From Actinotalea alkalitolerans (GTDB lineage: Bacteria; Actinomycetota; Actinomycetes; Actinomycetales; Cellulomonadaceae): DNA of 64,000 bases. Of the stretch, positions 1-64,000 are shown in pieces. Position 1 is the first letter of the stretch. Every line of letters begins with the position of its first letter. The notes beneath the pieces are model-generated. The model ran no database searches, was not told the origin of the DNA, and saw only the letters and a program-made list of their open reading frames with translations. The position numbers and the translations under genes are program-made. The stretch covers positions 248,001 through 312,000 of the forward strand of contig NZ_JAMBPP010000006.1 of NCBI RefSeq assembly GCF_023369855.1. The letters are read 5' to 3'.

Positions 1-782
1 AGGAGTGGATGCTCTCGGGGGTCACCGTGGTGGACCCGGCGACCACCTGGGTCGACGTCGACGTCGAGCTCGAGCCGGACGTGACGCTGCTGCCCGGAAC
101 CCAGCTGCACGGCCGGACGCGGGTCGCGAGCGGCGCGGTGGTGGGCCCGGACACCACGCTGACCGATGTCGTGGTGGGTGCGCATGCGCAGGTGGTCCGC
201 AGCCATGCGACGGGTTCCGTCGTGGGCCCGGGGGCGGTGGTCGGACCGTTCTCGTACCTGAGGCCCGGGACGACGCTGGGTGCGGACGGGAAGATCGGTG
301 CCTTCGTCGAGACGAAGAACGCGGAGATCGGCGCCCACTCCAAGGTGCCGCACCTGTCGTACGTGGGCGACGCGACGATCGGTGAGCACACCAACATCGG
401 CGCGGCGACGATCTTCGTCAACTACGACGGGGTGACCAAGCACCGCTCGACCATCGGCTCGCACGTGCGGATCGGCTCGGACAACGCGCTGGTCGCTCCG
501 GTGACGATCGGCGACGGTGCGTACACCGGTGCCGGTTCGGTGATCCGCCGTGACGTCGGTGCCGGAGCCCTGGGCATCAACACCGCGCCGCAGCGGACGA
601 TCGATCGGTGGGTGCTCAGACGCCGGCCCGGCTCGCCGTCGGCCGAGGCCGCCGCGGCTGCACTGGGCATCGACGGGGACGACACCGACGACCTCTCACC
701 TCAGGCCCGCGCCGAGATCGCCCGGCACCAGGCGGGGTCGGCTGCCGACCACGACTCCTCGTCCACCACCGAAGGGCACTGA
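1..782 (+). CDS. glmU: GlmU, bifunctional UDP-GlcNAc synthesis enzyme, C-terminal part (5' end outside window)
   Basis: This is the acetyltransferase half of GlmU, which acetylates glucosamine-1-phosphate and, with the missing N-terminal half, makes UDP-GlcNAc for peptidoglycan and EPS. The reading frame is open from the window edge. The visible part is a left-handed beta-helix with hexapeptide repeats. It keeps the family block VETKNAEIG followed by PHLSYVGD (the family catalytic His, codon near nt 351), NYDGVTKH and LVAPVTIG. A roughly 60-residue acidic and Ser/Thr-rich tail follows, as is usual in actinobacterial GlmU. The stop lies 5 bp before prs, so the two genes probably form an operon. 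Confidence 0.96.
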
Positions 783-787
783 CAACG

Positions 788-1771
788 ATGAGCGGGATCA
801 CCTCGGCCGACGGCGGCAAGCGCCTGGTCCTCGTCTCCGGCCGGGCGCACCCTCAGCTCGCGGAGGACGTCTCCCGCGCCCTGGGCAGCGAGCTGGTGCC
901 CACCACGGCGTACGACTTCGCCAACGGAGAGATCTACGTCCGGTTCGGGGAGAGCGTGCGGGGGGCCGACGCGTTCGTCCTGCAGAGCCACACCGCGCCG
1001 ATCAACCAGTGGATCATGGAGCAGCTGATCATGGTGGATGCGCTCAAGCGTGCTTCTGCCAAGACGATCACCGTGGTCCAGCCCTTCTACGGCTACTCGC
1101 GCCAGGACAAGAAGCACAAGGGGCGTGAGCCGATCTCGGCGCGCCTCATGGCCGACCTGTTCAAGACCGCGGGCGCCGACCGGCTGATGAGCGTGGACCT
1201 GCACGCGGCTCAGTCCCAGGGCTTCTTCGACGGGCCGGTGGACCACCTGTGGGCCATGCCGCTGCTCGTGGACTACGTCCGCAGCCGGGTCGACCTGACG
1301 AACGTGGCGGTGGTCTCGCCCGACGCCGGTCGGATCCGTGTGGCCGAGCAGTGGGCGGCGAAGCTCGGTGGCTGCCCGCTGGCGTTCATCCACAAGACCC
1401 GTGACATCAACGCCCCCAACAAGTCGGTGGCCAACCGGGTGGTCGGCGAGGTCGAGGGGCGCACCTGCATCCTGACCGACGACATCATCGACACCGGCGG
1501 GACCATCGCCGAGGCGGTGCGGGTGCTGCTCGGGGCGGGGGCCAAGGACGTCATCGTCGCAGCGACCCACGGGGTGCTGTCCGACCCGGCCGCGTACCGG
1601 CTCACCGAGTGCGGCGCGCGCGAGGTCATCGTGACCGACACCCTGCCGATCCCCGAGGAGCGGCAGTTCGACAAGCTCACGATCCTGTCGATCGCCCCGC
1701 TGATCGCCCGGGCGATCCGGGAGGTCTTCGACGACGGCTCGGTGACGTCCCTCTTCGACGGCGCCGTCTGA
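788..1771 (+). CDS. prs: Ribose-phosphate pyrophosphokinase (PRPP synthetase)
   Basis: The 327-residue enzyme makes PRPP from ribose-5-phosphate and ATP for nucleotide, His and Trp synthesis. The full family length is present, with the ATP-binding part (YGYSRQDKKHKGREPISA), the VVSPDAGRIRVAE block and the PRPP-binding loop LTDDIIDTGGT around residues 230-245. The ATG at 788 was chosen because it starts the conserved N-terminus (KRLVLVSGRAHPQLA) 5 bp after glmU. The glmU-prs pair followed by rplY and pth is a common actinobacterial arrangement. Confidence 0.97.
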   Translation: MSGITSADGGKRLVLVSGRAHPQLAEDVSRALGSELVPTTAYDFANGEIYVRFGESVRGADAFVLQSHTAPINQWIMEQLIMVDALKRASAKTITVVQPFYGYSRQDKKHKGREPISARLMADLFKTAGADRLMSVDLHAAQSQGFFDGPVDHLWAMPLLVDYVRSRVDLTNVAVVSPDAGRIRVAEQWAAKLGGCPLAFIHKTRDINAPNKSVANRVVGEVEGRTCILTDDIIDTGGTIAEAVRVLLGAGAKDVIVAATHGVLSDPAAYRLTECGAREVIVTDTLPIPEERQFDKLTILSIAPLIARAIREVFDDGSVTSLFDGAV

Positions 1772-2055
1772 GGCGCGAGCCGTCCGGTCCGGGCGCGTCG
1801 CACCGGGCGACGGTGCCCGTACCGAGCCGGTTTCGTGGTGCCCCTCGGGCCGGGTAGAGTGAGCAAGTTGCCTCGGCGAGGGATGTCGGACGGCCGTACG
1901 GAGACACTCCGTCGGCTCGACTCCGTGATTGACGCGGCGGTCGTGCCTGCGCGTCCGTCCTGTGTCCCGCGCTGAGGCCACCGCCCCGCACCTGCCGTGC
2001 GTGCTGCGTCGCGCAGCGCACGACCACTTCGTCCGAACAAGCCCAGGAGTCCCAC

Positions 2056-2679
2056 GTGTCCGAGGTCAAGCTCGCCGCCGCCACCCGTACCGAGTTCGGC
2101 AAGGGTGCGGCACGTCGCATCCGCCGCGCCAACCAGATCCCCGCAGTGCTCTACGGGCACGGCGGAGAGCCCGTGCACATCACCCTGCCCGGCCACGAGA
2201 CGATGCTCGCGCTCAAGCACTCCAACGCGCTCTTCTCGATCGACATCGACGGCACCAGCCAGCTCGCGATCGCCAAGGACGTCCAGCGCGACCCGGTCAA
2301 GCAGGTCATCGAGCACGTCGACCTGCTCATCGTCATCAAGGGCGAGAAGGTCACCGTCGAGGTCAACGTCCACGTCACCGGCGAGTCGGCTCCTGGCACG
2401 ATCCACGTGGTCGAGTCCCAGACCGTCCAGCTCGAGGCCGAGGCCACGCACCTGCCCGAGTCGATCGACGTGTCGGTCGAGGGTCTCGAGGCGGGCGAGG
2501 CGGTCCGTGGCTCCGACCTGGTCCTGCCCGAGGGCGCCGTCTACCTGGGCGATGCTGCTGACGTCATCGTGATGGTCTCGCAGCCGCGTGCCTCTGCCGA
2601 GGACGACGCAGCCGTCGAGGAGCTCGCCGCCTCGCAGTCCGCGGCCTCCGCCGCCGCCGACGTCGCAGCGGGTCTCTGA
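2056..2679 (+). CDS. rplY: 50S ribosomal protein L25 / general stress protein Ctc
   Basis: The 207-residue protein is the long Ctc-type L25 that binds 5S rRNA. Residues 1-95 form the L25 beta-barrel (start [20 protein letters not shown]) and residues about 100-185 the C-terminal TL5-like domain. It ends in an Ala-rich acidic tail. The GTG start at 2056 is supported by AGGAG at 2046-2050 or nearby. The 284-bp gap after prs holds a possible -10 (TAGAGT, about 1855-1860) but no convincing -35, so I do not call a promoter. A hairpin follows the gene. Confidence 0.95.
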
Positions 2680-2710
2680 CCTGAGGCTCATCGATCTGGT
2701 ACGAACGCTG

Positions 2711-2741
2711 CGACGCCCGGTCCCGCTGGGGCCGGGCGTCG
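2711..2741 (+). terminator. Hairpin between rplY and pth, possible terminator or attenuator
   Basis: CGACGCCCGG (2711-2720) pairs perfectly with CCGGGCGTCG (2732-2741), and CCC/GGG pairs continue inside the loop. No T-tract follows, as is usual for actinobacterial hairpins. It lies about 30 bp after the rplY stop and 26 bp before the pth ATG, so it may only weaken read-through. Confidence 0.55.
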
Positions 2742-2767
2742 CGCGCGTCGGGGAGGGTGCGCAGGAG

Positions 2768-3364
2768 ATGACCACACCGTGGCTCGTGGTGGGCCTGGGC
2801 AACCCCGGACCCGCCTACGCGGGCAACCGCCACAACGTCGGGCACATGGTCATCGACGAGCTCGCCCGCCGCAGCGGGGCGCGGTTCACCTCCCACCGCA
2901 GCCGTGCTCAGGTCGCCGACGTCCGTCTCGGGGTGCTGCCGGGCGGGGCTCCCGGCCCGCGGGTCGTCCTGGCCAGGCCGACGACCTTCATGAACGTCTC
3001 AGGCGGGCCCGTCGCAGGGCTGAGCCAGTACCTCCAGGTCCCGGTCGACCATGTGCTGGTGGTCCACGACGAGCTCGACATCCCCTTCGCCGAGGTCCGC
3101 CTCAAGGCCGGGGGAGGCGAGGGTGGCCACAACGGCCTGCGCAGTGTCAGCTCGTCGCTGGGCACCCGTGACTACCTCCGGGTCCGCGTCGGCGTGGGTC
3201 GCCCCCCCGGGCGCACCGACCCGGCGGACCACGTCCTGAAGGACTTCACCTCGACCGAGCGCAAGGACCTGCCCTGGCTGGTCGACGCGGCGGCGGACGC
3301 CGTGGAGATGGTCGTGGTCCAGGGGCTGCTCGCAGCGCAGCAGCGGTTCCACGCACCAGGCTGA
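2768..3364 (+). CDS. pth: Peptidyl-tRNA hydrolase
   Basis: The 198-residue protein recycles peptidyl-tRNAs released from stalled ribosomes. It shows [21 protein letters not shown] at its start, with the catalytic His at residue 22, then [20 protein letters not shown] (catalytic Asp) and [12 protein letters not shown]. The ATG at 2768 was chosen because it places the conserved core at residue 5. A GGGAGGG stretch about 10 bp upstream can serve as ribosome binding site. In related actinomycetes pth is often close to mfd; here a 35-kb EPS locus separates them. Confidence 0.96.
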
Positions 3365-3405
3365 GCCCCCCGGGGCGGCCGGGCACCGGCGATCCATGGA
3401 CCAAG

Positions 3406-3455
3406 CGGGTGAAATCCGACACTTTGGACAACCGGGACAGAACATCAGGTATAGC
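3406..3455 (+). promoter_or_regulatory. Candidate EPS promoter with CGGGTGAA motif
   Basis: CGGGTGAA lies at 3406-3413, followed by TTTGGACAA and, 18 bp after GGACAA, TATAGC (3450-3455) as a possible -10. It sits 32 bp before the ATG of the initiating sugar transferase. The octamer recurs in other promoter regions of this locus. Transcription from here is inferred. Confidence 0.45.
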
Positions 3456-3486
3456 CTCGGGATCCGGATGGAACCGGGGGTGGGGC

Positions 3487-5013
3487 ATGACACTGGCGGC
3501 TGAGCGCGGTCTCGAGTGGGCCAACGACGACGACCGGCGTGCCCGTGCCGTGGAGCCGCGGCGATCGTGGGCGTCCGCGCAGCCCTTCGTGCCGCGCAGC
3601 ACGCCGTTCAACGACCAGGCCGCCCGAGCCGGCCACTGGGCGAAGGTCGCCCTGGGTTACCAGCGTCGCGTGGTGGTCGTCGACGCCTTGGCCACCGTCG
3701 CCGTCGGAGCGGGTCTCGCCTGGACGAGCCTGGGGCGCGGTGTCGAGGCGCTGGGCACCGTGCTGCTCGCCTCGGTGGGCTTCGTGGTCCTGGTCGCCGT
3801 CGCGCGGGGCTACGAGACCAAGACGCTCGGCGACGGACCCGCCGAGTTCCAGGCGATCATCCGCGCGGGCGTGATGTCCGCGGCGGTGCTGATGACGTTG
3901 AGCTACGCGTTCCAGACCGAGATCTCGCGGACCGTGGTCTTCCTCGGGACGCCCGCCGTGGTGCTGCTGGCAAGCCTGGGTCGCTACACGCACCGCAGGT
4001 TCCTGCACCGGGAGCGTTCGCACGGTCAGGCGATGATGAGCACGCTGGTGGTGGGTGACTACCACGCGGTGGCACGGGTGGTCGGCGACCTCGCAGCGGC
4101 GCCCTACCACGGCTACCAGGTCTCGGGCGTGTGCCTGAGCAGCATCGATGAGCCCTCACCGTTCCCGGACGTCCCGGTGGTCGGCGCACTGGCCGACATC
4201 CCGCAGGTCGTGGCCGACCGTGCGGTCGACGTCGTCGTGGTGGCGGGGACGAGCATCAGCGGCGAGGGCCTGCGTCGGCTCACCTGGGCGCTCGACCGCG
4301 CCGGGGCACAGCTGATCGTCGCCCCCGACATCGTGGAGGTGACCAGCCCCCGCCTCACCCTTCGCCCGACGGCAGGGCTGTCCCTGCTGGCTGTGGAGGT
4401 CGGATCGCCTCGCCGGCGCATGATCGCCAAGGCCGCGCTCGACCGCACCGCAGGCCTGGTCCTGCTGCTGATGGCCGCGCCGGTCATCGCCGGAGCGGCA
4501 CTGGCCGTCCGGCTCACGTCCCCAGGCTCGCCGTTCTACCCGCAGACGCGTGTGGGGGTCGACGGTGCGACCTTCACCATGTGGAAGATCCGCAGCATGT
4601 ACGTCGACGCCGCCGCTCGGAAGGCCGAGCTCGCCGACCTCAACGAGGCCGACGGGGCGTTGTTCAAGATGCGTGCCGACCCTCGCGTCACCCCGGTCGG
4701 TCGGGTGCTGCGCCGGTTCTCGCTCGACGAGCTGCCGCAGCTCGCCAACGTCGTCAAGGGCGACATGTCGCTCGTCGGCCCGCGGCCGCCCCTCGCCGAG
4801 GAGGTCGCCGTCTACGAGGATGCCGTCCACCGTCGGCTACGGGTCAAGCCGGGTCTCACGGGGCTCTGGCAGGTGTCCGGTCGGTCCGACCTCAGCTGGG
4901 AGGAGTCGGTCCGCCTCGACCTGCGCTACGTCGACAACTGGTCGGTCGCGATGGACCTGGAGATCCTGTGGAAGACGGCACGGGCCGTGCTGCGGGGCTC
5001 GGGGGCCTACTGA
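3487..5013 (+). CDS. EPS-initiating polyprenyl-phosphate glycosylphosphotransferase
   Basis: The 508-residue membrane enzyme would start EPS repeat-unit assembly by moving a sugar-1-phosphate from a UDP-sugar to undecaprenyl phosphate. About four to five hydrophobic segments occupy residues 55-165. A CoA-binding-like cytosolic domain follows (about 180-300), then the bacterial sugar transferase domain from about 315 with MWKIRSMYVDA, RRFSLDELPQLANV, LVGPRPPL and KPGLTGLWQVSGRS. The architecture is the CpsE/WbaP type; the transferred sugar cannot be read from sequence. The ATG at 3487 is preferred over an in-frame GTG at 3409, which overlaps the likely promoter. It is the first gene of the EPS locus. 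Confidence 0.93.
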   Translation: MTLAAERGLEWANDDDRRARAVEPRRSWASAQPFVPRSTPFNDQAARAGHWAKVALGYQRRVVVVDALATVAVGAGLAWTSLGRGVEALGTVLLASVGFVVLVAVARGYETKTLGDGPAEFQAIIRAGVMSAAVLMTLSYAFQTEISRTVVFLGTPAVVLLASLGRYTHRRFLHRERSHGQAMMSTLVVGDYHAVARVVGDLAAAPYHGYQVSGVCLSSIDEPSPFPDVPVVGALADIPQVVADRAVDVVVVAGTSISGEGLRRLTWALDRAGAQLIVAPDIVEVTSPRLTLRPTAGLSLLAVEVGSPRRRMIAKAALDRTAGLVLLLMAAPVIAGAALAVRLTSPGSPFYPQTRVGVDGATFTMWKIRSMYVDAAARKAELADLNEADGALFKMRADPRVTPVGRVLRRFSLDELPQLANVVKGDMSLVGPRPPLAEEVAVYEDAVHRRLRVKPGLTGLWQVSGRSDLSWEESVRLDLRYVDNWSVAMDLEILWKTARAVLRGSGAY

Positions 5014-5018
5014 CCGAC

Positions 5019-5063
5019 GCAGGAGTGCGGGACCCCGAGCGTTGTGGGATCCCGCACTCCTGC
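5019..5063. terminator. Bidirectional terminator between convergent genes
   Basis: GCAGGAGTGCGGGA (5019-5032) is perfectly complementary to TCCCGCACTCCTGC (5050-5063). The 14-bp stem lies exactly between the stop of the sugar transferase (plus strand) and the stop of the beta-helix gene (minus strand), so it can end transcription from both sides. Confidence 0.8.
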
Positions 5064-5078
5064 GATCGACGGACGGGG

Positions 5079-6752
5079 TCAGCCTCGCTTGCGGACCACG
5101 GCCACACCGTCGGTGTAGACGTTCTTCGACGAGTCGAACGTGAAGGCCTCGGGCGCGATGATCGCGCAGTCCTTGTGCTTGGTGGCGCGGCCGAAGGTGT
5201 TCCCGGTGATCGCGAGGTTGGCGGGACTGGTGCCCTTCGCGCCGATGTTGATCGAGCATGCGCCGTTGTCGATCCAGTTGCCGGTGATGCGGACGTTGGA
5301 GACGGCTCCGGCGTCCTGGGTGAGCATGATGGCGGCGTTCTTGGATCCGTTGATCGTGTTGCCGGTGAAGGTGAGGTTGCTGCCCGCCTGGATCTGGATG
5401 TTGTCGTCGTGGCTGGGGCCACCGTTCCAGTTGGGGTCTGAGGTGAAGTGAGCGTTGTCGTGCAGCCAGGAGTTCTCGATGGTGACGTTGTTGCCGCGGA
5501 TGTGCACGGAGTCGATGACGTTGTGGATGTTGACGCGGCGGGCGGTGATGTTCATGCCGCGCAAGCCGTCGATGTTGGGGTGGGCGGTGAAGGGGGCGAG
5601 CTCGCTGTCCTCGATGAGGACGTTGTGGCTGGCCGAGCCGACCGCGACCAGACCCCGGCCGAAGGTGGTGGGGCCTCCGCGCACGATGGAGTTCTTGATG
5701 GTGACGTTGGCCGCCTTGACCTGGACGAACCCGCGGATGTCCAGGCCGTTGATGACGGTTCCTGGCGTGGTGATCGTCAGGTCACCGTTGTGGACCCTGA
5801 GTGAGGTGCCTGCCGGGACCCCGGTGTTGGTGGGACCAGGCTTGGCCGCACCCGGCGCCGGAGCGGGTGCGGGTGCAGGTGCAGGTGCGGGTGCAGGTGC
5901 CGGCAGCGGGGCTGACGGCTTCACGGCCGAGGCGGTTGCGCGACCGTAGTACTCGTCACTCGCGATGATCCCGCCGATGACGGCCTCGACCCGGGATCCT
6001 GTCTGGATCGCTCGTACCCAGTTCGTCCGCCCGGTCGGGTCGATACCACGGCCGAGCAGCGACTCGTAGTGACTGTTGATGACGGTGGCGAGGTGCTCGG
6101 ACGAGAGGAGGAAGCCCAGCGCGACGTTGTAGCGACTGGCACCACCGTTCAGCTGGTTGGTCCAGTGCGCGACTTCTTGGCTGCTGGCCGATCGACCCAG
6201 TACGTCGCGGTAGAGCTTGGCCACCCAGCGGGAGGGCTGCTTGTCGACCCTCAGGTAGTACTCGTCCGAGGCGACGAAGCCTGACTCCATCTGCTGGATC
6301 GTCAACCCTCGACTCATCGCATCGAGCCAGTCCTGAAGGCCCTTGGCGTCCGGGGCTCGGCCGAGGTACTTCCGGTAAGACGCGGTGATCAGGTTGCTGC
6401 GGTACTCGGCACTGTACGTGATCGCGTTGGCGACGCTGACCCGCGGAGATCCGGCGCGCAGGTGCTGCGTCCAGGTAGACAGACCGCCAGCGTCAGGAGA
6501 CCGCTTGAAGAGGTGCTGGTAGACGCTCGCGACGTAGAGCGTGGTGGCGTCGGTGGACGAGGTCACCACGCGGGTGGCGGTCGCGGGCCCGGTCTGTGCG
6601 TGGGCCGCCGGGACGGCGAGCACACCCAGCAGGAGAGCGCTCAGCCCTGCAGCGGCCAGTCGACGCCCGGCCAGAGTGGGGGTCCGGCGAGCGGTGGGGG
6701 GTGTTGCGGTGAGAGGGGCGCTGCGCGCGACCCGGAATTCTGTCTGTGTCAC
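5079..6752 (-). CDS. Secreted DUF4214 plus parallel beta-helix protein under riboswitch control
   Basis: The 557-residue protein is probably exported and associated with EPS. The GTG at 6752 is chosen as start because GGAG lies 5 nt upstream (minus strand), immediately after a riboswitch. Residues about 25-52 form a signal peptide ending AAHA. Residues about 65-270 carry repeated YVASVYQHLFKRSPD and YRDVLGRSAS units typical of DUF4214. A Pro-Ala linker follows, then a right-handed parallel beta-helix of about 250 residues (repeats such as NVTIKNSIVRGG and NVTIENSWLHDN), a fold of polysaccharide lyases and binding proteins. No catalytic residues are certain, so lyase activity is only possible. 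The C-terminal half is nearly identical to that of the gene at 7397. Confidence 0.85.
   Translation of the reverse strand: MTQTEFRVARSAPLTATPPTARRTPTLAGRRLAAAGLSALLLGVLAVPAAHAQTGPATATRVVTSSTDATTLYVASVYQHLFKRSPDAGGLSTWTQHLRAGSPRVSVANAITYSAEYRSNLITASYRKYLGRAPDAKGLQDWLDAMSRGLTIQQMESGFVASDEYYLRVDKQPSRWVAKLYRDVLGRSASSQEVAHWTNQLNGGASRYNVALGFLLSSEHLATVINSHYESLLGRGIDPTGRTNWVRAIQTGSRVEAVIGGIIASDEYYGRATASAVKPSAPLPAPAPAPAPAPAPAPAPGAAKPGPTNTGVPAGTSLRVHNGDLTITTPGTVINGLDIRGFVQVKAANVTIKNSIVRGGPTTFGRGLVAVGSASHNVLIEDSELAPFTAHPNIDGLRGMNITARRVNIHNVIDSVHIRGNNVTIENSWLHDNAHFTSDPNWNGGPSHDDNIQIQAGSNLTFTGNTINGSKNAAIMLTQDAGAVSNVRITGNWIDNGACSINIGAKGTSPANLAITGNTFGRATKHKDCAIIAPEAFTFDSSKNVYTDGVAVVRKRG
5244..5588 (-). repeat. 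345-bp block identical to 7562-7906
   Basis: This block inside the beta-helix coding region matches 7562-7906 base for base on reading, in the same orientation and 2318 bp apart. The flanking parts of the two genes are clearly diverged, so recent gene conversion or duplication is likely. Confidence 0.9.
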
Positions 6753-6761
6753 TTCTGCTCC

Positions 6762-6850
6762 GTGATTCGGTAGCTTGGCTGACCCTGTGGGGTCCCATAG
6801 CTTTGCGTCCCCGCCTCTCGACGGGTTTGCCTTTGTCGTCAACGTCCTCG
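6762..6850 (-). promoter_or_regulatory. Cyclic-di-GMP-I (GEMM-I) riboswitch
   Basis: Read on the minus strand, the leader contains in order AAAGGCAAACC, a 6-bp stem CCCGUC/GGCGGG closed by a GAGA (GNRA) tetraloop, GGGACGCAAAGCUA (tetraloop receptor and ligand-pocket strand), a GACCC/GGGUC hairpin, and AGCCAAGCUACCGA. This is the ordered set of conserved blocks of the GEMM-I class, which binds c-di-GMP. The closing outer stem P1 is not obvious by eye. The element ends a few bases before the GGAG ribosome binding site of the 5079-6752 gene, which suggests control of translation or of leader read-through. The direction of control cannot be told. Confidence 0.85.
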
Positions 6851-7396
6851 TGTCGATATCGGCATGAGGATGCTCTGGCATGAGCCCGGATTCTCCCGAA
6901 CTTGGCGGGGATGTCCGTTCGCTGCTCCACTCGGGAGCGGCTGGTGACTCGGGCCCCTACGGGGGCAGCCAGAACACTAGGTGCTTGCGAACCGAGAAAT
7001 CCAGGCCTGTGCCGAACGTCACAAGGACTATTCGGACAGTCCAGACATAGCGCATCGAGGTTCACCCGAACGCGGCTTGTCGGAGGTCCTGCACACCGAT
7101 AAAGAGTCCGCCCGGAGGAGATCTGGCGCGCGCGCGGGGGCCGTATCGACCTGACCCGAGAGGCGAGGCTGCGCGACACCGTGCGGGTCAGTGCTGTGAT
7201 CGTGCTGTGAGTCCCTCGGCGCCTCCACCTCCCTTCGGGCGAGCGTGGTCAGTGCGCATGGCCGCCGGCCATGAGCAGCCGCGCGGCTGGTGTGCACGGA
7301 GCCGTGATGCCCGACGAGGGACGCAGAGGGTCGCGGGAACGGCGAGGTGACGAGTGGCAGCACGCCAGGCCGCGGCAGCGATCAGGACGCGCTGGG
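6851..7396. other. Non-coding stretch with promoter elements
   Basis: I see no convincing gene here. On the minus strand, in front of the riboswitch, it holds CGGGTGAA (plus-strand TTCACCCG at 7061-7068), TGTCCG with AATAGT about 7030-7045 that may be a promoter, and a GGACT/AGTCC inverted repeat over that site. Near the stop of the gene at 7397, CATGGCC (7257-7263) and GGCCATG (7267-7273) form a 7-bp hairpin with a 3-nt loop. It could help to end transcription of that gene. Confidence 0.4.
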
Positions 7397-9295
7397 TCAG
7401 CCCGTCCTGACGGACACCACGGCGCCGTCGTCGAACCTGTTTCCCCCGACGTCGAACGTGAACGCCCTGGGTGCCACGATCGCGCATCCTGCGTGGCGGG
7501 TGTTGCGGCCGAAGGTGTTGTCGGTGATCGCGAGATTGCGGGGAGCGTCGGATGCTGCCTTGATGTTGATCGAGCATGCGCCGTTGTCGATCCAGTTGCC
7601 GGTGATGCGGACGTTGGAGACGGCTCCGGCGTCCTGGGTGAGCATGATGGCGGCGTTCTTGGATCCGTTGATCGTGTTGCCGGTGAAGGTGAGGTTGCTG
7701 CCCGCCTGGATCTGGATGTTGTCGTCGTGGCTGGGGCCACCGTTCCAGTTGGGGTCTGAGGTGAAGTGAGCGTTGTCGTGCAGCCAGGAGTTCTCGATGG
7801 TGACGTTGTTGCCGCGGATGTGCACGGAGTCGATGACGTTGTGGATGTTGACGCGGCGGGCGGTGATGTTCATGCCGCGCAAGCCGTCGATGTTGGGGTG
7901 GGCGGTCAGGGGGGCGAGCTCGCTGTCCTCGATCAGGACGCTGTGGTGGGGTGAGCCGACCGCGACCAGACCCCGGCCGTGGGTGGTGGGGCCTCCGCGC
8001 ACGATGGAGTTCTTGATGGTGACGTTGGAGGCGTTGACCTGGACGAACCCGCGGATGTCGAGACCGTCGATGACGGTGTCGGGGGTGGTGATGGTCAGGT
8101 CGCCGTCGTGGCGGGTGAGATGAGTGCCGGTCGGCACGCCGGTGTTGCCGGGTCCGGGCTGACCAGCCGGAGCCGGAGCCGGAGCCGGAGCCGGGGCTGG
8201 AGCAGGAGCCGGTGTGGGAGAGGGCTCCGGAGCGGGGGCCTCGGCCGCAGGCGTGTCCGTGATCGGCGCTGGAGCGGGCTCCGTGGGAGCGGGGTCAGGC
8301 TCGGCCTTCTCGATGTCCGCTGGGGGAGCCCAGGAGGGTGCGACGTCCGAGGGCGGAGAGGTGGCTGCCTCGGGCCTGGCGTCCGCCTCGACACCGTCGG
8401 AGGTCCGCGCCACGAAGTACCCGGTGACCCGGGGATGGATCCGGACGCTCGCCTCGGTGTTGAACAAGGTGATGTCACCGCCGTCACGGAGAGGCACGGC
8501 CACCGTCGCCAGGGCCCGGGTCTGCGCCCTGACATCCAGGACGGGCTCCTCGTCGCAGGTCGCGGTGGTCTCGGGCGTCGGGCAGGCGTAGACGGCGGTG
8601 TCGCGCCATGCTCCGTGTCCGGCGAGGCGGACGGAGACGGCGATAGCGCCGGCCGGCGGCTCGCCCACGGACAGGACCGCCGACTCCCGCGGTGCGATGG
8701 TGCGTGAAGCGACGGCGACGGCAGGGATGCTCGTGAAGACGCCGCCGTCGGCGTCACCGAGGCCGTGGACATGGAAGCCTGCCACGTCCAGGTTGGCCTG
8801 CACGTCGCCGGACAGGCTCTGGACGTGCACGGCATCTCCGCGAGCACCACCGAGAGGGACCGAGAAGGAGGCCGGGGCGAACCCGGCGCCCGAGAGGTCC
8901 ACTCGCGCGCAGGTACCCGGTGCGGCTGCGCCGGCTGGACACACCTCGAGAGATGCGGGGGATGGCCCCAGGGGTGTCACCGTGAGTGACGCGGTGCTCG
9001 CGCCGCCGGGAACGTCGGCGAGCCTGATCGTGCGGCCGGTTCCGCTGCCAAGACTCAGGGGTGTCGTAGGGGGAGGAGATGCGAGATCGACGCGGACCGT
9101 GTCCGTCGGGACCGGTGGCTGGACCATGGTGCGGGCACCGAGCTCGCTGACACCAGGAGCCGCGAGCGTCACCTCCCTGGGAGTGGCCGCTGCGAGATCG
9201 GCCGGGGCGGTGGCACCGCCCGTGAGAGCGCATGCGACCGCGAGTATGAGGCCATGCTGCAGACGGGCGCGGTTCCAGGTGGTGCGTGCTCGCAC
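7397..9295 (-). CDS. Secreted parallel beta-helix protein, paralogue of 5079-6752
   Basis: The 632-residue protein is probably secreted. The GTG at 9295 is supported by GGAGGAG 5 nt upstream. Residues about 12-35 form a signal peptide. The N-terminal 300 residues are beta-rich (VRVDLASPPPTTPLSLGSG, ASLTVTPLG, VQANLDVAGFHVHG) and recall the repeated beta domains of secreted actinobacterial proteins; I do not recognise a named family. A Pro-Ala-Glu linker follows (about 340-400), then a beta-helix of about 240 residues nearly identical to that of the neighbouring gene. Its leader has no GEMM-like blocks, so the two paralogues are probably controlled differently. A role in EPS binding or modification is inferred from context. 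Confidence 0.8.
   Translation of the reverse strand: MRARTTWNRARLQHGLILAVACALTGGATAPADLAAATPREVTLAAPGVSELGARTMVQPPVPTDTVRVDLASPPPTTPLSLGSGTGRTIRLADVPGGASTASLTVTPLGPSPASLEVCPAGAAAPGTCARVDLSGAGFAPASFSVPLGGARGDAVHVQSLSGDVQANLDVAGFHVHGLGDADGGVFTSIPAVAVASRTIAPRESAVLSVGEPPAGAIAVSVRLAGHGAWRDTAVYACPTPETTATCDEEPVLDVRAQTRALATVAVPLRDGGDITLFNTEASVRIHPRVTGYFVARTSDGVEADARPEAATSPPSDVAPSWAPPADIEKAEPDPAPTEPAPAPITDTPAAEAPAPEPSPTPAPAPAPAPAPAPAPAGQPGPGNTGVPTGTHLTRHDGDLTITTPDTVIDGLDIRGFVQVNASNVTIKNSIVRGGPTTHGRGLVAVGSPHHSVLIEDSELAPLTAHPNIDGLRGMNITARRVNIHNVIDSVHIRGNNVTIENSWLHDNAHFTSDPNWNGGPSHDDNIQIQAGSNLTFTGNTINGSKNAAIMLTQDAGAVSNVRITGNWIDNGACSINIKAASDAPRNLAITDNTFGRNTRHAGCAIVAPRAFTFDVGGNRFDDGAVVSVRTG
7562..7906 (-). 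repeat. 345-bp block identical to 5244-5588
   Basis: Second copy of the direct repeat within the beta-helix coding region. Recombination between the copies would remove 2318 bp, including the riboswitch and the DUF4214 domain, and leave an in-frame fusion. Confidence 0.9.
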
Positions 9296-9409
9296 GTGGT
9301 CTCCTCCAGGGCGTCATCCTGCGGGTGGGCGGGCGGACCTGGAGGCGGCATCGAGCGGACGTCCTCAGGTCGCATATCATTCGGCAGCCCGGAAGGCGAG
9401 AGCCTGAAC

Positions 9410-9457
9410 CGGGTGAACTTCATCCGCCAGGCAGGACTATAGGGCCAAACGGGTGAA
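9410..9457 (-). promoter_or_regulatory. Candidate promoter with two TTCACCCG motifs
   Basis: On the minus strand TTCACCCG occurs at 9457-9450 and 9417-9410. The first lies in the 18-bp spacer between GGACAG and TATAGT (about 9444-9439), which look like -35 and -10 boxes for the gene starting at 9295. The layout matches the promoter before 38023 (TGTCCG, 18 bp, TAAGAT). Confidence 0.5.
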
Positions 9458-9492
9458 TGCTGTCCACCCCGTGTCCCATCAGGCGAGGTGGG

Positions 9493-10440
9493 TCAGGGGG
9501 CGATGTGGGCAACGTCACGCTGCGACCGCGCCTGACGGGAGCCGTGGCGTATGACGAACCACAGGCCTTCGAGCGTGCCGGCGGCGACTGCCCAGATCGG
9601 GGCGAGATGCCGGTACCGCGGACCTCTGAGCCCACCCCGGCGCAGCACCGTGCGAGCGAACGCGGGCGACCGGAGCACCCAGGCGATCTGATGGCGTCCG
9701 TCGAGGTGCTTGGCAGCGAAGACGAGCCTGTTCCGGACGTTGTAGCGGTAGTAGAGCAGGGACTTCCCCGGGCCCTGGGTCCCGCCGACGTCGTGCACGG
9801 CGTCGAGGTCGGGACGAACCGAGAGCCGCCCGCCGGCCCGGGTGCACCGCCAGCTCAGGTCGACGTCCTCCCAGTAGAGGAAGTACTCGGGGTCGAACCC
9901 GCCCACACGGGTCCAGAGCTCGGCGCTGACAGCCAGGCAGGCCCCCGACAGCCAGCCCGTGCGACCAGCGGAGCTCGCTCCCGTCGTCACCGTGCGTCCG
10001 TCCCGGAGGCGGACCTCGCCGCCGGCGAACCAGACCGAGCCGTCGGTCCGCAGGATGCGAGGGCTGACCATCGCTCCCGGATCCCGACGGCAGGCGTCGA
10101 CGAGGCTCCGCAGAACGGCGACGTCGATCCGCAGGTCCGGGTTGAGCAGCACGAGCGCGGTGCAGTCGCTCGCGAGGGCACGGTCGACACCGACGTTCAT
10201 CGCGGCTCCGAAGCCGACGTTGGTGGCGAGGGGGACGACCTCCCAGCCATGGGACCTGCCGACGTGGCCGATCGCATCCCGCTCCTCGTCGGTGGACCGG
10301 TTGTCGACGACGACGACGTGCGTGTCGAGGCCGGCGAGGTCGAGCGTGGCGAGGTTCCTCTCGACGAGCGCGTGGGAGCCGTAGTTCACCACCACGAGGC
10401 CCAGGCGGGACGCGAGCCCGTCGTCCATCGACCGCGTCAC
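9493..10440 (-). CDS. Glycosyltransferase family 2, rhamnosyltransferase-like
   Basis: The 315-residue enzyme probably adds one sugar to the lipid-linked EPS repeat unit in the cytosol. It has the GT-A features LGLVVVNYGSH, VVVVDNRSTDE, NVGFGAAMNVG, VLLNPDLRI (metal-binding region) and GGFDPEYFLYWEDVDLSWR, the last typical of WbbL-like rhamnosyltransferases. The sugar donor is not certain. The GTG at 10440 overlaps the stop of the flippase gene as GTGA and suggests translational coupling. An ATG at 10428 is the alternative start; neither has a clear ribosome binding site. It is the last gene of a five-gene minus-strand operon. Confidence 0.88.
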   Translation of the reverse strand: MTRSMDDGLASRLGLVVVNYGSHALVERNLATLDLAGLDTHVVVVDNRSTDEERDAIGHVGRSHGWEVVPLATNVGFGAAMNVGVDRALASDCTALVLLNPDLRIDVAVLRSLVDACRRDPGAMVSPRILRTDGSVWFAGGEVRLRDGRTVTTGASSAGRTGWLSGACLAVSAELWTRVGGFDPEYFLYWEDVDLSWRCTRAGGRLSVRPDLDAVHDVGGTQGPGKSLLYYRYNVRNRLVFAAKHLDGRHQIAWVLRSPAFARTVLRRGGLRGPRYRHLAPIWAVAAGTLEGLWFVIRHGSRQARSQRDVAHIAP

Positions 10441-11951
10441 AGGAGTGCCCCACGTGAGGCCCCGAGCCGTGCGATGGCGAGCACGCCGCTGATGTCCCTG
10501 CGCAGGGGTGGGAGCACGAGCCCCCCGAGCGCGTAGACCGCCACCGTCGTGACCGCGGTCACCGCGAGGCGGAGCGGCGCAGGGTGCGCGACGAGCGTCA
10601 GGTCCACGACCGCTGCGACACCGGCCGCGCAGGCCACGACGGCGAGGATCCGCAGGGCTCCGGTCATGAGCGCTCGGGTAGGGATCACGGTGCGTCGTGA
10701 GAGCCACCACAACGACAAGGGCCAGGCCAGCGCAGGGGCGACCGCGTACCCTGCGGCGACCCCGATCACCCCCCAGGTGCTCCCGACGAGGATGCAGACC
10801 ACCTTGATGGCTGCCGTCACCATGGTGTAACGAAGCAGGTCTCCGGTGAGGTTGCGCGAGAGGTAGATCCAGTAGCCCACGTAGGACAGGGTCTGGAAGA
10901 TGCCCGCGACCGCCAGGAGGCGCAGGAGCGGGACCACGGTCTCCCACCGCGGACCCAGGAAGATCTCGACGATCGGCTCGGCAGCGGTGGCGACGACCCC
11001 GAGCGCCGCGACGAGGGTGTATCCCAGCGCCAGCTGTCCGCGACGGATGAACTCCGCGTAGCGCAGGTCGTCGTCCTGGAGGCGGGACAGGACCGGGAGG
11101 GCCACGGTCGTCGTCGGTGCACGCAGCTGGTTGAGCGGGGTCATGAGGAGGTGGAAGGCCCGGTTGTACAACCCCAGCGAGCCGGCGCCGAACCTGAGAC
11201 CGATCACGAAGGAGTCGACGTTGTTGCTCGCGTAACCGATGAGCTGCGTCCCGACCAGGCGCCAGCCGAAGCGCAGCAAGCCCCGCATCTCGACCCCTCG
11301 GTGCGGCAGGCGCGGGAACCACCGGGCGCTCACGGCGTAGGCGATGAGAAGGGTGGTCGTCTGGGCGAGGGTCTGCGCGACGAGCGCCCAGTACCCGAAC
11401 CCGGCCACCGCGAAGGCCATCGCGACCCCGAGGGCGATCACCGGAGCGAGCACGTCCGCCATGGCGAGCGCGCCGAACCTGAGGTGCCGGACGAGGTCGG
11501 CCCGGTACTGGGTCGCGATGCCGTTGAGCAGGAAGGTGACCGACAGGAGTCGTGCGATCCCGACGAGCTCGGGCTGGTCGTAGAGCGCGGCCACCGCTCC
11601 CGCCGCGACGAACACGACCGCGCCAAGGGTCAGGCCGATCCCTGTGTTGATCCAGAACAGGTTGTCCCGCTGCTCACGGGAGAGCGTCGGCGCCTGGATC
11701 GCTGCCGAGGACAGACCGAAGTCGCGGAAGATCTCGCCGACGCCGACGATCACCACGACCATCGCGATGAGGCCGTAGTCCTGCGGTGAGAGCACGCGGG
11801 CCAGCAGTGCTACCGAGAGCACCTGGATGACGATCCGGAGTCCCTGACCGCCCAGGGTGACGAACGCGCCGCGTGCCGCGTGGTGCCCGAGGCCGAGCGG
11901 TGCGCGGGCCGGCGCCGGTGTGCGATCGCTCCGACCCCGCGGCCGCCTCAT
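10437..11951 (-). CDS. Wzx-type polysaccharide flippase
   Basis: The 504-residue membrane protein belongs to the oligosaccharide flippase part of the MOP superfamily and should turn the undecaprenyl-linked repeat unit to the outer face of the membrane. About 12-14 hydrophobic segments are visible. The N-terminus has GAFVTLGGQGLRIVIQVLSV and ARVLSPQDYGLIAMV, and the middle RFGAGSLGLYNRAFHLLMTP, all typical of the family. The start ATG overlaps the stop of the preceding gene as ATGA. With the polymerase at 34765 and the Wzz-kinase at 36099 it completes a Wzx/Wzy-type system. Confidence 0.92.
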   Translation of the reverse strand: MRRPRGRSDRTPAPARAPLGLGHHAARGAFVTLGGQGLRIVIQVLSVALLARVLSPQDYGLIAMVVVIVGVGEIFRDFGLSSAAIQAPTLSREQRDNLFWINTGIGLTLGAVVFVAAGAVAALYDQPELVGIARLLSVTFLLNGIATQYRADLVRHLRFGALAMADVLAPVIALGVAMAFAVAGFGYWALVAQTLAQTTTLLIAYAVSARWFPRLPHRGVEMRGLLRFGWRLVGTQLIGYASNNVDSFVIGLRFGAGSLGLYNRAFHLLMTPLNQLRAPTTTVALPVLSRLQDDDLRYAEFIRRGQLALGYTLVAALGVVATAAEPIVEIFLGPRWETVVPLLRLLAVAGIFQTLSYVGYWIYLSRNLTGDLLRYTMVTAAIKVVCILVGSTWGVIGVAAGYAVAPALAWPLSLWWLSRRTVIPTRALMTGALRILAVVACAAGVAAVVDLTLVAHPAPLRLAVTAVTTVAVYALGGLVLPPLRRDISGVLAIARLGASRGALL

Positions 11952-13171
11952 CTCGACAGCCTCCGGACGCGAGCACGTGTCCCACGCGCAGTCCTGATGG
12001 CGTCCCGGGGGCGGCCGAGGGCGAGGCCGAGCAGTCCGAACCCCCGGTAGCGCGGTGAGCGCCTGCCCGCGAGGGCGGCCCCGACCAACCGCCCCAGGAG
12101 CGTCTCACGCCTGGTGCGCTGGAGGGGCTGGACCGCCGCGATGGCGTCGATGTCGACAGGTCTGGCCACCAGCACGCCGGCCTCGACGGCCCGACGCACG
12201 ACGTCGAGCCCGCGCGGCGTCCTGGCGATGAGTGCACTGACCCCCGCACCCTCGACGAAGACCGGGTACCCGCGCGCATCGGTGCGCCAGAAGTCGCCGG
12301 CACTCACGTCGCTGCTCTCGCCGACACCGTCGACGCACACCTTGCACCGCCACTGGACCGTGGGCCCGAGGTGGCGCCCCCATGACTCGTCGTACGACAT
12401 GGTCACCTGCTCCCCTCGGGTCGTGCGGGCCGTGAAGTCACCGGGCCAACCGTTCCCGCGGTAGCGCAGGCTCTCGAGCCGGGTGTCCACGGGGGCGCCC
12501 AGCGAACCGACGAGGGCGTCGGTCGCATGCTGGCTCGGCGTTCCCGCGCAGAAGAACGAGAGGATGAGGGGTTCTGCTCCCCCGCGCGCCGAAGCGAGCG
12601 AGCGGAGTGCGGACGCCTCGCACGGCTTGCCGACCACAGCGGCGGCCGGGTCCAGCGCGCCGACGGCGGCCGCCGTCGAGACGGGTGCGTACCGAGAGCC
12701 TGACGCCGCGAGGGCCTCGTCACGGCTCATGATCCGTACGCTGACCGTGCGGCGAGGGTCGTCCGCGTCGGCCCCTGCGCCGATCACGTACGCCGCCTCG
12801 CCCTCCTCGACCAGCCAGCCGGCCAGTGCGGTGAGCACACCACCGCTGCTGCCACGATGACGGATGTCCTCGTCGGCGGCCCACGCCTCCCAGACCCCCA
12901 GGGCGGGGCCCATCGTCGGGTGCCTCACGGAGCCGGGCGGGGCGGGAGCGCGCACCACGACCCCCGGGCAGACCGACCGGAACTGCCGTGCCAGGGCGCG
13001 GTCCTCGCGCTCGGTCGATGCCGAGGGGTGCGAGCGACACGGTCGGGAGTACCCCTCGCCGTCGAGCTCCATCGTGACGGCAGGGTCCAGCTGGCAGCAG
13101 GCACCGCACCCCGAGCACAGGCCGCCGTCGACCACCCGCGCGATCTCCCGGTCGAGCCGACGCGAGGTCAT
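11948..13171 (-). CDS. FrhB-like iron-sulfur/flavin protein (coenzyme F420 hydrogenase beta-subunit family)
   Basis: The 407-residue protein has an N-terminal ferredoxin-like Cys set (CSGCGACC, residues about 18-25), GSSGGVLTALAGWLVEEG near residue 110, VGKPCEASALRSL, ILSFFCAGTPS and a second Cys pair in WRCKVCVDG. These are the blocks of the FrhB family. Members in EPS clusters are commonly paired with pyruvyl transferases, but their reaction is not established; a redox step on a sugar or pyruvyl donor is only a guess. The gene overlaps both neighbours by 4 bp, so it is tightly coupled to the pyruvyl transferase upstream and the flippase downstream. Confidence 0.88.
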   Translation of the reverse strand: MTSRRLDREIARVVDGGLCSGCGACCQLDPAVTMELDGEGYSRPCRSHPSASTEREDRALARQFRSVCPGVVVRAPAPPGSVRHPTMGPALGVWEAWAADEDIRHRGSSGGVLTALAGWLVEEGEAAYVIGAGADADDPRRTVSVRIMSRDEALAASGSRYAPVSTAAAVGALDPAAAVVGKPCEASALRSLASARGGAEPLILSFFCAGTPSQHATDALVGSLGAPVDTRLESLRYRGNGWPGDFTARTTRGEQVTMSYDESWGRHLGPTVQWRCKVCVDGVGESSDVSAGDFWRTDARGYPVFVEGAGVSALIARTPRGLDVVRRAVEAGVLVARPVDIDAIAAVQPLQRTRRETLLGRLVGAALAGRRSPRYRGFGLLGLALGRPRDAIRTARGTRARVRRLSR

Positions 13172-14244
13172 CCCAGTCCCCGCAGGGCTTCGACCGCGGG
13201 GCGCAGCAGGACCTGCGCGCGATCGCGGACCGACGCCGCCCCGTCATCCAGGTCGTCGCGGTCGGTCAGGCGCAGCGCGCTCGTCGCCGCGTCGGTGTCC
13301 ACGCGCAGGTCGACCGTGTGGTGCCACCCGAGGTCGTCGAGCAGCGGCGCGAACTTGCGTGAGTAGGCCAGCGGGATCGCCGGGGTCCCCACGGAGAGCG
13401 CGTTGAGACACGCGTGCATACGTGAGCCGATCACGAGCTCGGCGGAGGCGACCAGCTCCCTGGCCTCCGTCAGCGACCCGGGGATCAGGGCCTGGGCATC
13501 AGGCGCGATCGTGCTGCGGAACTCGTCGATCGCGGGGACGTCGTCGTCGGGGGAGGAGGACGGGAGCACGTGCGCCATGAGGTCGACCCGGCGCCCGCCT
13601 GCGGTCAGGGACCTGTAGAGGTCGGCGACGGTCGACCGGTAGCGCTCGGCGTCGACGTGCGGGCCGGGCTGCCAGAGCAGGCCCGAGATGTTCAGCAGCA
13701 CGTCACGTGTCCGCGGTGTCTGCGGTACCGGGAGGGCGAAGACGACGTCCGTCGAGAGCGCGTCGACCGCGCGCCCGAGCTCGACGGCGTGCGCGGCGCT
13801 GACCGAGTCCCGGGCCATGACCAGCCGCGCGCGTCGGAGCGACCACCGGCCGATCGCCCGCCCGCGTGCGGTCGAGAACGGGCCGATCGTCTGCGGGCCG
13901 AGCACGACCGGCGTCCCGGCCTGGGTCGCGCACTCGGCAAGGGTCGACATCGTGGTGAGTCTCGCTGCGCCGTAGGCGTCGGTGAAGCTGTCGCCCGCGC
14001 GCATGTCGAGCACGACGTCGAAGCCGGAGAGCCACTTCTGCAGGCCGAACCGACCGGTGATGCGCTCGCGGACCAGTGATCGTGCGCCTTGGATCGGCAA
14101 GGGCGCTGGGCCGCGCCCGAAGCTCTGGAACTCGACCTGGACCTCGGGCCACGCCTGCTGCAGCAGCGCGTGGGCTCCTTCGCCCAGCGCGCGGACACCG
14201 AGGTTGGACGAGCGGTCGTCCGCCCAGAGCACGAGCGCTCGCAT
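13168..14244 (-). CDS. Polysaccharide pyruvyl transferase (CsaB/PssM-like)
   Basis: The 358-residue protein would add a pyruvate ketal from phosphoenolpyruvate to an EPS sugar and so give the polymer acidic groups. It starts MRALVLWADDRSSNLGVRAL and contains LDMRAGDSFTDAYG, VLGPQTIGPF, VMARDSVSAAHA and VIGSRMHACLNALSVG, the usual layout of PF04230 proteins. The ATG at 14244 has GAGGGGG 8 nt upstream. It is the first gene of the minus-strand operon that runs to 9493 through ATGA/GTGA overlaps. Confidence 0.9.
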   Translation of the reverse strand: MRALVLWADDRSSNLGVRALGEGAHALLQQAWPEVQVEFQSFGRGPAPLPIQGARSLVRERITGRFGLQKWLSGFDVVLDMRAGDSFTDAYGAARLTTMSTLAECATQAGTPVVLGPQTIGPFSTARGRAIGRWSLRRARLVMARDSVSAAHAVELGRAVDALSTDVVFALPVPQTPRTRDVLLNISGLLWQPGPHVDAERYRSTVADLYRSLTAGGRRVDLMAHVLPSSSPDDDVPAIDEFRSTIAPDAQALIPGSLTEARELVASAELVIGSRMHACLNALSVGTPAIPLAYSRKFAPLLDDLGWHHTVDLRVDTDAATSALRLTDRDDLDDGAASVRDRAQVLLRPAVEALRGLG

Positions 14245-14531
14245 CGAGCTGGTCCCCCTCGCAATCGGTACCGCCGGAGCGCCGAGCCCATGGCCGCCGG
14301 TCCTTCGGCGGTCCGGCCGACGGTGGCGGGGTGTGATCCTGTCACCCTGCGGATCATGGCGGGTGGCAGGCAGCGAATATACCGACGAACCAGGCAAAGA
14401 GGGCTGGACCGCGCGGGTGAAACTGACGGCAAAGCCGGACAAAGTGCCCGGGGGCCTGGGAGGATGCACCGAAGCACGGCGACACGGAGCCCGTCCGGTC
14501 GCTCTCATGAGGGGGAACTGACACCGCTGTG
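14245..14531. promoter_or_regulatory. Divergent EPS promoter region
   Basis: This 287-bp gap separates the minus operon from the plus operon. The minus strand has TATATT (plus 14376-14381) as a good -10 for the pyruvyl transferase. The plus strand has CGGGTGAA at 14414-14421, then CCGGACAA and, 18 bp after GGACAA, AGGATG, the same spacing as in the promoter before 3487. I see no gene or RNA structure in the rest. Confidence 0.45.
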
Positions 14532-15407
14532 ATGCTCGCCTCCAGGGCACGGTCGTTGCTCGAGCCGTCGCTGATCGCCTACAACGGCTACAACGCGGGC
14601 CTGGGAAACCGGGTGCGCGTCGTCCTGGGCGCCAAGGCTCTCGCCGAGGCCGAGGAGAGGCAGTTCCTCTTCGTCTGGCCGACAGGTCGGCTCTTCGGCC
14701 CGGACTTCTCTGACCTGTGGAGGTTCGAGGGGACCACGATCCCGCGGGCGGTGTCGCGAGCCATGGCCCGGTGGTACCCGTACGTGGACGAGACCCTGAC
14801 CTGGCTCGACGACGACAAGCGCACCGAACGGGTCTGGCAGATCCGCACGGGGAGCCCGCTGGCGCAGCTCCCTGGGGTCCGGCCCTGGCAGGACGAGCTG
14901 CGTGCCCTCGAGCTCGTCCCCGAGGTCCAGCGCGCGGTGACCTCGTTCTACGACGAGCACCTGCGCGGTCACCCCTATGTCGGCGTGATGATCCGCGCGC
15001 ATGCCAACCAGCACGCACGTACGCGCGAGGCCTCCCCGGTCGAGTGGTTCGTGCGCCGGATGACGGAGATCGCCCGGGATCAGCCCGGGACGAGGTTCTA
15101 CGTGTCGTGCGACGTCCCTGAGGTCCAGGAGCGGGTGGTGGCAACGGTCCCGGGGTGCGTCGGACAGCGTGACAAGGGGGCGTTCAACTCAGTCGAGGGG
15201 GTCCGCGCCGCACTCTGCGACGTGTACCTGCTCGCCTGCGCGGGGTATCTGATCGCACCGTACTACTCGAGCTTCGTCCATCTCTCGGAGCACCTGTCAG
15301 GCGATGTCCTCGTGGCTGAGACCTCGCTCGCCGGCCGGACCGGTGGGGTCGACGTGGTGTCCGCCGGGACGGCCCGGGACCCGTTGCGGCCCTACGAGCG
15401 ATCATGA
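14532..15407 (+). CDS. Fucosyltransferase-like glycosyltransferase (tentative)
   Basis: The 291-residue protein has no signal peptide. It opens with IAYNGYNAGLGNRVRVVLGAK, which resembles the GLGNR motif at the nucleotide-binding start of NodZ/O-fucosyltransferase-type GT-B enzymes. It later shows VGVMIRAHANQHARTREASP, comparable with the donor-binding IR motif of those families, FYVSCDVPEVQERVV and a C-terminal APYYSSFVHLSEHLSG. This supports a sugar transferase, perhaps fucosyl, but the match is by eye and weak. A GTG directly before the ATG is an alternative start. The stop overlaps the next gene as ATGA, and the gene opens the plus-strand glycosyltransferase operon to 19730. Confidence 0.6.
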   Translation: MLASRARSLLEPSLIAYNGYNAGLGNRVRVVLGAKALAEAEERQFLFVWPTGRLFGPDFSDLWRFEGTTIPRAVSRAMARWYPYVDETLTWLDDDKRTERVWQIRTGSPLAQLPGVRPWQDELRALELVPEVQRAVTSFYDEHLRGHPYVGVMIRAHANQHARTREASPVEWFVRRMTEIARDQPGTRFYVSCDVPEVQERVVATVPGCVGQRDKGAFNSVEGVRAALCDVYLLACAGYLIAPYYSSFVHLSEHLSGDVLVAETSLAGRTGGVDVVSAGTARDPLRPYERS

Positions 15408-16507
15408 CCCTGCCCGGTGTGACGACGGCGGGGGAGGTCGGCCGGGCGGTGGGAGATGGCGACCGCCCGCTGGTCGTGCTGCAGTCCTTCCATGCGGTGC
15501 GGCCCACGACGAACCCCTATCTCATCCAGCTCCTCGCGTCGCTGGGGGCCGGTGCCACGGTCCGGACGTTCACCTGGCGTACCGCCCTCGTCGGTCGATG
15601 GGACGTGCTGCACGTCCACTGGCCCGAGCTGATCTTCCGTCGCGACGGGCGGATCCGCAGCGCACTGGGCATGGTGCTGACCCTCGTGCTGCTGGTGCGG
15701 CTCCGCGTGCGCAGGGGTGCCCTCGTGCGAACGCTCCACAACGAGGTGCCCCACGAGAGTCGCGGGTGGTTCGAGCGCCGGGTCCTGGCTCTCCTCGACC
15801 GGTGCACGACGCTGTGGATCTGCCTGAACGGGGTGACTGAGCCGCCTCGCCCCGGACCGGTCGTCCGGATCCCGATCGGTGGCTACGCGGGGTGGTTCGC
15901 CGAGCACGTCGTGCCGTCGACCGTGCGCGGGCGGGTCCTGACGTTCGGCCTGATCCGTCCGTACAAGGGGGTCGAGGACCTCGTCGCCGCATTCCGAGCA
16001 GTCCCGGTCGACCACGGGCTGTCCCTGAGCGTGGCCGGCCGCCCGAGCACCGCGCAGCTGGCCGACGCCGTGCGTGCCGGCGCAGACGGCGATCAGCGCA
16101 TCCGGCTGTCGCTGGATCACGTCTCGGACGCCGCCCTGGTGCATGAGGTGGGTGAGGCGGAGCTCGTCGTGCTGCCCTACCGTCACATGCAGAACTCGAG
16201 CGCCGCTCTTCTGGCCCTGTCCCTCGGGCGACCGATCCTCGTGCCGGCCAACCCGCTCAACGCCGACCTCGCAGAGGAGGTGGGCCGGGACTGGGTCCAC
16301 CTGTTCGACGGTGCCGTGACTGCCGAGCACCTCGTACGTGCCCTCGGCGACGCCCGCGAGAGGCCGGCGAGCTCCGTCCCTGATCTCTCGGCGCGTGAGT
16401 GGTCGAGCATCGGCTCCGCACATCTGGACGCCTTCGCGCGGGCTGTCAGGCTCGCCTCCCGGCACGAGGGTCGACGAGCGGGCCGCGGGACGGGGGGCGA
16501 GCGATGA
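15404..16507 (+). CDS. GT-B glycosyltransferase (GT4-like)
   Basis: The 367-residue protein contains DVLHVHWPELIFRRDGRIR and VRTLHNEVPHESRGW in the N-terminal acceptor domain, and VLTFGLIRPYKGVEDLVAAF, LSVAGRP, DAALVHEVGEAELVVLPY and NSSAALLALSLGRPILVP in the C-terminal nucleotide-sugar domain. The pattern is like GT4 and GumI-type mannosyltransferases; donor and linkage are unknown. It overlaps both neighbours by 4 bp (ATGA), which indicates one coupled operon for assembling the repeat unit. Confidence 0.85.
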   Translation: MTLPGVTTAGEVGRAVGDGDRPLVVLQSFHAVRPTTNPYLIQLLASLGAGATVRTFTWRTALVGRWDVLHVHWPELIFRRDGRIRSALGMVLTLVLLVRLRVRRGALVRTLHNEVPHESRGWFERRVLALLDRCTTLWICLNGVTEPPRPGPVVRIPIGGYAGWFAEHVVPSTVRGRVLTFGLIRPYKGVEDLVAAFRAVPVDHGLSLSVAGRPSTAQLADAVRAGADGDQRIRLSLDHVSDAALVHEVGEAELVVLPYRHMQNSSAALLALSLGRPILVPANPLNADLAEEVGRDWVHLFDGAVTAEHLVRALGDARERPASSVPDLSAREWSSIGSAHLDAFARAVRLASRHEGRRAGRGTGGER

Positions 16508-17064
16508 CTCGAGCCTGGGTCACGACGCTGCGCCGCCGCCGGCCGGCCGCAGAGATGGCACTCCTGTCGATGTGCGGCATGGTCCCGAACCATCGCGTGC
16601 GGGTCGGAGCCCTCCGGGCGCTGGGAGCGACGATCGACCCCGACGCGGTCGTCTACCACGGGTTCGAGGTACGAGCCGCGCGGAGGCTGAGCATCGGCGC
16701 GCGCACCCAGGTCGGCGACCACGCCATCCTGGATGCCCGCGGAGGCCTCGAGATCGGTCGGGACGTCAACCTCTCGACCGGTGTCCAGGTGTGGACGGCC
16801 CAGCACCGGTGGGACTCGCCCGACTTCGCCTACGAGACGGCTCCCGTCCGGATCGGTGACCGGGCATGGCTCGGGCCACGCGTCGTCGTCCTGCCCGGAA
16901 CGGTGGTGGGCGAGGGTGTCGTCCTCGCTGCCGGTGCAGTCGCCCGCGGGGTCCTCGAGCCGTTCTCGCTGTACGGGGGGGTCCCGGCGCGCAGGCTGGC
17001 CGACCGACCGCGCGACCTCACCTACGAGCTCCCGAGCCCCGCTGACAAGACCTGGTGGTGGTGA
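16504..17064 (+). CDS. Left-handed beta-helix acyltransferase (WcaF/maltose O-acetyltransferase-like)
   Basis: The 186-residue protein probably O-acetylates an EPS sugar using acetyl-CoA. Hexapeptide repeats run from about residue 60 (VGDHAILDARGGLEIGRDVN) through the catalytic-His region WTAQHRWDSPDF to VRIGDRAWLGPRVVVLPG and the C-terminal SLYGGVPARRL, the usual end of this family. The ATG overlaps the preceding stop as ATGA. The next gene follows after 1 bp. Confidence 0.9.
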   Translation: MTRAWVTTLRRRRPAAEMALLSMCGMVPNHRVRVGALRALGATIDPDAVVYHGFEVRAARRLSIGARTQVGDHAILDARGGLEIGRDVNLSTGVQVWTAQHRWDSPDFAYETAPVRIGDRAWLGPRVVVLPGTVVGEGVVLAAGAVARGVLEPFSLYGGVPARRLADRPRDLTYELPSPADKTWWW

Positions 17065-17065
17065 C

Positions 17066-18250
17066 ATGCGCATCGCACTCGTCGGAACTCGGGGAGTCCC
17101 CGCGCGGTACGGCGGCTTCGAGACCTGCGTCGAAGAGGTCGGCCGCCGGCTGGTTGCTCGCGGGCACACCGTCGTCGTCTACTGCCGGGCCGACCCGGAC
17201 GAGCGGACGCGGGCGACCGAGCACCTCGGCATGGAGCTCGTCCATCTCCCTGCGCTGCGCACCCGGACCCTCGAGACGCTCAGCCACACAGGGCTGTCGG
17301 TCGGCCACCTCCTCGGACACCGTGTCGACGCCGCGTTCGTCTTCAACGCGGCGAACGCGCCCTGGCTCCCGGTCCTGCGTGCAGCTCGCATCCCGGTCGC
17401 CACCCATGTCGACGGACTCGAGTGGAAGCGGGCGAAGTGGGGTCGTACGGGTCGGCGGTACTACCGGACGGCGGAGTCCCTGGCGGTGCGGTGGTCCGAT
17501 GCCCTGATCGCCGACGCCCAGGGGATCAGTGACTACTACGACGCGGAGTTCGGCGTGCCGAGCGAGCTGATCTCCTACGGGGCGCCGATCATCGCGCGCC
17601 GTTCTCAGCGCCTGGTCGAGCTCGGGCTGGAACCCGACCAGTACCACCTCGTGGTCGCGCGTCTCGAGCCGGAGAACCACGTCGACGTCGTGGTGCGCGG
17701 GTACCGGGACAGTCGCGCGACCCTGCCCCTGGTCGTCGTCGGCTCCGCACCCTATGCGGACGCGTACATCTCCCGGGTGCGCTCGCTCGCCGACGATCGT
17801 GTTCGGTTCCTGGGTGCGGTGTGGGACCAGGAGGTGCTCGATCACCTCTACGCCAACGCCAGGACGTACCTGCACGGACACTCCGTCGGCGGGACGAACC
17901 CGTCGCTGCTCAGGGCGATCGGTGCCGGCACGGCCACCGTCGCCTTCGACGTCTCCTTCAACCGAGAGGTGCTCGGGGAGCACGGCTGGTACTTCTCAGG
18001 TGCGCAGGACGTCGCGCGTCTCGTCGAGCAGGCCGAGGCCGACGGCGCCGGGTGCCGGGCGCGGGGTGACGCGCTTCGGGAGCGGGCTCTCGACTACGAC
18101 TGGGACAGTGTGTCCGACGGGTACGAGGCGCTCGCGAAGAAGCTGGTGGCGCGTGAGGTCCGTCGGCCTCGCGGGGCCCGCCGGGGTCCGCGGCCCGCGA
18201 GCGTGGAGCGGCCGCGCAGCATCGAGGACAGGGATGGAGCGGGGCGATGA
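17066..18250 (+). CDS. Glycosyltransferase with DUF1972 N-terminus (GT4-like)
   Basis: The 394-residue protein begins MRIALVGTRGVPARYGGFET, the signature of DUF1972 glycosyltransferases, and continues with ATHVDGLEWKRAKWG, LIADAQGISDYY, YHLVVARLEPENHVDVVVRG, VRFLGAVWDQEVLDHLYANA and YLHGHSVGGTNPSLLRAIGAG. Related enzymes add rhamnose or similar sugars in EPS clusters; the donor here is unknown. The C-terminal 30 residues are Arg-rich and low in complexity. The stop overlaps the next gene as ATGA. Confidence 0.9.
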   Translation: MRIALVGTRGVPARYGGFETCVEEVGRRLVARGHTVVVYCRADPDERTRATEHLGMELVHLPALRTRTLETLSHTGLSVGHLLGHRVDAAFVFNAANAPWLPVLRAARIPVATHVDGLEWKRAKWGRTGRRYYRTAESLAVRWSDALIADAQGISDYYDAEFGVPSELISYGAPIIARRSQRLVELGLEPDQYHLVVARLEPENHVDVVVRGYRDSRATLPLVVVGSAPYADAYISRVRSLADDRVRFLGAVWDQEVLDHLYANARTYLHGHSVGGTNPSLLRAIGAGTATVAFDVSFNREVLGEHGWYFSGAQDVARLVEQAEADGAGCRARGDALRERALDYDWDSVSDGYEALAKKLVAREVRRPRGARRGPRPASVERPRSIEDRDGAGR

Positions 18251-19026
18251 GCAAGGGTGCAACGACAGTCGACGGGGGATATCGGGAGGTGCTGACCCGC
18301 CTTGCCGGCGCGCAGAAGGCCGCTGCTCGTGGTGCGCCGGCGTACTCCCGGTTCGTGAACCGGCGCCTCGGCCGCTACCTGGCGGCCTGGGCCTTTCGGG
18401 CGGGCCTCACCCCCGATGCGGTCACCGGGATCAGCGCGGTGTTCACGTTCGCCGGTATCGCCGTCCTCGCCCTGGTCCCACCCACCCTGGGCTCGGGGAT
18501 CCTGGTCACCTTCTGCCTGCTGACGGGATACGCCTTCGACTCCGCGGACGGCCAGGTGGCACGGCTCCGTGGTGGCGGCAGTCCGGCCGGCGAGTGGCTC
18601 GACCACATGGTCGACGCCCTCAAGGTGGTCACGATGCCGCTCGCCCTCATGGTCGGCTTCTACCGGTTCGACGTCGTCGACCACGTCTGGCTCCTCGTGC
18701 CGGCGGGCTTCGCGATCGTCTCGGCCGTGCTCTTCTTCGGGATGATCCTCACCGAGCAGCTGCGCCGGCAGGCGGGCACCGCGTCTGTGGCCCAGGACCG
18801 TCCGGGCCGCCCCTCGTGGGTGCGCTCGGTGCTGGTCGTCCCCACCGACTACGGCGTCCTCTGCCTGTCCTTCCTGGTCCTGGGCCTGACTGACGTCTTC
18901 GTCGTGATCTACACCCTCCTCTTCCTCGCCACGACGGGGTTCCTCGTCCTGGCGTCGGCGAAGTGGTTCGGTGAGATGCGAGGCCTCCGTCCCGTTCGCT
19001 CCGTCTCTGACAAGGCAGGCCCCTGA
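18247..19026 (+). CDS. CDP-alcohol phosphatidyltransferase family membrane enzyme
   Basis: The 259-residue membrane protein carries the family motif in DSADGQVARLRGG followed by GEWLDHMVD (D-x2-DG-x2-AR-x8-G-x3-D-x3-D), near residues 98-120, in a frame of about six hydrophobic segments. Such enzymes move a phosphoalcohol from a CDP-alcohol to another alcohol. Inside a glycosyltransferase operon a role in adding a phospho-substituent to the EPS or making a glycophospholipid anchor is plausible but inferred. The cytidylyltransferase at 38023 could supply its CDP-linked donor. The start overlaps the previous gene by 4 bp. Confidence 0.88.
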   Translation: MSKGATTVDGGYREVLTRLAGAQKAAARGAPAYSRFVNRRLGRYLAAWAFRAGLTPDAVTGISAVFTFAGIAVLALVPPTLGSGILVTFCLLTGYAFDSADGQVARLRGGGSPAGEWLDHMVDALKVVTMPLALMVGFYRFDVVDHVWLLVPAGFAIVSAVLFFGMILTEQLRRQAGTASVAQDRPGRPSWVRSVLVVPTDYGVLCLSFLVLGLTDVFVVIYTLLFLATTGFLVLASAKWFGEMRGLRPVRSVSDKAGP

Positions 19027-19730
19027 TGAGCACCACGTCGACCCCAGGCACGCACTCTCCGTCGCGGCGCCGTCGCACGGTGATCTGGCTGGTCGCGATC
19101 GCTCTCGTGCTGGGTCTTGGTGGCGCCATCTGGGCGGCGAACCGTGGTCCCTCGGAGGTCGGCTCGCCGTCGCCCACCCCCGACGGCCCCGAGGCCACGG
19201 CAGGGGCGACGCCGTCGCCGGGAGCGTCCCCGACCGAACCGGCGGTGGACGATCCCCAGGACGGTGAGTCGCCCGCACCCGAGGGAGAGTCGCCCGCCGA
19301 GCCGCCGACCGCCCCGACCGACGTCCTCGTGATGGCCGAACCCGTACCCCTCGACGAGACGGTGGTCGTCGACTCCGGCCTGACGGTGACCGTCCAGGAC
19401 CTTGAGGCCGTCGAAGGCACCGGACAAGGAGCCGGGGAGGTGGCCGGGCCGGCGGTCCGGGTCACGGTGGCGATCACCAACGGTGCTGCCGCGCCCACCG
19501 CACTGGGCGCGGTGATCGTGAACGTGACCTACGGAGCCGACCAGGTGCCCGGCGTCGAGCTCAGTGGTCCAGGCGTCAAGCGGTTCTCGGGCGAGCTGGC
19601 CCCGGGAGACACGGCGAGCGGGGTCTTCGTCTTCGCGGTCCCGGTCGGCGAGCGCGACCGTCTCCAGATCACCGTGGACCACGCGGCCGGGGCTCCGATC
19701 GTGGTGTTCGAGGGCTCGGGGCCGACATAG
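19026..19730 (+). CDS. Membrane-anchored extracytoplasmic protein of unknown function
   Basis: The 234-residue protein has a short basic N-terminus, one hydrophobic segment (about residues 20-38), a Pro/Ser/Glu-rich spacer of about 70 residues and a C-terminal beta-rich domain (residues about 110-234) with VTVQDLEAVEG, VRVTVAITNGA and SGVFVFAVPVGERDRLQITVD. The last resembles DUF4352/telomeric-repeat-like immunoglobulin folds, but I cannot assign it. The ATG shares one base with the preceding stop (TGATG). It closes the glycosyltransferase operon and may act at the cell surface with the large protein encoded next. Confidence 0.75.
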   Translation: MSTTSTPGTHSPSRRRRTVIWLVAIALVLGLGGAIWAANRGPSEVGSPSPTPDGPEATAGATPSPGASPTEPAVDDPQDGESPAPEGESPAEPPTAPTDVLVMAEPVPLDETVVVDSGLTVTVQDLEAVEGTGQGAGEVAGPAVRVTVAITNGAAAPTALGAVIVNVTYGADQVPGVELSGPGVKRFSGELAPGDTASGVFVFAVPVGERDRLQITVDHAAGAPIVVFEGSGPT

Positions 19731-19736
19731 GAGAGG

Positions 19737-19759
19737 TGTCCGTTTTCACCCGATAGGAT
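19737..19759 (+). promoter_or_regulatory. Candidate promoter/operator of the large propeller gene
   Basis: TGTCCG (19737-19742), TTCACCCG (19745-19752) and TAGGAT (19754-19759) stand in a row. TGTCCG, 11 bp and TAGGA is shared with the same position before the paralogue at 30009 (29943-29965). The 11-bp spacing is too short for -35/-10 boxes, so TGTCCG may be part of an operator. Confidence 0.45.
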
Positions 19760-19839
19760 CACTCATTTCCCTCTTGTCGCATCTAGGATCAGTGCTGGCG
19801 CGATCATTCGCCGATCCCCCGCGACGACATGAGGACACC

Positions 19840-22800
19840 ATGGCCAGGACACCGGTTCGGCGGCGCATTGCCGCGTTCATCGCTGTGGCAACCGCACTGG
19901 CGACGGTCGTCGTCGCGACGCCGGCCATGGCGGACACGGCTCCTGCCGATCCGACGCTTCCTGAGACGGTCACGGCCGACGGTCTGCCCACGGTCCAGAT
20001 CGACGGCGTCGTCTGGGACCAGGAGATCGTGGGCAACACGGTCTACGTCGCCGGGAGCTTCAGCACGGCCAGACCTGCGGGGGCACTACCGGGTGTGAAC
20101 ACCGTCCCGCGGGCGCACATGCTCGCCTTCGACCTCCAGACCGGAGCGCTGATCTCGTCGTTCGCGCCGACGTTCAACGCGCAGGTCATGTCCGTCAGCG
20201 CCTCGCCGGACGGGTCGCGCCTGTATGTCGGTGGTGACTTCACGACCGTCAACGGGGCCACGCAGTACCGCGTCGCGGCACTGAACCCGACCACCGGAGC
20301 TGTGCTCCCCAACTTCCGCCCCGCAGTCAACTTCAAGGTGGGCGCGGTCGAGGCGGTCGGGTCGGTCGTGTACGTGGGTGGCTCGTTCAGTGCCGTCGGC
20401 TCGAGCGAGCGGCTCGGTCTGGCTGCCCTCAACGCCGCGAACGGGGCGCTGCTCCCGTGGGCGCCGCGGGCGGAGAACGGCCGCGTCGCCGCGATCGCGG
20501 TCTCCCCGGACGCGACGAAGGTCGTGGTCGCCGGGAGCTTCACGACGCTGAACGGCTCGGATCGACCGGGGTACGGCATGGGGATGGTCGATGCCGTCAC
20601 GGGTGAAAGCCTCCCGTTCGCCGCCAACGACCTGATCCGCAACGGTGGACCGAGCTCCTCCTTCACGACCCTTGCCGGCGACGAGACGGGCGTCTACGGC
20701 GGTGGGTACCACTTCGGGCCGGGCGGGAACCTCGAGGGCATCTTCAAGGCCTCCTGGGACGGTGAGATCGAGTACGTCCAGGACTGCCACGGTGACACGT
20801 ACAGCGTCTACCCCATGGGGGACGTCGTGTACTCCGCGACTCACCACCACTACTGCGACAACGTCGACGGCGGGTTCCCGCAGACCTCCCCGTGGACCTT
20901 CCACCACGGCAACGCGTACACGAACTACGCCACGACCCCGCTCAAGCATGACAAGGACGGGTACTTCGACTGGTTCGGGACACCCGGGCCCACGATGCTC
21001 TACTTCTACCCTGCATTCACCCCCGGCTCCTACACGGGCAAGACCCAGGGCCCGTGGTCGGTCATCTCACAGGGGGACTACCTCGTCTTCGGGGGTGAGT
21101 TCACGCACGTCAACGGTGTGCGTCAGCAGGGGATCGTCCGGATGACGACCAAGGAGAACGCCCCCAACGCCCAGGGCCCGCGTCTCGCGGGTGCCGCTTT
21201 CAACCCCCGGGTGAACTCGTTCGCGGAGGGCACGGCGAGGATCTCCTGGCCTGGTAACTGGGACCGCGACAACATGACGTTGCGCTACCGGCTGTACCGG
21301 GAGAGCACCGCACTGCCGCCGATCTATGACGAGACGGTGACGGCACCCTTCTGGGACCTTCCGGTCATGGGCTTCACCGACACCGGTCTCACGCCGGGGT
21401 CGACCCAGCGCTATCGGGTGACCGCGACCGACCCCTTCAACAACCTGGCGCAGTCCGAGTGGGTCACGGTGACGATCGCCGAGGACGGCACGCTCAGCGA
21501 CTACGCCGAGGGCGTGCTGGATGACGGCGCCTCGTCGTACTGGCGCCTCGGGGAGCCCTCCGGCCCGCTGTTCGACTGGGCGGGATTCCACGACGCGACT
21601 CCCGGCGACGGCGTGACCCGGGGCGTCAGCGGCGCGATCATCGGTGACGCTGACGCCGCGGCAGGCTTCAGCGGCTCCTCGAGCGGCACGGCCTCCACGC
21701 AGACCGCGGTCCAAGGACCCAACACCTTCTCGATCGAGACGTGGGTCCGCACCACCACCAACCGCGGGGGCAAGCTGGTCGGCTTCGGGAACTCGGCGAC
21801 CGGGAACTCGAGCGGCTACGACCGCCATGTCTACATGGACAACGCCGGCCGGATCTGGTTCGGGGTCCACCCGGGCGGGGTGCGTACCGTGAACAGCACG
21901 GCCTCGTTCAACGATGGTCAGTGGCACCACGTGGTCGCGTCGCTCGGCCCGAACGGCATGCGCCTGTACGTCGACGGCAAGCGGGTCGGCCAGCGCACCG
22001 ATGTCACTGCAGGACAGGACTTCTCGGGCTACTGGCGACTGGGTGGGGACAACCTCAACGGGTGGACCAACCGGCCGACGAGCAACTACCTCGCTGGGTC
22101 GCTCGACGACGTCGCCATCTACCCATCGGTCCTGACCCACGAGCAGGTCCTCCAGCACTACACGGACTCCGGACGCACGTCATCGGTCCCCCCCGTACCG
22201 GGCGACGCCTATGGTGCTGCCGTCCGCGGTGCAGACCCGGACCTCTACTGGAGGCTCGGCGAGTCCGGAGGGACGACGGCCTCGGACACCAGCCTCAACG
22301 ACAGCACCGGCACTTACCGCAACGGCGTCACGTTGGGGGCGCCCGGTGCCCTCCCCGACGTGGCCGACACGGCCGCCACCTTCAACGGGAACGGGGCGAT
22401 GCTGTCGAGCGACCAGCAGTTCACCAACCCGACGACCTACTCGCAGGAGCTGTGGTTCCAGACGACGACCACCGCAGGCGGGAAGCTCATCGGCTTCGGC
22501 AGCAGCAGGACAGGTCTGTCGAACAACTACGACCGCCACGTCTACATGGAGGACAGCGGACAGCTGACCTTCGGTGTCTGGACGGGAGAGGCCAGCACGA
22601 TCACATCGCCCGAGTCCTACAACGACGGCCAGTGGCATCACATGGTGGCCACCCAGTCGTCCGCCGGGATGAGGCTCTACGTCGACGGTGCCCTCGTCGG
22701 GCAGCACGGGCAGACGGCTGCCCAGGCCTACAACGGGTACTGGAAGGTCGGCAGCGACACCACGTGGGGCCCGCAGCCTCACTTCGCCGGAACGATCGAC

Positions 22801-25458
22801 GAGGTCGCTGTCTACTCACGGGCGCTCAGCTCCGCGGTCGTCGCGGAGCACTACTCCCTGGGCACGACGGGTGCGCCGCCCAACCAGGTGCCGGTGGCGG
22901 TGTTCTCGTCCTCGGTCAGTGATCTGGCGGTGTCGGTGGATGGGTCGGGGTCCTCGGACCCGGATGGCACGGTCGCGGGGTATGCGTGGGACTTCGGTGA
23001 CGGGGCCACGGGTGAGGGGGTCACTGCGTCGCACACCTATGGGGCTGCCGGGACGTACACGGTGACGTTGACGGTGACGGACAACCAGGGTGCGACCGGG
23101 ACGGTCGCGGCCGAGGTGACGGTCACCGACCCGCCTGCGAACCAGGTGCCGGTGGCGGTGTTCTCGTCCTCGGTCAGTGATCTGGCGGTGTCGGTGGATG
23201 GGTCGGGGTCCTCGGACCCGGACGGCACGATCGCGGGGTATGCGTGGGACTTCGGTGACGGGGCCACGGGTGAGGGTGTGAGTGCGTCGCACACCTATGG
23301 GGCTGCCGGGACGTACACGGTGACGTTGACCGTGACGGACAACCAGGGTGCGACTGGGACGGTCGCGGCCGAGGTGACGGTCACCGACCCGCCTGCGAAC
23401 CAGGTGCCGGTGGCGGTGTTCTCGTCCTCGGTCAGTGATCTGGCGGTGTCGGTGGATGGGTCGGGGTCCTCGGACCCGGACGGCACGGTCGCGGGGTATG
23501 CGTGGGACTTCGGTGACGGGGCCACGGGTGAGGGGGTCACTGCGTCGCACACCTATGGGGCTGCCGGGACGTACACGGTGACGTTGACGGTGACGGACAA
23601 CCAGGGTGCGACCGGGACGGTCGCGGCCGAGGTGACGGTGGTCGAGCCGGGTCCGGGGACCGAGCTGGCGCGGGACGGGTTCGGGCGTGTGGTGGTGGGT
23701 GACTGGGGCACGGCCGATGTCGGGGGCGCGTGGCAGCGTTCGGCCGGGTCTGCGGCGAACTACGCGGTCTCCGGGGGCAGGGCGACACATCGGATGAACG
23801 CATCGGGTGCGACCGTGTCCTCCTACCTCGGCGCGGTCTCCTCGACCGATACCGAGGTGCAGGTCAAGGTCTCGCTCGACAAGGTCCAGACCGGCGGCGG
23901 GACGTACGTGTCGGTCATCGGTCGTCGGGTCGACACGAGTGAGTACACCGGTCGCCTGAGGTTCCTCTCGACCGGAGCAGTGACGCTGGCTGCGATGCAG
24001 AACGGGGTGACGCTGGGCGCTGTGGTGCTGCCCGATGTGGACTTCGCCACCAGCGATCAGCTCCAGGTGCGTCTGCAGGTCACCGGGACGTCACCGACCA
24101 CCGTGCAGGCCAAGGCGTGGGAGGTCGGGGCGGCCGAGCCCGCGACCTGGCAGGTGAGCGCGACGAACTCGTTCGCTGCGCTGCAGGCCCCTGGGGCGAT
24201 CGGGCTGAGCAGCTATCTCTCGGCGTCGTCGACCAATGCGCCGATGACCAGTGCCTTCGACGACCTGATCGCCTACCCGACGTCCGCGACCCCTCCGCCT
24301 GCCAACCAGGTTCCGGTGGCGGTGTTCTCGTCCTCGGTCAGTGATCTGGCGGTGTCGGTGGATGGGTCGGGGTCCTCTGACCCGGACGGCACGGTCGCGG
24401 GGTATGCGTGGGACTTCGGTGACGGGGCGACCGGCGCGGGCGTCACGGCGTCGCACACCTACGCCACGTCCGGCACCTACACCGTGCGACTCACGGTGAC
24501 GGACAACGCCGGTGCGACGGGCACGACGACACGGCAGGTGTCGGTGGCTGGTCCTCCGCCTGCGAACCAGGTTCCGGTGGCGGTGTTCTCGTCGTCGGTC
24601 AGTGATCTGGCGGTGTCGGTGGATGGGTCGGGGTCCTCTGATCCGGATGGCACGGTCGCGGGGTATGCGTGGGACTTCGGTGACGGGGCGACCGGCGCGG
24701 GCGTCACGGCGTCGCACACCTACGCGGCTGCGGGCACCTACACGGTGACGTTGACGGTGACGGACAACCAGGGTGCGACCGGGACGGTCGCGGCCGAGGT
24801 GACGGTGGTCGAGCCGGGGCCGGTGACCGAGCTGGCGCGGGACGGGTTCGGGCGTGTGGTGGTGGGTGACTGGGGCATGGCCGATGTCGGGGGCGCGTGG
24901 CAGCGGTCGGCCGGGTCTGCTGCCAACTACCAGGTCGGTGACGGGGTGGGTTCGTTGAGGCTGCCGACCCCTGGTGGGACGGTTGCGGCCTATCTCAACG
25001 GTGCGTCCTCGACCTCGGTGGACCTGGCGGCCACGGTCTCGTTGGACAAGGCCGCTACCGGGGGTGGGACGTATCTGGCTCTGATCGGGCGGCGGACCAC
25101 GACCACCGATGACTACCACGCGCGGGTGCGGGTCTTCGAGTCCGGGGCGGTGACGATCAGTGCGATGCGTTCGGGCACGACGTTGCAGTCCGTCCTGGTG
25201 CCGGGGCTGACCTATGCGGCCAACGACGAGCTGCGGATCCGGGTCGAGGTCTCGGGGACCTCTCCGACGACGATCAGGGCCAAGGTGTGGAAGGTCGGGG
25301 CCGAGGAGCCGGCTGGTTGGCAGGTCACGACCACCGATGCCACCCCTGCCCTGCAGGTCGCTGGTGGGATCGGCGTGCTGACCTACCTGACCGGGTCGAC
25401 CACCAACGCCCCGGTGACCGCCCGATGGGACGACCTCATCGCCGTACCAGCGGGATGA
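19840..25458 (+). CDS. Giant secreted beta-propeller/LamG/PKD protein
   Basis: The 1872-residue protein is probably exported and associated with the EPS or cell surface. Signal peptide residues 1-31 end AMA. A beta-propeller-like domain (about 45-440) has repeats such as VVYVGGSFSAVGSSERLGL and a conserved His-rich patch HHHYC. A fibronectin-like stretch follows, then two LamG/concanavalin-like domains (about 560-775 and 787-1005), three PKD domains (about 1013-1268), a beta-sandwich domain, two more PKD domains (about 1487-1656) and a final beta-sandwich domain. No LPxTG signal or transmembrane anchor is seen. The ATG at 19840 follows GAGGAC and begins the signal peptide. The last bases overlap the next gene as ATGA. 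I cannot assign enzyme activity; a structural or carbohydrate-binding role is inferred. Confidence 0.88.
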   Translation: MARTPVRRRIAAFIAVATALATVVVATPAMADTAPADPTLPETVTADGLPTVQIDGVVWDQEIVGNTVYVAGSFSTARPAGALPGVNTVPRAHMLAFDLQTGALISSFAPTFNAQVMSVSASPDGSRLYVGGDFTTVNGATQYRVAALNPTTGAVLPNFRPAVNFKVGAVEAVGSVVYVGGSFSAVGSSERLGLAALNAANGALLPWAPRAENGRVAAIAVSPDATKVVVAGSFTTLNGSDRPGYGMGMVDAVTGESLPFAANDLIRNGGPSSSFTTLAGDETGVYGGGYHFGPGGNLEGIFKASWDGEIEYVQDCHGDTYSVYPMGDVVYSATHHHYCDNVDGGFPQTSPWTFHHGNAYTNYATTPLKHDKDGYFDWFGTPGPTMLYFYPAFTPGSYTGKTQGPWSVISQGDYLVFGGEFTHVNGVRQQGIVRMTTKENAPNAQGPRLAGAAFNPRVNSFAEGTARISWPGNWDRDNMTLRYRLYRESTALPPIYDETVTAPFWDLPVMGFTDTGLTPGSTQRYRVTATDPFNNLAQSEWVTVTIAEDGTLSDYAEGVLDDGASSYWRLGEPSGPLFDWAGFHDATPGDGVTRGVSGAIIGDADAAAGFSGSSSGTASTQTAVQGPNTFSIETWVRTTTNRGGKLVGFGNSATGNSSGYDRHVYMDNAGRIWFGVHPGGVRTVNSTASFNDGQWHHVVASLGPNGMRLYVDGKRVGQRTDVTAGQDFSGYWRLGGDNLNGWTNRPTSNYLAGSLDDVAIYPSVLTHEQVLQHYTDSGRTSSVPPVPGDAYGAAVRGADPDLYWRLGESGGTTASDTSLNDSTGTYRNGVTLGAPGALPDVADTAATFNGNGAMLSSDQQFTNPTTYSQELWFQTTTTAGGKLIGFGSSRTGLSNNYDRHVYMEDSGQLTFGVWTGEASTITSPESYNDGQWHHMVATQSSAGMRLYVDGALVGQHGQTAAQAYNGYWKVGSDTTWGPQPHFAGTIDEVAVYSRALSSAVVAEHYSLGTTGAPPNQVPVAVFSSSVSDLAVSVDGSGSSDPDGTVAGYAWDFGDGATGEGVTASHTYGAAGTYTVTLTVTDNQGATGTVAAEVTVTDPPANQVPVAVFSSSVSDLAVSVDGSGSSDPDGTIAGYAWDFGDGATGEGVSASHTYGAAGTYTVTLTVTDNQGATGTVAAEVTVTDPPANQVPVAVFSSSVSDLAVSVDGSGSSDPDGTVAGYAWDFGDGATGEGVTASHTYGAAGTYTVTLTVTDNQGATGTVAAEVTVVEPGPGTELARDGFGRVVVGDWGTADVGGAWQRSAGSAANYAVSGGRATHRMNASGATVSSYLGAVSSTDTEVQVKVSLDKVQTGGGTYVSVIGRRVDTSEYTGRLRFLSTGAVTLAAMQNGVTLGAVVLPDVDFATSDQLQVRLQVTGTSPTTVQAKAWEVGAAEPATWQVSATNSFAALQAPGAIGLSSYLSASSTNAPMTSAFDDLIAYPTSATPPPANQVPVAVFSSSVSDLAVSVDGSGSSDPDGTVAGYAWDFGDGATGAGVTASHTYATSGTYTVRLTVTDNAGATGTTTRQVSVAGPPPANQVPVAVFSSSVSDLAVSVDGSGSSDPDGTVAGYAWDFGDGATGAGVTASHTYAAAGTYTVTLTVTDNQGATGTVAAEVTVVEPGPVTELARDGFGRVVVGDWGMADVGGAWQRSAGSAANYQVGDGVGSLRLPTPGGTVAAYLNGASSTSVDLAATVSLDKAATGGGTYLALIGRRTTTTDDYHARVRVFESGAVTISAMRSGTTLQSVLVPGLTYAANDELRIRVEVSGTSPTTIRAKVWKVGAEEPAGWQVTTTDATPALQVAGGIGVLTYLTGSTTNAPVTARWDDLIAVPAG
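22882..23649 (+). repeat. Three tandem PKD-coding repeats of 258 bp
   Basis: Units start at 22882, 23140 and 23398, each 258 bp (86 codons), and differ by only a few bases. Two further copies start at 24304 and 24565. Near-identity at DNA level shows recent homogenisation. Copy-number change would keep the frame. Confidence 0.92.
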
Positions 25459-25473
25459 CCACACGCACGCACC
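24406..25473 (+). repeat. 1068-bp block nearly identical to 32457-33524
   Basis: The block covers the 3' end of the first propeller gene, its stop and the first six codons of the next glycosyltransferase gene. It recurs 8051 bp downstream in the same orientation with only scattered differences. Both ends of the similarity are sharp. Confidence 0.92.
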
Positions 25474-26621
25474 ACGGTGGGGGCACCGGGCGGACGATCC
25501 TGCTCGCTCATCCGAGCGCCGATCTCTACGGGTCGGACAGGGTCGCCCTGGAGAGCGTCAGTGCCCTGGTCGAGGCAGGGTGGCGGGTGATCGTCACCCT
25601 GCCCGCCCACGGCCCGCTCTCGGCCCTCGTCCGGGAGCGGGGGGCGCACGTCGCGATCTGCCCGACCCTCGTGCTGCGCAAGGCGCTGCTGCGGCCGCGT
25701 GGTGTCGTCACGCTCCTGCGGGACACCCTCGCCGGACTGCGTCACGGATGGCGGCTGCTCGTCCACCTGCGGCCTGCGGCCATGTACGTCAACACAGTGA
25801 CGATCCCGCTGTGGGTGCTGCTGGCCCGCCTGCGACGGGTGCCGACGCTCTGCCACGTGCACGAGGCCGAGGGGTCGGCGCCTGCCTGGGCGCGGACCGT
25901 CCTCGGACTACCTCTCCTGGCGGCGGATGTCGTCATTGCGAACAGCCGGTTCAGCATCGGGGTGATCGCGCGGTCCTTCCCGCGACTGGGTCGTCGGATC
26001 GAGCTCGTGCACAACGGGGTCCCTGGTCCGGCCGATCGGTCGATGGGGCGCGAGGTGCTCGAGCCGCCGGTGAGGATCGTCTACATCGGAAGGCTCTCCC
26101 CTCGCAAGGGGGTCGATGTCGCGGTCGATGCCCTGAGGTGTCTGGACGAGCGTGGTGTGACGGCCCACCTCGATCTCGTGGGTGCGGTGTTCCCCGGATA
26201 CGAGTGGTACCAGGCCGAGCTCGAGGCGCAGGTAGCGCGACTCGACCTGCGGGACAGGGTCACCTTTCACGGGTTCAGGAACGAGGTCTGGGATCTGGTG
26301 CGGTCGAGCGACCTCGTCGTGGTTCCGTCGCGGATCGACGAGCCCTTCGGCAACACGGCGGTCGAGGCGGTGCTGTGCGCTCGGCCGGTCGTGGCCAGTG
26401 AGACGAGCGGGCTGCTCGAGGCCACGGCTGGCTACCGCTCCGCGCACACGGTGCTCCCCGGCAGTGCCGAGGCGCTGGCCGACGGGATCGTGCGTGTCGT
26501 GAGCGAGTGGGACAGGTCTCGGAACGACGCCTGGGCAGATGCCGCGACAGCGGTCGCACGGCACTCACCCCAGACCTTCCGGGCACGGGTGGTCGATGTG
26601 GTCAGTCGTATGGTCACGTGA
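25455..26621 (+). CDS. Glycosyltransferase family 4
   Basis: The 388-residue protein has the N-terminal LLAHPSADLYGSDRVALES, CHVHEAEGSAPAW and the C-terminal GT4 blocks VRIVYIGRLSPRKGVDVAVDAL, VTFHGFRNEVWDLVRSSDLVVVPS and EPFGNTAVEAVLCARPVVAS (E-x7-E). It probably adds a sugar to the EPS repeat unit; the sugar is unknown. The start ATG overlaps the stop of the giant gene as ATGA. The first six codons are duplicated at 33506 without the rest of the gene. The 126 bp to the convergent deacetylase gene hold nothing I can identify. Confidence 0.9.
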   Translation: MTTRTHHGGGTGRTILLAHPSADLYGSDRVALESVSALVEAGWRVIVTLPAHGPLSALVRERGAHVAICPTLVLRKALLRPRGVVTLLRDTLAGLRHGWRLLVHLRPAAMYVNTVTIPLWVLLARLRRVPTLCHVHEAEGSAPAWARTVLGLPLLAADVVIANSRFSIGVIARSFPRLGRRIELVHNGVPGPADRSMGREVLEPPVRIVYIGRLSPRKGVDVAVDALRCLDERGVTAHLDLVGAVFPGYEWYQAELEAQVARLDLRDRVTFHGFRNEVWDLVRSSDLVVVPSRIDEPFGNTAVEAVLCARPVVASETSGLLEATAGYRSAHTVLPGSAEALADGIVRVVSEWDRSRNDAWADAATAVARHSPQTFRARVVDVVSRMVT

Positions 26622-26747
26622 GGTGCGCGCCGACGCAGATCCGGCAGGCTCCTGCGAGTGACGAGGCAGGCCGAGCTCCTGTCGAGGTGATCCGCCGAGT
26701 GCGGGCCCGTGGCAGCATCGGTGCGGACTCCGCCGGCTCGACGCCGC

Positions 26748-27488
26748 CTACCGGCCGAACCACGCCCAGGACCGCAGCCGGCCCCCGCGAGCCAGGGCGT
26801 CGGCCAGGCTGACGACCGTGTAGCCGCGGTCGTGGTATCCGGCCAGGAGCTGCTTGGCGAACACCCCCCGGTCGAGCGGGAAGTCGACCCGTGGGTCGGC
26901 GCCGTCCTCGGCGTCGGCGATGGCGTCGTGCGCCAGCACGATCTGCCCCGGCGAGAGGTGGGACATCGCGACCTCGAGCCGCTGGGGCGTCGTGATGTCC
27001 TTCCAGTCCCACGTGGTCGCGCCCCACATCACCGGAACGAGACCGGCCCCGCGCACCGCGGACCAGGTCCGCAGGGACTGCGAGCCGTACGGCGGCCGGA
27101 TCCAGCGCACCGGACGACCCAGCCGGTCTTCGAGCTCGAGCTTCGCTGCCCGGGTCCGGTCGACCACCTGCCGGGTGGTCAGGGTGGTCAGGCGCACGTG
27201 GTCAGGACCGTGCAGAGCGACCTCGTGGCCCGCGCTGATGATCTCCTGGAGCAGTCCCGGGGCCTTGCGGACGCGGGTCATGAGCACGAAGAAGGTGGCC
27301 GACGCCCCGGCGTCGGCCAACGACGCGAGGACCCCGTCGGTGGACCCCGGGAGCGGCCCGTCATCGAAGGTCAGGACGACCGAGCGGTCGGGTGAGGTCA
27401 CCGCGCGAACGGAACCCACCGGGCGCGTCGATGCGCGCCACAGCGCGCCCATCACCGGGACGCTGTCCAGCGCATCGCCTCGGGGCAC
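26748..27488 (-). CDS. Polysaccharide deacetylase (NodB homology, CE4)
   Basis: The 246-residue enzyme would remove N-acetyl groups from an EPS or cell-wall sugar. It keeps the CE4 motifs: VVLTFDDGPLPG (catalytic Asp and metal Asp), EVALHGPDHV (metal-binding H-x3-H), RWIRPPYGSQS and, near the end, VLAHDAIAD. I see no clear signal peptide, so it may be cytosolic or exported in an atypical way. The GTG at 27488, 2 bp after the upstream stop, is preferred; an ATG at 27452 is the alternative. It is the second gene of a two-gene operon with the dehydrogenase. Confidence 0.9.
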   Translation of the reverse strand: MPRGDALDSVPVMGALWRASTRPVGSVRAVTSPDRSVVLTFDDGPLPGSTDGVLASLADAGASATFFVLMTRVRKAPGLLQEIISAGHEVALHGPDHVRLTTLTTRQVVDRTRAAKLELEDRLGRPVRWIRPPYGSQSLRTWSAVRGAGLVPVMWGATTWDWKDITTPQRLEVAMSHLSPGQIVLAHDAIADAEDGADPRVDFPLDRGVFAKQLLAGYHDRGYTVVSLADALARGGRLRSWAWFGR

Positions 27489-27490
27489 GA

Positions 27491-28744
27491 CTAGAGCCGC
27501 CGACCGGTGACGGTGACTCCTCGGGTGTCGAGCAGCTTCTGGCCGAACGCCGCCAGCCGGTCGGGGGTGAGCTCCCGGTGGTTCTGCAGGAGGATCGCGC
27601 AGTCCATGTCGACAGCGGCCTCCGCGACGTCCATCACCCGAGGGATCGGTGACCCGCCGCTCTGCCACTGCGCGACGTACGGGTCCCAGTAGTGCAGGTC
27701 AGCACCCAGGTGCAGGAGAGCGGTCGCCACGTCTCGGGCGGGAGACTCGCGCTGGTCGGCGATGTTCTCCTTGTACGTCACACCCAGGAGGAGGATCCGC
27801 GACCCCCGGACCGGCCGACCGAGATCGTTGAGGAGGTCCTGCGTCCGCCGGGCGACGTACGCGGGCATGCCCGCGTTGATCTCCTGAGCGAGCTCGACGA
27901 ACCGGAAGGGGTGGCGCAGTCGGCTCCGGATGTGGTGGGAGAGGTAGTTCGGGTCGATCGGGATGCAGTGCCCGCCGACCCCGGGTCCGGGGTAGAAGGC
28001 ATGGAAACCGAAGGGCTTCGTCGACGCGCAACGGATCGACTCCCAGAGATCGATGTCGAGCTCGTGGGCGAGCTGCGCCAGCTCGTTCATCAGGGCGATG
28101 TTGACGTGCCGGTAGGTGTTCTCGAGGAGCTTGGCCAGCTCGGCCTCGCGCGTGCCGCTGGCGATGACCACCTCGTCGCACACCCGGGAGTAGAGCTCCG
28201 TTGCCCGGGCCGTGCTGCGCTCGTCGACGCCGCCGACGACCTTGGGGGTGTTGCGCAGAGAGAACCGCGGGTTGCCCGGGTCGATGCGCTCGGGGGAGAA
28301 GGCCAGGAGGATGTCCCGTCCGACGACGTGGCCGCTCGTCTCGAGGATCGGACCGACCACTTCCTCCGTGGTGCCCGGGTAGGTCGTGGACTCCAGGACG
28401 ACCAGGTCGCCCGGTCGTACTCGCTTGGCGATCATCTCTGCCGAGGAGATCACGGCTGAGAGGTCCGGGCCGCCGTCCTCCGTGAGCGGGGTGGGGACGC
28501 AGATCACGTAGGTGTCGCACTCGTCCAGGTCCGAGGGCTCCGCCGTGGGTGTGAACCCGTTCGTGAGCATCGTGGCGAGCTCGTCATCGGAGATGTCGTC
28601 GACCCGTGAGCGCCCTGCGCGCATCTCGCCCAGACGGTCGAGGTCGATGTCAAAACCGAAGGTGGGGATCCCGGCTCTGATCGCCTCGCGGATCAGCGGG
28701 AGTCCGACGTAGCCCGTACCGATGACCGCCAGCTTGAAGCTCAT
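27491..28744 (-). CDS. Nucleotide-sugar dehydrogenase (UDP-Glc/UDP-GlcNAc/ManNAc dehydrogenase family)
   Basis: The 417-residue enzyme oxidises a nucleotide sugar twice with NAD+ and gives a uronic acid donor for EPS. It starts KLAVIGTGYVGLPLIREA (Rossmann fold) and has CVPTPLTEDGGPDL, ESTTYPGTTEEV, SPERIDPGNPRF, AELAKLLENTYRHVNIALMNE, the catalytic Cys in GPGVGGHCIPIDPNYLS, and LLGVTYKENIADQRESPA. The ERIDPGN and HCIPIDP blocks resemble the WbpA/WecC (HexNAc) branch more than UDP-glucose dehydrogenases, but this is not decisive. The ATG at 28744 has AGGAGG 3 nt upstream. Confidence 0.92.
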   Translation of the reverse strand: MSFKLAVIGTGYVGLPLIREAIRAGIPTFGFDIDLDRLGEMRAGRSRVDDISDDELATMLTNGFTPTAEPSDLDECDTYVICVPTPLTEDGGPDLSAVISSAEMIAKRVRPGDLVVLESTTYPGTTEEVVGPILETSGHVVGRDILLAFSPERIDPGNPRFSLRNTPKVVGGVDERSTARATELYSRVCDEVVIASGTREAELAKLLENTYRHVNIALMNELAQLAHELDIDLWESIRCASTKPFGFHAFYPGPGVGGHCIPIDPNYLSHHIRSRLRHPFRFVELAQEINAGMPAYVARRTQDLLNDLGRPVRGSRILLLGVTYKENIADQRESPARDVATALLHLGADLHYWDPYVAQWQSGGSPIPRVMDVAEAAVDMDCAILLQNHRELTPDRLAAFGQKLLDTRGVTVTGRRL

Positions 28745-28832
28745 GGTCCTCCTGTCTCCGATGGATCGTGATCGTTCCACACTCGTGCACCTGCTGTGTA
28801 GCGGCGTCCGCCTGCGCTGGCCCGAGCCCTTG

Positions 28833-28844
28833 TATCCTCGGCGG
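28833..28844 (+). promoter_or_regulatory. Candidate -10 of a leaderless glycosyltransferase mRNA
   Basis: TATCCT at 28833-28838 ends 6 bp before the ATG at 28845, the distance seen at actinobacterial leaderless genes. The same stretch has no ribosome binding site. No clear -35 is seen. Confidence 0.45.
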
Positions 28845-29786
28845 ATGGACGTGATGCCGGCCGCCGGTCGCCGTGTGGCGGTAGCCGTGCTGACCTACCA
28901 GCGACCGGACGTCCTGGGAGCCCTGCTCCCTGAGCTTGCGAGACAAGCACGCGTCCAGGTCCCCCCAGCGCGGGTCGTCGTGGTCGACAACGATCCGGGG
29001 GCCAGTGCGCGTGCCGCGGTCGAGGAGCTCGACCTTCCTGAGGTGACGTTCGTGCACGAACCGCGGCCGGGCATCGCGGCCGGCCGGAACGCGGCCCTTC
29101 GGGAGGCCTCTGACGTCGACACCCTGGTGTTCATCGACGACGACGAGACTCCTGAGGGTGAGTGGCTGAGCGTCATGGTGGACACCCACGCCCGTCTCGG
29201 AGGTGCGGCGTTGGCGGGACCGGTCCTGCGCGTCCATGAGTCACCCCCGGCGTCGTGGGTGAGGGCGGCCCGGGTGTTCGACCGTCGCCGGATGCCGACC
29301 GGGACCCCACTCGAGGCAGCCGGTTCCGGGAACCTCCTGCTCGACATGCGTCACGTCCGGCGGCACGGGCTCGAGTTCGACGACCGGCTGGGACTCGCGG
29401 GCGGCTCGGATCACCTGTTCACCAAGCAGATCCGTCAGACCGACGGCCAGATCTACTGGTGCGACGAAGCTGTGGTGAGCGAGTTCGTCCCGAGTGATCG
29501 GCTGACCGGCCGATGGACCTTGCGGCGCGGCCACAGGTCCGGCACGACCAGCGTCCTGGTCGAGCTGATGCTGGCGTCGACCAGGGGGAAGGCGATGACC
29601 ATCCGGATCCGCGCCATCAGCGGAGGCCTCGCGCGGCTGCTGGCCGGCGGCGGGAGGGTCGCGTGGGGTCTGCTGACCTCGAACCCCGAGCACCAGGGCA
29701 GGGGCGCGTGGACCGCAGCACGCGGCACCGGACTCCTTGCCGCGGCGGTAGGGCACACGTTCGTCGAGTACCGCCGCGCAGGGTGA
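28845..29786 (+). CDS. Glycosyltransferase family 2
   Basis: The 313-residue GT-A enzyme has VAVAVLTYQRPDVLGALLPEL, VVVVDNDPGAS, RPGIAAGRNAALREA, LVFIDDDETPEGEWLSVM (metal-binding DDD) and a C-terminal hydrophobic part. GGSDHLFTKQIRQ fits the acceptor side of GT2 enzymes. Donor and linkage are unknown. The ATG at 28845 lies right after a -10-like box and the mRNA is probably leaderless. The gene diverges from the nucleotide-sugar dehydrogenase. The 222-bp gap after it holds only the promoter motif of the next gene. Confidence 0.88.
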   Translation: MDVMPAAGRRVAVAVLTYQRPDVLGALLPELARQARVQVPPARVVVVDNDPGASARAAVEELDLPEVTFVHEPRPGIAAGRNAALREASDVDTLVFIDDDETPEGEWLSVMVDTHARLGGAALAGPVLRVHESPPASWVRAARVFDRRRMPTGTPLEAAGSGNLLLDMRHVRRHGLEFDDRLGLAGGSDHLFTKQIRQTDGQIYWCDEAVVSEFVPSDRLTGRWTLRRGHRSGTTSVLVELMLASTRGKAMTIRIRAISGGLARLLAGGGRVAWGLLTSNPEHQGRGAWTAARGTGLLAAAVGHTFVEYRRAG

Positions 29787-29942
29787 GGGGTGCCGTTCTC
29801 CTGACGAGGAGGGCCGTCCTCTCCCGTCACCGGCCGACCTGCCGCTGCGTCTCTTCCCGCCGAGCGCCGTGCGATCTCGCCTGGGTGGACGATCAGGAAC
29901 GGCGAGGGCGGTTCGCCCCTTTTCATCCTGTTCCGTACAGAT

Positions 29943-29965
29943 TGTCCGTTCTACGATCGTAGGAC
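29943..29965 (+). promoter_or_regulatory. Candidate promoter/operator of the second propeller gene
   Basis: TGTCCG (29943-29948), 11 bp, then TAGGAC (29960-29965) repeats the layout before 19840. The TTCACCCG part is replaced here by ACGATCG. The GTG start of the gene lies 44 bp downstream. Confidence 0.4.
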
Positions 29966-30008
29966 TTGGCGCGGCCCCCTGCGCCATCCGACATCACCGG
30001 GACCCGCC

Positions 30009-33000
30009 GTGGGCACTTCATCGGTTCGACGGAGCATCGCAGGAAGCATCACGATCGTCATCGGCCTGGTCGGGGTCTTCGTGGCTCCCTCTGCCATGGC
30101 CGACACAGCACCGGCAGACCCCTCAGTGCCAGTCACCGTCGCTGCGGACGGCTTGCCGACCGTGCAGATCGACGGCGTGGTGTGGGACCAGCTCATCGTC
30201 GGCAACACCGTCTACGTCGGCGGCAGGTTCACCACCGCTCGTCCGGCCGGCGCCGCTCCGGGTGCCAACACGGTGCCGCGGGCCAACATGCTCGCGTTCA
30301 GTCTCACGACAGGAGCCTTGCTCTCGTCCTTCGCACCATCCTTCAACGCCCAGGTGATGTCGATCAGTGCGTCCCCTGATGGTTCGCGCATCTACGCGGG
30401 CGGAGACTTCACGTCGGTCAACGGTACGACCCAGTACCGCGTCGTGGCGCTGAACCCGACGACGGGTGCGGTGCTGCCCGGCTTCCGGCCCGCAGTCAAC
30501 TTCAAGGTCGGCGCGGTCGAGGCGGCCGGTTCGACCGTGTACGTCGGCGGCTCCTTCAGCGCGGTCAACTCCGTCGAGCGTCTCGGGCTGGCCGCCGTCA
30601 ACGCCTCGAACGGCGCCCTCCTCCCGTGGGCGCCCCGCGCAGAGAACGGGCGGGTGGCCGCGCTGGCCGTCTCGCCCGACCTGACGAAGGTCGTCGCGGC
30701 GGGCAACTTCACCTCGCTCAACGGCTCGAACCGTCCGGGCTACGGCATCGGGATGGTGGACGCCGTCACCGGGGCGAACCTGCCCTTCCCCGCCAACAAC
30801 GTCATCCGGGACGCCGGACCCAACTCCTCGTTCACCACCCTGGCGTCCGATGCGTCCGGCGTCTACGGCGGGGGGTACCACTTCGGCAGCGGGGGCAACC
30901 TCGAGGGGAACTTCAAGACCGACTGGAACGGCAACATCATCTTCGTCCAGGACTGCCACGGGGACACCTACAGCGTCTACCCCAAGGGTGACGTCGTCTA
31001 CAGCGCGACGCACCATCACTACTGCAACAACGTCGACGGCGGGTTCCCCCAGACGTCGCCGTGGACATGGCACCACGGCAACGCCTTCACGAACTACCCG
31101 ACCACGCCGCTCAAGAACGACCAGGCGGGGTACACCAACTGGTTCGGATACCCCGGGCCGACGATGCTGTACTTCTACCCCGCCTTCACACCGGGAAGCT
31201 ACACGGGCAAGAACCAGGGCCCGTGGTCGGTGACGGCGAGTCAGGACTACGTCGTGTTCGGGGGGGAGTTCACCCACGTCAACGGTGTGCGCCAGCAAGG
31301 GCTGGTGCGCATGGCGAACCGGGAGATCGCGCCGAACAAGGAGGGCCCGCGCATCGGTGGCGCCGCGCTGAACCCGCGGGTGACCTCGGTCGCGGCGGGA
31401 GCGCTCCGCATCGCCTGGCCTACCAGCTGGGACCGCGACAACATGACCCTGACGTACCGCCTCTACCGATCGGGTACCGGCGCGCCGATCTTCACCGAGG
31501 ACGTCACGGCCCCGTTCTTCAGCCTGCCCACCAGGGGATACACCGACACCGGACTGCCTCCCGGCTCGACGCAGCAGTACCGCGTGACGGTGACCGACGC
31601 CTTCGGGAACGTGGCCGGCTCCGGCTGGACAGCGGGCACGGTCGGGACCACCGGATCGCTCGGTGCCTATGCGCGAGGTGTGCTCGATGACGGCGCCTCG
31701 TCGTACTGGCGGCTCGGGGAGCTGTCCGGGACGACGGTGCGCGACTGGGCGGGGGTCTCTGACGCGGTGGCTGCGGGTGGTGTCAGCCGAGGGGCGACGG
31801 GGGCGATCGCCCATGACTCCGACAGGGCCAGCACCTTCAGCGGAACGACATCGGGCTTCGCGTCCACCACGACGGCCGTCCAGGCTCCCGACACGTTCTC
31901 GATCGAGGTCTGGGTCCGCACGACGACCACGCGTGGTGGCCAGCTGGTCGGCTTCGGCAACCGGTCGACGGGTGGCTCGACGTGGCACGACCGCCACGTG
32001 TGGATGGACAACTCGGGCCGGATCTGGTTCGGGGTGTACCCGGGGCGCAGGTACACGGTCAACAGCCAGGGCTCCTTCAACAACGGTCAGTGGCACCATG
32101 TGGTGGCCACCCTGAGCAAGGCCGGGCAGCGGCTCTACGTCGACGGTGCTCTCGTCGCCCAGGCCGACGACGTCTCGACCGGCCGGGGGATGAGCGGCTT
32201 CTGGCGGATCGGCGGGGACAACCTCTCCGGCTGGTCGCCTCGCCCCTCGAGCGACTACCTCGGCGGTGCGCTGGACGAGGTCGCGATCTACCCCACGGCG
32301 CTGACTGCCGCCCAGGTCGCGGCCCATCACCAGCGTGGTCTGGGCTCGGCGGTGAACAGTGCGCCGACGGCGTCCTTCACCTCCGCGGTCTCCTCGTTGA
32401 CGGTCTCGGTCAACGGCTCCGGGTCCTCCGACGTCGACGGCACGATCGTGGGCTACGCGTGGGACTTCGGTGACGGGGCGACCGGCGCGGGCGTCACGGC
32501 GTCGCACACCTACGCCACGTCCGGCACCTACACCGTGCGACTCACGGTGACGGACAACGCCGGTGCGACGGGCACGACGACACGGCAGGTGTCGGTGGCT
32601 GGTCCTCCGCCTGCGAACCAGGTGCCGGTGGCGGTGTTCTCGTCCTCGGTCAGTGATCTGGCGGTGTCGGTGGATGGGTCGGGGTCCTCTGATCCGGATG
32701 GCACGGTCGCGGGGTATGCGTGGGACTTCGGTGACGGGGCGACCGGCGCGGGCGTCACGGCGTCGCACACCTACGCGGCTGCGGGCACCTACACGGTGAC
32801 GTTGACGGTGACGGACAACCAGGGTGCGACCGGGACGGTCGCGGCCGAGGTGACGGTGGTCGAGCCGGGTCCGGTGACCGAGCTGGCGCGGGACGGGTTC
32901 GGGCGTGTGGTGGTGGGTGACTGGGGCATGGCCGATGTCGGGGGCGCGTGGCAGCGGTCGGCCGGGTCTGCGGCCAACTACCAGGTCGGTGACGGGGTGG

Positions 33001-33509
33001 GTTCGTTGAGGCTGCCGACCCCTGGTGGGACGGTTGCGGCCTATCTCAACGGTGCGTCCTCGACCTCGGTGGACCTGGCGGCCACGGTCTCGCTGGACAA
33101 GGTGGCAACCGGGGGTGGGACGTTCGTGGCTCTGATCGGGCGGCGGACCACGACCACCGACGACTACCACGCGCGGGTGCGGGTCTTCGAGTCCGGGGCG
33201 GTGACGATCAGTGCGATGCGTTCGGGCACGACGTTGCAGTCCGTCCTGGTGCCGGGGCTGACCTATGCGGCCAACGACGAGCTGCGGATCCGGGTCGAGG
33301 TCTCGGGGACCTCTCCGACGACGATCAGGGCCAAGGTGTGGAAGGTCGGGGCCGAGGAGCCGGCTGGTTGGCAGGTCACGACCACCGATGCCACCCCTGC
33401 GCTGCAGGTCGCTGGTGGGATCGGTGTGCTGACCTACCTGACCGGGTCGACCACCAACGCCCCGGTGACCGCCCGATGGGACGACCTCATCGCCGTACCA
33501 GCGGGATGA
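30009..33509 (+). CDS. Secreted beta-propeller/LamG/PKD protein, shorter paralogue
   Basis: The 1166-residue protein is a paralogue of the 19840 product with one LamG domain and two PKD domains. Signal peptide residues 1-31 end AMA. The propeller-like domain (about 45-440) keeps the HHHYC patch and QDCHGDTYSVYP. A fibronectin-like part, one LamG domain (about 555-775), a PKD domain of its own type (about 783-865), a PKD domain shared with the paralogue and the same C-terminal beta-sandwich domain follow. The N-terminal halves have diverged in DNA, but from 32457 the two genes are almost the same. The GTG at 30009 begins the signal peptide; its ribosome binding site is weak. A surface or EPS-matrix role is inferred. 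Confidence 0.88.
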   Translation: MGTSSVRRSIAGSITIVIGLVGVFVAPSAMADTAPADPSVPVTVAADGLPTVQIDGVVWDQLIVGNTVYVGGRFTTARPAGAAPGANTVPRANMLAFSLTTGALLSSFAPSFNAQVMSISASPDGSRIYAGGDFTSVNGTTQYRVVALNPTTGAVLPGFRPAVNFKVGAVEAAGSTVYVGGSFSAVNSVERLGLAAVNASNGALLPWAPRAENGRVAALAVSPDLTKVVAAGNFTSLNGSNRPGYGIGMVDAVTGANLPFPANNVIRDAGPNSSFTTLASDASGVYGGGYHFGSGGNLEGNFKTDWNGNIIFVQDCHGDTYSVYPKGDVVYSATHHHYCNNVDGGFPQTSPWTWHHGNAFTNYPTTPLKNDQAGYTNWFGYPGPTMLYFYPAFTPGSYTGKNQGPWSVTASQDYVVFGGEFTHVNGVRQQGLVRMANREIAPNKEGPRIGGAALNPRVTSVAAGALRIAWPTSWDRDNMTLTYRLYRSGTGAPIFTEDVTAPFFSLPTRGYTDTGLPPGSTQQYRVTVTDAFGNVAGSGWTAGTVGTTGSLGAYARGVLDDGASSYWRLGELSGTTVRDWAGVSDAVAAGGVSRGATGAIAHDSDRASTFSGTTSGFASTTTAVQAPDTFSIEVWVRTTTTRGGQLVGFGNRSTGGSTWHDRHVWMDNSGRIWFGVYPGRRYTVNSQGSFNNGQWHHVVATLSKAGQRLYVDGALVAQADDVSTGRGMSGFWRIGGDNLSGWSPRPSSDYLGGALDEVAIYPTALTAAQVAAHHQRGLGSAVNSAPTASFTSAVSSLTVSVNGSGSSDVDGTIVGYAWDFGDGATGAGVTASHTYATSGTYTVRLTVTDNAGATGTTTRQVSVAGPPPANQVPVAVFSSSVSDLAVSVDGSGSSDPDGTVAGYAWDFGDGATGAGVTASHTYAAAGTYTVTLTVTDNQGATGTVAAEVTVVEPGPVTELARDGFGRVVVGDWGMADVGGAWQRSAGSAANYQVGDGVGSLRLPTPGGTVAAYLNGASSTSVDLAATVSLDKVATGGGTFVALIGRRTTTTDDYHARVRVFESGAVTISAMRSGTTLQSVLVPGLTYAANDELRIRVEVSGTSPTTIRAKVWKVGAEEPAGWQVTTTDATPALQVAGGIGVLTYLTGSTTNAPVTARWDDLIAVPAG

Positions 33510-33524
33510 CCACACGCACGCACC
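32457..33524 (+). repeat. 1068-bp block nearly identical to 24406-25473
   Basis: Second copy of the long direct repeat. It ends 15 bp after the stop of the second propeller gene, inside the copied first codons of the glycosyltransferase gene. Confidence 0.92.
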
Positions 33525-33598
33525 GCCACTCGGTGCGCACGGCCCTCAGGACGGGGGCGCGGGTGGCGGCGGGTCCGTCACGTCGACGCCCGGGATGA
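33506..33598 (+). pseudogene. Orphan 5' end of the GT4 gene left by the duplication
   Basis: The ATGA overlap and the first six codons (MTTRTH) of the glycosyltransferase gene at 25455 are copied here, but the sequence then departs and the frame stops after 30 codons. The frame overlaps the 3' end of the opposite acyltransferase gene. It is almost certainly non-functional and marks the end of the duplicated segment. Confidence 0.5.
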
Positions 33599-34778
33599 CC
33601 ACGGCGGGAAGGTGTCCGACGCCGGTGTGGCCGGCCACCGGCCGCACCGGCACGGTGCCGGGCAGCGAGGACGTCGGCTGCGGGGAGGCGAGCCGGACGC
33701 GGGACCAGGCGCGTGGCCACAGGCGGCGGTACTTGAGGCGTAGCGCCGGCCGCTCGACCAGCACCCAGCTCGCGACCGCGAGGGGGACCGTCAACGCGAT
33801 GGCCAGCACGGCTGCGACCAGGGGTGGCAGGGCGGCTGAGCCTGCGATCACGAGAGCCTGCTGGATCGGGAACGCATAGATGTAGAGACCGTAGGAGATG
33901 TCCCGATCGGTGAGCCGTAGCCGCGGATCCGTGATCCGACCACCGGACCAGATGACGAGGTAGGCCACTGCGGGGCCGGCGAGGATGCGGTAGTCCGGCA
34001 GCAGCGGGGAGGCCACGAGCAGCGCCGTGCAGACGGCCGCGAGCCACCACCGCGACGTGATCCGGTCACCGTAGAGGTGAAGGACCATGCCGGCCACGAA
34101 CATGAGCCCCAGGCGCGTCCCGTTCACGAGCCAGTAGTTCTGGGGGAGCACGTCAGCGGCCAGGCCGATGGTGGCGAGCCACAGCAGCCCGAGCAGCGCG
34201 AGCACCGCGGCACGATGGCGCAGGATGCCGAGCAGCCCGAGCGCCGCCAGGCCGACATACGCGAGGGCCTCCCACCGCAGGGTCCACAGCGACCCGTTCC
34301 AGACCCCGCTCAGGGGGACATCAGCGGGGGTGCCGGCGACGTCGTGGAACTGGATCGTGAGTGCCGAGTTCCTCAGCACGTACTGGAGAGCCGAGTGGGG
34401 TCCGTCGAGCACCTGCCCCACCGACCCGCCCTGGGCGAGTGCCGCCAGAGGCGCGAAGCCGAACCCGACCACGAGGAGGCACACCCAGAAGGCGGGCATG
34501 ATGCGCAGCAGCCGGTTCTTCGCGTAGGTGGCGATGTGCGGCTTGTGCAGCCAGCTCCCGGCGAGCAGGAAGCCGCTGATGGCGAAGAAGCCGTCGACCC
34601 CGATGCTCCCGGCGATCTGTCGGCCGCCCTCCCACGGAAACGGGTGACCGTTGAGGGGGTAGGCGTGCCAGAAGACGACACTCCCTGCCAGGATCAGCCG
34701 GACGAAGTTCAGGGTGTTGGCACGGGGGTCGACGAAACCCGCCAACGTCCGGGCGCGCGGGTTCTCAGGCCGCTGCAT
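33546..34778 (-). CDS. Acyltransferase family 3 (OafA/YrhL-like) membrane protein
   Basis: The 410-residue membrane protein probably acylates, most often acetylates, a sugar of the EPS. It shows LNFVRLILAGSVVFWHAYPL with the conserved His, GSIGVDGFFAISGFLLAGSW and KNRLLRIMPAFWVC near the N-terminus, about ten hydrophobic segments, and SWVLVERPALRLK at the end of the membrane part. The last 55 residues are Pro/Val-rich. Its start overlaps the upstream polymerase gene by 14 bp, so the minus-strand genes from 37658 to 33546 form one operon. Confidence 0.9.
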   Translation of the reverse strand: MQRPENPRARTLAGFVDPRANTLNFVRLILAGSVVFWHAYPLNGHPFPWEGGRQIAGSIGVDGFFAISGFLLAGSWLHKPHIATYAKNRLLRIMPAFWVCLLVVGFGFAPLAALAQGGSVGQVLDGPHSALQYVLRNSALTIQFHDVAGTPADVPLSGVWNGSLWTLRWEALAYVGLAALGLLGILRHRAAVLALLGLLWLATIGLAADVLPQNYWLVNGTRLGLMFVAGMVLHLYGDRITSRWWLAAVCTALLVASPLLPDYRILAGPAVAYLVIWSGGRITDPRLRLTDRDISYGLYIYAFPIQQALVIAGSAALPPLVAAVLAIALTVPLAVASWVLVERPALRLKYRRLWPRAWSRVRLASPQPTSSLPGTVPVRPVAGHTGVGHLPAVVIPGVDVTDPPPPAPPS

Positions 34779-36102
34779 GGGAGCTCGTCGGTCTCGGTCT
34801 CGGCACGGGACGGGACGCCGGTGTGGGCTCGCGCAGTGTCATCACGAGCCCGAGCGTGAGCATGAGGCTGGGGATCGAGCCGTACAGAGGACTGAACGCA
34901 AGGTTCCACAGTGTCGCGCAGCTGAGGTAGACGACGATGCCACTCGCCGTCCGCCGGGCGAGCGCCAGACTCAACCCCCGGACCACGAGGAGTGCGACTG
35001 TTGACGCGAGCAGGACTCCGGGGATCCCGAAGCTCGACCAGAAGTCCCCGACGATCGAGTGCAGCTTGAACTCACCGCCGAACATGTAGTTCTCGACGTA
35101 GCCGTTGTTCGGCTGATACCCGATCGACGCCATTCCCGTCTTCGCGACCAGGATGTCGTCGAGGTTGGGGGCCACTCCTGATCCGTAGCCGTAAGGGCGG
35201 GCCTGGACGAGTGCCCACGAGGCGGCGATCTCGGGCCGTCCGCCGGTCAGCACCGATCCGGAGGCGTCGATCTGCTCGATCGACCGCTGCTGCGTCTCCT
35301 CGCCGAGGAAGCCCCCCACGAGGAGGGTGGTCCCGAGGTTGTAGACCGTGACGCCTACGATCCCCATGAGGACGACGACGGTGATCGCCGAGGACCGCCG
35401 ACCGGAGATCGTGGGGCGCATCTGCCATGCGGTGAGCAGGCCTGCGACGAGGAACGTCGCGAAGTACGAACGGGAGTCCTGGAGGGCAGATGCCGCTGCC
35501 AGCAGCATCAGGGCAGCGACCTGCCCTCCCTTGCGGTCCGGGCGGTTGACGAGCGAGAGCAGGATCAGTGCCAGGGGCACCGCGATCGCGTACTTCCAAG
35601 GGTTCGCACTGGCCAGGTCGCCGCCGGTGAGCTCCGAGATCGCGAGTCCGGACCCGAAGGCGAGCCCGACGACCCGGTCCGACGTGACGAGTCGCGCCCA
35701 GAGGATGACACCGACGCCGCACACAGTCCCCAGGACCATGAGCGTGGTCCCGACGAGACTGGACATGCTCGTCCGGTGGTCGAGGGATGCGAGCTCGGTC
35801 AGCCAGAGCCCGGACACGAGCGCCAGTGCGGTCAGCGCGAAGAGCCACCGGCCGCCCCAGTAGCGGCGCAGCACCGGCAACCAGACCGGAGCGAGCAGGA
35901 ACGCAAGGGCGTACCCCGATGTCAGCCCGCTCCACAGGAACTGCCGCATGCCCAGCAGGACGAGGGTGAGGATCGCGATCCAGGGGACCAGAGCCGAAGC
36001 CGTGGGCGAGACGCGCTGCGCTGTGCTGACGGGGCGGAGCGAGGAGCGGGGTGCCAGGGCCACCACGCTCCCGGTACTGCTGGGCGCAACGCCGGTGGTC
36101 AC
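34765..36102 (-). CDS. O-antigen ligase/polymerase-like protein (probable Wzy)
   Basis: The 445-residue protein has about ten to twelve hydrophobic segments and a large outside loop in its second half (RPEIAASWALVQARPYGYGSG, around residue 290-310) as in the Wzy/WaaL family, which links EPS repeat units outside the membrane. Sequence conservation in this family is low, so the call rests on topology, the loop and the neighbours. The GTG start overlaps the stop of the Wzz-kinase gene as GTGA. Confidence 0.82.
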   Translation of the reverse strand: MTTGVAPSSTGSVVALAPRSSLRPVSTAQRVSPTASALVPWIAILTLVLLGMRQFLWSGLTSGYALAFLLAPVWLPVLRRYWGGRWLFALTALALVSGLWLTELASLDHRTSMSSLVGTTLMVLGTVCGVGVILWARLVTSDRVVGLAFGSGLAISELTGGDLASANPWKYAIAVPLALILLSLVNRPDRKGGQVAALMLLAAASALQDSRSYFATFLVAGLLTAWQMRPTISGRRSSAITVVVLMGIVGVTVYNLGTTLLVGGFLGEETQQRSIEQIDASGSVLTGGRPEIAASWALVQARPYGYGSGVAPNLDDILVAKTGMASIGYQPNNGYVENYMFGGEFKLHSIVGDFWSSFGIPGVLLASTVALLVVRGLSLALARRTASGIVVYLSCATLWNLAFSPLYGSIPSLMLTLGLVMTLREPTPASRPVPRPRPTSSHAAA

Positions 36103-37658
36103 GTCGCCCGGCTACCGGTCGCCGCTGGTTCAGGGGCGTCCTCGACCATGACGTCGAGCTGGCGAGGCACGGGGGGCTCCTGCGTCTGGGCCCGTGCTGC
36201 CTCGGACTCGTGCGGCAAGGGATCCGAGGAGCCGGCCGTCTCGCCGAGCAGGTCGTCGGCGATGGCCGCGGTGCTCTTGCGACGCCGGAACCGTCGCCTG
36301 TGGCGAGGCGATGCCGGGGCAGCGCCGTAGCTGTAGTAGCCGTCGCTCTCGCGCTGTGCCACGCGGTTGACGACGATGCCGAGGCAGCTCGCGCCCACGG
36401 ACTCCAGTGCGCGGAGCGCGTCCGCCAGCTGGTTGCGGTGCACCTTGCGGCAGCCGGCCACCACGACCGCACCGTCGCTGATTCGGGAGAGGATCGCGGC
36501 GTCCGCCACCGGGAGCAAGGGGGCGGAGTCGAAGATCACCATGTCGTACGTCTGCGTGATCTCCGCGAGCAGCTCTGCCATCGCGGGGGAGCCGAGCATC
36601 TGGCTCGGGTTGGGTGGAAGTGCTCCCGACGCGAGGACGTGCAGGTTCGGGTGGCCCCAGGGCTGCACGACGTCGGCGAGCGTCGCCTTGCCGATCAGCA
36701 CGCTGGTGAGCCCGGCGACGCCCTCGATGCCGCAGTACTCGGCGACCGAGGGTCGGCGGAGATCGGCATCCACGAGAAGGGCCTTGCGCGAGTCCTCGGC
36801 CACGGCGAGCGCCAGGTTGATCGCGGTCGTCGACTTGCCCTCGCCGGCCAGGGCCGAGGTCACCACGATGCTGTGCACCTTGCGCCCGACGTCGAGGAAC
36901 TGCAGGTTGGTCTTGAGGCGTCGGTAGGACTCTGCGCGTGGGCTACGCGCGTCTGATCGCATCACGAGCTGGTGCTCTCGGAGCCTGCGCTCGAACCCGA
37001 TCGTCCCGAGCACCGCGCTCTCCGTGACCCGGGCGACGTCCCTGCCCGATCGCACCTTGGTGTCCAGGAGCTCTCGGATCACGGCGAAGGCGATCCCGGC
37101 CGCGACCCCCAGGAGAATCCCGGTGGCGGTGAGAAGCTTGGTGTTGGGGACGAAGGGGACCGTGGGCACGTGGGCGGAAGCCACCGTCCGCATCGACACG
37201 GAGGCGGTGCCGTCGGCTCTCGCCGGTGCCACCTCCTGTGCCGCTTCGTCGAGCTGCCGTGAGACCGCGTCGGCCACGGCAGCTGCGCGTTCCGGATCGG
37301 CGCTGACGGCCGAGATCTCGATGATCACCGTGTTGAGCGGAGTGTCCGCCGAGATCGTGCGGGCGAGCGCCCTTGCGCTGATGTCGAGCTCGAGCTCCTC
37401 GATCACCGGCTCGAGGACGGTCGGCATCGTGGCGAGCTGCGCATAGGACTGCACGAGGTTCTGCACGTAGGTCGTCCCCTGGACGAGCTCGCTCACGGTC
37501 TCGCCCTGACCGAGCGAGACCCACACCGAGCTGGTGGCTCGGTACATGGGCGTGGTCGCCCCCGCCTGGAGATATCCGAGGCTGCCCCCGACAAGTCCGA
37601 GCACGGCGAGGACCAGCCACCTCTTGCGGAGTGCGGCTACGTAGTCGCTCAGATCCAT
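36099..37658 (-). CDS. Wzz-domain tyrosine autokinase (BY-kinase)
   Basis: The 519-residue protein joins a chain-length regulator to a bacterial tyrosine kinase. The Wzz part has a first membrane segment at about 13-33 and a second at about 170-190. The kinase part has Walker A (SALAGEGKSTTAINLA, around 268), Walker A' (KALLVDADLRRPS, around 295) and Walker B (YDMVIFDSAP, around 373). The C-terminal tail has a small tyrosine group, YYSY, near 441, followed by a charged region. It is likely to control polymer length and export. No matching tyrosine phosphatase is in the window. The ATG at 37658 has GAGGAG 8 nt upstream. Confidence 0.92.
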   Translation of the reverse strand: MDLSDYVAALRKRWLVLAVLGLVGGSLGYLQAGATTPMYRATSSVWVSLGQGETVSELVQGTTYVQNLVQSYAQLATMPTVLEPVIEELELDISARALARTISADTPLNTVIIEISAVSADPERAAAVADAVSRQLDEAAQEVAPARADGTASVSMRTVASAHVPTVPFVPNTKLLTATGILLGVAAGIAFAVIRELLDTKVRSGRDVARVTESAVLGTIGFERRLREHQLVMRSDARSPRAESYRRLKTNLQFLDVGRKVHSIVVTSALAGEGKSTTAINLALAVAEDSRKALLVDADLRRPSVAEYCGIEGVAGLTSVLIGKATLADVVQPWGHPNLHVLASGALPPNPSQMLGSPAMAELLAEITQTYDMVIFDSAPLLPVADAAILSRISDGAVVVAGCRKVHRNQLADALRALESVGASCLGIVVNRVAQRESDGYYSYGAAPASPRHRRRFRRRKSTAAIADDLLGETAGSSDPLPHESEAARAQTQEPPVPRQLDVMVEDAPEPAATGSRAT

Positions 37659-38022
37659 GCGGAAGGCTCCTCGTCGGCGGGACGTGCAGGTCGGTCGATG
37701 CCTGCGGTCGTGGATGCTCGGACGAGCGTCCACATATGCGCTGATTGTTCCCTATTCCGGGCCCGATGGGCACTGTCGCAGGAGGGCGGTGCGCAGCAGC
37801 CGCCGAATTCACCCGCTCGGAGCAGGGCGCGGCGGTGGTCGAGGCGGAAGCCAGGGCGAGGGGGGAAGTTCACCCGATCGACCCTGTCCGTTTTCGACCG
37901 GTCTGCCCTAAGATCATCCACGTGCACCGGCCAGCGACACCCATCCGGCACGACGGGTGCTCGTCGCTCGAGCCGAGCCAGCGGGCGGCGCGTCGGCCGA
38001 GACGTGCCATGGAGGAGGACGA
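37659..38022. promoter_or_regulatory. Divergent promoter region with two TTCACCCG motifs
   Basis: No gene is seen in this 364-bp stretch. TTCACCCG occurs at 37808-37815 and 37869-37876. TGTCCG (37885-37890), 18 bp and TAAGAT (37909-37914) form a plausible plus-strand promoter for the cytidylyltransferase. A strong SD (GGAGGAGG, 38011-38018) precedes its GTG. The minus-strand promoter for the Wzz-kinase operon cannot be placed. Confidence 0.5.
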
Positions 38023-38460
38023 GTGATCGGATACGCACCCGGGGCGTTCGACCTGTTCCACATCGGGCACCTCAACATCCTCAAGCATGCGAGGGCGCAC
38101 TGCGACTACCTGATCGCGGGTGTCGTCTCCGACGAGATGCTCGAGCTCACCAAGGGTCGCCGGCCCGTGGTCCCGCTGAGCGAGCGCATCGAGATCGTCC
38201 GTTCGCTCGCAGTGGTGGACGAGGCGGTGGCCGAGGTGCTCCCTGACAAGCTGGACACGTGGCGGACCGTCGGCTTCGACGTGATCTTCAAGGGTGACGA
38301 CTGGCGGGGCACACCCAAGGGGGAACGCCTCGAGCGGGACTTCGCAACGGTGGGTGTCTCGGTCGTCTACTTCCCGTACACGATGCACACCTCGAGCACC
38401 CAGCTCCGTCACGCCCTGGACGCGCTGACGCAGCCGCTCCACTCCGCAGTGACGGGCTGA
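38023..38460 (+). CDS. Glycerol-3-phosphate cytidylyltransferase-like enzyme (TagD family)
   Basis: The 145-residue protein has the nucleotidyltransferase start GYAPGAFDLFHIGHLNILKHA with the HxGH motif, then VVSDEMLELTKGRRPVVPLSERIEIV and FKGDDWRGTPKGER, as in TagD/GCT enzymes that make CDP-glycerol. The C-terminal motif usually written RTEGISTS is replaced by MHTSSTQLR, so the substrate may be a different phosphorylated alcohol. Its product could feed the CDP-alcohol phosphotransferase at 18247. The GTG at 38023 follows a strong SD. It is the last gene of the EPS locus before mfd. Confidence 0.88.
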   Translation: MIGYAPGAFDLFHIGHLNILKHARAHCDYLIAGVVSDEMLELTKGRRPVVPLSERIEIVRSLAVVDEAVAEVLPDKLDTWRTVGFDVIFKGDDWRGTPKGERLERDFATVGVSVVYFPYTMHTSSTQLRHALDALTQPLHSAVTG

Positions 38461-38591
38461 GAACCGGCGCACGGCGAGCGCTCACGTCCGACGTAGGCTG
38501 TCCTTGACCGGTCGCCGGCCCGGGGCGAGATGCGCCCGGCTGCCCGCGGCGGGACCCCTGCGCGCTGCCGCCCTCGTCGTGAACTGGAGCC

Positions 38592-41500
38592 ATGAACCTC
38601 ACCGGCCTGCTGCCCGTCCTGCACCACGACCCCACCGTCGCCCGGCTCCGTGAGCTCGCCCCGTCTGCGGCGGGGCGAGGCGCGGTCGACGTCGTCGTCC
38701 CGGCGGGGCTGCGTCCGCCGTTGGTCGCCACCCTGCTGGACGCGCTGCAGCAGCTGCGCACCTCGGGCGAGGGCGCCGAGGCGACCGCGTGCGTGGTGGT
38801 GGTGACGGCCACGGGCCGGGACGCCGACGACCTCGCCTCGGCTCTGCGCTGCTACCTGCCGGCCGACGACGTCGCCGTCCTGCCGGCGTGGGAGACCTTG
38901 CCGCACGAGCGGCTCTCGCCGCGCAGCGACACGGTCGCGCGGCGGCTTGCGGTCTTCAGGCGGCTCGCTCACCCCGCGCAGGCCGTCGGCCAGTCAGGTC
39001 CGGTGCGCGCGCTGGTCGTCCCCGTCCGGGCCCTGCTCCAGCCCGTGGTGGAGGGGCTGGGTGACCTGGTGCCGGTCGAGCTGCACGTGGGTGAGCAGGC
39101 GGACCTCACCGACGTCGCCGACCGGCTCTCGGCAGCGGCGTACACGCGGGTGGACATGGTCGAACGGCGCGGGGAGTACGCCGTGCGCGGGGGGATCCTC
39201 GACGTCTTCCCGCCCACCGACGACCACCCGCTCAGGATCGAGCTGTGGGGTGAGGACGTCGAGGAGATCCGCTGGTTCTCGGTGGCCGACCAGCGCAGCC
39301 TCGAGGTCGCGGCCGAGGGTCTGTGGGCGCCGCCGTGCCGCGAGATCCTGCTCACCGACACGGTCCGCGACCGGGCCGCGGCACTGGTCGAGCAGCTGCC
39401 CGGTGCGGCGGAGATGCTCCACCGGCTCGCGGCGGGCATCGCCGTGGAGGGGATGGAGTCGCTGGCGCCGGCACTGGTCGACCGGATGGTTCCGGTCCTG
39501 GACCTGCTCCCCGAGCACGCGCTGCTGGTGGTGTCCGAACCTGAACGGGTGCGTCGACGGGCCCACGACCTGCTGGCGACCACCCAGGAGTTCCTGGACG
39601 CCGCGTGGACGGCTGCGGCCGCGGGCGGCAGCACGCCGATCGACCTGCGGGCGGCGTCCTTCGCCGACTACGGCGACACCCGGGGCCTGGCCCTCGCCCG
39701 CGGGCTGGGCTGGTGGACGTTCAGCAGCTTCAGCCTCGACGGCACGGTCGACCCCGAGGGGGCCGCCCACGAGGGTGCCTCGCACGACGGCGACGAGGCC
39801 GAGGGCGCCGATGCGCTCGTGGTCGCCGGCCGTGACGTGCAGGGGTATCGGGGTGACGTCGCCCAGGCCGTCACGGACCTGCGGGGGCTCCAGCGTGAGG
39901 GCTGGCGTCTGGTGCTGACCACCGACGGCCACGGGCCGGCGGTGCGCATGGTCGAGCAGCTGAGCGCCGCGGAGGTTCCGGCCCGTCTGGTCGCCGAGGT
40001 CACGCAGGACCCCGAGGTCGGGGTCGTCCTGGTCACCCCCGCGCCCGCCGGACGAGGCTTTGTGGCCCCCGAGCTGCGCCTCGCGGTCTTCAACGAGGCC
40101 GACCTGACCGGCCGTGCCGGGACCTCGACCAAGGACATGCGCGCGATGCCCTCGCGCCGCCGCAACTCGGTGGACCCCCTCGCGCTGCGCCCGGGCGACC
40201 ACGTGGTGCACGAGCAGCACGGGGTCGGTCGCTTCGTCGAGCTCGTCCAGCGCACCGTGGGCACCGGTCCGTCAGCCACGACCCGGGAGTACCTGGTCAT
40301 CGAGTACTCGGCGTCCAAGCGGGGGCAGCCTGGGGACCGCCTGTACGTGCCGACCGACCAGCTCGACCAGATCACCAAGTACGTAGGAGGGGAGTCGCCC
40401 ACCCTGAACCGGATGGGCGGGTCGGACTGGGCCAAGACCAAGGGCCGGGCCCGCAAGGCGATCAAGGAGATCGCGGGCGAGCTCATCCGGCTGTACTCGG
40501 CCCGGATGGCGACCCAGGGCCACGCGTTCGGCCCGGACACCCCGTGGCAGGCCGAGCTCGAGGACGCCTTCATCCACATCGAGACCCCCGACCAGCTCGT
40601 GACGATCGACGAGGTCAAGGCCGACATGGAGAAGTCGGTCCCGATGGACCGCCTCATCTGCGGTGACGTCGGCTACGGCAAGACAGAGATCGCGATCCGG
40701 GCGGCCTTCAAGGCGGTCCAGGACGGCAAGCAGGTCGCGGTGCTGGTGCCCACGACCCTCCTGGTGCAGCAGCACCTCGACACCTTCGCCGAGCGCTACG
40801 CGCCGTACCCCGTCACGGTCAAGGCGCTCTCGCGCTTCCAGAGCGCGGCGGAGTCCAAGGAGGTCGTCGAAGGGTTGCGGGAAGGGACCGTCGACGTCGT
40901 CATCGGCACCCACCGGCTGATCACCGGAGAGGTGCACTTCAAGGACCTCGGGCTGGTCATCGTCGACGAGGAGCAGCGCTTCGGGGTCGAGCACAAGGAG
41001 GTCCTCAAGCAGCTGCGGACCAACGTGGACGTCCTGGCGATGAGCGCGACGCCGATCCCACGCACCCTGGAGATGGCTGTGACCGGGATCCGCGAGATGT
41101 CGACGCTCGCGACCCCGCCCGAGGAGCGTCACCCGGTGCTGACCTTCGTGGGGGCCTACGACGAGAAGCAGGTCACCGCGGCGGTGCGCCGTGAGCTGTT
41201 GCGCGAGGGCCAGGTCTTCTACATCCACAACAAGGTCGACTCGATCGAGCGGGCGGCCTCGCGGCTGGCCGAGCTGGTCCCCGAGGCCCGGATCGCCACG
41301 GCGCACGGGAAGATGGGCGAGCACCAGCTCGAGCGTGTGATCGTCGACTTCTGGGAGAAGAGGTTCGACGTCCTGGTGTGCACGACCATCGTCGAGACGG
41401 GCCTGGACATCTCCAACGCCAACACCCTGATCCTCGAACGTGCCGACCTGCTGGGGCTCTCGCAGCTGCACCAGCTGCGCGGACGGGTGGGCCGTGGTCG

Positions 41501-42236
41501 GGAGCGGGCCTACGCCTACTTCATGTACCCGCCCGAGCGACCGTTGACCGAGACCGCCCACGACCGGTTGGCCACGATCGCGGCCAACACCGACCTGGGG
41601 TCGGGCATGGCGGTCGCGATGAAGGACCTCGAGATCCGTGGGGCCGGCAACCTGCTCGGCGGCGAGCAGTCGGGCCACATCGCCGGGGTCGGCTTCGACC
41701 TGTACGTGCGGATGGTCGGCGAGGCGGTCGCCGCCTTCCGTGGCGAGGGCGAGCAGGCCCCTTCCGAGGTGACCCTCGAGCTCCCGGTCGACGCCCACGT
41801 GCCCCACGAGTACATCGGGCACGAGCGGCTGCGCCTCGAGGCGTACCGCAAGATCGCCGACGCCACGACGGACGACGCGCTGCAGGCCGTCCGCGAGGAG
41901 CTGGTGGACCGGTACGGGCCGCTTCCCGTCCAGGTCGAGAACCTCTTCGAGGTCGCGGCCTTCCGCAACCTCGCGCGTGAGGCGGGGCTGACCGACGTCA
42001 CGGCGCAGGGGAAGTTCGTGCGGCTCGCACCGGTGGACCTGGCCGAGTCGGCTCAGCTGCGGATCAAGCGGCTCTACCCGGGCAGCGTGCTCAAGCCCGC
42101 GGTGCGCACCGTGCTGATCCCTTACCCGACCACGGCACGGATCGGGGGTCGCCCCCTGGCCGGCGGCGAGCTCCTCGCGTGGGCACGTGAGCTCGTCGGG
42201 GTCGCGGCCGCGCCGAAGGTGACGGTCGGCTCCTAG
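38592..42236 (+). CDS. mfd: Transcription-repair coupling factor Mfd
   Basis: The 1214-residue ATPase removes RNA polymerase stalled at DNA lesions and recruits UvrA. The UvrB-like N-terminal module includes RVDMVERRGEYAVRGGILDVFPP. The RNA-polymerase-binding CarD-like domain (LRPGDHVVHEQHGVGRFVEL) is near 533-600. The helicase part has Walker A (ICGDVGYGKTEIA, near 690), DEEQRFGVEHKE and MSATPIPRTL. The C-terminal D7 domain includes YIGHERLRLEAYRKIA. The length is normal for the family. The ATG has GGAG 2 nt upstream. The 131-bp gap before it has no clear promoter. Confidence 0.97.
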   Translation: MNLTGLLPVLHHDPTVARLRELAPSAAGRGAVDVVVPAGLRPPLVATLLDALQQLRTSGEGAEATACVVVVTATGRDADDLASALRCYLPADDVAVLPAWETLPHERLSPRSDTVARRLAVFRRLAHPAQAVGQSGPVRALVVPVRALLQPVVEGLGDLVPVELHVGEQADLTDVADRLSAAAYTRVDMVERRGEYAVRGGILDVFPPTDDHPLRIELWGEDVEEIRWFSVADQRSLEVAAEGLWAPPCREILLTDTVRDRAAALVEQLPGAAEMLHRLAAGIAVEGMESLAPALVDRMVPVLDLLPEHALLVVSEPERVRRRAHDLLATTQEFLDAAWTAAAAGGSTPIDLRAASFADYGDTRGLALARGLGWWTFSSFSLDGTVDPEGAAHEGASHDGDEAEGADALVVAGRDVQGYRGDVAQAVTDLRGLQREGWRLVLTTDGHGPAVRMVEQLSAAEVPARLVAEVTQDPEVGVVLVTPAPAGRGFVAPELRLAVFNEADLTGRAGTSTKDMRAMPSRRRNSVDPLALRPGDHVVHEQHGVGRFVELVQRTVGTGPSATTREYLVIEYSASKRGQPGDRLYVPTDQLDQITKYVGGESPTLNRMGGSDWAKTKGRARKAIKEIAGELIRLYSARMATQGHAFGPDTPWQAELEDAFIHIETPDQLVTIDEVKADMEKSVPMDRLICGDVGYGKTEIAIRAAFKAVQDGKQVAVLVPTTLLVQQHLDTFAERYAPYPVTVKALSRFQSAAESKEVVEGLREGTVDVVIGTHRLITGEVHFKDLGLVIVDEEQRFGVEHKEVLKQLRTNVDVLAMSATPIPRTLEMAVTGIREMSTLATPPEERHPVLTFVGAYDEKQVTAAVRRELLREGQVFYIHNKVDSIERAASRLAELVPEARIATAHGKMGEHQLERVIVDFWEKRFDVLVCTTIVETGLDISNANTLILERADLLGLSQLHQLRGRVGRGRERAYAYFMYPPERPLTETAHDRLATIAANTDLGSGMAVAMKDLEIRGAGNLLGGEQSGHIAGVGFDLYVRMVGEAVAAFRGEGEQAPSEVTLELPVDAHVPHEYIGHERLRLEAYRKIADATTDDALQAVREELVDRYGPLPVQVENLFEVAAFRNLAREAGLTDVTAQGKFVRLAPVDLAESAQLRIKRLYPGSVLKPAVRTVLIPYPTTARIGGRPLAGGELLAWARELVGVAAAPKVTVGS

Positions 42237-42254
42237 CTTTCCCGCGGGGCCCGG

Positions 42255-42270
42255 GGCACGACACCGTGCC
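42255..42270 (+). terminator. Short hairpin after mfd
   Basis: GGCACG (42255-42260) and CGTGCC (42265-42270) form a 6-bp stem with a 4-nt loop, 19 bp after the mfd stop. There is no T-tract, so it is only a weak candidate. Confidence 0.4.
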
Positions 42271-42292
42271 TGGGGTGTCGATCGCCTGGAGA

Positions 42293-42337
42293 GAAACTTT
42301 CGAAAGGGTTTACGAGACAGCAGGGCCCGCCTAGTGT
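42293..42337 (+). promoter_or_regulatory. Xylanase promoter with palindromic operator
   Basis: GAAACTTTCGAAAGGGTTT (42293-42311) contains the perfect palindrome CTTTCGAAAG. It resembles operators of LacI-family regulators of actinobacterial xylanase genes. TTTACG (42309-42314), 17 bp and TAGTGT (42332-42337) form a possible promoter whose -35 overlaps the palindrome, so a bound repressor would block RNA polymerase. Confidence 0.6.
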
Positions 42338-42374
42338 GACCGATACCAGTACATCGTGTCGCAAAGGAGCGCTC

Positions 42375-45300
42375 ATGAGTCGGCGTCATGCCGGCGGTGT
42401 CACGGCGGTTCCCGCCATGATCACCGCAACAGCCCTGGCAATCTCCGCAACTTTCGCTCTACCTTCGATCGCCGTGGCGCAGGACGACGTCGTCCTGCAG
42501 AACGACTTCGAGGACGGCACCTGGGCTCCCTGGGTCCAGAACGGCGATCCTGTGCTCGCCGGCGCGGTCTCACCGGACGACCCCGCCAACGGGGTGCTGT
42601 CCATCACCGAGCGCGGCCAGGGGTACGACGGCATCGCCCTCGAGCTCCTCGACCACTTCGACGCCGGCGCGCAGATCGACGTCGACGCGATCACCCGGCT
42701 CGTGGCCGACCAGGACGACGCGACCGTGAGCTTCGCCGTGGAGAAGGTCGTCGACGGCGCCACCACCTACGACTGGGTCGGACCGGTCCCGACGGTGACC
42801 GACAGCGCCTGGTCGGTTATCGGAGGGGACTACACGATCCCCGCCGACGCGACGTCGGCCAAGCTCTACCTCCAGACCACGGCCGAGCCGCACTCCGACC
42901 TCTACCTCGACGACCTCGTCGTCACCGGTCCCGCGCCCGGGACCGAGCCCCCGGCCGAGCCCGTGACCGTGTGGTCGCTCGACTTCGACGGCCTGTCCTC
43001 CGCGCCCTGGACGGACAACGGCGGCACGCTGGCCTACGTCGCCGACGACGACGGCGGTTCGGCCCTCAGCATCACGCGCTCCGAGGACTTCCACGGCCTG
43101 AAGTCTCCGTACGGCGTTCTCTCCGAGGGCGTCGAGTACACCTTCACGATGCAGGCCCGGCTGCCCGAGGGCACGGACGGCGACCGCGACGTGCGGTTCG
43201 TCGTCGAGCCCGCGTACGCCTGGGTCGGCCCCACCACCATCTCGGCTGCGGGCTGGACCGAGGTCACCGGCACCTACACGCTCCCCGCTGGTACCGACCC
43301 CGCCGAGGCGGCCGTGTACATCGGGACCTCAGGCGTGTCGGGGGAGTCCTGGACGGTGCTGGTCGACGACCTCACGGTCACCGCGGCGCAGGTCGACGAC
43401 GGTCCGGTCGGCCCGATCGACCAGGTCGACCTGACCTTCGACTTCGAGGACGGCACCCTGCAGGGCTGGGTCCCGCGGGACTCCGGCTCGGGCGCGCCGA
43501 GCCTCGAGGTCACCACGGCGCAGGCGCACGGGGGCACCTACGCCGCCCTGGTGACCGACCGGACCTCGCAGGGTTCGGGCATCGGCTACGACCTGACCGA
43601 CGTGTTCCAGACCGGGGTCACGTACGACATCACCGCGTGGGTGCGGATGGGGGACGGCCAGGCCGCCGACGACATCTGGCTCAGCGCCCAGACCGGTGCG
43701 TCCTCGTTCAGCACCGTCGAGCAGGTTCCCGGTGTCACCGCCGGTGCCTGGACCGAGGTCACCGCCTCGTTCACGATGCCTGCGGGCGACCGTGCGTTCC
43801 TGTACCTCGAGACCAGCTTCACCAGCGGTGGCGCAGGTGACTTCCTGGTCGACGACATCACCATCCGCAACCAGGAGCAGGGTGAGATCCAGGACCTCCT
43901 GCCGATCAAGGACACGGTCACGTTCCCGGCAGGGGTGGCGATCGACGAGCGTGAGACGTTCGGCTCGGCCGCCGACCTGGTCACCCGGCACTTCGACCAG
44001 ATCACCGCCGAGAACCACATGAAGCCCGAGGCGTGGTTCGACGACGCGGGCGAGTTCGGCACCCACCCGCAGGCCACCGCACTGATGGACTTCGCGCAGG
44101 CCAACGACCTCACGGTCTACGGGCACGTCCTGGTCTGGCACAGCCAGACCCCGGACTTCTTCTTCCAGGACGCTGCCGGCAACCCGCTGACCACCAGCGA
44201 GCCCGACAAGCAGGAGATGCGTGACCGCATGCGCACCCACATCTTCGCCGTTGCCGAGGCGCTCAGCACCGGCGGGGGGTACGGGCTCTTCGGCAGCCAG
44301 GAGAACCCCCTCGTCGCGTGGGACGTGGTCAACGAGGTCGTCTCGGACAGCGGCGAGCACGCCGACGGGCTGCGGCGCAGCGAGTGGTACCGCATCTTGG
44401 GTGAGGAGTTCATCGACCTCGCCTTCATCTACGCCGACGAGGCCTTCAACGACGTCTACGCCGCACCCGGCAGCGGACGTCCGGTCGCGCTCTTCATCAA
44501 CGACTACAACACCGAGCAGGGCGGCAAGCAGAACCGCTACCACGACCTGGTCCACCGACTGATCGACCGTGGAGTGCCGATCGACGGCGTGGGCCACCAG
44601 TTCCACGTGAGTCTCTCGATGCCGGTCTCGGCGCTGGCGGGGGCGATCGTCCGCTTCCAGGACACCGGCCTCCGGCAGGTCGTCACCGAGCTCGACGTGA
44701 CCGTCGGCACCCCGGTGACCCAGGCGAACCTGATCGAGCAGGGGTACTACTACCGGGACGCCTTCGGGGTGTTCCGGCAGTTCGCCGACGACCTGTACTC
44801 GGTCACGCTGTGGGGCCTGACCGATCCGCGCAGCTGGCGCAGCACGCAGGCGCCCCTCGCCTTCGACGGGAGCCTGCAGGCCAAGCCTGCCTACCACGGG
44901 ATCGTCGACGGCACGCTGCCGGCACGGGTCCGCACCGCGAACGTGTTCCGCGGCACGGTCGCGATCGACGACGCGGCGCCCGCTGACGACACCTGGTCGA
45001 GGCTGCCGCTGCACGCGATCGAGGACGTCGCCGAGTTCCAGCTGCGCTGGGAACCGACGCACCTGACCGCGTACGTCCGGGTCGATGACCCCACGGTCGA
45101 GCCGCAGGACGCCATCGAGCTCGAGGTCGACGGCACCACGGTCACCGTGGCCCGGGGCGGCCCGGGCGAGGGTGTGGCTGCTCTGTCCGTGTCCGACGTC
45201 GATCCGGTCGTGGCCGAGGTCGAGGGAGGGTGGGTGGCGGTGGTCCGTCTCTGGCTCGACGCCCCGGTCGCGCAGGGAGAGACCCTCGGCTTCGACGTCC

Positions 45301-46217
45301 GCGTCGTCGACGGCAGCCTCACCTCGGGGTGGAGCACTCCCGGCGCGCTGGGCACCCTCTCGCTCGTCGAGGAGCTCTCCTTCGTCGAGGTCCCCGAGGT
45401 CGAGGCCCCCCCGAGCATCGACGGCGAGGTCGACGAGGTGTGGGAGGCGGGCAACGTCCTGACGACCGACAAGGTCCTCGAGGGGGACGGGACCGGAGCC
45501 ACCGCGACGGTCCGCACCGTGTGGCAGGGCGACACCCTGTACGTCCTGGCCGAGGTCGCCGACGACGACCTCGACGTCTCGGGCTCCGACCCGTGGGTCC
45601 AGGACTCGATCGAGATCTTCCTCGACGCGGGCAACTACAAGAGCGGTCCGTACCGCTACGACGACACCCAGATCCGGATCAACGTCGACAACCAGGTCTC
45701 CTTCGGCACCGGCGACGAGGCGTTCCAGCAGGCCCGCGTGGTCAGCGCCACGAGCGTGGTCGACGGCGGGTACGTCGTCGAGGCCGCCATCGGCCTGCTC
45801 GAGGAGGGCGGGCTGGGGACCTTCCACGGGTTGGACGTCCAGGTCAACGACGCGTCGGGCGGCGCGCGGGTCGGGATCGCGAGCTGGGCCGACCCGACGG
45901 GCCTGGGCTACCAGAGCACAGCCCGGTGGGGTGTTGCCCAGCTCGTCGGCCCCGATGGCGGCACCGGCCCGGTCGACCCGACCGACCCCGCGGACCCGAC
46001 CGACCCCGCGGACCCGACCGACCCGACGGGCCCGGCCACCCCGGGAACCGACGGGGCTGCGCCCGTCGCCGGTGGCCCCGGGGCGGCGTCGGGCGGTGAT
46101 CGGCTGCCCACGACCGGTGCCGGGGTGGCGGCGCTCCTGATGCTCGCCCTGCTCGCCGTGGTGCTGGGCACCTCGATGGTGGGTGCAGGTCGGATCCGAC
46201 GCCAACCGCTCGGCTGA
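42375..46217 (+). CDS. Cell-wall-anchored modular GH10 endo-beta-1,4-xylanase
   Basis: The 1280-residue protein cuts xylan outside the cell. A signal peptide ends AVA near residue 36. Three CBM4/9-type binding modules follow (about 39-185, 199-339, 354-500; each begins with a DFEDG- or DFDG-like block). The GH10 domain (about 509-852) has HMKPEAWF, the acid/base Glu654 in WDVVNEV and the nucleophile Glu772 in VTELDV. A region of unclear fold (about 854-1000) and a C-terminal CBM9-like module (about 1004-1190) precede a Pro-Asp-Thr linker. The C-terminus has LPTTG at 1244-1248, a hydrophobic segment and an RIRR tail, a sortase signal. The ATG has AAAGGAG 5 nt upstream. Confidence 0.95.
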   Translation: MSRRHAGGVTAVPAMITATALAISATFALPSIAVAQDDVVLQNDFEDGTWAPWVQNGDPVLAGAVSPDDPANGVLSITERGQGYDGIALELLDHFDAGAQIDVDAITRLVADQDDATVSFAVEKVVDGATTYDWVGPVPTVTDSAWSVIGGDYTIPADATSAKLYLQTTAEPHSDLYLDDLVVTGPAPGTEPPAEPVTVWSLDFDGLSSAPWTDNGGTLAYVADDDGGSALSITRSEDFHGLKSPYGVLSEGVEYTFTMQARLPEGTDGDRDVRFVVEPAYAWVGPTTISAAGWTEVTGTYTLPAGTDPAEAAVYIGTSGVSGESWTVLVDDLTVTAAQVDDGPVGPIDQVDLTFDFEDGTLQGWVPRDSGSGAPSLEVTTAQAHGGTYAALVTDRTSQGSGIGYDLTDVFQTGVTYDITAWVRMGDGQAADDIWLSAQTGASSFSTVEQVPGVTAGAWTEVTASFTMPAGDRAFLYLETSFTSGGAGDFLVDDITIRNQEQGEIQDLLPIKDTVTFPAGVAIDERETFGSAADLVTRHFDQITAENHMKPEAWFDDAGEFGTHPQATALMDFAQANDLTVYGHVLVWHSQTPDFFFQDAAGNPLTTSEPDKQEMRDRMRTHIFAVAEALSTGGGYGLFGSQENPLVAWDVVNEVVSDSGEHADGLRRSEWYRILGEEFIDLAFIYADEAFNDVYAAPGSGRPVALFINDYNTEQGGKQNRYHDLVHRLIDRGVPIDGVGHQFHVSLSMPVSALAGAIVRFQDTGLRQVVTELDVTVGTPVTQANLIEQGYYYRDAFGVFRQFADDLYSVTLWGLTDPRSWRSTQAPLAFDGSLQAKPAYHGIVDGTLPARVRTANVFRGTVAIDDAAPADDTWSRLPLHAIEDVAEFQLRWEPTHLTAYVRVDDPTVEPQDAIELEVDGTTVTVARGGPGEGVAALSVSDVDPVVAEVEGGWVAVVRLWLDAPVAQGETLGFDVRVVDGSLTSGWSTPGALGTLSLVEELSFVEVPEVEAPPSIDGEVDEVWEAGNVLTTDKVLEGDGTGATATVRTVWQGDTLYVLAEVADDDLDVSGSDPWVQDSIEIFLDAGNYKSGPYRYDDTQIRINVDNQVSFGTGDEAFQQARVVSATSVVDGGYVVEAAIGLLEEGGLGTFHGLDVQVNDASGGARVGIASWADPTGLGYQSTARWGVAQLVGPDGGTGPVDPTDPADPTDPADPTDPTGPATPGTDGAAPVAGGPGAASGGDRLPTTGAGVAALLMLALLAVVLGTSMVGAGRIRRQPLG

Positions 46218-46231
46218 CGACCCACGCGCCT

Positions 46232-46267
46232 CGGGCCCGGGTCTGCCGCGGAGCAGCCCCGGGCCCG
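46232..46267 (+). terminator. Terminator hairpin after the xylanase gene
   Basis: CGGGCCCGGG (46232-46241) pairs with CCCGGGCCCG (46258-46267), and CTGC/GCAG pairs extend the stem inwards. It lies 15 bp after the stop codon. Confidence 0.75.
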
Positions 46268-46360
46268 GGGACGGCATGGCCCGGGCGTCGTGGGCGGGTG
46301 TTCTACGATGAGCAGCGCGCCGCGCCGTCGGGTGCGGGCCGGACTGCAGGAGGCAAGCAC

Positions 46361-46912
46361 GTGGGTTCTACGACCAGCGGCACCCGATCCCCCCGGGCCG
46401 CGGTGCGGGCGGCCCTCGCCGTCGCCGTCGGTGCCGCCCTGCTCGCCGGGTGCGCGAGCCAGCCCGGTGCGGCGGCCGTCGTCGACGGCCGGTCGATCAC
46501 GCAGGCCGAGCTCAACCGCACCGCGACCGAGCTGGCCCCGTTGATCACCGGCACCGACATCCGGGTGGTGCTCTCGGCCCTGATCAGTGCCCCGTCCTTC
46601 ATCGACGCCGCGGCCGAGCACGGCGTGGGTGTCTCCGTGGCCGAGACGCGTGCCCTCATGGACGAGGCGGCCGTGCGCACCGGGGCCACCGAGGTGACCG
46701 ACTGGGGGGACGGCAGCGTCGCCCTGGTCAGGTTCACCCTGGCCTCGCAGAGCCTCCAGGGCCTGCCCGACGCGGCGACCGTGGTCGCCGAGGTCAACGA
46801 GCAGGTGCGGGGCCTGGACGTCCAGGTCAACCCCCGGTACGGAGCGCTCGACCGCACCACGGGGGCCATCACCCCGGTCGCGCTGCCCTGGATCACGGCA
46901 CCGACCGAGTGA
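46361..46912 (+). CDS. Lipoprotein, SurA N-terminal-like, unknown function
   Basis: The 183-residue protein has a lipoprotein signal peptide with lipobox LLAGC (Cys near residue 31), followed by SQPGAAAVVDGRSITQAELNRTATELAPL. The last resembles the start of SurA/peptidyl-prolyl-isomerase-type chaperone lipoproteins (VNGxxIT..E) but no isomerase domain follows. It would sit on the outer face of the membrane. The GTG at 46361 has GGAGG 7 nt upstream. Its stop overlaps mazG as GTGA. The function is unknown. Confidence 0.8.
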   Translation: MGSTTSGTRSPRAAVRAALAVAVGAALLAGCASQPGAAAVVDGRSITQAELNRTATELAPLITGTDIRVVLSALISAPSFIDAAAEHGVGVSVAETRALMDEAAVRTGATEVTDWGDGSVALVRFTLASQSLQGLPDAATVVAEVNEQVRGLDVQVNPRYGALDRTTGAITPVALPWITAPTE

Positions 46913-47655
46913 CCGATCGGGGCGACCTCGCCGGGCTGAGGGCCGTGCACGACCTGGTGGCCGTGATGGACCGGCTCAGGTCACCGGGTGGGTGCCCGTG
47001 GGACGCCCGGCAGACCCACGCCTCGCTCGTGCCGTACGCGATCGAGGAGGTTCACGAGGTCGTCGAGGCGATCGAGAAGGACGACCGCGCGGGCCTGCGT
47101 GAGGAGCTGGGTGACCTGCTGCTCCAGGTGGTCTTCCACGCCCGGCTCGCCCAGGAGCACCCGACCGATCCCTTCGGTCTCGACGAGGTCGCGGCCGGGA
47201 TCGCCGCCAAGCTGCGGCGGCGGCACCCGCACGTCTTCGAGGAGGACGCGCACCTCGCCGAGGGTGGCGACGAGCCCGGCGAGGAGGACCTGCACCGACG
47301 TTGGGAGCAGCTCAAGCAGGCCGAGAAGGCCCGTGTCTCGACCCTCGACGGCATACCGGCAGGTCTGCCTGCACTGGCCCGTGCGCAGAAGGTGCTGGGG
47401 CGGGCGCGGCGAGCCGGGGTCGAGGTCGACCCGCAGGTCGACGCCGGTGGTTCCGGAGACCTGGGTGAGCGGCTCCTGGCGCTGGTCGTGCAGGCCGACG
47501 CCTCGGGGGTGGACGCCGAGGGTGCTCTGCGTGCTGCGGTGCGGTCGGTCGAGGCCGCCGTGCGCTCGCGAGAGGCGGCGGGCCGCGCACCTCACGCCGA
47601 CGACGGGAGCCTCGGACCGAGCGCAGCCCCGGCCGTCGGCCCGGTGGCCGACTGA
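46909..47655 (+). CDS. mazG: Nucleoside triphosphate pyrophosphohydrolase MazG
   Basis: The 248-residue enzyme hydrolyses NTPs, including damaged ones, to NMP and pyrophosphate. It shows LRSPGGCPWDARQTHASLVPYAIEEVHEVVEAI (conserved CPWD and the EExxE metal site; read in parts), LREELGDLLLQVVFHARLA and RRRHPHVFEE, then EEDLHRRWEQLKQAEK. A variable Ala-rich tail ends the protein. The GTG at 46909 overlaps the lipoprotein stop by 4 bp. In related actinomycetes mazG is usually close to mfd and eno, which supports the call. Confidence 0.94.
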   Translation: MTDRGDLAGLRAVHDLVAVMDRLRSPGGCPWDARQTHASLVPYAIEEVHEVVEAIEKDDRAGLREELGDLLLQVVFHARLAQEHPTDPFGLDEVAAGIAAKLRRRHPHVFEEDAHLAEGGDEPGEEDLHRRWEQLKQAEKARVSTLDGIPAGLPALARAQKVLGRARRAGVEVDPQVDAGGSGDLGERLLALVVQADASGVDAEGALRAAVRSVEAAVRSREAAGRAPHADDGSLGPSAAPAVGPVAD

Positions 47656-47670
47656 GACCTACGTCCCTGG

Positions 47671-47695
47671 GGGAAGCGCTTTCCCGGCGTAGTGT
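47671..47695 (+). promoter_or_regulatory. LacI-type palindrome and -10 before pntAB
   Basis: GGGAAGCGCTTTCCC (47671-47685) is a near-perfect palindrome around the CG centre typical of LacI/GalR operators. TAGTGT (47690-47695) follows as a possible -10, the same hexamer as at the xylanase promoter. The pntA ATG is 116 bp downstream. Confidence 0.5.
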
Positions 47696-47810
47696 CGACT
47701 CAGGTCCTCGCGCCCACCAGGGCGCTCCGACAGGATTCCTGGCGCCGTGCGCGGCGTCAGGCCCGGTGCCCCCGTGCGGTCGCTGCGGCCCAGACGAGGA
47801 GTGAACGACC

Positions 47811-49361
47811 ATGAAGATCGGTGTCCCCCGGGAGTCCCGGCCCGGTGAGCGGCTCGTGGCGGCGACGCCGACGACCGTCGCGCAGCTGCGCAAGCTCGGC
47901 TACGAGGTCGTCGTCGAGGCCGGTGCAGGGGTCGCGGCGAGCTACCCCGACGTCGCCTTCGCCGAGGCCGGCGCGACGGTCGTGGCGGCTGACGAGGTCT
48001 GGACCTCCGACATCGTCACCACCGTCGACGTACCCGCCGAGGAGCGCCTGGCCGCCCTGCGCCCCGGCACGACCCTCGTCTCGATGATGGCGCCGCACTC
48101 ACGGCCCGAGCTCATCGAACGCCTCGCGGGTCGCGGCGTGACCGCACTGGCCCTGGACGCCGTGCCGCGCATCTCCCGAGCGCAGTCCCTCGACGTGCTG
48201 AGCACCCTGTCCAACGTGGCCGGGTACCGCGCCGTGATCGAGGCCGCCGAGGAGTTCGGCGGCATGTTCACCGGACAGGTGACCGCCGCGGGCAAGACGC
48301 CACCCGCCAACGTCTTCGTGATCGGGGCGGGGGTCGCCGGGCTCGCCGCGATCGGCGCGGCCGGCAGCCTCGGCGCCCAGGTCCGTGCCTTCGACGTCCG
48401 CCCCGAGGTGGGCGAGCAGATCGAGTCGATGGGCGCCCAGTTCGTCCAGGCAGAGGCAGCACAGCAGGAGGTCAGCGCCGACGGCTACGCCGCCGCGCTC
48501 ACCGCCGAGCAGGAGCGGCAGACCGCGCTGATGTACGCGCAGGAGACCGCGCAGGCCGACGTCGTCATCACCACCGCGCTGGTGCGGGGCACGGCGCCGA
48601 CCACCGTGACCGCGGCGATGGTGGCCGCGATGCGACCCGGGAGCGTCATCGTCGACCTTGCCGCCCCCGGCGGCGGGAACTGCGAGCTGACCGTCCCCGG
48701 TGAGCGTGTCGTCTCGGACAACGGCGTGGTCGTGCTCGGCTACACCGACCTCACCAGTCGGATGCCACGGCACACCTCGCAGCTGTTCGGCACCAACATC
48801 GTGCACCTCATGCAGCTGCTCACCCCCGAGCGCAACGGCGAGATGACGCTCGACCTCGAGGACCCGGTGCAGCGGGGGATGACGGTCGTGCACGACGGCG
48901 AGGTGCTCTGGCCGCCACCCCCGGTGCAGGTCTCGGCCCTGCCGGCGGTCGAGCAGGTCGAGCCGGTGGACCACGCAGAGCTGGCCCGGGTCGCGCAGCA
49001 GACCGCGCAGCGCAGACGGACCAGGCGCACGGTGCTCGCCGGTCTGGGTGCGGTGCTCCTGGCGCTGATGCTGACCGTCTCGCCCGACCAGACGCAGCAG
49101 CACTTCACCGTCTTCGCCCTCGCGGTGGTGGTGGGCTACTACGTGATCTTCAACGTCAAGCACGCCCTGCACACCCCGCTCATGGCACAGACGAACGCGA
49201 TCTCGGGCATCATCTTGGTCGGCGCGCTGCTGCAGATCGGGTCGGCCGACGTGGTCGTCTCGACGATCGCCTTCGCGGCGGCGTCGGTGGCCAGCATCAA
49301 CATCTTCGGCGGGTTCCTGGTCACGTACCGGATGCTCGGAATGTTCCGGAAGGACGCGTGA
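47811..49361 (+). CDS. pntA: NAD(P) transhydrogenase alpha subunit PntA (alpha-1 and alpha-2 fused)
   Basis: The 516-residue protein is the NAD(H)-binding and part of the membrane domain of the proton-translocating transhydrogenase, which makes NADPH from NADH and the proton gradient. Domain I (about 1-380) starts [20 protein letters not shown] and contains [22 protein letters not shown] and [11 protein letters not shown]. The C-terminal part (about 400-516) has three to four membrane segments. The ATG is preceded by GAGGAG about 9 nt upstream. pntB follows after 1 bp. Confidence 0.95.
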
Positions 49362-49362
49362 C

Positions 49363-50790
49363 ATGCACCTGACCTCACTCGTGGGGGCGGTCTACCTGAT
49401 CGCCGCCCTCCTGTTCATCCTCAGCCTGGCGGGCCTGTCCACGCAGGCCACGGCCCGCCGGGGCAACCTGTTCGGCATGGCCGGGATGGTGCTGGCCCTG
49501 GCGGCCACCGTCGCGCTCGCGCTCGAGAACAGCGAGCGCCCGGTCCTGGTGACCCTCCTGCTCATCGCGCTGGTCTTCATCATCGGGGCGACCGCCGGCA
49601 TCTGGCGGGCCCGCAGCGTCGAGATGACGCAGATGCCCGAGATGATCGCCATCCTGCACAGCTTCGTGGGTCTGGCGGCCGTGCTGGTCGGGTTCAACTC
49701 CTACCTGACCGAGCCTGCCGAGACGGTGCACCAGGTCGAGGTCTTCCTCGGGGTGTTCATCGGGGCCATCACCTTCACCGGCTCGGTCGTGGCCTACCTC
49801 AAGCTCTCGGCGCGGATGTCCTCGGCCCCGCTGATGCTGCCGCGTCGCAACACGCTCAACCTGGTGGCGCTGATCGCCTCGCTCGGGCTGCTGGTGTGGT
49901 TCGTCGGCCAGAACGCCCTGGTCCCCCTGCTGGTCATGACCGTGGTCGCACTGGCCCTGGGCTGGCACCTGGTCGCCTCGATCGGGGGCGGGGACATGCC
50001 CGTCGTCGTCTCGATGCTCAACTCCTACTCGGGCTGGGCGGCCGCCGCGGCGGGCTTCATGCTGGGCAACGACCTGCTCATCGTGGTCGGTGCGCTGGTC
50101 GGGTCCTCGGGCGCGATCCTGTCCTACATCATGTGCAAGGCGATGAACCGCTCGTTCATCAGCGTGATCCTGGGTGGTTTCGGCGCCGACACCGGCACGC
50201 CTGCCGCAGACAGCGGCGACCACGGGGAGCACCGCGAGGTCCTCGCCGAGGAGGTCGCCGGGATGCTCCGGGCGGCACGCACGGTCGTGATCACCCCGGG
50301 GTACGGCATGGCGGTCGCCAAGGCGCAGTACCCCGTGGCCGACCTCGTCTCGAGGCTTCGGGCCTCGGGGGTCGACGTCCGGTTCGGCGTGCACCCGGTG
50401 GCCGGGCGCCTTCCCGGTCACATGAACGTGCTGCTCGCCGAGGCCAAGGTGCCGTACGACATCGTGCTCGAGCTCGACGAGATCAACGACGACCTGGCGC
50501 AGACCGACGTCGTCCTGGTCATCGGCGCGAACGACACGGTCAACCCGGCCGCGCTGGAGGACCCGGGCTCCCCGATCGCCGGCATGCCGGTGCTCGAGGT
50601 GTGGAACGCCGGGCAGGTCGTGGTGTTCAAGCGGTCGATGGCCACCGGGTACGCCGGGGTGCAGAACCCGCTGTTCTTCCGTGAGAACACCGCGATGCTC
50701 TTCGGGGACGCCAAGGACCAGGTCGAGAAGATCGTCCTGGCCCTCGCCGCGGACTCCGTGAGCGGGGCACCTGCGCTCAGCGCGCGTTGA
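49363..50790 (+). CDS. pntB: NAD(P) transhydrogenase beta subunit PntB
   Basis: The 475-residue partner of PntA has about nine membrane segments (domain II, about 1-280) and the NADP(H)-binding domain III. The latter shows [61 protein letters not shown] and [19 protein letters not shown]. The length is normal. After the stop, GGCCGC (50795-50800) and GCGGCC (50822-50827) make a weak hairpin that I do not call a terminator. Confidence 0.96.
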
Positions 50791-50894
50791 GCCCGGCCGC
50801 CGCACGGGTCTGCTGACCGCAGCGGCCCGACCACGCGTCGAACGTCCCGCCCGTCGTCGGGCAAGTCGCACTACTGTGGAACCCGGCCGGTTGA

Positions 50895-52274
<1,380 letters not shown>

Positions 52275-52297
52275 GCACAGCTCCGCACGCAGCACCC

Positions 52298-52330
52298 GCA
52301 GGGCCCGGTCGATCCTCGACCGGGCCCTGC
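52298..52330 (+). terminator. Strong terminator after enolase
   Basis: GCAGGGCCCGGTCGA (52298-52312) and TCGACCGGGCCCTGC (52316-52330) form a perfect 15-bp stem with a 3-nt loop, 24 bp after the stop. There is no T-tract, as is usual for this group. Confidence 0.88.
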
Positions 52331-52446
52331 GGTCCGTCCGGCTCGACCCGCCCACGGGCCTGCGAGGAGCCTCGACCTGCGTCCGAGCAGCGGCGCGCCC
52401 GGCCCGGGTGCGCCGTAGCCCGCCGTCGGCGGGGCACAATCGAGCC

Positions 52447-53226
52447 ATGTCCTCGAGCCGGCGACCCAGCGCGCCCCGCGCCGGTGCTCCCGGCCGTGCG
52501 CCCGCAGGCGGTCCCGCGACGACGACGGCGCGTCGTCCGGTGGCGCCGCGTGCCGGTGCCGGACCCTCGTCGGGGGCGCGTGCGCCCGCGGCCCGACCGA
52601 GCCGGACCGCTGGTCCACCACCCGCCGAGCGCACCCGGGCGCGTGACGGCCAGGGGCCCGCGGGCGACGAGACGGCCGACACCACGACCTTCCAGCTCGC
52701 CCGGTTGCTCTCGATCCGTGCCCTGGTGCTGGCTGTGGTCCTCCTCGCGGCCTTCACCCTGGTCTTCCCCACGCTGCGGGCCTACCTGGGTCAGCGGGCC
52801 GCCCTGGCCGAGCTCAGCGCCGAGGTCACGGCGGCCGAGCAGTACCAGAGAGAGCTGCAGGTCGAGCTCGAGCGTTGGGACGACCCGGCGTTCGTGGCAG
52901 CTCAGGCACGGGACCGCCTGCGGTTCGCCCGCCCGGGCGAGACGGCGTACCGGGTGATCGACCCCGAGACGGTGGTCGAGCCGGTGGTCCTCCCGGAGTC
53001 GGCAACAGGTCCGGGAGCGGGCCCCGCGCTGCCCACGGGGGGCGCGGTGACGCCCTGGTACACGACGGTGTGGGACTCGGTCGTCATCACGGGTGAGTCA
53101 GCGGGGACGACCGACGGCGAGACGCCCGGCGAGGGTGCGGGCGATCCTGCGCAGGGCACGACCGAGGTGCCCGACGCGGGCGGGTCGACCACGACGGACG
53201 AGGGTGTGGGTGCAGGTGACGAGTGA
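52447..53226 (+). CDS. FtsB/DivIC-like septum formation initiator
   Basis: The 259-residue protein is a single-pass division protein. About 85 Ala/Pro/Arg-rich residues lead to a membrane segment (VLAVVLLAAFTLVFP, near 98-112), then a short coiled coil (QRAALAELSAEVTAAEQYQRELQ) and DPAFVAAQARDRLRFARPGETAYRVID, the FtsB/DivIC signature. The Pro/Thr-rich tail extends outside. The long cytosolic part is common in actinobacteria. It stands between eno and a DUF501 gene, the usual neighbours. CACAAT ends 6 bp before the ATG, so the mRNA could be leaderless. Confidence 0.9.
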   Translation: MSSSRRPSAPRAGAPGRAPAGGPATTTARRPVAPRAGAGPSSGARAPAARPSRTAGPPPAERTRARDGQGPAGDETADTTTFQLARLLSIRALVLAVVLLAAFTLVFPTLRAYLGQRAALAELSAEVTAAEQYQRELQVELERWDDPAFVAAQARDRLRFARPGETAYRVIDPETVVEPVVLPESATGPGAGPALPTGGAVTPWYTTVWDSVVITGESAGTTDGETPGEGAGDPAQGTTEVPDAGGSTTTDEGVGAGDE

Positions 53227-53734
53227 GCGGGCGCAGGGCGACGGTCCCGAGCCGGTCGGTACCGAGGACCTGCAGACCCTGGCCGAGCAGCTGGGCCGGC
53301 CCGCGCGCGGTGTCGTGGGGGTGGCCGCCAGGTGCGTCTGCGGTCGTCCGACGGTGGTCCGCACCGCCCCGAGGCTCCCGGACGGCACACCGTTCCCGAC
53401 CACCTTCTACCTGACGCACCCCCGGGCTGTGGCGGCAGTCTCGACCCTTGAGGCCTCGGGGGTGATGAAGGAGATGTCGAACCGGCTGACGCAGGACGAG
53501 ACGCTCGCCGCGGCGCACCGTGCCGCGCACGAGCACTACCTGGCCCAGCGCGCCGTGCTGGGCGAGGTCCCCGAGATCGAGGGGGTCTCGGCGGGTGGCA
53601 TGCCCACCCGGGTCAAGTGCCTGCACGTGCTGGTCGGTCACGCGCTCGCCGCCGGCCACGGGGTCAACCCCTTGGGTGACGAGGCCCTGGTGCTCATCCG
53701 CGAGAGCTGGCGCCCCGACGTCTGCACCTGCTGA
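53210..53734 (+). CDS. DUF501 domain protein
   Basis: The 174-residue protein has the DUF501 pattern: ARCVCGRPTVVRTAPRLPDG, PFPTTFYLTHPRAVAAVSTLEASGVM, EMSNRLTQ, GMPTRVKCLHVLVGHALAAG and a C-terminal VCTC. The function is unknown; conserved Cys and His suggest metal binding. The GTG at 53210 is chosen because GAGGG lies 5 nt upstream; a GTG at 53216 is possible. It overlaps the FtsB-like gene by 17 bp and precedes ppx, a conserved actinobacterial order. Confidence 0.88.
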   Translation: MQVTSERAQGDGPEPVGTEDLQTLAEQLGRPARGVVGVAARCVCGRPTVVRTAPRLPDGTPFPTTFYLTHPRAVAAVSTLEASGVMKEMSNRLTQDETLAAAHRAAHEHYLAQRAVLGEVPEIEGVSAGGMPTRVKCLHVLVGHALAAGHGVNPLGDEALVLIRESWRPDVCTC

Positions 53735-53810
53735 GTCGCTCGACGGGGGTCGCGTCGACCCGAGGTGTCGGTGGCGTCGGCGGCCGACCGGGGATGGCAG
53801 GCTTGCCCGC

Positions 53811-54767
53811 ATGACGCGTGTGGCAGCCATCGACTGCGGGACCAACTCCATCCGGCTCCTGGTGGCCGACGTCGACCTCGCGGCCGGCTCGCTCACCGAC
53901 GTCGTGCGGACGATGGAGGTCGTGCGGCTGGGGCAGGGGGTCGACCGCACCGGGCGGATCGCCCCCGAGGCGATGGCGCGCACGCTCGAGGCGACCCGCC
54001 GGTACGCGACGACGTGCGCCGACCTGGGCGTCGAGCGCACCCGGTTCGTCGCGACCTCGGCCACGCGCGACGCCGAGAACCGGCAGGAGTTCGTCGACGG
54101 GGTCCGCGCCGCGCTGGGTGTCGAGCCCGAGGTGATCGGCGGCGAGGAGGAGGCCCGGCTCTCCTTCCGCGGCGCGACGGGGGTCCTGGCGGGCAGGCAC
54201 CCCGGTCCGTTCCTGGTGGTCGACCTCGGTGGCGGCTCGACCGAGCTCGTGCTGGGGACCACGTCCCCGGTGGCGACCGCGTCGATGGACGTGGGGTGCG
54301 TGCGGCTGACCGAGCGGCATCTCCACGACGACCCGCCGACCCGTGAGCAGATCACGGCGGCGAGCGCCGACGTCACGGCCGCGCTCGACGTCGCGGGTGC
54401 GATCGTGCCCTTCGGCCGGACGGCGACGCTGGTCGGCCTGGCGGGCTCGGTCACGACGGTGACGGCGCACGCCCTGGACCTGGACCGGTACGAGCCGGAG
54501 CGGATCGACGGGTCGGTGCTGCCGGTGGACCGTGTGCTCGACTCGTGCCGGGCCCTGGTGACGATGCGCCGCTCGCGGCGTGAGGCTCTGCCCTTCATGC
54601 ACCCCGGACGGGTCGACGTGATCGGCGCGGGCGCCCTGGTCTGGTCCGACGTGGTCTCGCGGGTCCGTGCCGAGGTGGCGATCGCGGGGGGCAGGCTCAA
54701 GACCGTGGTCACCTCCGAGCACGACATCCTCGACGGCATCGCCTGGAGCGCGGCCGAGCACGACTGA
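53811..54767 (+). CDS. Exopolyphosphatase / pppGpp phosphohydrolase (Ppx/GppA)
   Basis: The 318-residue protein belongs to the ASKHA fold. It starts TRVAAIDCGTNSIRLLVADV and contains GQGVDRTGRIAPEAM, TSATRDAENRQEFVDGV, VIGGEEEARLSFRGA, VVDLGGGSTELVLG and LVGLAGSVTTVTAHAL. It removes phosphate from polyphosphate or from pppGpp; the choice cannot be read here. It is the short one-module form usual in actinobacteria. The ATG at 53811 has no strong SD. Confidence 0.93.
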   Translation: MTRVAAIDCGTNSIRLLVADVDLAAGSLTDVVRTMEVVRLGQGVDRTGRIAPEAMARTLEATRRYATTCADLGVERTRFVATSATRDAENRQEFVDGVRAALGVEPEVIGGEEEARLSFRGATGVLAGRHPGPFLVVDLGGGSTELVLGTTSPVATASMDVGCVRLTERHLHDDPPTREQITAASADVTAALDVAGAIVPFGRTATLVGLAGSVTTVTAHALDLDRYEPERIDGSVLPVDRVLDSCRALVTMRRSRREALPFMHPGRVDVIGAGALVWSDVVSRVRAEVAIAGGRLKTVVTSEHDILDGIAWSAAEHD

Positions 54768-54835
54768 GGTCTGCGCGTCGCGCCGCTGCGCATCCGGCCG
54801 GCGTGACGTGACCCGTACGACACGCCGGTACTTCA

Positions 54836-54868
54836 CTCTGGCCGGTAGTGCGCACCAGAGAGTAGTGT
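54836..54868 (+). promoter_or_regulatory. Possible promoter/operator of the PadR operon
   Basis: CTCTGG (54836-54841) and CCAGAG (54855-54860) form an inverted repeat with a 13-bp spacer, directly followed by TAGTGT (54863-54868), a -10-like box. PadR proteins often repress their own operon through such sites; here that is inference. Confidence 0.35.
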
Positions 54869-54961
54869 GCTCCGTGCGGGAGCAGGTCGGAGGGGCCGGC
54901 TCCCGCACCACGACCCGGTACGGCGCGGCCGTGACCGAGAGCAGGCTCACCAGGAGGCGCG

Positions 54962-55294
54962 ATGGACACGACCCAGCTGCTGAAGGGGGTGCTCGACGTC
55001 GCGGTGCTCGCGGTCGTCGGGCAGGAGGACGGGTACGGGTACGACGTCGTCCGGCGGCTGCGGACCGGCGGGCTCGAGGAGGTCGGCGAGGCCTCGGTCT
55101 ACGGGACCCTGCGGAGGCTGTACGCCTCGGGAGCCCTGACCAGCTACGTGGTGCCCTCGGACGAGGGCCCGCACCGCAAGTACTACGGGATCAACGCCCA
55201 GGGCCGGGCCATGCTCGAGGCCCAGCGCAAGGACTGGCGCTCCTTCTCGACCACCCTGTCCGCACTGCTCGAGCTCGAAGGGGACCCCCGATGA
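54962..55294 (+). CDS. PadR-family transcriptional regulator
   Basis: The 110-residue winged-helix protein starts MDTTQLLKGVLDVAVLAVV and shows DGYGYDVVRRLRTGG, GEASVYGTLRRLYASGALTSYVV and HRKYYGINAQGRAML, the PadR core without the long C-terminal domain. It is likely to repress its own operon, including the membrane protein behind it. AGGAGG lies 4 nt before the ATG. Its stop overlaps the next start as ATGA. Confidence 0.93.
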   Translation: MDTTQLLKGVLDVAVLAVVGQEDGYGYDVVRRLRTGGLEEVGEASVYGTLRRLYASGALTSYVVPSDEGPHRKYYGINAQGRAMLEAQRKDWRSFSTTLSALLELEGDPR

Positions 55295-56559
55295 TCGCCG
55301 ACGTCCTGCTGGACCACGTGAGCGCGTACGCCACCGCCGTGCGCCGCCACCTGTCCGACCTCTCCCCGGAGCAGGTCGAGGACCTCACCGACGGGCTCGA
55401 GGCCGACCTCGCGGAGGCCCTGGAGGACCCTCACGGTCCGGTGGCGACGGGTGAGATCCCGATCGGTCGGCTCGCCGCGTCGGGTGTCGCAGGCGTGCCC
55501 GAGGGCGGCGAGGCCTCCTCGGTCATCGACCTCAGCCGGCGGTTCGGGCCGGCCGCGGAGTACGCGGCCGAGCTCCGTGCTGCCGCAGGCCTGGGTCCGG
55601 CGCGTCCCGGGTACCGTCCGGCCGTCCGCAGCCGGGCGCGCGGCGTCATCACCGAGCTGCGGGTGCGGGGTCACGAGCTGGCCGAGCCGGTTCTCTCCAC
55701 AGCTGCTGGGCGCAAGGCCCTCGACCTCGTCGTCTCGCTCCGCCCGCTGTGGTGGGTGCTGCGCGGGTGGCTCTGGTACTCGATCCTGCTGCACGTCCTG
55801 GGGTACTCCTTCCACGCGAGCAGGTTCGTGCCGCGCCACGGTGGGACCTGGCTGCTCCTGGCCGTCCTGCTGCTCGTGTCGATCAACCTCGGTCGCGGCA
55901 TGGGACGCGAGCGTCGGTGGGTGCGACGTGCCTTCGTGGTGCTCAACCTCCTCGCGGTCGTCGCCGCCCCGGGTCTCACCACGGCCTTCCGCCACGAGGT
56001 CGAGCGGGCGGTCGCCCAGGGCGGCTACCCGGTCTACGTCGACAACACCGTGTACGTCGAGGACCCCGCCGGCGACGGGGTGTGGGTCGAGGGTCAGCAG
56101 GTCAGCAACCTGTTCGTCTACGACGCGGACGGCAACCCCCTCGACGGGGTGCAGATCTTCGACGACCGCGGACGACAGGTGCGCACCACCACCGACGAGA
56201 GCTGGGACGCGTGGTCGCTGCCCGGGGTCACCGAGCCCTGGTCCTTCGCCCCGGTGCAGGACGCCTACGGCCGAGCGCGCTGGAACGTCTACCCGCTCAA
56301 GGGTGCACCGTTCGACCTGTGGGACCAGGCGGAGGACGGTGCCAGGGAGCTGCTCGACGGCCCGTTGCGCACCCCACCTGCCCCGTTCGCCAAGGCACCT
56401 GCCGTGGTGGTTGCCGGGGCGGCCGACGCGGCCGACGACGCCCGGGCGCGGCGGACGGACGGCGACGCGCCCGCCCGGGTTGACGACGGCGAGGCCACCG
56501 AGGCTCCCGCGGGCGATGCCGAGCCGGACGTGACCAGCGGCGAGGCCACCGTGCCGTGA
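55291..56559 (+). CDS. Membrane protein with HAAS-like N-terminus, partner of PadR
   Basis: The 422-residue protein has a helical cytosolic part (ADVLLDHVSAYATAVRRHLSDLSPEQVEDLTDGLEADLAEAL; read in parts) like the HAAS/DUF1700 signalling domain usually found next to PadR regulators. Three to four hydrophobic segments lie at about 150-235. A C-terminal outside domain has YPVYVDNTVYVEDPAGDG and PLDGVQIFDDRGRQVRTT, followed by an acidic Ala-rich tail. The pair may sense a membrane or envelope state; this is inferred from the arrangement. The ATG overlaps the PadR stop. Confidence 0.82.
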   Translation: MIADVLLDHVSAYATAVRRHLSDLSPEQVEDLTDGLEADLAEALEDPHGPVATGEIPIGRLAASGVAGVPEGGEASSVIDLSRRFGPAAEYAAELRAAAGLGPARPGYRPAVRSRARGVITELRVRGHELAEPVLSTAAGRKALDLVVSLRPLWWVLRGWLWYSILLHVLGYSFHASRFVPRHGGTWLLLAVLLLVSINLGRGMGRERRWVRRAFVVLNLLAVVAAPGLTTAFRHEVERAVAQGGYPVYVDNTVYVEDPAGDGVWVEGQQVSNLFVYDADGNPLDGVQIFDDRGRQVRTTTDESWDAWSLPGVTEPWSFAPVQDAYGRARWNVYPLKGAPFDLWDQAEDGARELLDGPLRTPPAPFAKAPAVVVAGAADAADDARARRTDGDAPARVDDGEATEAPAGDAEPDVTSGEATVP

Positions 56560-56661
56560 GACGCCGACTCCGCTCGGCGTCCTCGACCGCGGTGTCCTGA
56601 CGACCTCCTGCCCGCGCGTGCCGAGCGTGGGGCAGCACGCGCGGGCAGGCATGATCGCAGG

Positions 56662-57498
56662 ATGCTGCTCCCGCACCCCCGCACCAGGGACCTGTTCGAC
56701 TCCCCGGTCGCCGCTGGCGGCGGGTGGCCGGGGGAGCCGGCCGACCCGACGACCCCGGTGGCACGGTCGACCGAGGAGGTTTCCGCGCTGGCTGCCGGGG
56801 CCACCGCCCTGGCCGATCTCGACGCGTGCTCGACGGTCTGCCGGGCCTGCCCGCGGCTCGTCGCCTGGCGCGAGGAGGTCGCGGTCACCCGTCGTCGGGC
56901 CTACCGGGACCAGCCCTACTGGGGCCGACCGGCTGCCGGGTTCGGCGACCCGGGAGCCGGACTGCTGATCGTGGGTCTGGCCCCGGCAGCCCACGGCGCC
57001 AACCGCACGGGTCGGTTGTTCACCGGGGACCGGTCGGGTGACTGGTTGTTCGCCGCGCTGCACCGGGTCGGCGCGGCCTCGCAGGCGCAGAGCACCGACG
57101 CAGCCGACGGCCTCGTGCTCTCGGGCGTGCGGATGGTCGCGGCGGTGCGGTGCGCGCCGCCCGGGAACAAGCCGTCGACCGTCGAGCGTGACACCTGCCT
57201 GCCCTGGTTGCGTCGCGAGGTCGAGCTCACGTCCCCGACGGTGCGGGTGATGATGGCGCTGGGTGCGTTCGGCTGGCAGGCGACCTTGGGTGTGGCCAGG
57301 TCGCTGGGTTGGCAGGTGCCGGTGCCGGCCCCGCGTTTCGGCCACGGGGCCCGCGCCGAGCTGACCCGCGGCGACGGCGTCGTCGTGCACCTCGTGGGGT
57401 GCTACCACGTGTCGCAGCAGAACACCCAGACCGGTCGGCTGACCGAGGCGATGCTCGACCACGTCCTGCGGGAGTGCCGCGTCCTCGCGGACGGTTGA
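56662..57498 (+). CDS. Uracil-DNA glycosylase, family 5 (UdgB)
   Basis: The 278-residue enzyme removes uracil and other deaminated bases from DNA. It has iron-sulfur Cys residues in [18 protein letters not shown] and in [10 protein letters not shown] and [14 protein letters not shown], the motif [26 protein letters not shown] and the C-terminal [17 protein letters not shown], all UdgB hallmarks. The ATG at 56662 has CATGAT 6-7 bp upstream and no SD, so it may be leaderless. Confidence 0.93.
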
Positions 57499-57575
57499 CG
57501 ACCGCCTGGGCGAAGGTCCCAGGGGCACGTCCACGGGGTGTGCTCGGGATCACGTCCAGTGCGCGGACGGAGTGC

Positions 57576-57604
57576 TTGTGAAGAGTTTCACAGGCGCCTA
57601 CCGT
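57576..57604 (+). promoter_or_regulatory. ndh promoter with Rex-type operator
   Basis: TTGTGA (57576-57581), 17 bp and TACCGT (57599-57604) form a good promoter whose -10 ends 7 bp before the ATG at 57612. TGTGAA (57577-57582) and TTCACA (57587-57592) with a 4-bp spacer match the operator of the NADH/NAD+ sensor Rex (TGTGAA-n4-TTCACA). The operator overlaps the -35 box and the spacer, so bound Rex would block transcription. Confidence 0.8.
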
Positions 57605-57611
57605 GTCAATC

Positions 57612-59039
57612 ATGAGTCAGTCGTCCCAGGTCTCGCCGCGCCCCCGCAAGATTCCCCGCATCGTCATCCTCGGCGGGGGGTATGTCGGCTTCTACACCGC
57701 GCTGCGGCTGCGCAAGCGCCTCGGACGACGGGAGGCGGCGATCGTCGTGGTCGACCCGCGCTCGTACATGACCTACCAGCCGTTCCTGCCCGAGGCCGCC
57801 GCCGGCTCCCTCGAGCCGCGGCACGTGGTGGTCTCGCACCGCCGTGAGCTCAAGGGCGTCGACGTGCTGACCGGGCGCGTCAGCGAGGTCCGCCATGCCG
57901 ATCGCACGGTACGCATCACCCCGGTCGAGGGGGAGTCCTACGAGATCACCTACGACCACCTCGTGGTGGCCCTCGGATCGGTCGCCCGGACGCTGCCCAT
58001 CCCGGGGCTGGCCGAGCAGGCGATCGGCTTCAAGCAGGTCGAGGAGGCCATCGCCCTGCGCAACCACGTGCTCAACAAGCTCGACGTGGCGGCCTCCACC
58101 TGGGACCCGGTCGCGCGACGCCGGTTGCTGACCTTCACCTTCGTGGGCGGCGGGTTCGCGGGCATCGAGGCGATCGCCGAGGTCGAGGACATGGCCCGGG
58201 CCGCGTTGCGCTACTACGACGGCATCGCGCCCGAGGACCTGCGGTTCGTGATGATCGAGGGCTCGACCCGCATCCTGCCCGAGCTCGGTGAGGAGATGGG
58301 CGGCTACGCCCTCGAGCAGCTGCGCAAGCGCGACATCGAGGTGCACCTGTCGACCTTCCTCAGCTCGTGCGTCGACGGTCACGTGGTGACCTCGACCGGG
58401 CTCGAGCTCGACTGCGCGACCATCGTGTGGACCGCGGGGGTCAAGGCCAACCCGGTGCTCGCGCAGACCGACCTCCCGCTCGACCGGACCGGCCGGGTGA
58501 CCGCCCTGCCGACCCTGCAGGTCGCCTCCCAGGACGGCACGGTCGTGGACGGGGCGTGGACCGCAGGGGACTGCGCGGCGGTCCCCGATCTGGCCAACCC
58601 CGGCTCCTTCTGCTCGCCGAGCGCCCAGCACGCCGTGCGCCAGGCCCGGCACCTGGGCGACAACCTCGCGCGCCACCTGCGCAGCGCACCGCCCACCGAC
58701 TACGAGCACAAGCACGTCGGGACGGTGGCCTCGCTCGGGCTCGGCAAGGGCGTGGCTCAGGTCTACGGCATCAAGCTGCGCGGCTGGCCCGCCTGGTTCA
58801 TGCACCGGACCTACCACATGGCTCAGATGCCGACCTTCAACCGCAAGGTGCGGATCGTGCTCGACTGGACCCTCGCGCTGTTCTTCCGACGCGAGCTGGT
58901 CGCGCTCGGCCGGCTGCACGACCCCCGGGCGGAGTTCCGCGACGCGTCGTCGACCCCTCGCCCCAAGGGCACCACGCAGCCGGCCGCCAAGGAGCAGGCG
59001 GACGCCCCCCGCACGTCGCTGGCGACCCCGGCGGGCTGA
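57612..59039 (+). CDS. ndh: Type II NADH:quinone oxidoreductase (NDH-2)
   Basis: The 475-residue flavoprotein passes electrons from NADH to menaquinone without pumping protons. It has the FAD fold IVILGGGYVGFYTALRLRKR near residue 17, SYMTYQPFLPEAAAG, DHLVVALGSVARTLPIPGL, the NAD-binding fold FVGGGFAGIEAIAEVED near 180, TAGDCAAVPDL and a C-terminal membrane-binding part (HRTYHMAQMPTFNRK and following). The ATG lies 7 bp after the -10, so the mRNA is probably leaderless; an in-frame GTG at 57603 falls inside the -10. A Rex-type operator links expression to the NADH/NAD+ ratio. Confidence 0.94.
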   Translation: MSQSSQVSPRPRKIPRIVILGGGYVGFYTALRLRKRLGRREAAIVVVDPRSYMTYQPFLPEAAAGSLEPRHVVVSHRRELKGVDVLTGRVSEVRHADRTVRITPVEGESYEITYDHLVVALGSVARTLPIPGLAEQAIGFKQVEEAIALRNHVLNKLDVAASTWDPVARRRLLTFTFVGGGFAGIEAIAEVEDMARAALRYYDGIAPEDLRFVMIEGSTRILPELGEEMGGYALEQLRKRDIEVHLSTFLSSCVDGHVVTSTGLELDCATIVWTAGVKANPVLAQTDLPLDRTGRVTALPTLQVASQDGTVVDGAWTAGDCAAVPDLANPGSFCSPSAQHAVRQARHLGDNLARHLRSAPPTDYEHKHVGTVASLGLGKGVAQVYGIKLRGWPAWFMHRTYHMAQMPTFNRKVRIVLDWTLALFFRRELVALGRLHDPRAEFRDASSTPRPKGTTQPAAKEQADAPRTSLATPAG

Positions 59040-59114
59040 CGGCGCGCCGTCGCGACCGCACGGCAGCGCGTCCCGCGGCTGCGGACGGCCTGGCAGGATG
59101 ATCGGGACCGGTCC

Positions 59115-59188
59115 GCCCCCGTAGCCCAACCGGCAGAGGCAACCGGCTTAAACCCGGTCCAGTGTGGGTTCGAGCCCCACCGGGGGCA
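59115..59188 (+). tRNA. tRNA with anticodon UAA and a short variable arm (Leu-like anticodon)
   Basis: A full cloverleaf can be drawn. The acceptor stem GCCCCCG (59115-59121)/CGGGGGC (59181-59187) is perfect. The D arm begins GCCC at 59124. The anticodon stem is ACCGG (59142-59146)/CCGGT (59154-59158) with loop CTTAAAC, which gives anticodon UAA at 59149-59151. The variable region has 5 nt (CCAGT). The T arm is GTGGG-TTCGAGC-CCCAC (59164-59180). Position 73 is A and CCA is not encoded. UAA reads the leucine codon UUA, yet leucine tRNAs have a long variable arm, so the amino acid is uncertain. The D arm pairs poorly (3 bp plus C-A). Confidence 0.85.
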
Positions 59189-59329
59189 CCGGGCGACTGC
59201 CGGTGAGTGCCCCGACCCCGCTGTCCCGCCCGGCGCGCACCGCGGTGGAACGTCCGACCCGACCTCTGCGTTGTCCCGTTCGGGTACCGCTGACGGGCGG
59301 TCGTTCCCGCCCGTCACCGTGGAGGTCCC

Positions 59330-62300
59330 ATGTTCCGCCTGGCCCGGCTCTCGCTGGCGAACCGCTCGGTGGTGGCCCTGGCCACCCTGGCCATCGCCGT
59401 GTTCGGGGTGATCAGTGCGGGCTCCCTCAAGCAGGAGCTCATCCCCTCGTTGCAGATCCCCACGGCAGTGGTGGTCGCGGTCAACCCCGGGGCCTCCCCG
59501 CAGATCATCGAGCAGCAGGTCACCGCGGTGATCGAGGACGCCGTGAGCGGTGTCACCGGGGTCGAGGAGATCAGCTCGACCTCGAGCACGAGCGTCTCGA
59601 CGACCGTGATCGAGCTCGACTACGGCCAGGACCTCGACGCCGCGAGCCAGGCGATCCAGCAGGCCGTCAACCGCAGCTCGGCTCGCCTGCCCGAGGGGGT
59701 CGAGCCCACTGTCATCACCGGCTCGATCGACGACTTCCCGGTGGTCCAGCTCGCCGCGACAGGTGGTCAGGACGAGGCCGCGCTGGCCGAGCTCCTGCGG
59801 GACGTCGTCGTGCCCCGGCTGAGCGAGATCGACGGGGTCCGCGACGTGGACGTCACCGGTGCCGCCGAGCAGCGCGTCCTGATCGACCTCGACCTGCTGG
59901 CCGCCGCCGCAGCCGGCGTCGACCCGGCGGTGATCAGCCAGGTGCTGCAGGACAACGGTGTGGTGCTGCCCGTGGGTCAGGTGAGCGACGGCGACACGTC
60001 GCTGAGCGTGCAGGTCGGCTCGCAGATCACCTCGGTCGCCGATCTGGCCGGGTTGCCGGTGATCACCCCCACGGGGTCGGTCGTGACCCTGCAGGACGTG
60101 GCCGACGTCAGCGCCGAGCTCCTCCCGCCGACAGCCTTCTCACGGCTCGACGGGGAGCCCGCCCTCGCGGTGTCGGTGGTCAAGACGCCTGGGGGGAACA
60201 CCGTCGAGATCTCGCACGGGGTGAGCGAGGCCCTCGCCGAGCTCGCACCGACCCTGGGCGACGTGCGCATCGAGGCGGTCTTCGACCAGGCGCCGTTCAT
60301 CGAGGAGTCGATCGAGGGGCTCGCGACCGAGGGCGGCCTCGGCCTGGTCTTCGCGGTCGTCGTGATCCTGGTCTTCCTGCTCTCGATCCGCTCGACCCTG
60401 GTCGCAGCCATCTCGATCCCGCTGTCCCTGCTGGTGACCTTCATCTCGCTGCAGGTCTTCGGCTTCACCCTGAACATCCTGACCCTCGCGGCGATGACCA
60501 TCGCGATCGGCCGGGTCGTGGACGACTCGATCGTGGTGATCGAGAACATCAACCGGCACCTCTCCTACGGCGAGGAACGCCGCGACGCGATCATCACGGG
60601 CGTGCGTGAGGTGGCCACGGCGATCAGCTCCTCGACGATCGCGACGGTCCTGGTCTTCGCCCCGGTGGCCCTGGTGGGCGGCATGGTGGGCGAGCTCTTC
60701 CGACCGTTCGCGATCACCATCGGCATCGCCATGGGTGCCTCGCTGGTCGTCGCGCTGACGGTCGTGCCCGTGCTGGCGTACTGGTTCATCCGACCGCCGA
60801 AGGGTCGTGCCGAGGACCTCGCGGCGACGCGGGAGAAGGCTGAGCGGGCCGAGCGCCGCTCGGTCATGCAGCGTGCCTACGTGCCGACCCTCGCAGCGGC
60901 CCTGTCCCGCCCCGTGGTCGCGGTGGTCCTCGCGGTGGCGGTCTTCGGCGGGACCATGGCGCTGGTCCCGCGGCTCGAGACCAGCTTCCTGGGCGACGCA
61001 GGGCAGGACACCCTGACGGTGACCGAGACCTTCGAGCCGGGCACGAGCCTCGAGGTCCAGGACGCCGCCGCCCGCCAGGTCGAGGAGGCGCTGGCCGACG
61101 TCGCCGGCATCCGCACGGTGCAGACCACGGTCGGCTCGCGTGGGGACGAGGCCTTCACGGGGGGCGGCGGGGGCCTCTCGGCGACCTTCGCGGTGACCCT
61201 CGAGCCCGATGTCGACACGGCGGTCGTGCAGGAGGAGGTGCGGTCAGTCCTGGGCGACCTTCCCGACGTGGGGGACGTGACCGTCGACGGAGGGGCGGCG
61301 GCCTTCGGCAGCACGACGGTCGACGTGCTGGTCCAGGCGGCCGACGACGACGTGCTCGTCGAGGCCGCGGCCCTGGTCGACACCGCGGTGCGGGCGACCG
61401 AGGGCACCACCGACGTCACCAACAACCTCTCCGCGGCCCAGCCCACCGTCCAGGTGCTGGTCGACAGGGACGCTGCGGCCGCCGCCGGGCTGACCGAGCA
61501 GGCCGTGGTCCGCAGCGTCGCCGGCGCGATGGGTGCCGCACCGCTGGGCACCGTCGACCTGGGCGCAGGGCAGGTGGACGTCGAGCTCACGGTCGGGGAC
61601 GGTCCGCAGACCCTGGCTGAGATCGAGGCGCTGGTGCTGCCCACCGAGGCCGGGCCGGTGCCGCTGGCCGAGGTGGCCGACGTCGAGGTGGTCGACGTGC
61701 CGACCTCGATCACCCGGCTCGACGGTGAGCGCAGCGCGACCATCTCGGCGACCCCCGCGGGCCAGGACCTCGGCGCCCTGACCACGCGGCTGCGTGCCGA
61801 GCTCGACGACCTCGACCTGCCGGTGGGGGCATCGGTGACCGTGGGCGGGGTGGCCGCGCAGCAGGAGGAGTCCTTCGCCGACCTCGGCACGGCCCTGCTC
61901 ATCGCGATCGCGATCGTCTACCTGATCATGGTCGCGACGTTCCGCAGCCTGGTCCAGCCCCTGATCCTCCTGGTCTCGGTGCCCTTCGCGGCGACCGGCG
62001 CCGTGGTCATGCTGCTGGCGACCTCGACCCCGCTGGGCGTGGCCGCACTGATCGGTCTGCTCATGCTCATCGGGGTGGTGGTGACCAACGCGATCGTGCT
62101 GATCGACCTCATCAACCAGTACCGCGAGCAGGGCCGGGAGCTGTACGACGCGATCACCGAGGGGGCGCGCAAGCGGCTGCGACCGATCGTGATGACCGCC
62201 GCGGCGACCATCTTCGCGCTGACCCCGATGGCCTTCGGGCTCACCGGTGGTGGGGTGTTCATCTCGCAGCCCCTCGCCCTGGTGGTCATCGGCGGCCTGA

Positions 62301-62434
62301 TCTCCTCGACCCTGCTGACCCTCGTGCTCGTGCCGACGCTGTACTGGATGGTCGAGCGGGCCAAGGAGCGGCGGGGCCGCACGCGGCAGACCGTCGCCGA
62401 GCCGGTCACCCAGGGGAAGCATGCCGCGGTGTGA
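59330..62434 (+). CDS. RND-superfamily efflux permease (AcrB/SwrC-like)
   Basis: The 1034-residue inner membrane transporter uses the proton gradient to move a hydrophobic substrate. It has the first membrane segment at about 13-32, large porter loops (about 33-330 and 550-850), two sets of membrane segments and the proton-relay pair in AIGRVVDDSIVVIENINRH. FRLARLSLANRSVVALATLA and PGASPQIIEQQVTAVIEDAV are typical of the HAE/AcrB family. No membrane-fusion or outer-membrane partner is next to it, as in Gram-positive SwrC-like pumps. GGAGG lies about 5 nt before the ATG. Confidence 0.94.
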   Translation: MFRLARLSLANRSVVALATLAIAVFGVISAGSLKQELIPSLQIPTAVVVAVNPGASPQIIEQQVTAVIEDAVSGVTGVEEISSTSSTSVSTTVIELDYGQDLDAASQAIQQAVNRSSARLPEGVEPTVITGSIDDFPVVQLAATGGQDEAALAELLRDVVVPRLSEIDGVRDVDVTGAAEQRVLIDLDLLAAAAAGVDPAVISQVLQDNGVVLPVGQVSDGDTSLSVQVGSQITSVADLAGLPVITPTGSVVTLQDVADVSAELLPPTAFSRLDGEPALAVSVVKTPGGNTVEISHGVSEALAELAPTLGDVRIEAVFDQAPFIEESIEGLATEGGLGLVFAVVVILVFLLSIRSTLVAAISIPLSLLVTFISLQVFGFTLNILTLAAMTIAIGRVVDDSIVVIENINRHLSYGEERRDAIITGVREVATAISSSTIATVLVFAPVALVGGMVGELFRPFAITIGIAMGASLVVALTVVPVLAYWFIRPPKGRAEDLAATREKAERAERRSVMQRAYVPTLAAALSRPVVAVVLAVAVFGGTMALVPRLETSFLGDAGQDTLTVTETFEPGTSLEVQDAAARQVEEALADVAGIRTVQTTVGSRGDEAFTGGGGGLSATFAVTLEPDVDTAVVQEEVRSVLGDLPDVGDVTVDGGAAAFGSTTVDVLVQAADDDVLVEAAALVDTAVRATEGTTDVTNNLSAAQPTVQVLVDRDAAAAAGLTEQAVVRSVAGAMGAAPLGTVDLGAGQVDVELTVGDGPQTLAEIEALVLPTEAGPVPLAEVADVEVVDVPTSITRLDGERSATISATPAGQDLGALTTRLRAELDDLDLPVGASVTVGGVAAQQEESFADLGTALLIAIAIVYLIMVATFRSLVQPLILLVSVPFAATGAVVMLLATSTPLGVAALIGLLMLIGVVVTNAIVLIDLINQYREQGRELYDAITEGARKRLRPIVMTAAATIFALTPMAFGLTGGGVFISQPLALVVIGGLISSTLLTLVLVPTLYWMVERAKERRGRTRQTVAEPVTQGKHAAV

Positions 62435-62582
62435 GGTCGCGGAGCGCGCCGTGAGCCCGACGGTCGGCCTGCGGCATCACCACGTCGCACCCGTCGGGAA
62501 CGGCAGCGCGCCGTCCGGCGTTGGACCAGGAGAATAGGATGACTACCGGCCAGCGACATCCGCGCCGCGACCAGGAGGTTCA

Positions 62583-63392
62583 GTGAGCAACCCCGTCTTC
62601 TCCAACAGCGCCGTCTTCGGCCAGCCCCGTCAGGGCCGCGCCGGGGTCCAGCAGCGCGCCCCCTACGCCGGGTCGGCCGCGACGCCGGCCGCCGGCACCC
62701 TCGAGCAGATGTACGGCGCCCCGACCGCGACCCCGCGGGACACCGGGCGCCTGACCTACGACGACGTGATCATGAAGACCGCAGGGCTCTTCGCGATCCT
62801 GCTGGTCACGGGTGGCCTGACCTGGGTGCTCGCGCCCGAGCTGTTCTTCGTCGGCATGATCGTCGGGCTCGGGCTGGGCCTGGTCAACGCCTTCAAGAAG
62901 CAGCCCAGCCCGCCCCTGATCATGGCGTACGCCGCAGCCCAGGGGGTCTTCCTCGGCGGGTTGACGCACCTGTTCGAGGGCATGTGGCCCGGCATCGCGA
63001 TGCAGGCCGTGCTCGCCACCGTCGCGACCTTCGCCGCCTGCCTGGTGCTCTTCCGCTCGGGCAAGGTGCGCGTGACCCCGAAGTTCCAGCGCTGGCTGAT
63101 GATCTCGGTCGGCGGCTACCTGGTCTTCTCGCTGGTCAACCTGGTCCTGGTGTGGACGGGCACGATGGGCGGCTGGGGCCTGCGCGAAGGGCCCTTCGGC
63201 ATCATCATCGGCCTGGTCGCCGTGGGGCTGGCCTCCGCGGTCCTCATCATGGACTTCGACTCGATCAAGCGCGGGGTCGAGCAGGGCGCCCCGGCCAAGA
63301 TGGCCTGGAGCGCGGCCTTCGGCCTCATGGTGACGCTCGTCTGGCTGTACGTGGAGTTCCTGCGGATCTTCGCGATCCTGCGCGGCGACTGA
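62583..63392 (+). CDS. Bax inhibitor-1/YccA family membrane protein
   Basis: The 269-residue protein has about 60 soluble N-terminal residues (SNPVFSNSAVFGQPRQG, then TLEQMYGAPTATP) and seven hydrophobic segments from about residue 65, with QGVFLGGLTHLFEGMWPGI, LVTLVWLYVEFLRIFAILRGD-like end (read in parts) and DFDSIKRGVEQGAPAKMAW in the last third. This is the actinobacterial YbhL/YccA-type form. The role is not well known; some members conduct Ca2+ or protect membrane protein quality control. The GTG at 62583 has AGGAGG 4 nt upstream. Confidence 0.92.
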   Translation: MSNPVFSNSAVFGQPRQGRAGVQQRAPYAGSAATPAAGTLEQMYGAPTATPRDTGRLTYDDVIMKTAGLFAILLVTGGLTWVLAPELFFVGMIVGLGLGLVNAFKKQPSPPLIMAYAAAQGVFLGGLTHLFEGMWPGIAMQAVLATVATFAACLVLFRSGKVRVTPKFQRWLMISVGGYLVFSLVNLVLVWTGTMGGWGLREGPFGIIIGLVAVGLASAVLIMDFDSIKRGVEQGAPAKMAWSAAFGLMVTLVWLYVEFLRIFAILRGD

Positions 63393-63431
63393 GCCGCACC
63401 GCCCCTGCGGGCACCGGGTGGACTTCCGGGA

Positions 63432-63474
63432 CGCCCCCGCGAGACCGTGGCCACGTGCCACCGTCGCGGGGGCG
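63432..63474 (+). terminator. Strong terminator between the BI-1 gene and cbs
   Basis: CGCCCCCGCGA (63432-63442) is perfectly complementary to TCGCGGGGGCG (63464-63474). The loop contains further GTGGC/GCCAC pairing. It lies 40 bp after the stop. Confidence 0.85.
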
Positions 63475-63561
63475 GCCCTGTGTCCGAGACCGGTCGGCCC
63501 GCCGCTCGTGGGCCGTTCCCGTGCCCGCCGACCGCCACACCGATCGGAGCCGTCACCCGCC

Positions 63562-64000
63562 ATGAAGTACGCCGAGCACATCTCAGACCTCGTCGGCAAC
63601 ACCCCGCTGGTCCGGCTCAACGTCGTGACCGAGGGTCTCTCGGCCACCGTCCTGGCCAAGGTCGAGTACATGAACCCTGGTGGCTCGGTCAAGGACCGCA
63701 TCGCCGAGCGGATGATCGGGGCCGCCGAGGCGAGCGGTGAGCTGCGGCCCGGTGGCACCATCGTCGAGCCGACCAGTGGCAACACCGGGGTGGGACTGGC
63801 CCTGGTGGGTCAGCGCAAGGGGTACCGCTGCGTCTTCGTGTGCCCCGACAAGGTCTCGCAGGACAAGCGGGACGTGCTCACCGCCTACGGCGCCCAGGTC
63901 GTGGTCACCCCGACCGCCGTCGCGCCCGACGACCCGGAGTCGTACTACTCGGTCTCCGACCGCCTGGTCCGGGAGATCGAGGGGGCCTGGAAGCCCAACC
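63562..64000 (+). CDS. Cystathionine beta-synthase (or cysteine synthase), 5' part; 3' end outside window
   Basis: The frame opens at ATG 63562 and runs to the window edge (146 codons). The PLP enzyme joins serine and homocysteine in transsulfuration or makes cysteine. It begins MKYAEHISDLVGNTPLVRLN, has EYMNPGGSVKDRIAERM with the PLP-binding Lys44, VEPTSGNTGVGLALVGQRKG, FVCPDKVSQDKRDVLTAYGA and SYYSVSDRLVREIEGAWKP. SYYSVSDRLVR and the spacing match actinobacterial cystathionine beta-synthases better than cysteine synthases; the C-terminal CBS domains that would settle it are outside. Confidence 0.9.
   Translation, partial: MKYAEHISDLVGNTPLVRLNVVTEGLSATVLAKVEYMNPGGSVKDRIAERMIGAAEASGELRPGGTIVEPTSGNTGVGLALVGQRKGYRCVFVCPDKVSQDKRDVLTAYGAQVVVTPTAVAPDDPESYYSVSDRLVREIEGAWKPN

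Follow-up and report, generated by a model that had tools for sequence, protein, structure and literature searches.

A c-di-GMP-I-type riboswitch ahead of a DUF4214/β-helix gene in an EPS locus of Actinotalea alkalitolerans

The minus-strand leader of the gene at 5079-6752 in the window, the whole 64,000-nucleotide stretch of A. alkalitolerans DNA analysed here, carries a c-di-GMP-I-type riboswitch, a class that is already known. With a probability of roughly 0.8, and leaving the direction of control aside, this element acts on that gene, which encodes a DUF4214/β-helix protein in an EPS locus. A cmscan search of the whole 64-kb window returned this site as its single riboswitch above the gathering score (the table omits one overlapping match of the same clan). 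The best family was c-di-GMP-I-GGC (RF03167), matched at 6840-6765 on the minus strand with 72.3 bits against a gathering score of 59 (E = 3.5e-15) and aligned over its full length (positions 1-80 of 80). The c-di-GMP-I/GEMM-I model RF01051, a search with which had been proposed in an earlier sequence-only reading of this DNA, scored 71.9 bits at the same site against a gathering score of 35; the two models belong to one clan and the GGC model scores best. Both matches support the riboswitch class which that reading had named from the conserved GEMM-I blocks. All of these blocks were found in the order it gave, GAGA-looped P2 included, and the aptamer falls within the span of 6762-6850 that it had assigned. 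The leader contains the following features.

6765..6840, minus strand: c-di-GMP-I-GGC aptamer with P1, P2 carrying a GAGA loop, and P3 (RF03167, RF01051)
6831..6831, minus strand: G20-equivalent, expected c-di-GMP selector (sequence)
6810..6825, minus strand: P2 hairpin CCCGUC-GAGA-GGCGGG (Rfam alignment)
6768..6770, minus strand: terminal CCG, forming the P1 3' strand and the C92-equivalent ligand contact, and predicted alternative partner of the Shine-Dalgarno sequence (sequence, folding)
6758..6762, minus strand: Shine-Dalgarno CGGAG, directly 3' of the aptamer (sequence)

The P2 loop, GAGA, is of the GNRA type. Downstream of the aptamer, CAC, GGAG (6761-6758) and a GTG start codon (6752-6750) follow in this order, which places the element just 5' of the ribosome binding site, as had been read from the sequence. 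Since just 3 nt separate the window aptamer from GGAG, no separate expression platform is seen. The window copy has the equivalents of G20, A47 and C92 (Vc2 numbering), and its G at 6831, equivalent to G20, presumably selects c-di-GMP over cGAMP. No aptamer feature distinguishes this full-length, above-cut-off match from c-di-GMP-I-GGC. With c-di-GMP-I/GEMM-I, of which Vc2 is an example, the window copy shares the ligand-contact bases and the GNRA-looped P2; it differs in its slightly higher score with the GGC model and in the distance of only 3 nt from aptamer to GGAG. About 15 nt upstream of the window aptamer, GCCGATAT at 6856-6863 (minus strand) resembles a sigma-28/WhiG -10 box; the other β-helix copies are without this box by eye, and no claim of a promoter is made.

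Within the genus, RF03167 was found in all 19 genomes searched (2-9 matches each, 87 in total), and 85 of these matches were used for the genus analyses, leaving out one of 28.5 bits and one of 29.1 bits. Across the 85 sites, the G20-equivalent was G in 83 and A in 2, the A47-equivalent was A in 75, G in 8 and C in 2, and the C92-equivalent was C in 84, with one unread. Standard pairs filled 454 of 462 P2 cells, versus 229 and 310 after a one-base slide, in the 77 of 85 sites covered by this count, whose regular expression left out eight sites including the window copy. The same 77 sites held 34 distinct P2 segments with varying pair types, for example CG/UA and GC/AU. As a member of this class, the window RNA would be expected to bind c-di-GMP.

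The gene behind the riboswitch had been described as encoding a secreted DUF4214/β-helix protein. Its product indeed matched PF13946 (DUF4214) at 132.2 bits against a gathering score of 23.2 and the right-handed β-helix family PF13229 at 33.8 bits against 25.9, and a signal peptide was recognized by inspection. The gene and its neighbours are listed below.

3409..5013, plus strand: EPS sugar transferase, converging on the 5079-6752 gene (PF02397, 212.7 bits)
5079..6752, minus strand: riboswitch-led gene of 557 aa, with a signal peptide by inspection, DUF4214 repeats and then a β-helix (PF13946, PF13229)
5079..5915, minus strand: right-handed β-helix module (PF13229, AlphaFold2 model)
5946..6545, minus strand: DUF4214 repeats (PF13946; G000:C32:253946-254545)
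7397..9295, minus strand: upstream β-helix paralogue without riboswitch (PF13229, 40.4 bits)
9493..11322, minus strand: EPS locus glycosyltransferase 2 (PF00535, PF13641)
10437..11951, minus strand: EPS locus flippase-type polysaccharide protein (PF13440, 258 bits)
13168..15144, minus strand: EPS locus polysaccharide pyruvyl transferase domain (PF04230, 75.5 bits)

The sugar transferase, glycosyltransferase, flippase-type and pyruvyl transferase domains flanking the 5079-6752 gene define the EPS locus, so the Pfam matches agree with the setting proposed in the sequence-only reading. The paralogue at 7397-9295 has the same β-helix with a different N-terminus, and it had been said to lack the element; no riboswitch was matched before it in 9200-9700 even when the threshold was relaxed to E 10. 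The β-helix modules at 5079-5915 and 7397-8230 have a common 776-bp block with 89% DNA identity. Five consecutive 60-bp blocks of this module pair are identical, which suggests recent gene conversion between the copies with and without the riboswitch. The best named β-helix relative was from Cellulomonas chitinilytica, with 56% in the best segment.

The AlphaFold2 model of the β-helix at 5079-5915 showed regular strands, with a mean pLDDT of 88.3 and a pTM of 0.85. In a Foldseek search against the PDB, AlgE ranked first, followed by PL6, GH28 and phage tailspikes, and a resemblance to the adhesin PfbA was also found. Among the 50 matches listed, E-values ranged from 1.5e-4 to 1.4e-2. The likeness to the AlgE mannuronan epimerase, the PL6 lyases and GH28 is at the level of the fold only. 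Query-normalised TM-scores were low (0.18-0.56) and identities were 8-15%, and no catalytic assignment is made for the window protein. A profile of the β-helix gave a weak match to endopolygalacturonase 1k5c (E = 7e-4), and a viral fold search returned generic β-helix and tailspike matches alone. From the fold and the locus, it is plausible that the β-helix protein binds or modifies EPS.

To place the window copy among its relatives, its own genome (G000) contains six RF03167 matches, scoring 72.3 (the window copy), 62.2, 60.4, 58.0, 56.4 and 52.6 bits. Three of the six lie above the cut-off, and under RF01051 the same six are all above it. In wider samples, RF03167 was found in 96 of 200 genomes of the family (94 above cut-off) and, at E ≤ 0.001, in 157 of 396 genomes of the phylum (109 above cut-off). 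The β-helix module was matched in 13 of the 19 genus genomes, and an aptamer stands directly before a β-helix gene in nine of them (G000, G008, G066, G089, G099, G107, G113, G147 and G154). The β-helix gene is truncated by a contig end in G107 and G154, and G135 was not countable for contig ends. In seven of these nine genomes, a second β-helix match, itself without an aptamer, has its end no more than about 600 nt upstream of the aptamer; the distance is about 1.5 kb in G107, and G089 has no such match nearby.

The N-terminal part of the proteins behind these aptamers varies. It is DUF4214 in G000, G099, G113 and G089 and DUF4082 in G147, and no Pfam family was found there for G008 or for the contig-cut protein of G107. 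In G066, the C-terminal part matched NosD just above and Beta_helix just below the cut-off, and the N-terminal part has no family. The same arrangement of aptamer and β-helix occurs in a genome of another genus (G030) with yet another N-terminus, and in a second genome of that genus (G005) an aptamer precedes a contig-cut protein whose first part is similar to the window protein (58.8% over 199 aa). Furthermore, tblastn found the window genes at 9-782, 608-1771, 2056-2679, 2588-3364 and 3409-5013 kept as a flank near β-helix genes in G113, G099, G066, G089, G154:C28 and G030, and the sugar transferase adjoins the β-helix genes in other species as well. In G154:C28, the flank and the β-helix gene are present and the aptamer is absent. 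Ten β-helix loci in named genomes had no riboswitch above the gathering score within the stretch examined, so the link between β-helix and riboswitch is not universal; two of five of these genomes have RF03167 above cut-off elsewhere. Because it recurs in related species, the EPS/β-helix arrangement is real and probably links c-di-GMP to the cell-surface matrix. A search for DUF4214 together with a riboswitch gave no match in the open-access literature.

The genes downstream of the 85 genus copies (all above 40 bits) were classified by script with a heuristic choice of start. About 34 were BldC-like (a few divergent), 19 encoded a protein of about 50 aa and three were EAL proteins; the remainder comprised 14 large ORFs, most of which look secreted by inspection and one of which encodes a GGDEF protein, and 15 short ORFs that were of other kinds or unclear. 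NCBIfam matched two own-genome BldC copies at 102.8 and 98.3 bits against 77, and Pfam matched one EAL protein and one GGDEF protein behind aptamers. It also matched a polysaccharide lyase 14 behind one aptamer, with the assumed start 41 nt downstream. In the genome of the window, BldC-family genes stand behind three aptamers, in L014 (G000:C31:112000-128000) and L016 (G000:C30:1-14000); two of these BldC copies are successive genes, with fliW and a flagellin-type gene no more than about 4 kb away. EAL-like proteins follow aptamers in L121, L126 and L173 (Pfam-checked in L121 only) and a GGDEF protein does so in L169, so that c-di-GMP may influence its own turnover through feedback. The protein of about 50 aa has a VPPQVLARWAA-like core, as at L013:6610-6783, and the one member checked matched neither Pfam nor NCBIfam. 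At L015:4756-8514, the neighbours of an own-genome aptamer are a gene resembling signal peptidase (PF10502) and small proteins that appear to be secreted and have no Pfam family above cut-off; the ORF taken as standing behind this aptamer has 30 codons.

In actinobacteria, c-di-GMP control is best known from the protein BldD of Streptomyces. In that system as in the present one, c-di-GMP is connected with Bld-group regulators of actinobacteria, except that here the link would run through aptamer copies before BldC-family genes rather than through a protein receptor. bldC is given as one of the BldD targets in Streptomyces in one study (PMC6428758). A search for BldC, c-di-GMP and riboswitch together found no match in the open-access literature. 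The recurring EPS/β-helix link and the BldC genes behind a c-di-GMP riboswitch are possibly novel.

Several other explanations of the window element were weighed. It is very improbable that the window RNA senses another cyclic dinucleotide, for example 3',3'-cGAMP. In its favour, PMC7266159 states that c-AMP-GMP is sensed by rare variants of this class, and the two genus copies with A at the G20-equivalent include one before a DUF4214/β-helix gene (L128, G113:C11:482132-482206; the other is L154, G099:C12:301008-301083). The window copy, however, has G at 6831 where GEMM-Ib, the 3',3'-cGAMP type, has A, and domains of c-di-GMP metabolism are plentiful in its genome, with 38 GGDEF matches and 27 EAL matches (26 above cut-off). 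An equally small chance is given to a decaying aptamer whose regulation has been lost. The neighbouring paralogue works without an aptamer, and two P3 pairs of the window copy differ from the consensus; yet in the RF03167 alignment each of them has gone from C-G to U-A through a change of both bases, so pairing is retained, the window copy scores best of the six in its genome, and the arrangement recurs in other species. We attach next to no weight to a gene start at ATG 6881, which would put the aptamer match inside the coding sequence. Although the frame is open back to 6881, the GTG at 6752 has a Shine-Dalgarno sequence before it and a signal peptide (by inspection) after it. The longer frame running through the aptamer is not accepted as coding, since similar aptamers stand before unrelated proteins (BldC, EAL, GGDEF and others) and their distances to the start do not share a single frame.

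As for mechanism, control of translation of the window gene would be the simplest reading, since GGAG follows the aptamer at a distance of 3 nt and a search of 6700-7500 gave no terminator pattern; this search gave no sigma-70-like promoter pattern either. A tendency of Actinomycetota riboswitches toward translational control is noted in PMC12452182. The predicted folding moderately favours a model in which c-di-GMP turns translation of the window gene ON. Without ligand, the terminal CCG would pair with CGG of the Shine-Dalgarno sequence; with ligand, P1 would take the CCG and the ribosome site would be freed. High c-di-GMP would thereby switch the β-helix protein ON during matrix building.

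In the ligand-free fold of the window leader, pairing between CCG and the Shine-Dalgarno sequence was 0.53, versus 0.18 with a shuffled linker. Mean values per class were 0.59 for the large, mostly secreted ORFs (n = 13), 0.21 for BldC (n = 34), 0.30 for the small proteins (n = 18), 0.07 for other genes (n = 13) and 0.78 for EAL (n = 2), against shuffled-linker means of 0.14, 0.10, 0.11, 0.11 and 0.21, respectively. Shuffling is a weak control because it destroys the Shine-Dalgarno sequence as well, and a better control is given by the remaining classes. Pairing was absent in 2 of the 13 large-ORF copies (0.01 and 0.00) and came to 0.13 in a third; in this run, the anchor was misplaced for G099:C20, where an incorrect CCGA was used, and for one BldC row. 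When P1 was forced, accessibility of the Shine-Dalgarno sequence rose by more than 0.1 in 7 of 13 large-ORF copies and fell in 2 of 13. For the window it went from 0.50 to 0.76, and in a longer fold the free value was 0.31. Among the 11 large-ORF copies with GGAG, a C stands before it in 9 (by eye), compared with 55 of 179 gene starts that were located mechanically. About three pairs make up the predicted hairpin, which a ribosome could displace. Of the 85 copies, 81 were kept for folding (four had no anchor), 80 of them distinct, giving 79 rows for accessibility and 80 for pairing. For G135:C31 the start was chosen manually, and the folding excluded tertiary structure; as starts and Shine-Dalgarno sequences were chosen heuristically on related sequences, no p-value is given.

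The opposite direction, in which c-di-GMP would close P1 near the Shine-Dalgarno sequence, block ribosome loading and turn the gene OFF, appears unlikely for the window gene, even though the end of P1 lies so close to GGAG. This direction would suit the BldC class, where the outer extension of P1 is well preserved (pairs in 31, 25 and 27 of 31 cells) and forcing P1 lowered accessibility in 14 of 32 copies and raised it in 4 of 32. In the large-ORF class, by contrast, the outer extension is poorly kept (6, 9 and 7 of 14 paired), and in most copies it is the free fold, not the bound one, that hides the Shine-Dalgarno sequence. Matrix genes, moreover, are usually ON at high c-di-GMP, which again argues for the ON direction at the window gene.

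A still more doubtful, wider reading is that compact translational riboswitches of two polarities operate across the family, turning one β-helix matrix protein per EPS locus ON and BldC-family regulators OFF. As part of it, the N-terminal part of the protein would be exchanged between species while the riboswitch and the β-helix are kept. If true, it would amount to an RNA-based switch between matrix and motility, in which an aptamer directly reaches BldC, itself a BldD target in Streptomyces. What is added to the known class is the link to a β-helix with exchangeable N-termini and a wider set of downstream genes that includes the BldC family. The organism combines dozens of GGDEF and EAL domains with six aptamer copies, standing before a surface protein of the EPS locus and BldC-family regulators, among others, and its pair of β-helix genes, one with and one without the riboswitch, offers a built-in comparison. 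Should the RNA respond as predicted, c-di-GMP control of matrix and regulators outside Streptomyces would be open to direct tests that use short leaders and reporters.
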